24,234 bases of DNA from a virus, in the IMG/VR virus record IMGVR_UViG_3300008448_000630, positions 1-24,234 of that record. One strand, written 5' to 3'. Each line of letters begins with the position of its first letter. Position 1 is the stretch's first letter. The notes beneath the pieces are model-generated. The model was given only the letters and a program-made list of their open reading frames with translations. It did no database searches and was not told where the DNA came from. Positions 1-24,234 of this stretch are shown in pieces. The position numbers and the translations under genes are program-made.

Positions 1-87
1 ATGTCACATTCCTATAGCGCTAGACCCTCCCCGCTAGGTCATCACAACCAGGCCAGGGCTGGGTACTTCAACTTAGAATACCAAACA
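1..87. other. Non-coding end of window
   Basis: No gene starts in this stretch: both minus-strand ATG codons meet a stop within a few codons. It lies between the scaffold terminator and the next gene beyond the window. It would be the place for a promoter of the expected capsid gene, but I see no clear elements. Confidence 0.5.
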
Positions 88-89
88 TT

Positions 90-113
90 AAAAAAGGGCC
101 AATAACGGCCCTT
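90..113 (-). terminator. Intrinsic terminator after the scaffold gene
   Basis: On the minus strand AAGGGCC pairs with GGCCCTT around a six-base loop (101-106) and continues into a run of T (TTTTTT then AATG). It lies 19 bases after the scaffold stop. It is a convincing Rho-independent terminator and marks the end of the tail-fibre-scaffold transcript or a level-setting point before the next (probably capsid) gene. Confidence 0.85.
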
Positions 114-132
114 GAAGTATGTCAGGTTGGGG

Positions 133-885
133 TCAACCGAATGCTCGCTGGAACAGTTCTTCACGGGTAAGTGAGGACAAGTCTTCACCGGTAACACCGT
201 TAGAGTCAGTGCCGCCGTAGCCGATACCAGCACCAGATCCCTTGTTACCCTTAAAGAAGGTACCGTAGATCGGGTGGTTTTTGAACTGGCCCAGGTAGTC
301 CTCAGGGTTGACACGACGGCCCGAATCCTTGTCAAGGATCGGATCGCCAGCACTGTCAATCACGGTCACGCTGCCGTCGACTTCAAGACGAAACTGGCCA
401 CCAATTTGATTTGCTAGCATATCAAAGAAAGACACACCATCAGCCGAATCGGTGCGGCCGCCAGCGGAGAAGAATACCTTTTCAAGGGCGTAGCGCTTAC
501 GGAACTCTTGCAGTTCGCGATGGGCAGCATCTGCCTTCTTTGCAGCTTCAGCAGCTTGGCCGCCATACTTCTCTTCAAGTAGAGCAGTGCGTTCATCCGC
601 AGCGGCTTTCTCGCGGGCGGCGATCGATGCCTCCTCCTGCAGCTTGCGGTACTCGTCGGGATTGATCTGCGCAAACTTTTCTAGTTGCGCAGCTTTTTCC
701 TTTACTTCTTTCTCGTAAATTTTACGAGCTTCGCGTTCAGACTTCAAAGCCTTCAACAGGTTTTGAACTTCGTCTTCGCTATAAGCTTTGCCTTCGCCAA
801 CATCAATGTTGTCGGGGCTAGTATTAGGCATCGCGCTTGTCTCAAGCGACTGTGCGTTGTCTTCGGGCATTTTGCTAGGCGTCAC
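133..885 (-). CDS. Capsid scaffold-like protein
   Basis: The 250-residue protein is probably the internal scaffold that guides procapsid assembly. It has a long charged coiled-coil region (~35-135, EDEVQNLLKALKSEREARKI, then many E, K, A and R). A conserved-looking C-terminal domain follows (FFDMLANQIGGQFRLEVDGS, PILDKDSGRRVNPEDYLGQF, HPIYGTFFKGNKGSGAGIG) with a basic/Phe end (REELFQRAFG). This layout fits scaffold proteins encoded just before the major capsid gene in cyanophages and other tailed phages. The start is either GTG at 885 or ATG at 870 (MPEDNAQ...); neither has a Shine-Dalgarno. A strong terminator follows at 90-113, as expected before a separately controlled capsid gene. Confidence 0.75.
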   Translation of the reverse strand: MTPSKMPEDNAQSLETSAMPNTSPDNIDVGEGKAYSEDEVQNLLKALKSEREARKIYEKEVKEKAAQLEKFAQINPDEYRKLQEEASIAAREKAAADERTALLEEKYGGQAAEAAKKADAAHRELQEFRKRYALEKVFFSAGGRTDSADGVSFFDMLANQIGGQFRLEVDGSVTVIDSAGDPILDKDSGRRVNPEDYLGQFKNHPIYGTFFKGNKGSGAGIGYGGTDSNGVTGEDLSSLTREELFQRAFG

Positions 886-937
886 GCCTATAGGGCGAAA
901 TAGTGTGCCTATTAACTGTTAATTTGTTTTAATATAT
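886..937 (-). promoter_or_regulatory. Leader of the scaffold gene with two dyads
   Basis: This AT-rich spacer separates the fibre cluster from the scaffold gene. It contains ATTAACTGTTAAT (911-923), a perfect 13-base dyad. It ends in TAGGCGTCACGCCTA (876-890), a perfect 15-base dyad that overlaps the GTG start. TATATTAA lies just upstream on the minus strand and could serve as a -10 element, but no -35 box is evident. Possible promoter or operator for the head genes. Confidence 0.3.
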
Positions 938-1810
938 TTACCCATACTGATACCAAGTATTGTTGCCTAGCGGTCCACTCGTCCACCGGTAAAGGATGGC
1001 AACCTCGGTCTCCATCATCGCCTGCCCCCCGGCATTGTAGCCGTAGCTGCCATATGGTTGCGGGCCACCGCCACAGGTGGACTCTCCAAAGTTATTATGG
1101 TTACAAGGAGCACATCCACAGCAACAAGCGCAAAAAGGTGGCGCACAGCCCAATGTAAACAATATGCCACAAGTTCCATTGTTAAAATTATCCTGGCATC
1201 CACCACAATTATTAAAAGCTCCGTTTATGGTTATATATGGCCACCATCTGTAAATGACAGTGCCGTTGCCAGTATTGCATCGAGTAGAACGGGCATTATA
1301 AACATTTCCATCATTGCCATAGTACTCATACCAGCCGAATTTGGGTAATGGATCATTCACGCCGATGGTAAAGTTGAAGACCATTGGCGAGCCGCTAGAG
1401 ACTATTGCCGCCGGAGCAGCAGTACTGCCCACCTGGGCTAGCACTGCTTCATAGTTTGCATTACATGTTTTTACCAGCGGACAAGAGCATAGTGAAGTGG
1501 CTCCACCAGCAAAATTAACTGTTGCCTGTGCTAGGGCATTGAGATCCCCGCTAAGCTTGTACGTCCTTTTGACGCCGTATTGAACTTGCAAGTTGCCCGT
1601 ACAGTCTCCGGCGCCACTGCCAGCCAGGCCCCTGCAGCCACCTTGGCACTCCTGAGTGTATGGATTAAAGGTTGCGAAGTCAAGGCACTTGCACGGGTCG
1701 TTGCAGTCATAGTATTGCCCCGTAAAGGTTCCGGTCGTAGCTTGGCATTTTGCCTCACATTTATTTAAATCAGGCGGACACAACCCCAGGACAGTTGTCT
1801 GTGAAGGCAT
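938..1810 (-). CDS. Cysteine-rich virion protein (24 Cys in 290 residues)
   Basis: The protein has a cysteine-rich N-terminal part (residues ~11-65: CPPDLNKCEAKC, CNDPCKC, CQGGC) and a central beta-like segment (PMVFNFTIGVNDPLPKFGWY). A second Cys cluster (~200-255) includes CAPPFCACCCGCAPC, with five of eight residues Cys at its core. The C-terminal end is Gly/Tyr/Trp-rich (YRWTSGPLGNNTWYQYG). No signal peptide is visible. It starts inside the zinc-ribbon gene (TAATG) with GGAG seven bases upstream, so the two are made together. I recognise no family. It is similar in character, though not evidently in sequence, to the 335-residue protein at 11062-12069. Likely an exposed virion or fibre component. 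Confidence 0.72.
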   Translation of the reverse strand: MPSQTTVLGLCPPDLNKCEAKCQATTGTFTGQYYDCNDPCKCLDFATFNPYTQECQGGCRGLAGSGAGDCTGNLQVQYGVKRTYKLSGDLNALAQATVNFAGGATSLCSCPLVKTCNANYEAVLAQVGSTAAPAAIVSSGSPMVFNFTIGVNDPLPKFGWYEYYGNDGNVYNARSTRCNTGNGTVIYRWWPYITINGAFNNCGGCQDNFNNGTCGILFTLGCAPPFCACCCGCAPCNHNNFGESTCGGGPQPYGSYGYNAGGQAMMETEVAILYRWTSGPLGNNTWYQYG

Positions 1811-2199
1811 TACCTACTCCACTTATTTTTGGGGCACAACATCTTGGGTGGCCCGGCTACCCAGGTCTTGGCTTCCATGAAGCATCCACACTCGGAGCAC
1901 CTTTTTGATTCTTCTATAAAGTGTGGACAGGCTTTACATGTTTCGAATCGCTCTTGCCTAATTTCCCTGGATACTTTTCCACTGACAACAGCCTGCTTTG
2001 CTGTCTGAACAAACCCCTTGGCCATCTGGCCAATATTCGCTTTTACTCCCGTGTCATGGTCAACCTCAGAACGCTTGACGTATTTATTTGTCGTAGCCTG
2101 TAGCTCTACTCCGGCTACGTTCCTTTCTTTCGGCCACGCAGAACATGGTCCGGTTGGCAGGGCTCCACCGCTTCTAAGATCCTCGATGGAATTTATCAC
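1810..2199 (-). CDS. Zinc-ribbon protein
   Basis: The 129-residue protein has a charged N-terminal part and a C-terminal zinc-ribbon-like module. Cys88 and Cys91 (CKAC), Cys101, Cys104 and Cys106 (CSECGC), and Cys122 (MLCPKNKW) are followed by a terminal basic tail. The C..C...C..CGC...K...CP...W order is typical of a small metal-binding family scattered among phages and bacteria. The start is GTG (position 2199), 30 bases after the previous stop, with no clear ribosome site. The stop overlaps the ATG of the next gene as TAATG. A structural zinc site or an assembly or regulatory role is possible. An unusual companion for fibre genes. Confidence 0.72.
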   Translation of the reverse strand: MINSIEDLRSGGALPTGPCSAWPKERNVAGVELQATTNKYVKRSEVDHDTGVKANIGQMAKGFVQTAKQAVVSGKVSREIRQERFETCKACPHFIEESKRCSECGCFMEAKTWVAGPPKMLCPKNKWSR

Positions 2200-2229
2200 A
2201 AAACTAGAAAATCTGACCTATTATACCTA

Positions 2230-2664
2230 CTAGATCGTTATCCGAAGTATTCCGCTAGCATCCCAAACTATCCTGTATTCGTCGCCAACCGGAGCGGACA
2301 CAACCTCTCCAAAGTTAACATAAAACAATGGAGGATCATCTACGACTGTGTCATTGTAAACCATAGCATGGGAAGCTGAAAGCGTAGCGGTTGACACTGT
2401 CCAGATTACGTTATCGGCATCCAGCATTGCATCATTGGTGGTTACCTGAGTCACCGCCCAGCCAGTGATAATTTTATCATCTTGAGTATAGCCATACTGA
2501 GTTGCCAATTGCGTCGCACCAGTTTCGGCAGCAGCTTTTGTTGTTGACGCCGCCGAAAAGGTAAACGCTGAGTATAAATTTACTTTATAAGTGTGGCTAG
2601 GTAAGAAAATTCCACCGGCAATTTTAGGCAAGGTATGGTCATAGATACTAATCGTTACGGCCAT
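2230..2664 (-). CDS. Small beta tail protein, copy 3 of three paralogues
   Basis: The 144-residue protein has the same layout as the copies at 8398-8829 and 12084-12500: VTISIYDHTLPKIAGG, HTYKVNLYSAFTF, YGYTQDDKIITGWAVTQVTT, NDAMLDADNVIWT, SASHAMVYNDT, PPLFYVNFGE and EYRIVWDASGI. It begins with ATG preceded by a very AT-rich leader with no Shine-Dalgarno in register (AGGTAAG lies about 16 bases up). It follows a LamG fibre, as do its paralogues. Probable fibre partner protein. Confidence 0.75.
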   Translation of the reverse strand: MAVTISIYDHTLPKIAGGIFLPSHTYKVNLYSAFTFSAASTTKAAAETGATQLATQYGYTQDDKIITGWAVTQVTTNDAMLDADNVIWTVSTATLSASHAMVYNDTVVDDPPLFYVNFGEVVSAPVGDEYRIVWDASGILRITI

Positions 2665-2708
2665 AATAAATACTTACCTAGCATAAATTACCGAATAACC
2701 CAAGCTGT

Positions 2709-4073
2709 TTACCATGTGCTAAGATCCACTTTTTGCCATTGATTAGTGCCTGTTGCTATCAGCAATGCGTCCTCGTCCCTGGCGAGCTCGCCGTTGCGAC
2801 CGGGTTGAGTCCTGTAGACGACATCGGAAGTGCGCGACGCCCTCTCGGCAGCGGCCCACTCTAAAGTGCCGGAATTCCACTTCAGATACTGATTAGAAAG
2901 TGCGGTACTAGCGGATGGACCAACATCATCAAAATCCCTAAACTCAAATGCCGTAGTCTGCCACTGGGTAGATGTCCCATTAGTTCCTAGAGATATATGG
3001 CGATTACTTGGGTTTGAATGGGCTTTTATTGGAAGCGGATACGGACCGCTTGTCCCACTGTTCGGAATATATAGAGCAGCACCTTTGGTAACTCTGAATT
3101 CATCGATGTATCCATTGAACCTGTAGCCAGCAGCAAGTGGAGAGCCGCCAACGGTTAGGGTCGCATCGGTGGATGGCCTAAGGGGAGTCGCTACCGACGA
3201 TAACGTGGTTGTTCCATTCGCGAATATATACCAGTTGGTGCCGCCGTTCCAGCAAATCCCAAGATGTATCCATGCGTTTAGACCTACTCCTCCTAACGCG
3301 AGGTTAACACTACTGCCAGCCACGGCGAATCTTACGCTAAGCTGAGCGGATGTATTCGTTCCAAAGGTCCAATGGCTGCCAGTCGGGCCCACCGTAGCAT
3401 TGGGCCCGCCAGCCATGGCTATTATTTGGTTCGTGTTATAGCCAAGTTGGTATATCCATGCCTCTATGGTAAATGGTGCATCAAAAACATCTACGGCGTT
3501 TGGACCGCCTACAGTCAGATAGGTACCATCAACATTATTGAAATAGGCAGAAGTTCCACCAAATTTACTCTGTGCCGTACTGATTATTGGTGAACCGCTT
3601 GGCGTCACAGACAGATTGTTGAGGGAGCTGTCCGCAAAAGTGCCGTCAAAATGTAACAACGCTGCTGTTGTACTCTGTATCGGCAGCAATGCTTTAATTG
3701 CTTCTGGAACGGTTGATTTACCAGTTCCGCCTTTCGCGATTGAAACTGTGCCTGATATTTTGCTATTCTGAATAGTCCCATCTGGTATTTTAGCCGTGGT
3801 AACTGAATTGGCGTTCAGCACCATACTTGATGCACCCTCACCATTATTGCTGACTGTTATAGAACCTTTGTTTTCATTTTTTATATGACCAATAATTCTT
3901 TCGCTGGAATTATCAGCATCTAAAGAATGTAGATAAACACTACCAGCCTGTCTCTCGCATATCAACTCACCAGGTAAACAAGTATCTGTTCCGCCCGGTT
4001 CGATCGCAGTAGCTATCTGAACCTCGGAGTCTGCTGTACTCTTGTGCGCTATATGCTCGGGCTGGATTGTCAT
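2709..4073 (-). CDS. LamG tail fibre (454 residues) with LamG inserted in the scaffold
   Basis: This is the most compact version of the shared fibre scaffold. Residues 1-133 match the reference (PGELICERQAG, NENKGSITVSNNGEGASS, KGGTGKST, IKALLPIQ). Residues ~134-352 are a LamG domain (ALLHFDGTFADSSLNNLSV, SKFGGTSAYFNN, FTIEAWIYQ, YIDEFRVTKGAALY). The scaffold resumes as SNPSNRHISLGTNGTSTQWQ and ends with NQYLKWNSGTLEW and NQWQKVDLSTW. The protein stops exactly at the conserved STW that the two larger fibres continue beyond. It follows the 1416-residue gene after 45 bases and precedes a small beta protein after 44. Likely a receptor-binding fibre. Confidence 0.82.
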   Translation of the reverse strand: MTIQPEHIAHKSTADSEVQIATAIEPGGTDTCLPGELICERQAGSVYLHSLDADNSSERIIGHIKNENKGSITVSNNGEGASSMVLNANSVTTAKIPDGTIQNSKISGTVSIAKGGTGKSTVPEAIKALLPIQSTTAALLHFDGTFADSSLNNLSVTPSGSPIISTAQSKFGGTSAYFNNVDGTYLTVGGPNAVDVFDAPFTIEAWIYQLGYNTNQIIAMAGGPNATVGPTGSHWTFGTNTSAQLSVRFAVAGSSVNLALGGVGLNAWIHLGICWNGGTNWYIFANGTTTLSSVATPLRPSTDATLTVGGSPLAAGYRFNGYIDEFRVTKGAALYIPNSGTSGPYPLPIKAHSNPSNRHISLGTNGTSTQWQTTAFEFRDFDDVGPSASTALSNQYLKWNSGTLEWAAAERASRTSDVVYRTQPGRNGELARDEDALLIATGTNQWQKVDLSTW

Positions 4074-4118
4074 CAGGGTTTGAGATTGATTAAATTTTAT
4101 CCAGTAGCCTAAGTCAGT

Positions 4119-7100
4119 TTACCCGTTCGGGAACGTGGTATCGGGCCTCGTGAAATCAGATACGTAGCGAGCCACGCCTTTCGTAATTCGCAGGTCATCA
4201 ATATAACCCAAGAAATTTATGCCAATAGCACTACTGGTAAGGCCAGTCACGTCTACCGTGCTATTGAAAGAAGGCAATGTAAAGGAAGTTGAGCTACCGC
4301 TGGCCATGCTCTTCTGAGAGCCATTAACAAATATCCTGCACGTGCCTGAACTTCTGGTAAATGCCACATGAATCCAGGTATTGAGACAAACCGCTTGGGC
4401 GATATCTACGCTGTATATATCAGAAAGAGTGCCAACGTTTAAGCTTGCTTGTAACCTGTATCCAAATCCAGCATCTCCATACCTGAAGACAAATCCAGAG
4501 CCACCATAGTTAATAGAGAATATCGTTGGATTATTTGCGTAAACATATGGCACGGCACCACTCGTAGTAGATGTGACGTAAACCCAAGCTTCAACTGTAA
4601 AGTCGCCTGTTCCAAAGGCAAAGCCACTTGGTGTCCCCGTCGAGAGGTAGTCGCCAGTCCCATCAAAGAAAGCGCTCGAGCCACCAAATTTACTTCGCGT
4701 TGTACTGATCTGAGCGTTGCCGAAGGGAGTTATGGTCAAGCTATTCAGACTGCTATCAGCGAATGCCGTGCTACCATTCGTGCCATTAGCACGTAGTAAC
4801 AAACTGACATTACTGAAACTCGGATCGGTTACCACTGGATCGGGAACGTCGGGGAATGCAGTAGTACGTGGAATAAAATCCCCCACATAGCGGGCCACCC
4901 CCTTGGTGATACGAAGGTCGTCAATGTTGCCCTGGAAGTTCGTGCCAATCGTGACATTCGTCAGACTAGTTACGTTTGCTGTGCTGACAAAGGAAATAAA
5001 TTGGAAAAAGGCTGAGCCAGTGCCCACGGACAGGTATTGTTGATTGCCGTTAATGAATAATCGGCAAACGCTTGAACTTCTAGTGAAGGCAATATGAACC
5101 CAGGTGTTCAGGTACGTAGATTGCGAAATATTCGCGTAGTAAGTATTGGCCGCCGTGGCAGAATCGAGAGTTACCTGTAATCTATACACATACGGAGAAG
5201 CGCTGTCCGCATACCTGACAGTAAGGGAGGTACTCCCATAATTCATTGTCAATATCTGGGGAAATGATAAGGTGCTAGCCGTGATACGGACCCAAGCCTC
5301 GACTGTGAAGTCCCCAGTCCCGAAGGTTAGGGCACTTGTTATTGCGGGAGAAAGGAAGTCGCCCGTTCCATCGAACAGCCCACTCGAACCCCCGAACTTG
5401 CTTTGAGCAGTACTAATCTGTGCATTGCCGCTGGGAGTGACTGTCAACGCGTTAGGACTGCTGTCCGTAAATGTGGTGCTACCGTTGCTGCCATCCATGT
5501 GCAACAGGAGTCCAACGTTCGCGAAATGAGGGTCGGTTGACGACTCTGGTGGTACCGCTGTTGGGGCGGGTGGAAACGCGAAAGCCCTTGGCGTAAATGC
5601 TGTCCAGTAGCGTGCCACTCCCTTGGTTATCCTGACTTCGTCTATCCAACCCATGAAAACATTTCGAAAAGTATCAAGGTTGGTAAACGGCGTGTATGCT
5701 CCAATTCTCATAGGGGCGGTGGTTGCTGGGCAGAAGTCTGTAGTTATCGAAGTATCTGTTCCCACCTGTGTTCCATTAACAAACAGGCGGAGTACGTTGC
5801 CATTGCGTACTGCAGCAACGTGGTACCATACGCCCGCTGTCGAGAATGCGAAAGCGCCCGAGGCTGATCCCTGGGTCCCGCCACCGCTATTGAAGCCCCA
5901 CAAGAATTGCAGGGCACTGGTACCAGCGTAAAAGCTGAACACGTTTTCAGTAGTCGAAGCATTGGATTGAGAAACTATAGCGTATGTACTGGGTCCCTGG
6001 CCATTGACGAGAGTTGGTCTAATCCAGGCCTCTATTGTAAAGTTTCCAGTGCTAAAATGATGTACGCTACTTGCTGGGAAGGTTACGAAACTACCAACGA
6101 TACCCGGTCCCTCGACACCATTGAAGTATACACTTGCGCCGCCAAACTTGCTTTGTAAAGTGCTAATAAATGCTCCATTTTGAGCTGATTGCGTTCCATC
6201 GAACCTATACTGACTATTATCAACAAAACTATTGCTGCCATCTGCATTATCAAAGTGAACCAGTAGAGTAGTATTGTTAAAGAATTCATCAGCAACTCCA
6301 GCCAAGGGGGGATAAGTGAAACTAGCAGTTGTCATCGAAGGCGATCTTAATAGCGTGTAATTCCACGCGCTATAGGGAATGCGTCGCCATGTATTTGTCG
6401 CGGTACAGATATAAAGGTACTCCAGATCTTTAGACACTTGACCAGCCTTCCCGAGTGCAGTTGGACTAGCTGGAGTTGGCCAAGATATGTTTTCAGTTGG
6501 AACCCAGTTAGAGCTGGTCGAGTCCCACCTAAGGCACTGGTCATTTTCGGCGATAGTCTGAGGCAACGCGCTATTGACGATCTGGGCTCCGCCAACGGAA
6601 GTTATAGCTAATGCATTAGTACTAGAATCCGTAAATGTTGTCGAGCCGCTAATCCCGTCCATTCGAAGCAGCGCACTGACACTGGACCAGTTCGGGTCAC
6701 TGACTCCCTCCAGGAAAGGCGCGGTGGGCGTGAAGTCCGCGCTATAACGGGCGACACCTTTCGTGACCCGGAAATTATCCAAGTAGCCATTGAGGAAGTA
6801 AGAGGCCGCGTCGCCCAGTCGCCCTATTACGCAGCCAGTGGCGAGCGATAGGGTTACGCTATACGAGTACTCCGAATCCCTTATCCCGTTAATGTAATAG
6901 CGCCATGTCGTACCGCTTCGAACCAAGGCGATATGATTCCATTGATTCAGGGGAATTGTGGATGCCGATAACGCTCTGTCAGCACCATTCGAGAAAACCT
7001 GAAGCTTGCCCGTCGATGTGATATACCACACCATTGCGTTGACCCTTGAACCCGTGCCGCCGATCGGAATGGTGTCAAAAATTGAGTAATTATTATAAGA

Positions 7101-8369
7101 AGTTATATATATCCAAGTCTCAACCGTGAAATCACCGGTCCCAAAGGCAAGAACAGCGTTTGCCGGCAACGTTAGATAGCTGCTGGTTCCATTGAAGAAG
7201 CCAGCATTGCGACTGGCAGTGACAAGAGTATTTACATCGTTTAAAGCATTTACCGAAACAATGCCACTGCCAGAGGACAGCCCATAGGTTTGCCAAGTAA
7301 TATTTGAGCCATCCGTAGTCAATACCTTGTTAGTATTACCGGCCTGACTTGGCAATAATGCGCTAATAGCAGCATCTCTTGTAGCCTGGCCCGTGCCACC
7401 ATTCGCAATTGCTACTGCAGCGGATAATTTCGTATCAACAATAGTACCATCTAGAATTTTTGAATTAGTAACGGCGCCATTGTTCAAAACAAAGCTAGTA
7501 GATCCGTAACCATAGTTTGTTACGGTTAGAGAACCTTTGTTCTCATTCTCAATTCCGGCACTTAATTGAGCGACTGTTCCACTTGTAGTATTCGCTAAGA
7601 TCCTAACCTCTCCGCTTGCTCTTTGCAGCACTACTTCCCCATTTACTAGCTGATTGAGGTTGGTCTCGAATGGGGTGGCCTGTGGCGTAAAATTAGACGG
7701 GTAGTGAGCAAAGCCTTTAGTAACTCTAAGCTCGTCAATATAACCGCTAAAGGGAGAGCCTGATTCGTTGTTGCTGATACCTACAAGCACATAGGGAGTT
7801 GGGCTTGCGTAACTTGTTGCATCAACATAAGTTGAACCAACCTGTGTGCCATTTAGGAACATCCTCGTTGATCCAGAACTTCTGCATACGGCAACATGGC
7901 TCCAAACATTGGCTGGAACCACTGAAGTCGTTGCTATCCTCTCGACAGACCCACTGCCAATAAAGCTCAAATAACTATTCGCTGTAACCCCTATCGCCAG
8001 CCCGCCAGTGGCCAGTCCCTGACTACCATCGTACAACCGCTGCAAAGCAGTACCCACTCTGTAAACCCACATTTCAATGGTGAAGTCACCCGTACCAAAG
8101 GCGAACGCCGCAGACGGAAGAACTCTTAAGTAGTCACCAGTTCCGTCAAAGAATATGCTGCTTACGCCAAACTTACTTTGCGCTGTGCTAATCCTGGCAT
8201 CGCCGAGGGCCGTTACTGTTTTCGGGACGCTGCTACTGTCGATTATTGTTGTACTGTTATTAACACCGTCTCCATGCAGGAGAAGGGAGTCGGCCGTTAG
8301 GTTTCCTCTAGTTGCCTCAACACTGTCTGTTGTATTTTTTAATACAATTCGTTGCGGAAATACCGACAT
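4119..8369 (-). CDS. Giant LamG-repeat tail fibre (1416 residues)
   Basis: This is the largest adhesin here. The order is: FPQRIVLKN start (1-22); LamG1 (26-234) inserted in the scaffold; rest of the scaffold (239-380, NGEVVLQRASGE, NENKGSLTVTNYGYGSTSF, NGGTGQAT, ALLPSQAGNTNKVLTTDG); a LamG in permuted order (383-597); a second scaffold module (603-671, ENDQCLRWDSTSSNWVP, YLYICTATNTWRRIP); then LamG3 (697-933), LamG4 (945-1174) and LamG5 (1181-1416). Each LamG carries F.TGDFT.E.W, W.H.A..R....R.F.NG and D..R.TKG.A.Y. LamG4 and LamG5 are close relatives. The gene follows the 143-residue protein after 28 bases and has no Shine-Dalgarno. Likely role: binding host surface glycans or proteins with several lectin-like heads. 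Confidence 0.85.
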   Translation of the reverse strand: MSVFPQRIVLKNTTDSVEATRGNLTADSLLLHGDGVNNSTTIIDSSSVPKTVTALGDARISTAQSKFGVSSIFFDGTGDYLRVLPSAAFAFGTGDFTIEMWVYRVGTALQRLYDGSQGLATGGLAIGVTANSYLSFIGSGSVERIATTSVVPANVWSHVAVCRSSGSTRMFLNGTQVGSTYVDATSYASPTPYVLVGISNNESGSPFSGYIDELRVTKGFAHYPSNFTPQATPFETNLNQLVNGEVVLQRASGEVRILANTTSGTVAQLSAGIENENKGSLTVTNYGYGSTSFVLNNGAVTNSKILDGTIVDTKLSAAVAIANGGTGQATRDAAISALLPSQAGNTNKVLTTDGSNITWQTYGLSSGSGIVSVNALNDVNTLVTASRNAGFFNGTSSYLTLPANAVLAFGTGDFTVETWIYITSYNNYSIFDTIPIGGTGSRVNAMVWYITSTGKLQVFSNGADRALSASTIPLNQWNHIALVRSGTTWRYYINGIRDSEYSYSVTLSLATGCVIGRLGDAASYFLNGYLDNFRVTKGVARYSADFTPTAPFLEGVSDPNWSSVSALLRMDGISGSTTFTDSSTNALAITSVGGAQIVNSALPQTIAENDQCLRWDSTSSNWVPTENISWPTPASPTALGKAGQVSKDLEYLYICTATNTWRRIPYSAWNYTLLRSPSMTTASFTYPPLAGVADEFFNNTTLLVHFDNADGSNSFVDNSQYRFDGTQSAQNGAFISTLQSKFGGASVYFNGVEGPGIVGSFVTFPASSVHHFSTGNFTIEAWIRPTLVNGQGPSTYAIVSQSNASTTENVFSFYAGTSALQFLWGFNSGGGTQGSASGAFAFSTAGVWYHVAAVRNGNVLRLFVNGTQVGTDTSITTDFCPATTAPMRIGAYTPFTNLDTFRNVFMGWIDEVRITKGVARYWTAFTPRAFAFPPAPTAVPPESSTDPHFANVGLLLHMDGSNGSTTFTDSSPNALTVTPSGNAQISTAQSKFGGSSGLFDGTGDFLSPAITSALTFGTGDFTVEAWVRITASTLSFPQILTMNYGSTSLTVRYADSASPYVYRLQVTLDSATAANTYYANISQSTYLNTWVHIAFTRSSSVCRLFINGNQQYLSVGTGSAFFQFISFVSTANVTSLTNVTIGTNFQGNIDDLRITKGVARYVGDFIPRTTAFPDVPDPVVTDPSFSNVSLLLRANGTNGSTAFADSSLNSLTITPFGNAQISTTRSKFGGSSAFFDGTGDYLSTGTPSGFAFGTGDFTVEAWVYVTSTTSGAVPYVYANNPTIFSINYGGSGFVFRYGDAGFGYRLQASLNVGTLSDIYSVDIAQAVCLNTWIHVAFTRSSGTCRIFVNGSQKSMASGSSTSFTLPSFNSTVDVTGLTSSAIGINFLGYIDDLRITKGVARYVSDFTRPDTTFPNG
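4122..5537 (-). repeat. Tandem duplicated LamG domains 4 and 5
   Basis: The last two LamG domains of the giant fibre (encoded at 4848-5537 and 4122-4829) align over their full length. Shared blocks include GNAQIST, SKFGGSS, FDGTGD, FGTGDFTVEAW, FTRSS and DDLRITKGVARYV. They are closer to each other than to LamG1 or LamG3, so they probably arose by a tandem duplication within this gene. The six-residue linker between them is proline-containing (DVPDPVV region). Confidence 0.8.
6579..7223 (-). repeat. LamG domain in permuted order
   Basis: Residues 383-556 (6702-7223) carry the later part of a LamG domain, from GFFNGTSSYL through FGTGDFTVETW and WNHIALVRSG to DNFRVTKGVARYSADFTP. They lack the usual opening strand. 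Residues 557-597 (6579-6701) carry only the usual opening part (DPNWSSVSALLRMDGISGS, then TTFTDSSTNALAITSVGGAQ) and then change into scaffold sequence. The two pieces together make one complete domain with the halves exchanged. Confidence 0.72.
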
Positions 8370-8397
8370 CTAGGCTTTATAGCTTAAATAGGATGCC

Positions 8398-8829
8398 CTA
8401 GGTTACTGTGAATGTAAATATGCCATTCGCGTTCCAGCCTATTCGGAATTGCTGCCCGTCACTAACTGATTCCATTGCATCAAAGTTCACGAAAGCCACC
8501 GGAGGTTCGCCGGCGTCTGACGCATTGTATAATATAGCATACGCCGCCGTTATAGAGCCCCCTGCTGCGGTCCACACAGCATCGTCTGCGTCGAATTTTG
8601 CGTCATTTGTCGTAACCGTGCTCACGACTACGTTTGTAAGTGTTTGGCCGCCAGTCGTGTACCCAAAACTGTTAGCGGTCTCGGTGCCACCTGTAGAGGC
8701 CAAGGTCGTATGAGTTCCATCAAATGTTGCTGCTGTTAGCAATTTTACCTTGTAAGTATCAGACGGGCTATTTGCACCATTAAGGAACCTGAGTAAAGTA
8801 TTATTATAAATACTGACGGTAACTGGCAC
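8398..8829 (-). CDS. Small beta tail protein, copy 2 of three paralogues
   Basis: The 143-residue protein starts at GTG. The start is supported by alignment of MPVTVSIYNNTL with MAVTISIYDHTL of the copy at 2230-2664. Shared blocks are SDTYKVKLLTAATF, FGYTTGGQTLTNVVVSTVTT, NDAKFDADDAVWT, AAYAILYN and PPVAFVNF. It is clearly closer to the 144-residue copy than to the 138-residue one, so these two are the more recent duplicates. It sits between the 721- and 1416-residue LamG fibres, with gaps of 38 and 28 bases. Probable fibre partner; function otherwise unknown. Confidence 0.75.
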   Translation of the reverse strand: MPVTVSIYNNTLLRFLNGANSPSDTYKVKLLTAATFDGTHTTLASTGGTETANSFGYTTGGQTLTNVVVSTVTTNDAKFDADDAVWTAAGGSITAAYAILYNASDAGEPPVAFVNFDAMESVSDGQQFRIGWNANGIFTFTVT

Positions 8830-8867
8830 CTTAAAAGCCTAAACTTTCCGGTTAGTTTGCCTAATGA

Positions 8868-11033
8868 TTATTTAACTGGGAACGCGGCTGTCGGCGGAGT
8901 AAAATCACTCGTGTACCTGGCCACTCCAAATGAAATACGAAGATCGTCAATGTACCCATTAAAATAAGCTACTCCGCATTGGCCTATACTGAGAACTTGC
9001 TGGTTTACCAGTGCGCCGACAGCGCTGCCGCTCGCTCTAAGGATGCCATCTACATAGACCCTAATTGAGTTAATTGATGGCTCGTACACCATCGCTAAAT
9101 GATGCCAAGTATTTAGGGAAACAGCGTTGGCCGCAGTTGCGATATATTGCCAGTTACTGTAAAGTCCGCTTGGCTGGTAGTAATTAAATTTAACCACTCC
9201 ATTATTTGTTGGACCAAAAGCCCAAAAAGAGTAATTTGGGCCAGTGGACATCGAGCCAACTGCACAGGAGTCCGTGCCAAAGTAGGTGGCTTGCGTAAAC
9301 GCAATTGTTCGCACCCAGTATTCTACAGTAAAGTTTGTGCTAATCCAATTGCATAAGTTATTATCAATAGCGGTACGATATACTCTTGCGTTACCAGGAA
9401 GATACAAAGAAGTGCCGCCAAATTTTGAATGAGTGTTTGAGATGACAGCGCCGCCGCTTACGTTAAAGGCATAATTGTTATTGCTTATATCCGTAAATGT
9501 TGTGCTTCCATTCGCGCCATTCATCGGCATTGATAATGCGACACTTGAAAAACTGGGATCTACATTGCCAGCCTTAGGAATTTCTCCTAGTACGACTGTG
9601 TCTTTTGCTGGTGGAAGAATGATATTCGCCGGGCCCGGACGTTGTTTAAGGGCAACCGTTACTTGATTGTTTGGCGAGAAAGTCGCGTAGGCTCCAGATA
9701 TGTAAGTTAGACCAGTCGAAGCGACGCCCGCAGTGAGCTTTCTTCCAGCATGAGCCTGGAGCATGCCGGCGATAGAGCCGCCATTGAATTCTTCATAATC
9801 GTAATACAATGCTGATTCCAGGGTCCCAGTGGTGGCGGTTTGGCATCCTCCTGTGGTTGCACAAGTTCCGCCCATAGTTTGGAAATAAAGAACCGCGCAA
9901 TTATTGGTTGTAGTGGTAACGCTTAGTGGCTGAATATTCGTGGAAGGATTGGCGTAGCCAGCCGTTGCCCATGCGTCTACAGGGTTGCTTCCAGCAATAT
10001 TCCTAAAGACTATTATCTGGCCGTCAAAATCACTATTATTTGTATTAGTCGTAACATTGGGTTCGGCATTGCTGGTCGCATACTTGTAATAGACCCGAGG
10101 AGAGCCCGAGGAATTGATCAGGGTCCAGCCAGCTATAGCATTGCCGACACCGCCAATGGTGACCAATATTCCTATATCGCCAGCAATATGACCAGCGGGC
10201 CATGGGATGGATGGCGTCCTGCTGGAGATCGGTGTTCCAATTCCAACCAGCTCTGGGACCGGGGCCCCGACCCTACTCGGACTATTTATTGACGCAGTAG
10301 AGTTGATTACCAGTGGCAAAATTTGAGCGTAGTTCCATGTCGACAATGGTGCCCTTTTCCACCTGTTGACGCCAACGCAAGAGTACAAATAGTTCGAATC
10401 GAATGCCAACTGTCCGGGGCGTCCAGTGTCGGTTGCCGACGCCGGGACCGTCGATGCTGGAATATCCTGATCTGGTACCCAATTAGACGTTGTCGAATTC
10501 CATACAAGACAGTCTCCATTCACTGGCGGATTAGTGACCGTATCAATATTTTCATATTCATTTAAAATAATCTTTTTTGAATCCCAAGAAAGAGTGGTCC
10601 CGTCGGTTGCGAGAACCTTGTCAGCATTGCCAGCTTGAGAGGGAAGCAGTGCGTTAATTGCCGCCGTAGCAGTCGTTTGCCCCGTACCTCCTTTTTCAAT
10701 GCTTAGCGGGCTGGCAAACTTAATATTGGTGATGCTTGAGTCAGGGATATTTGTAGCAGTTACACTCCCATCATTTAAAACAAAGCTAGAAGGTCCTTCG
10801 CCAAAATTTGTAACAGTTAACGATCCCTTGTTCTCGTTCCTTGTCCTGGCACAAACCTGGACCACGCTACCGGATATGCTCAAGGAATAAAGACGAAACC
10901 CGTCAGATTCCCTATACATCAATAACTCACCAGGAACCAGGGGGCTTATTGATCCAGGTGCTGCCTCTGCGGTAAGAGTAGAAATACCAGTTGTGCTATT
11001 TTTGAAAACAATCCTTTCAGGAAATAGCGCCAT
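8868..11033 (-). CDS. Multidomain LamG tail fibre (721 residues), uninterrupted scaffold
   Basis: Residues 1-234 form the scaffold shared with the 1416- and 454-residue fibres: FPERIVFKN, PGELLMYRESDG, NENKGSLTVTNFGEGPSSF, EKGGTGQTT, ALLPSQAGNADKVLATDG, GDCLVWNSTTSNWVP and NRWKRAPLSTWNY. The GGTGQTT...ALLPSQ stretch is a common phage fibre motif. Here the scaffold has no insertion, so it is the reference form. Residues ~250-465 form a beta domain (HIAGDIGILVTIGG, AGWTLINSSGSPRVYYKYAT, IIVFRNI) of a type frequent in phage and bacterial surface proteins. Residues ~492-719 are a LamG domain ending in YIDDLRISFGVARYTSDFT. The start ATG lies in one arm of an inverted repeat (11031-11047). Host recognition is the likely role. 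Confidence 0.82.
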   Translation of the reverse strand: MALFPERIVFKNSTTGISTLTAEAAPGSISPLVPGELLMYRESDGFRLYSLSISGSVVQVCARTRNENKGSLTVTNFGEGPSSFVLNDGSVTATNIPDSSITNIKFASPLSIEKGGTGQTTATAAINALLPSQAGNADKVLATDGTTLSWDSKKIILNEYENIDTVTNPPVNGDCLVWNSTTSNWVPDQDIPASTVPASATDTGRPGQLAFDSNYLYSCVGVNRWKRAPLSTWNYAQILPLVINSTASINSPSRVGAPVPELVGIGTPISSRTPSIPWPAGHIAGDIGILVTIGGVGNAIAGWTLINSSGSPRVYYKYATSNAEPNVTTNTNNSDFDGQIIVFRNIAGSNPVDAWATAGYANPSTNIQPLSVTTTTNNCAVLYFQTMGGTCATTGGCQTATTGTLESALYYDYEEFNGGSIAGMLQAHAGRKLTAGVASTGLTYISGAYATFSPNNQVTVALKQRPGPANIILPPAKDTVVLGEIPKAGNVDPSFSSVALSMPMNGANGSTTFTDISNNNYAFNVSGGAVISNTHSKFGGTSLYLPGNARVYRTAIDNNLCNWISTNFTVEYWVRTIAFTQATYFGTDSCAVGSMSTGPNYSFWAFGPTNNGVVKFNYYQPSGLYSNWQYIATAANAVSLNTWHHLAMVYEPSINSIRVYVDGILRASGSAVGALVNQQVLSIGQCGVAYFNGYIDDLRISFGVARYTSDFTPPTAAFPVK

Positions 11034-11061
11034 ATTATTTTAATATGAGATAGTATGCCGC

Positions 11062-12069
11062 CTAGCACCCTGGTTCGAGTGGATTTGTAATGCATTGCAT
11101 TGTTGTCGGGTCGCATTTAGTGCATGCTTTGCAGTCATCGTTACATCTGCAGGCATTTAAGCAGGCCGCAGGCGGCTCCCAGTCCTGACAGGTCTCATAG
11201 TAATATCTAGTTTCATTCGTGACTGGATTGTAAAAATAGCCCGCTTCAGTAGTGGTGTAACCCGTAGGAGTGTACGGTATTGCCCTGTCTGGGTCATACT
11301 CGCCCGAGACGTCCTCGTAAACTGACGAGCACAATCCTCCCGGCTCTTGGCATTCCGAGCAAGGTGCGTCCGCGTATATAGTCTTACCATCTACGGTAAT
11401 ACTTTTTAGTAAAGCTAGTGAACCGTTTAAGCCGGGGGAGCAATGAATATATCCTGTAGGTTCTCCGCATTTCGTAAATGCTCGACAGGGCCAGCAAGCT
11501 TCATCTTCGTACCAATAGCCATCATCCGAACACAATTGACAGACTCGTGGCTCGTTGCACCAGCACGGCCCACTGTTGTTTAGCTTACATTTCGTTCCGC
11601 CAAAACCGTCGCTATTACAGCTTTCGCATTCATCACAATAATTGCCATCACAGCCGGCTGGTAGTGGGCTCGTTATATTGTTTTGATAAAATGATGTGCA
11701 AAATTGACTGCACTCTTTCTCTGAAGTGGGACAATCGCCGCAATTGCATATTACATATCCAGCACCAAATCGACAGCACCTAGTGCCGCAGCAGTCTTGC
11801 GCCAAACATGAAAGACCTGGAGTCGATTTTCCGCATTCACTTCCGCAGGAAGTCGTACCAGTTCCGCAGTCTTCACTTGCTTTTTGGGGATCAAGGAACG
11901 TGCATTTGTTGTTTATGCATGCATATCCCGACGCACACTCTTCCGTATTGTAGCATGCAGTTCCACCAAGGATAGCTCTGGTGACACCAGTACTCAGGAA
12001 TTCCTCTGCGGCACCTGCTCTTGCCTGATTATACCTCCTAGAATCAAACCACGAAGAAAAGGAAGCCAT
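11062..12069 (-). CDS. Very cysteine-rich virion protein (42 Cys in 335 residues)
   Basis: An N-terminal helix-like segment (SSWFDSRRYNQARAGAAEEF, to residue ~35) is followed by a region packed with cysteines, 42 in all (12.5%). They are often spaced as small disulfide or metal knots: CYNTEECASGYACINNKC, CCGTRCC, CNCGDC, CDECESC, and CRCNDDCKACTKC near the end. The first motif resembles the C....C..G..C...C repeats of EGF-like or Dickkopf-like small domains. Residues ~245-285 are a Cys-free Tyr/Thr-rich spacer. There is no signal peptide, so folding in the reducing cytoplasm would suit zinc binding or disulfide formation after lysis. It lies between LamG gene pairs, which suggests an exposed fibre or tip component. 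The function is unknown. Confidence 0.75.
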   Translation of the reverse strand: MASFSSWFDSRRYNQARAGAAEEFLSTGVTRAILGGTACYNTEECASGYACINNKCTFLDPQKASEDCGTGTTSCGSECGKSTPGLSCLAQDCCGTRCCRFGAGYVICNCGDCPTSEKECSQFCTSFYQNNITSPLPAGCDGNYCDECESCNSDGFGGTKCKLNNSGPCWCNEPRVCQLCSDDGYWYEDEACWPCRAFTKCGEPTGYIHCSPGLNGSLALLKSITVDGKTIYADAPCSECQEPGGLCSSVYEDVSGEYDPDRAIPYTPTGYTTTEAGYFYNPVTNETRYYYETCQDWEPPAACLNACRCNDDCKACTKCDPTTMQCITNPLEPGC

Positions 12070-12083
12070 GTCAGGCTGTGTTA

Positions 12084-12500
12084 CTAGTTTTGCAGGGTAA
12101 TAGTGCTGGCATTGATTATCAAGGTGCCCAGGCTGCTGACCGCGTCAAAGCCGAAATCGGTATAGGCTACCAGCTCGTCTGCTGATGATGCGCCACCCCT
12201 GGACTTGTAGTAGACGCAGCCGCGTGCAGTGATTGAGCTATTATTCCATGAGACTGCAGTAAATTGAATCACCACCTTGTCATTGACGGTGTCCTTGGTC
12301 ACGGTCACGACGGGGGTGACGCCGCCAGCTATGTAGCCAACCCCGGTAGCTTCGTTGGTTACGTCAGAACGCTTTAGGTGGGTATCTTGATTTGGTGTAT
12401 AAGCACTAGTTACCAGCATCACCTTGAAGGTGTCCGTGTCGAAGTCAATGGCGCCACGGGCGATATCGTCAATAGCCGAGTTATAGATCAGGGATGCCAT
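12084..12500 (-). CDS. Small beta tail protein, copy 1 of three paralogues
   Basis: The 138-residue protein has the order: FDTDTFKVMLVTSAY, a GVGYIAGGVTP turn, VSWNNSSITARGCVYY, and a final strand set with VAYTDFGFDAVSSLGTLII. This matches a family of small phage tail proteins, usually annotated hypothetical, with the layout DT.KV.L / GY..GG / V.W....A....Y / F. Two more copies lie at 8398-8829 and 2230-2664, each after a LamG fibre. I infer a fibre partner, cap or attachment role. The ATG follows the LamG stop by eight bases and lacks an obvious Shine-Dalgarno. Confidence 0.75.
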   Translation of the reverse strand: MASLIYNSAIDDIARGAIDFDTDTFKVMLVTSAYTPNQDTHLKRSDVTNEATGVGYIAGGVTPVVTVTKDTVNDKVVIQFTAVSWNNSSITARGCVYYKSRGGASSADELVAYTDFGFDAVSSLGTLIINASTITLQN

Positions 12501-12508
12501 AGGAAGCT

Positions 12509-13333
12509 CTAGTAATTGGCAAATGGTAAGGTCGGCGCGGTGTATGAACCCGTATAGCGGGCGACCCCTTTAGTCAGTCGCAGTTCATCCATGTAGCCGG
12601 CGAACGCATACGTGACTAAACCAGTCTCCCCCGGGATAGTGCCAATATTGATCTGAGGATTTGTGCTCGGCCTGGCCCTAGCCCCTAGTCCAAGAGCCTG
12701 ACTTACGCCGTTGACGGCTATATGGGCGGTCGAGCCACTGACGGATACGGACAAGAACGCCCAAGCATTGGTTGGTATAAAGACACTACCGGTAGTCTGA
12801 ACACTTACCGGACTTGCAGTATTGTTTGCAAGTTGCAAATTGATAAAACCTGCAGAACTAAGCTGAATCAGCGTGTGAATTCCAGTACTGTTATTCCAAG
12901 TAATAGCACCTCCGCCTGTAGAGAAAATCCTCATTCCCGAGGCTTTGGAACTTGTTATGTACATCCAAGTTTCAAACGTGAAGTCGGAAGTTACAATGTC
13001 ATAATTAACATCATATGCACGGCTCAGGTAGTCACCAGTACCATCGAAGAACGCAGATGCTCCTCCAAACTTGCTAAAGTTAGCATTCATCTGGACATTG
13101 CCATTCGGGGTCAGATTCAGCCCGAAAGAGCTACTATCGACAAAGGTCGTACTACCGTTGGCGCCATCCATGTGAAGGAGCAGACTCACATTGGAGAAAC
13201 TGGGATCACGGACCAGGGGCCAAGTGCCTGCCCTGCTTTGCAATGCCTGCTCGCGTCCAGTCCACACGCCAGGCGCAGTGGTAAGATTAGGACTGCGTAG
13301 CGCCCCGAGAAGGCCACCATTAAGCCCAATCAT
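12509..13333 (-). CDS. LamG-domain tail fibre / adhesin (274 residues)
   Basis: A short N-terminal region includes GVWTGREQALQSRAGTWP (residues ~22-39), a motif I associate with LamG fibre proteins of uncultured aquatic phages and a possible attachment segment. It is followed by one full LamG / concanavalin-like domain at ~42-272 (FSNVSLLLHMDGANGSTTF, SKFGGASAFFDGTGDYL, DFTFETWMYI, YMDELRLTKGVARYTGSYT). LamG jelly rolls bind glycans or proteins, so a receptor-binding role is likely. The gene is coupled to its upstream neighbour through TGATG with a strong GAGGAG site. It is followed eight bases later by a small beta protein whose paralogues also follow the other LamG genes. Confidence 0.82.
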   Translation of the reverse strand: MIGLNGGLLGALRSPNLTTAPGVWTGREQALQSRAGTWPLVRDPSFSNVSLLLHMDGANGSTTFVDSSSFGLNLTPNGNVQMNANFSKFGGASAFFDGTGDYLSRAYDVNYDIVTSDFTFETWMYITSSKASGMRIFSTGGGAITWNNSTGIHTLIQLSSAGFINLQLANNTASPVSVQTTGSVFIPTNAWAFLSVSVSGSTAHIAVNGVSQALGLGARARPSTNPQINIGTIPGETGLVTYAFAGYMDELRLTKGVARYTGSYTAPTLPFANY

Positions 13334-13692
13334 CAGCTAATCTCCTCGTAGCCGATGACAAGCTCCAGGTCGCCGACCAACGACGCTACGGCCCGCAGGC
13401 TATCACCTTCCTCCAAGTACAGATAAGCCTCGCGGGTCACCAGCAGTTGAGTCGCATCGGCGGGCACGCTGATGGTTTTGGCTAGGTAAAAGTCGGTAGC
13501 ACCGTCGTAGATTGTTAGGCTGATATCGGCAGATGCAGCCCCATCAACGTTGGCGCAATAAACGCTATTGATCTTAAATACCTTGCCACTTGCGGCGCCA
13601 TTGCTTAGCACACTGGCCAGTGACGCAGTTACGGCATAACGAGCTGTTCTGCCAATGATTGCTGTAGGAACTCTGAGATTAGGTGCTGCCAT
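13333..13692 (-). CDS. Small beta-structured virion protein
   Basis: The 119-residue protein has alternating beta strands (GKVFKINSVYCANVDGAASA, then ISLTIYDGATDFYLAKTISV) and a conserved-looking end with YLYLEEGDSLRAVAS and VIGYEEIS. I associate this arrangement with small accessory virion proteins of cyanophages and other marine phages, usually of unknown function and probably trimeric jelly-roll or decoration-like. It starts three bases after the previous stop. Its TGA overlaps the ATG of the first LamG gene (TGATG), with GAGGAG eight bases before that ATG. Confidence 0.68.
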   Translation of the reverse strand: MAAPNLRVPTAIIGRTARYAVTASLASVLSNGAASGKVFKINSVYCANVDGAASADISLTIYDGATDFYLAKTISVPADATQLLVTREAYLYLEEGDSLRAVASLVGDLELVIGYEEIS

Positions 13693-13695
13693 GGT

Positions 13696-14694
13696 TTAGT
13701 CTGCCCACCAGTAGGGGTAAATGTCGGACTCAGTCTCGTAAGACTGGGCGAACCAGTCTCCATAATAGCTGTCTGTTGGTGTTACCTGTACACTGCCCGT
13801 ATCCAAGGTGATTGTAACTGTGTATTCGACACCGCCTACATTTATATTTAGCGGTGGATCGCCCAACGAGGAGTAGAAGTTCAGGTTCGAGTCATAGGGG
13901 AGCCCAGTTCTGGAATCTATTGTTTTAGAGATACCGACAACAGGTTTCCAAGTGAGTGTTCCGCTAATGTTTACTACTACATAGAGCACTGCAGTCGAAA
14001 CGCCCAAGCTATTTGCCTCAACCACAGAGACGACCTGCCCCTCCCTCTGTGGTTGCTGCGTGATTTCAGTATAAATATCCTGGTTCGCCGTGACCCCAGT
14101 AGCCAAGGCAGGGGCGTCAATCCAGCCGCTCGGACTCGTACCAGGTTCAAGCATCCAGTTTGCTACATAAACCGATTCTCCCGCATCTAGAAAAATTCTT
14201 ATATAATATGGTATTGCCGGCCTGGCCATGTATGCGGTTATACTAGTTCTTTGCCACACGCCAACTGTTGCGGTTACAATAGACGAAGCAACAGTCGCGA
14301 CACCAGAACCGAAAACATCGTATTCCTCAAATAAGATACTTACAGTAGGGCCGCCGGCGGGGGTTACTCCTCTTACGTAAAAAGAAAATGTATAGTAGCC
14401 TGGATTGATACGATCAGTGTTGTTTACTAGTACTATAAGCGTCGAAGCGCCACTCCACTGATCACCGGTAACAGCACCGTCTACAGGGCTAGCGATTACG
14501 TTGACCGAATATGTGCCGCTCTGCAGAACACCGGGCTGGGTTGTTGCACTTCTCTGCAACTGGCTGACCACTACGTCCTCAAGCAACTCGTAGTAAGGAG
14601 CTGGTGGGATTTTGGGTACAATTGGTACTGCCGTTGTCCGAACGGAAGCCCTTGTGGAACTATTAACTGCCAATATCGGTTGATTGATTGGCAT
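13696..14694 (-). CDS. Minor tail protein with carbohydrate-binding-like domain
   Basis: The 332-residue protein has an N-terminal proline-rich linker (residues ~20-35, VPIVPKIPPAPYYELLED). Residues ~50-193 then form a beta-sandwich resembling carbohydrate-binding domains of the CBM4/9 or galactose-binding type (YYTFSFYVRG, VGVWQRTSITAYM, YIRIFLDAGESVYVANWMLE, GTSPSGWID). The last ~130 residues are another beta region (VVSVVEANSLGVSTAVLYVV) with a Tyr/Trp-rich end (SDIYPYWWAD). A sugar-binding or fibre-anchoring role at the tail tip is likely. The start has a good Shine-Dalgarno (AAGGTGA) inside the previous gene and overlaps its stop. The domain call comes from sequence pattern only. Confidence 0.68.
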   Translation of the reverse strand: MPINQPILAVNSSTRASVRTTAVPIVPKIPPAPYYELLEDVVVSQLQRSATTQPGVLQSGTYSVNVIASPVDGAVTGDQWSGASTLIVLVNNTDRINPGYYTFSFYVRGVTPAGGPTVSILFEEYDVFGSGVATVASSIVTATVGVWQRTSITAYMARPAIPYYIRIFLDAGESVYVANWMLEPGTSPSGWIDAPALATGVTANQDIYTEITQQPQREGQVVSVVEANSLGVSTAVLYVVVNISGTLTWKPVVGISKTIDSRTGLPYDSNLNFYSSLGDPPLNINVGGVEYTVTITLDTGSVQVTPTDSYYGDWFAQSYETESDIYPYWWAD

Positions 14695-14906
14695 TAAGTC
14701 ACCTTGATATAGCGACTCCCGTCAGAGCTGACCATATAAAGCTCCACTACATCCTGCGTCCCATTGAAGAATCCAACAAGCAGGCCTGGAGCGGCTGGTG
14801 GATCTATGGTGGCTGCTAAATTCGGACGAGCGGGTAGCATAGTTATCGTTACATCTACGTCTTCGTAGATGGGCTGAGAGCTGATGTAGCCGGGATCAAT
14901 TGGCAT
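14694..14906 (-). CDS. Small tail-tip protein (70 residues)
   Basis: The 70-residue protein is proline-rich in the middle (ATIDPPAAPGLLVGFFNG) and ends with a beta-hairpin-like segment (VVELYMVSSDGSRYIKVT). It starts two bases after the previous stop and its own stop overlaps the next ATG as TAATG, so it is part of a tightly coupled run. Within it, AAGGTGA about six bases before the next ATG serves as that gene's ribosome site. The function is unknown; context suggests a minor tail component. Confidence 0.6.
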   Translation of the reverse strand: MPIDPGYISSQPIYEDVDVTITMLPARPNLAATIDPPAAPGLLVGFFNGTQDVVELYMVSSDGSRYIKVT

Positions 14907-14908
14907 TG

Positions 14909-15172
14909 TTACCAGTTACTGTAGTAGATGCCGTTAGCAAAAGTTAGCTGCACAGCCCTCCCCGCTGGAATCGACGTTACTCCCAGTCGCCTTGTCGTGT
15001 ATTGCTTTTGATTATAAGCAACAATACCTAGTCCATAGCTATTTAATTCCACCCATGTGCCGGTTACGCTGCCTTCGAAGTCACCCTTTATTGGCGTCCC
15101 GCTTTCTCTGGCCGAAATGTCCGCAACCCGATTAGCTGCGGAGGTTTCCAGTAGCGATTCAAGTAATTCCAT
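14909..15172 (-). CDS. Small tail-tip protein (87 residues)
   Basis: This short protein has an N-terminal helix (MELLESLLETSAANRVAD) followed by beta strands (GTWVELNSYGLGIVAYNQKQ, then AVQLTFANGIYYSNW). It is coupled to the upstream gene by a one-base TAATG overlap and is followed two bases later by the next ATG, which supports real expression. Its location among tail-tip genes suggests a minor virion protein or an assembly factor. I do not recognise a named family. Confidence 0.62.
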   Translation of the reverse strand: MELLESLLETSAANRVADISARESGTPIKGDFEGSVTGTWVELNSYGLGIVAYNQKQYTTRRLGVTSIPAGRAVQLTFANGIYYSNW

Positions 15173-15900
15173 TACACAGTATAATATCCAAATTGCTTGA
15201 GGTCAAAGTAGAAGACAGCCTGGTTTCCATTGCCAAGGTTTATGGTACTTTCTGTCTGAGCCACCGAAACCAATTGCCCTCCTCCGGTTGTTACGGTTGC
15301 AACCGAGAAGATTAAGTTTGAGCTAGCCGTAACAGTTGCACCAGACTGGTTGAGTGCTGTCTGTGTGATATTAATCGCGTCAGTGGCCGCATAACCATAA
15401 CCAGGTTGATTTATTGTCACCACCCAGTCGCCTGTGGATGCGCCGAGGTTTGTTACAGTTAGGTTTACCGTGAGGCCCTTACCGCTTCCTACGGTTGTCG
15501 TGGGGAGGTTCGTGTATGTGCCATTGACGCCAGCCGATGGCTTGGTCGTAACGGCGCCCAGGGTTAGCGCATTCCCGTTGCCACGGCACAACGCCACATG
15601 GGAGAAGGTTAGACTAGTACCAGAGCCGTCATGGGTGAACACAGCGCCCTTTCGGGCTAGGCCGACGCCATCATCGACATAGCCAGCCACATCGCCAGAA
15701 ACATATTTGAATGTTTGCCTGACGTATCCGCCTGTTCCGTACACGACTTCGCTCGACAGGAAGGTAGTATCGTTTGTAGTTCCGGGTGTATACGATGTTC
15801 CCGGCAGGTTTATCAACCTTGCTTCAAAGATATTATCTACGAAGCGATTAACGACCTGAGTGTTCAGCTCAGCACTCGATATCTTGGCCGCTATCGTCAT
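15172..15900 (-). CDS. Tail-tip protein with inserted GTYTN/GYGY domain
   Basis: The 242-residue structural protein seems to have two parts. Residues 1-111 and 208-242 together resemble the small beta proteins further downstream (FEARLINL like TFKVMLVT; a GTGGYVRQ turn; LTFSHVALC like ITARGCVYY; a final VFYFDLKQFGYY). Residues about 112-207 form a separate insert with NGTYTNLPTTTVGSGKG, a hydrophobic strand and NQPGYGYAATDAINI. That pattern is widespread as an add-on domain in cyanophage and other marine phage structural proteins. The gene follows the hub gene after 29 bases and its stop overlaps the next ATG (TAATG). Probably a tail-tip or fibre-attachment protein; the exact role is unknown. 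Confidence 0.72.
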   Translation of the reverse strand: MTIAAKISSAELNTQVVNRFVDNIFEARLINLPGTSYTPGTTNDTTFLSSEVVYGTGGYVRQTFKYVSGDVAGYVDDGVGLARKGAVFTHDGSGTSLTFSHVALCRGNGNALTLGAVTTKPSAGVNGTYTNLPTTTVGSGKGLTVNLTVTNLGASTGDWVVTINQPGYGYAATDAINITQTALNQSGATVTASSNLIFSVATVTTGGGQLVSVAQTESTINLGNGNQAVFYFDLKQFGYYTV

Positions 15901-15929
15901 CTTAGTAAATTAAAATCAGCGTAGTTTTC

Positions 15930-18635
15930 CTATGGGCCGAACAGGTTCGAATTAATCAACGTTGCCCCAGCCGTTACCAGGGTTCCATTTGCTCCAATCG
16001 GCAACGATCCGGTACTGGTCAGTGAGAGCAGGCTGCCAGGTTGCAAGATAAGGCCAGACACCCAACAGGTCGATGTCCAGCTAACGGCAATATCCGTTGG
16101 GACCACAGGAGTCAAGATGGAAGTCGATTCACTGAAGGGTAGGACGATTTTTGTTCCAAAATGAACTTTGATAACAAAAGCCAGCGGGCCTGTTGTTGTG
16201 TAGGTCTCACCGGTGATGGCCGGAGGCGTTACTACGTTGCTCGGTGGCGTTGGCGGGTCTTCGTCAAGCGACGGTATAGAATTCCCCTGCAGGTTAGATG
16301 GTGCCGTCAGGGTGCCGTTGGAGTCACCCACCCATATGCCGTTGGTTACTACCGCTGTCTCTGTTTGAGTAACCCCCCACACGCAAGCGTCCATGCGTAG
16401 AGCGAGTATCTTGTTCTTTTCTTGGTCGACAAATCTGAATGGCATCCCGGGTCGCCAGCCTGTAACGATTTCGGGCCTTAAACTTTCTCCAATCGTGTAC
16501 CCCAACGAATCACCCTTAATGAATCGTATAAGGTAATTTGAGTACACATCAACTGCATCCAGTATCTCTTGAGAAGTTGGCAGCAGTAAAGGAACAGGCA
16601 TCTGTTCCTCAACTACATAGGGACCAGCTTCCACCGGTGGTTCAACATATGTATCGACAAATATTGGATATTCAGATGTCTTTTCTTCCGTGCTGGCGGC
16701 AGTCTGGGCGACGCTGTCCGGAGCTATGGGTGCCGCTGATATAGTTCTGGACCTCCGGCGAGTTCGGGTAAGTACGCCATTTAATGCGTCCAGTGAACTG
16801 CGGAATATTCCTATTCCCTTGTCAGTAGGAGATGTCCACGTATAAGTGTCTTCTATGTTAACATCGTCAACATAACTATTCTCCGTAATCGTTCTAGAAC
16901 TTCTATAGAATACACCATTCGGGGATGCCACTGAGACATTGGAAATATTGTCATGGATATTTAAAACTCCCTCTCCACCTCCGGGGAAATCACCATTAAA
17001 GTCAAGTATTACGTATGGGCCGACACCGGAGCCGTTGGCTGGGATAGAGTCCCAGTAGGCTGTCTGTATTAATACGGGCCACTCGTAGCCCGCATTTGTC
17101 GATACGTACCCGGATCCATATTGACAGACGGTTTCGTAAGTCTTTGTTGCCGAAATGTACTGCCAAGTGCATATAGTTTGCTGGCCCGCTCCCTTGCCCA
17201 GAATCGCTCCCAGTTGAGTAGAAAGATTACCGTTTGAGTCCCTCGACGATAGGTATAAGCGACCCCCGTCGACAAAGTAAGCACCACTTGAATTTGCCGC
17301 TTGTATTGCCGTTAACGCTTTTGACCTGTAGACAAGTGTTGTGCCACTCCCAACTCTGATTGTTCTACTTGTACTGCCATTTATGTAGTTAATTTCCGAA
17401 AATTCCCGAGGTAAGCCATCCACAGATCCTGCTCGCCAATCAAATGGTTGAGCAGCGGTTAGTATGTTGTCATAGTTGTCAACAACTGTCTTGACCAATT
17501 CACCAGCAGGACCGAAATAATTAGTGGTTTCGCTGTACCCTTGAAGGACTTCAGTCATTCCCTCAAAAGAGCAAGACCCATTCGGGTTGCAAGCCGTAGC
17601 CCATGTGTAGCGACAGTACGCAAAAAGGTCCGCAAAGTATTGGCCATTTAGTTCTACCGCTGGACCGTACTTATAGGACGTGGATTTGTTGTTTTGGTTC
17701 GCCGGGCCCTCATAGTAAGTAAGGTCAATAGCCCTGCTATAAGCCTCCACTATGCTGGGTTCCTCTGAAGTCTGATAACCTTCGTTGCACGCGATTAGGT
17801 CCGGGTTCCCGGCCGGCTCTCCGGGAGAGTTGCCACAGGCACTGGTTCTTCCTGCTATTGTTGACGTGGTGCTTATTCCATCTATAGCTCCCAGACCCTC
17901 TCCTATTCTTGCGAAGGTGGTGGCCGGATACTGAATGAAGTAATACGACTCGGTTATTGTCTCTTCAATTTTACTGGATTCGGAGCCCAGCAGGCCAGCA
18001 GCCACTTGATATGCCAGCTTTACCGTATCAGGAATCGCGCTCCCACCCAGCATCGGCGCGGCCGATAGGGCAGTCTGTTGCAAGACCGACACCCACTCGC
18101 CTGCTGCCGCAACATCTAGGGTATCGCCATCGAAGAATGTAACAACCTCCAGATCCCCTTGGTTATCCTGGTAGACAAATTGTCCAGCCGAGGCGAAAGA
18201 TGCGGAGCAATTGCCCAAGTCTTGGCGCTCTGGTTCGAGGGGAAGTGGGACCAGTGGCAGGATTTCTGATGGATCGTCATTCAATGCCGCAAGCGTTAGT
18301 CTGCAACCGATCTGAACCTCAAGGGAACTTGATTCCGCACTGTAGCCCGTAGAGATTACATACAGGTAACCCCTGGGATGTCGTACAGGTGTAGAAGTTT
18401 CTGGATCTTGTATGTCCAGGATTACAGGGACTCCCCTCTTGAACTGATTTCTGTCATAGTCACCCAGGTCCTGACCAGCGGGATTCTCGCCAAGAATCAG
18501 CGATCCACTGGTCGAAACTATCCCGTTTTTAAAGGCAGTAGTATCAGAGACCTGCCATGACAAAAGATTTGAAGTATAATTTACTCCACCTATCGTAATC
18601 GAAGCAACCCGTGCCTGATTTACAATATAAGACAT
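15930..18635 (-). CDS. Baseplate hub-like / tail-associated structural protein
   Basis: The 901-residue protein probably forms the central hub of the tail tip. The first ~120 residues look like a hub-type beta domain (ITIGGVNYTSNLLSWQVSD, then RGVPVILDI and RHPRGYLYVIST). Around residue 730 is GWRPGMPFRFVD followed by LRMDACVWGVTQTE, resembling the second hub domain that closes the tube-like opening. The middle, about 200-650, has many Tyr, Ser and Thr and a few Cys (ATACNPNGSCSF) and may be an elaboration of the hub. The C terminus is a beta-rich region (GTKIVLPF, LTSTGSLPIGANG). I see no peptidase or lysozyme motif. The start ATG follows the previous TGA after one base, with GGAG upstream. 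The hub assignment rests on position, size and fold-like pattern. Confidence 0.7.
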   Translation of the reverse strand: MSYIVNQARVASITIGGVNYTSNLLSWQVSDTTAFKNGIVSTSGSLILGENPAGQDLGDYDRNQFKRGVPVILDIQDPETSTPVRHPRGYLYVISTGYSAESSSLEVQIGCRLTLAALNDDPSEILPLVPLPLEPERQDLGNCSASFASAGQFVYQDNQGDLEVVTFFDGDTLDVAAAGEWVSVLQQTALSAAPMLGGSAIPDTVKLAYQVAAGLLGSESSKIEETITESYYFIQYPATTFARIGEGLGAIDGISTTSTIAGRTSACGNSPGEPAGNPDLIACNEGYQTSEEPSIVEAYSRAIDLTYYEGPANQNNKSTSYKYGPAVELNGQYFADLFAYCRYTWATACNPNGSCSFEGMTEVLQGYSETTNYFGPAGELVKTVVDNYDNILTAAQPFDWRAGSVDGLPREFSEINYINGSTSRTIRVGSGTTLVYRSKALTAIQAANSSGAYFVDGGRLYLSSRDSNGNLSTQLGAILGKGAGQQTICTWQYISATKTYETVCQYGSGYVSTNAGYEWPVLIQTAYWDSIPANGSGVGPYVILDFNGDFPGGGEGVLNIHDNISNVSVASPNGVFYRSSRTITENSYVDDVNIEDTYTWTSPTDKGIGIFRSSLDALNGVLTRTRRRSRTISAAPIAPDSVAQTAASTEEKTSEYPIFVDTYVEPPVEAGPYVVEEQMPVPLLLPTSQEILDAVDVYSNYLIRFIKGDSLGYTIGESLRPEIVTGWRPGMPFRFVDQEKNKILALRMDACVWGVTQTETAVVTNGIWVGDSNGTLTAPSNLQGNSIPSLDEDPPTPPSNVVTPPAITGETYTTTGPLAFVIKVHFGTKIVLPFSESTSILTPVVPTDIAVSWTSTCWVSGLILQPGSLLSLTSTGSLPIGANGTLVTAGATLINSNLFGP

Positions 18636-18636
18636 G

Positions 18637-19035
18637 TCAAATCTCCGTCAAGCCAAAGGAGACTATCATCATTGCCGGACCAAATTTCTGGTAGCTAGGT
18701 GCTGTACTAAAGACAGCATTAGTGGTAATAGAGGTCCCAAATGTTGAATCTATTACACCCAATGCAACAGCTAGCCCATCGGCGCGGTCAGTATCCCACG
18801 CCTTGTACATATCATCAAAGTCTGCTGCTGCTGCATTCATCAGTGGCGTCGATATTGCCCATATATGACGCTGGCTGTATGCCGTTCCCGTTAGTATCGC
18901 CGACCCACTTACAGAAAAACTGAAATTGTTAGATTCTGCATAAGACCTCGGCAAATTATCTTCGATAAATTTATCTAAGACAAAATTATATACAGTAGTC
19001 GCTGAAGATGTAAACGATATAGCAATGGTTGACAT
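18637..19035 (-). CDS. Tail-tip protein between tape measure and hub
   Basis: The 132-residue protein looks mostly beta-structured. It has a central RHIWAIST strand followed by a helix with YKAWDTDRADG and then a C-terminal strand set ending in SFGLTEI. The gene lies between the tape measure and the hub-like gene, where siphophages encode the distal tail and hub proteins, so a role in joining the tube end to the tip is likely. It starts with ATG 18 bases after the previous stop, without a clear ribosome site. Its own end contains GGAG seven bases before the next ATG and so provides the next gene's Shine-Dalgarno. I do not recognise a named family. Confidence 0.72.
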   Translation of the reverse strand: MSTIAISFTSSATTVYNFVLDKFIEDNLPRSYAESNNFSFSVSGSAILTGTAYSQRHIWAISTPLMNAAAADFDDMYKAWDTDRADGLAVALGVIDSTFGTSITTNAVFSTAPSYQKFGPAMMIVSFGLTEI

Positions 19036-19053
19036 CTTTTACGCAGCGCTGGG

Positions 19054-19413
19054 CTAGTTTGCCAAAGGCGGCATATTGGCCAATGCCCTGTATTTATTTA
19101 CATTATCAAGACCATAGCCGCCCAAATATCGATGTTTATTGTCGGCAAATGCTGCTCGAAAACTGTCGACCGAATTTACCGCAACCTCGAATACTCGATC
19201 GAACTCACTCAGTAATATGATCAGTACATCCTCCCCTGGGGAATCCTCCTCCAGTGCCTTTACTACTGCAATCCTGCAATATGCCAAGCAGTACATTAAA
19301 TCTTCTTCCGACATTTCCTCTATTGGGCAATCTGGCAATATTGGACCCGGCACAGCAAGTGCATTTTCCCAATAGACCTTAGCGATATCTTCCGGTGATC
19401 CAAAAACAAACAT
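19054..19413 (-). CDS. Small acidic protein of unknown function after the tape measure
   Basis: The 119-residue protein is acidic, mostly helical in appearance and without a domain I recognise. It is translationally coupled to the tape-measure gene: the tape stop TAA and this ATG share one base (TAATG), and an AGGT lies about eight bases upstream. Its middle is helix-like (EEMSEEDLMYCLAYCRIAVV) and acidic (EEDSPGED). Tail assembly chaperones are usually small acidic helical proteins encoded just before the tape measure, and none is visible there. This gene is the nearest candidate for such a role, but its position is wrong for a classical G/GT pair, so the idea is speculative. Confidence 0.7.
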   Translation of the reverse strand: MFVFGSPEDIAKVYWENALAVPGPILPDCPIEEMSEEDLMYCLAYCRIAVVKALEEDSPGEDVLIILLSEFDRVFEVAVNSVDSFRAAFADNKHRYLGGYGLDNVNKYRALANMPPLAN

Positions 19414-22400
19414 TAACGGTACCTATTACGCTTGATCTTGGTTAATTCTACCAGAATGTCAGAGGCTGCTTTTGTTGTATTAGTAGACTGGATCGTTACG
19501 TTGTTTGTAACCCTGCCCTGAGGCGCTCCAAGGGCTGCGCCGAGTACTTTAGCGAGGGAATTATCACGCTTGGCCGAGGAGCTCCTTACAGCCGCTGTAG
19601 CGCCACTGTTGACGCGTGTGCCGCCAGTCGGTATATTTAGGCCGGCAGTGATATGGGCCGGGATGATGGCGCCAGCGCCAGGGGCGGTCCACTGGCCCCA
19701 CGCGGGAGCATTGATATACGAAAGCCTGCCAGTATTGCTGAGGAATGCCTCACGGCCAAGCTCGTTAACCGTATACGTCGTACCTCCAGACACAGGGCCG
19801 CCCGCCCAGTTCGAATCGCCTGGTAGCCGCAATTGGAGAGAAGGATCCCTTTCACTTGACCCGCTATTGCTAGCAGTGCTACTAGGGCGCCTTTTCGTCG
19901 GCTTGTTCAATTCTGCCGTTATTTTTTTCTCGGTCTCAAGTATGGCGTCCGCCCAGCCAAGTCCGTCCTTCAATTTATCATTATACGCCTGCCTTGCAGC
20001 CGCAAGTTTATCCTCTTCCGTTTTAAGTTCCTTGGTTTTATTTAATATTTCAGTTTGTAATGGCAGAATTTTGGCCGCATATTCATCGGTTACTTTCTTC
20101 TTGTCGGCCTCGGCCTGTTCTTCAGCCAGCCTGTTCGCCTCGCGTCGCTTGTCTATTTCCTGCTGAATTTTATCCAGCTCTTTCTCTCTTTCTAGCTTGC
20201 GCTGGTAATCAGCCTCTTCTCGTTCGATTTGCTGCTGTTTTCTTTGCTCTTCTTTTGCGGCCCTTTCCGCTTCTATTTTTGCAAGTTCTGCTTCTTTTTG
20301 TTGTTGAAGTGCAGCAATTTGCTCCTCTCGCGCCAATCTCTCAAGCTGGGCTTTAGCTTGAAGCCTGTCACGTTGCGTTTCGCCTTGGGATGCCTCCCTT
20401 TGCAAGTCTCTTTTGTCTAATGCCGCTAATTGTGACTCGGCGGCAGTTGGGCCCTGGAGGCGATTAATTTTCTGGTCATAAACCTTGGCGACGGCTGCCG
20501 CCAGCTTGGCCAGGCGCTCTATTTCTTGATTGTAGGCACGATCCTGTAATTGGCGGCTCCTTTCTATTGCTGCATCTTGAGCAGCATAACGCTTTTCTGT
20601 TGCCGCCTTGGTCCTCTCAAGCCCCTCTATCTCTTTGTCCCTTGCCCTCGTAGTTTCTTGCGTTGTTTTATCAATTCTTTCTATTTCCTTGTCCCTTTCG
20701 CCTTCAAGATCTTTTATCTTTGTTTGATTTCTTTCTTTTATAGCCGCTAGTTCTTCCTTTAATTTCTCTACATACTTCGCTGATGCGGCAATTTGCTTAT
20801 TGTATTGCGAAACATCAACGCCGGCAGCGGCAGCCTTTGCCAGCGTAGCTATTTTTAATGCCTTGTTTGCTGCAATTTCTCCTCTTGTAACAGCAAGCAG
20901 GGTTTCATGTGATTTCCTGGAGGCTTCAGTTGTTGGCAGTTCTTTTTGTAGCGATTGCAGGTAAGCATTCAGTTGAGCATCATTTTCATCATAAGCTGCC
21001 ACCAATCCTTTGGTGCTTTCCGCAAGCTTGGCGGTTGATTCCTTGCTACCATCAGATGCTGCTATCTGCTTCTTGAATAGCTCAATGTTTTCTACCATTG
21101 CGGAGCGGAACTCCTGCTGGCCAGCGACAAGTTTCGCGGTCTCGGCCTGGAATGAAGCTTGCTCTAGATTTAATTGCTGGAAACCAGGGATCAGTGAACC
21201 AATTGTGTTTATAAACCCTTGGAAGAAATTGACAAAACCATTAGATCTTTCCGCTAGTTTGGCCTGCTCTGTTGCCGTTGCACCAACCGCACTCTTAAGT
21301 TGGTCATAGGATTGAGTTGCGGCCGCAAGTGAAGTCTTGGTTCTTTCATTGACGGCATTTACACCTGATTGAGACTTTGCCCAGCCGTCGAATGCAGCGG
21401 CAAGTGCTCCAATGATTACTGTTGGTCCAGCAAAGGCCCTCAGCCCGCTGGCAGCTACCTTGAATCCCCCAGCAAGTCCCTTAAGGGGTGCGGCAATGCC
21501 GGTCAGGGTGGTCCTAGCAGCGCCAAGTCTTTGAGTATAGGTCGCCCATTTTGTGCCGGCATCGAACGCTTTCTGACCGCTTGCAACCAGGTTTCTATTG
21601 ATCGGTGCAAGTTTTGCGGCAGCCTTGTCGGCCATCCCGCCAGAGTTCTGCAACGCCTTTGCGTAAATCTTCCAATTAGAAATAGCGCCAGTGACTCCGG
21701 TACGGAGCCCCCCGACAGCACTGCCCACACCTTTTATGGCCGGTCCGATTCTGCTTAAGACCGGTCCGGTCCCCAACAGGTACTTGCCAAATTGTGCTAC
21801 TTTCCCGCCTGCTGCGCCGAGGACTGTGCTGAATGCGTTAATGGCTTTGCCACCGGCAGTCACCGTACCAAATCTACCGGCCGCTACGGCCGCAGCATTG
21901 ACAGCACCCGTAAAGCCAAGCGCGGACAGCGCCCCCTTGCTGAGTGCGACACTGAAGGCTATCGCTCCTATAACGGCCTTGGCCAGAGCGCCAACCAGCA
22001 GAATGGCTAATATTAGGCCTATCGCTTTTGCTACCGGCTCTATTTCCAGTAACTTGCTTACAAATTTTGCAAACGGATCGAGGATTTGGACTAATATTTT
22101 GATTAATTCTGTCAATACTTTCAACAGTTCGACGAACCCACTGCCTACTGCACCCAAGATGGCGCCAAGTGCTTTTACAGTCTCACTCTTCGCTAGTGCT
22201 GCAAATAGGTCAGTGATAACAGCCTGAAGCTGTAGGCCGGCTTGGATTGCAGGCTTGAAGCTGTTTCCCAGTTTCTCCAGTGAAAGTTGGTTTATAGTTG
22301 CTATTTTTGACTGAATCTGCTGGGTGGTTACGCCAACAGTGCCAAAAGCATTGGCAGCATCAAGGGCACTCTTTCCAAGCTTGCCGTAAACCAGTGCAGA

Positions 22401-23441
22401 TTTATCTAGTAATGGTAACGTTTTCAGCAGAACAGCATTCGTAATTTCACCATTTTCGACCATCTCACCAAACGCCTGTGACGTGACGCCAAGCGCATTA
22501 GCGAAATCAACACGAAATGCCTGGTCTGCTTCAGCGATTTGCTGGTTTAGTTCTTCTGAACGTAGGGCGCCCTTGCCGAATGCCTGAATGATTGCGTTCG
22601 TGACCCTTTTAGCCTCGTCTGCAGTCTTGCCAAATGCCGCAAATCGTGAAGACAATGACTGCGTAATCTTTGATACGTCATCCAGAGATCCGCCGGACTG
22701 TAGGATTACAGGTGAAAGCTTAAGGAATCCTTCCCTTACAGTATTAAGGTCAACGCCAAGATTTAACGCAATTCGCGATGCTTCGGCCAGCGCCTTAGTT
22801 CCGCCACTTGCTCCTTGTCCAATCGCCTGAAACGTAAGACCTATTTGTTCAACCCCTTTCAGTGAGTTGACAAGCGTATTAGCTAAGGCAGTTACCTGCT
22901 GGATGATAATCGATACGCTCTGGAATCCATTTACCAGCTCACTGACGCCTCTGCCGAAAGACTGCAGGCCCTGTACATTAAGACCTATCTTAACTCGATC
23001 CCAGAATGAACTAGCACTAGCCAGTTGCAGTGCCCTATTGAGCTCTAATACCTTCCGGTTTTGTGCTTCCCATACGGGATTTATCGTTATAACCCTTTTG
23101 CCATATTTATCAACGCCTTCTACAAGTTTTTGAGTTTGATCCCTGGTCTGCTTTGTTGTATTTAATATTTGTTGCAGATTAGTCTTGCTGCCATTCTGGA
23201 CCTTATTTGCTTTATCATATGCTTTAGCTATATCATCTACTAATCTTATCTGCTCTTCCGCCGTTACCCTAAGCTCCTTTCCGTCTACCTGCAGCCTTAA
23301 TTTAGCAGTGGCCTCTATACCGAGGGCCTTGGCGACTTCATTCGCTGCTGCCTTGCCTTCCCTGACAAACGTGTCAAAAATCTGCTGGATCGCCTGCGGT
23401 GAGACTGAGGGATCAATTAGAAGATTGACGACGCTTGCCAT
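19413..23441 (-). CDS. Tail tape-measure protein
   Basis: This large protein (1342 residues from the ATG at 23441) sets tail length and probably takes part in DNA ejection. Residues about 290-340 carry the conserved tape-measure N-terminal pattern (GALRSEELNQQIAEAD, then LGVTSQAFGEMVENGEIT). A long hydrophobic stretch rich in A, I, L and V covers about 415-525. A charged coiled coil rich in E, K, Q and R covers about 895-1175. Near the C terminus, about 1215-1265, is the NELGREAFLS ... GAIIPAHI pattern seen at the end of many tape measures. An in-frame TTG at 23450 would add three residues; I prefer the ATG because it lies five bases after the stop of the +1 tube frame. The stop overlaps the next start as TAATG. 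Predicted tail length is about 200 nm (inference, 0.15 nm per residue). Confidence 0.95.
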   Translation of the reverse strand: MASVVNLLIDPSVSPQAIQQIFDTFVREGKAAANEVAKALGIEATAKLRLQVDGKELRVTAEEQIRLVDDIAKAYDKANKVQNGSKTNLQQILNTTKQTRDQTQKLVEGVDKYGKRVITINPVWEAQNRKVLELNRALQLASASSFWDRVKIGLNVQGLQSFGRGVSELVNGFQSVSIIIQQVTALANTLVNSLKGVEQIGLTFQAIGQGASGGTKALAEASRIALNLGVDLNTVREGFLKLSPVILQSGGSLDDVSKITQSLSSRFAAFGKTADEAKRVTNAIIQAFGKGALRSEELNQQIAEADQAFRVDFANALGVTSQAFGEMVENGEITNAVLLKTLPLLDKSALVYGKLGKSALDAANAFGTVGVTTQQIQSKIATINQLSLEKLGNSFKPAIQAGLQLQAVITDLFAALAKSETVKALGAILGAVGSGFVELLKVLTELIKILVQILDPFAKFVSKLLEIEPVAKAIGLILAILLVGALAKAVIGAIAFSVALSKGALSALGFTGAVNAAAVAAGRFGTVTAGGKAINAFSTVLGAAGGKVAQFGKYLLGTGPVLSRIGPAIKGVGSAVGGLRTGVTGAISNWKIYAKALQNSGGMADKAAAKLAPINRNLVASGQKAFDAGTKWATYTQRLGAARTTLTGIAAPLKGLAGGFKVAASGLRAFAGPTVIIGALAAAFDGWAKSQSGVNAVNERTKTSLAAATQSYDQLKSAVGATATEQAKLAERSNGFVNFFQGFINTIGSLIPGFQQLNLEQASFQAETAKLVAGQQEFRSAMVENIELFKKQIAASDGSKESTAKLAESTKGLVAAYDENDAQLNAYLQSLQKELPTTEASRKSHETLLAVTRGEIAANKALKIATLAKAAAAGVDVSQYNKQIAASAKYVEKLKEELAAIKERNQTKIKDLEGERDKEIERIDKTTQETTRARDKEIEGLERTKAATEKRYAAQDAAIERSRQLQDRAYNQEIERLAKLAAAVAKVYDQKINRLQGPTAAESQLAALDKRDLQREASQGETQRDRLQAKAQLERLAREEQIAALQQQKEAELAKIEAERAAKEEQRKQQQIEREEADYQRKLEREKELDKIQQEIDKRREANRLAEEQAEADKKKVTDEYAAKILPLQTEILNKTKELKTEEDKLAAARQAYNDKLKDGLGWADAILETEKKITAELNKPTKRRPSSTASNSGSSERDPSLQLRLPGDSNWAGGPVSGGTTYTVNELGREAFLSNTGRLSYINAPAWGQWTAPGAGAIIPAHITAGLNIPTGGTRVNSGATAAVRSSSAKRDNSLAKVLGAALGAPQGRVTNNVTIQSTNTTKAASDILVELTKIKRNRYR

Positions 23442-23472
23442 TGAGCTCAATAGTCTTGTTTAGACTGCCAAG

Positions 23473-23496
23473 AAAAAACCCCCGTTTCCGGGGGTT
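23473..23496 (-). terminator. Intrinsic terminator after the tail tube gene
   Basis: On the minus strand an 8-bp stem, AACCCCCG / CGGGGGTT, closes a GAAA tetraloop (loop at 23485-23488) and runs into a TTTTTT tract. This is a textbook Rho-independent terminator. It lies 24 bases after the tube stop codon and about 30 bases before the tape-measure ATG. It probably lowers transcription of the tape measure relative to the tube, since many tube copies but few tape copies are needed. The same hairpin sits inside the open +1 frame of the tube gene and could alternatively act on translation. Confidence 0.88.
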
Positions 23497-23519
23497 GATA
23501 GCTCCTGATTTTTATTGGC

Positions 23520-24155
23520 TCAGGGGGTGGGGCTAGGAGCGGGGTTGGCGTCAAGGTCAATACGGTAAGCCCCGTAGCCTTGAAGGGTGGCCTCCCAGGA
23601 CACGATAGCGCCGGCCTCGATCGACTCGGTATAGCCACTCAGGGTGCCGTAGCCATAGATGGTCTCATCGGTGCCCGTGGGGCCCACACGAGCGAACTTC
23701 ACGCGAAGGCTGTCAGCCACAGTGTTCTGCTCAGCAAGGCGCAGGATCTGGTAGCCAGCATCCTTGAAGTCAGCCACGCCAGACAGCGACACGCTCCAGG
23801 TCTTGGAAGTAGGCACCGACAGGTTGAAACCCTTGGTCTCGTCGTCGTAGGTCAGGATTTCTTCCGAGTTGGTATCGGTTTCCAGGGCTGCATTGGTCAG
23901 ACCGTACAGACGGGCCACCTTGTCGAGGCCGTCCATGTCGAAGGCGGTGCCGGCAACCGTGAAAACGCCGTTGGTGTAGGTGACCGAAGAGGTCGGAGCG
24001 AGCACGTTGGCGTTAGAGGTGCCAAGGTTGATGAATGCAGTACTGCCGGAAGTACCGGTACCCGTGGTGATGCCAGTGAAAGCCGTATCTACATCGGCGG
24101 AGGCCAGGGGCATAATGTACACATTATAGCCAAAGGCCGCTGAAAAGTTTGCCAT
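23520..24155 (-). CDS. Major tail protein (tail tube subunit)
   Basis: The 211-residue protein is probably the subunit that polymerises around the tape measure to form the tail tube. Its length, its place directly before the tape-measure gene, and the segment around residues 118-140 (KTWSVSLSGVADFKDAGYQI, followed by a leucine-rich strand) fit the TP901-1-like major tail protein family. In that family a W..SLSG.AD.kD..Y pattern sits in the central beta-sandwich. The start is ATG with no clear ribosome site. The protein ends in a proline-rich tail (ANPAPSPTP) and the last codons are CCC-ACC-CCC-TGA. CCC-T is prone to +1 slippage, and the +1 frame stays open for about 24 more codons. A short C-terminally extended form is therefore possible. 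The family call rests on pattern and synteny, not on a search. Confidence 0.8.
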   Translation of the reverse strand: MANFSAAFGYNVYIMPLASADVDTAFTGITTGTGTSGSTAFINLGTSNANVLAPTSSVTYTNGVFTVAGTAFDMDGLDKVARLYGLTNAALETDTNSEEILTYDDETKGFNLSVPTSKTWSVSLSGVADFKDAGYQILRLAEQNTVADSLRVKFARVGPTGTDETIYGYGTLSGYTESIEAGAIVSWEATLQGYGAYRIDLDANPAPSPTP

Positions 24156-24234
24156 GGGACTGATTTAGCGGGTTGAACCCAAGCGAAACGATAAAGCGGT
24201 TACCCCGCTATTATTATTTTGCCAAACTATTGTT
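24156..24234 (-). promoter_or_regulatory. Leader of the major tail protein gene
   Basis: This is the non-coding stretch upstream of the tail tube gene up to the window edge. It holds a short inverted repeat, AGCGG / CCGCT around a five-base loop (24195-24209), and an 11-base dyad GGGTTGAACCC (24170-24180) about 14 bases before the ATG. The first could be a weak terminator of a gene further right or an mRNA hairpin; the following T run (TTTAT) is poor. I see no convincing -35/-10 pair and no Shine-Dalgarno sequence. A promoter is expected for a highly expressed tube gene, but I cannot place it. Confidence 0.25.

What the first reader, a model, noticed from the sequence alone, without database searches (positions are those of the whole stretch)
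6579..7223. LamG domain encoded in circularly permuted order
Residues 383-556 carry the LamG body without its opening strand. The missing opening (DPNWSSVSALLRMDG ... AITSVGGAQ) comes directly after it at 557-597, then the scaffold resumes with ALPQTIAENDQCLRWD. Together the two pieces are one complete domain with its halves exchanged. Flanking LNDVNT and ENDQCLRW align with adjacent segments in the 721-residue fibre, so the permuted unit is also an insertion. Concanavalin A is a classic permuted jelly roll, so this could fold. It might have arisen by inserting a tandem LamG array out of phase.
Basis: partly seen in the sequence, partly recalled or inferred. Interest (0 to 1): 0.68.

Follow-up and report, generated by a model that had tools for sequence, protein, structure and literature searches.

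The report
Circularly permuted LamG in cyanophage fibre
A fibre protein of a virus of cyanobacteria carries one sugar-binding-type (LamG) domain whose first strand has been moved to its end, next to ordinary copies of the same domain; several lines of evidence say that the rearranged copy still folds as a complete domain, so it catches circular permutation between close relatives, although both strand orders are already known from other protein families.

Summary
In the 1416-aa fibre protein (4119-8369, minus strand), a LamG body without its opening segment (residues 384-549) is followed by that segment (558-598), then by scaffold. The unit sits in a scaffold loop that is uninterrupted in two relatives. 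It is not a broken remnant: AlphaFold2 gives pLDDT 91 and pTM 0.90, with the displaced segment at 93-97, and purifying selection on that segment (dN/dS 0.08) is close to that on correctly placed ones (0.02-0.06). The order recurs: a relative carries two such units, one in a slot where this protein has an ordinary LamG, and all 80 fetched cyanophage gp7-type contigs have it. Across 123 other non-redundant phage LamG arrays a trailing segment goes with a missing leading one (Fisher p = 3e-8). The closest ordinary-order body is 55% identical.

The model is collinear with whole pentraxins, laminin LG domains and PAPP-A. The neighbouring 'normal' LamG matches AbnA domain 4 and clostridial neurotoxin HCN domains, which have the opposite order. 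One polypeptide thus holds both known circular permutants. Verdict: real; new variant of a known kind; function inferred only.

The parts
4119..8369 (-). ORF of 1416 aa: fibre/tail-tip structural protein with five LamG domains (four opening-body, one body-opening)
6723..7220 (-). LamG body without leading opening (residues 384-549); PF13385 77 bits, profile positions 1-142 of 151
6576..6698 (-). Displaced opening segment (residues 558-598, DPNWSSVSALLRMDG...GGAQIV), with no body after it
7227..7244 (-). Left scaffold flank LNDVNT (residues 376-381)
6501..6548 (-). Right scaffold flank ENDQCLRWDSTSSNWV (residues 608-623)
7680..8303 (-). N-terminal slot LamG in ordinary order (residues 23-230); the orthologue in L009 has a body-opening unit at this slot
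4140..6290 (-). C-terminal tandem array of three ordinary-order LamGs (openings at 694, 946, 1182; last body ends 1410), the in-protein comparison

Best explanation
Residues 383-598 are a complete, folded LamG (concanavalin A-like) jelly roll in which the strand that opens the neighbouring LamGs is encoded last and closes the domain from the C-terminal side. It sits as a guest in a loop of the fibre scaffold, which suits a fold whose two ends lie together. It most likely arose when a piece running from the body of one LamG to the opening of the next was copied out of phase from a tandem LamG array. Shown: order, insertion, constraint, recurrence, and kinship to ordinary-order domains. Predicted: the fold. 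Inferred: the copying event, and that the domain, like other fibre LamGs, binds a cyanobacterial surface ligand, probably a glycan.
For: (1) AlphaFold2 of residues 375-605 with 48 related sequences: mean pLDDT 91.4, pTM 0.90; blocks covering the displaced segment 95, 93, 96, 97; LLRMD predicted as a strand. (2) The model is collinear over residues 11-230, displaced segment included, with complete solved domains: 4dqa Z 21.8, PAPP-A Z about 20, CRP 5..206, SAP 4..204, laminin LG5. (3) Control, opening-body-opening from the same protein: solved matches span model 1-228 only, end before the spare opening, and are ordinary-order domains (AbnA domain 4 Z 20.8; neurotoxin HCN and NTNH), a different set from (2). 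(4) Window against L009: displaced opening dN/dS 0.08 (14 synonymous changes in 31 sites, 5 nonsynonymous in 92; Fisher p = 1.4e-6); ordinary openings 0.02-0.06; adjoining scaffold 0.11-0.16. (5) L009 has two such units, about 54% alike, in two slots. (6) 80 of 80 gp7-type cyanophage contigs read body-opening. (7) Strand accounting in 123 non-redundant non-gp7 arrays: leading only 81, trailing only 19, both 5, neither 18; odds ratio 0.058, p = 3e-8. (8) Nearest ordinary-order body L116 is 54.7% identical (87/159); the three permuted bodies form one group (SH-aLRT 93) beside it (88).
Against: Coordinates of the models could not be read, so strand pairing is inferred from pLDDT, pTM, secondary structure and collinear matches. 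In the control the spare opening also had high pLDDT (83-94) although its strand was lost and pTM fell to 0.75, so pLDDT alone does not show docking. Most of the alignment behind model 1 came from tandem arrays cut at body-opening. Tree supports are modest (quick search). 18 arrays show no detectable opening on either side. Docking into a neighbouring chain of the fibre is not excluded.
Confidence: 0.84

Rival explanations
1. Broken remnant: the body lost its opening, and the trailing opening is the stump of a second LamG deleted from a tandem array; neither is a complete domain.
For: The linker and the opening look exactly like the start of the next array member. In the L009 N-terminal unit the opening has lost the Asp of its D-G motif (LLLHMVG).
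Against: Opening under purifying selection like functional ones; confident compact model; same order kept in L009 twice, in 80/80 gp7 contigs and in other lineages; trailing openings occur mostly where the leading one is missing.
Confidence: 0.06
2. Strand exchange between chains: the trailing opening completes the LamG body of a neighbouring subunit in the fibre rather than its own body.
For: Phage fibres are usually oligomeric (general knowledge), and a C-terminal strand on a linker could reach a neighbour. Not tested here.
Against: The single-chain model is confident, and its solved matches (pentraxins, LG, PAPP-A) close their domain within the chain (the latter part from general knowledge of these structures).
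Confidence: 0.05
3. An ordinary LG/pentraxin-type domain with body-opening order by descent, never permuted within phages.
For: Strand order and fold match pentraxins and LG domains.
Against: The closest relatives by sequence are phage LamGs in the opposite order (L116, 54.7%), with the permuted group among ordinary-order ones. The linker motif DPxFSNVSLLLHMDG is that of phage tandem arrays.
Confidence: 0.05

Closest known systems
Laminin_G_3 (PF13385) domains of phage fibres in ordinary order, e.g. L116 residues 630-847 and this protein's own residues 946-1168
   Same: Body sequence (54.7% identical to L116), opening motif LLLHMDG...TFTDSS, array linker
   Different: Opening segment before the body instead of after it
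Pentraxins (CRP, SAP, PTX3), laminin LG and neurexin LNS domains, PAPP-A LamG
   Same: Fold, and end-to-end strand order of the model (VIA Z about 15 to 20)
   Different: Low sequence identity (about 12-19%); animal proteins; no evidence here for their calcium or ligand sites
AbnA domain 4 (5hon), N-terminal HC domain of clostridial neurotoxins, NTNH
   Same: Fold; they match the ordinary-order LamG of the same protein
   Different: Opposite strand order to the unit reported
gp7-type baseplate wedge initiators of Prochlorococcus/Synechococcus myoviruses (P-HM1, ACG-2014f)
   Same: Body followed by an opening with no further body, 80/80 contigs
   Different: The break appears to lie elsewhere: gp7 keeps the xVTxxGxAQISTAQxKFG strand in front of the body; sequence about 30% identical
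Circular permutation between CBM families (Montanier et al. 2010, doi 10.1074/jbc.M110.142133; title seen only as a reference in PMC4444583)
   Same: A carbohydrate-binding module family related to another by circular permutation
   Different: Between families, not between close homologues or within one protein; paper not read (not held)

Membership tests
Laminin_G_3 (PF13385) | Score above Pfam gathering cut-off | tested here: met
   77.0 bits against 27.6, profile positions 1-142 of 151
Laminin_G_3 as it appears in most phage tandem arrays | Opening segment immediately before the body | tested here: not met
   Leading flank -0.2 bits; opening found after the body at 78.8 bits
Concanavalin A-like lectin/LG fold | Jelly roll matching solved members over the whole domain | tested here: met
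   pLDDT 91, pTM 0.90; Z 21.8 to 4dqa, 194 residues aligned, rmsd 2.6
Pentraxin / LG topology | Closing strand at the C-terminal end, collinear with the solved domain | tested here: met
   Model 12..229 against CRP 5..206 and 13..228 against laminin LG5 2935..3117; on a predicted model, first and last aligned residues only
Pentraxin | Calcium and ligand site residues, pentameric assembly | not tested
   Structural resemblance only; sequence identity about 13-17%; not filed as a pentraxin
Carbohydrate-binding domain | Demonstrated glycan binding | not testable with these tools
   Inferred from fold and fibre context

The most novel reading that the evidence does not exclude
In phage LamG arrays the opening strand is an exchangeable part that can serve the body before or after it, so recombination at any phase of the array yields foldable domains. 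Circular permutants would then arise repeatedly, be inserted as guests in fibre loops, and replace ordinary-order domains at the same site (as in the N-terminal slot of L009 against the window).
Probability: 0.4. Interest if true: 0.65.

Novelty: new variant of a known kind. Interest (0 to 1): 0.52.

Why it matters
Circular permutation is usually inferred between distant families. Here body domains 55% identical exist in both orders, and orthologous fibres carry one or the other at the same slot, so the step from tandem array to permuted single domain can be followed in sequence and tested at the bench. It also shows that Pfam Laminin_G_3 boundaries, which leave out the movable strand, hide the difference, so such units can be misread as truncated.

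Tried and rejected
Broken-remnant reading: rejected on dN/dS, model, recurrence and strand accounting. Assembly artefact: unlikely, since the unit is on two further contigs. pLDDT of the opening as sole proof of docking: not accepted, because the spare opening of the control also scored 83-94. Direct reading of strand pairing: impossible, no coordinates returned. DNA direct repeats at the junctions: only short repeats (26-29 nt) in corresponding LamG codons, no clear insertion scar. Sequence search of the PDB with the unit: weak, body only; with the alignment profile: body only in the best matches. Literature: searches joining circular permutation with LamG, pentraxin, laminin G or jelly-roll lectins gave no report of permuted LamG domains in phages; the library is partial. 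L175 (body first, 78% identical to a body in an L179 array) is a weaker pair, because the phase within the L179 array is ambiguous. Not settled: the phase of L011- and L017-type arrays, whose openings are too diverged to score surely. At a looser threshold (5.2 bits) 8 of 84 gp7-type frames show a weak leading score; at 6.7 bits none of the 11 non-redundant ones does.

Full report
What the window is. The window is a 24,234-base virus record carrying a siphophage tail and head module on the minus strand: tail tube protein (23520-24155), tape measure (19413-23450), tail-tip proteins, a run of fibre proteins, and a head scaffolding protein (133-885). Its tail proteins are closest to Synechococcus phages S-CBS2 and S-CRES1-3 (tail tube 55-65% identical), and the gene order agrees. 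It is most likely a cyanophage of that group.

Checking the observation. The 1416-aa fibre protein has five LamG domains (PF13385, five stretches). Two HMMs were built from the LamG pieces of the window and L009, one for the opening segment (O) and one for the body (B). They read the protein as O23-61 B62-230 | B384-549 O558-598 | O694-736 B737-928 O946-986 B987-1168 O1182-1222 B1223-1410. The unit at 384-598 is the only one in the window in body-opening order. Its leading flank scores -0.2 bits and its trailing flank 78.8 bits against the opening HMMs, where the 99.9th percentile of unrelated segments is 6.7 bits; the displaced opening was one of the nine seeds, so its own score is inflated.

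Does it fold? AlphaFold2 of residues 375-605 with 48 related sequences gives mean pLDDT 91.4 and pTM 0.90. Residues covering the displaced opening score 93-97 and contain the strand LLRMD. The model matches whole solved domains in sequence order from residue 11 to 230: 4dqa (Z 21.8), PAPP-A (Z about 20), pentraxins (CRP 5..206, SAP 4..204) and laminin LG5 (2935..3117). In other words, the displaced opening falls where pentraxins and LG domains have their C-terminal strand.

Control. The same protein's stretch O4-B4-O5 (residues 944-1224) was modelled with 48 related opening-body-opening sequences: pTM 0.75, O4 in strands, O5 without the LLL strand but with pLDDT 83-94. Its matches are a different set and end at about residue 228, before O5: AbnA domain 4 (Z 20.8), clostridial neurotoxin HCN domains, NTNH. 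So the two kinds of LamG in one polypeptide correspond to two known strand orders of one fold. pLDDT alone did not discriminate docked from spare openings; the difference in collinear matches did.

Is the displaced opening maintained? Between the window and L009 (1432-aa orthologue, IMG/VR 3300044701_004230) the displaced opening has 14 synonymous changes in 31 sites and 5 nonsynonymous in 92 (dN/dS 0.08, Fisher p = 1.4e-6). The three ordinary openings have 0.02-0.06, the permuted body 0.05, the adjoining scaffold 0.11-0.16. A stump would be expected to drift towards 1.

Recurrence. L009 has a second permuted unit in the N-terminal slot (residues 22-243, about 54% identical), where the window protein has an ordinary LamG between the same scaffold flanks. 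In gp7-type baseplate proteins of marine cyanomyoviruses all 80 fetched contigs read body-opening. The break there appears to be in a different place, so this is probably a separate event (inference). Further cases are a unit within a glycine-rich protein (L124) and three adjacent frames of L163 that end in an opening, one of them a 249-residue frame that is little more than one such unit. Across 123 non-redundant arrays outside gp7 the counts are leading only 81, trailing only 19, both 5, neither 18 (odds ratio 0.058, p = 3e-8). Of the five 'both', at least three are frames cut by a contig end. The strand is moved, not lost.

Origin. The permuted bodies of the window and L009 form one group (SH-aLRT 93) whose sister (88) is the last body of an ordinary-order array in L116; this group lies among ordinary-order bodies. 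The window and L116 bodies are 54.7% identical (87/159). The stretch joining body to opening is the linker of tandem arrays. This is inference; no scar was found.

Function. Fibre LamG domains are expected to bind surface glycans or proteins of the host. Nothing here tests binding. The adjacent position of the two chain ends in this fold makes it a natural guest for a loop (inference).

Known or new. Both strand orders are known in the fold, and the concanavalin A-like fold is listed among those with many non-sequential structural relations (PMC2213659). No report of permuted LamG domains in phages, or of both orders in one protein, was found in the partial library searched. I file it as a new variant of a known kind.

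Noticed in passing
L009:3903-4598 against window 7680-8303: Orthologous fibres carry opposite LamG permutants at the same N-terminal insertion slot.
   Followed up: partly
L035-L114; L024, L025, L026, L033: LamG of cyanomyovirus gp7-type baseplate proteins is uniformly body-then-opening, with a break that seems to differ from that of the window unit.
   Followed up: partly
L163:6381-7127: A 249-residue stop-to-stop frame that is essentially one body-opening LamG; the two frames before it also end with an opening.
   Followed up: partly
L124:4638-6209: A body-opening LamG lies within a glycine-rich protein of fibre-tip type.
   Followed up: no
window 938-1810 and 11062-12069: Two cysteine-rich proteins (290 and 335 aa) among the structural genes; not examined.
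   Followed up: no
window 2230-2664, 8398-8829, 12084-12500: Three similar proteins of about 140 aa interspersed with the fibre genes, probably paralogues; not examined.
   Followed up: no
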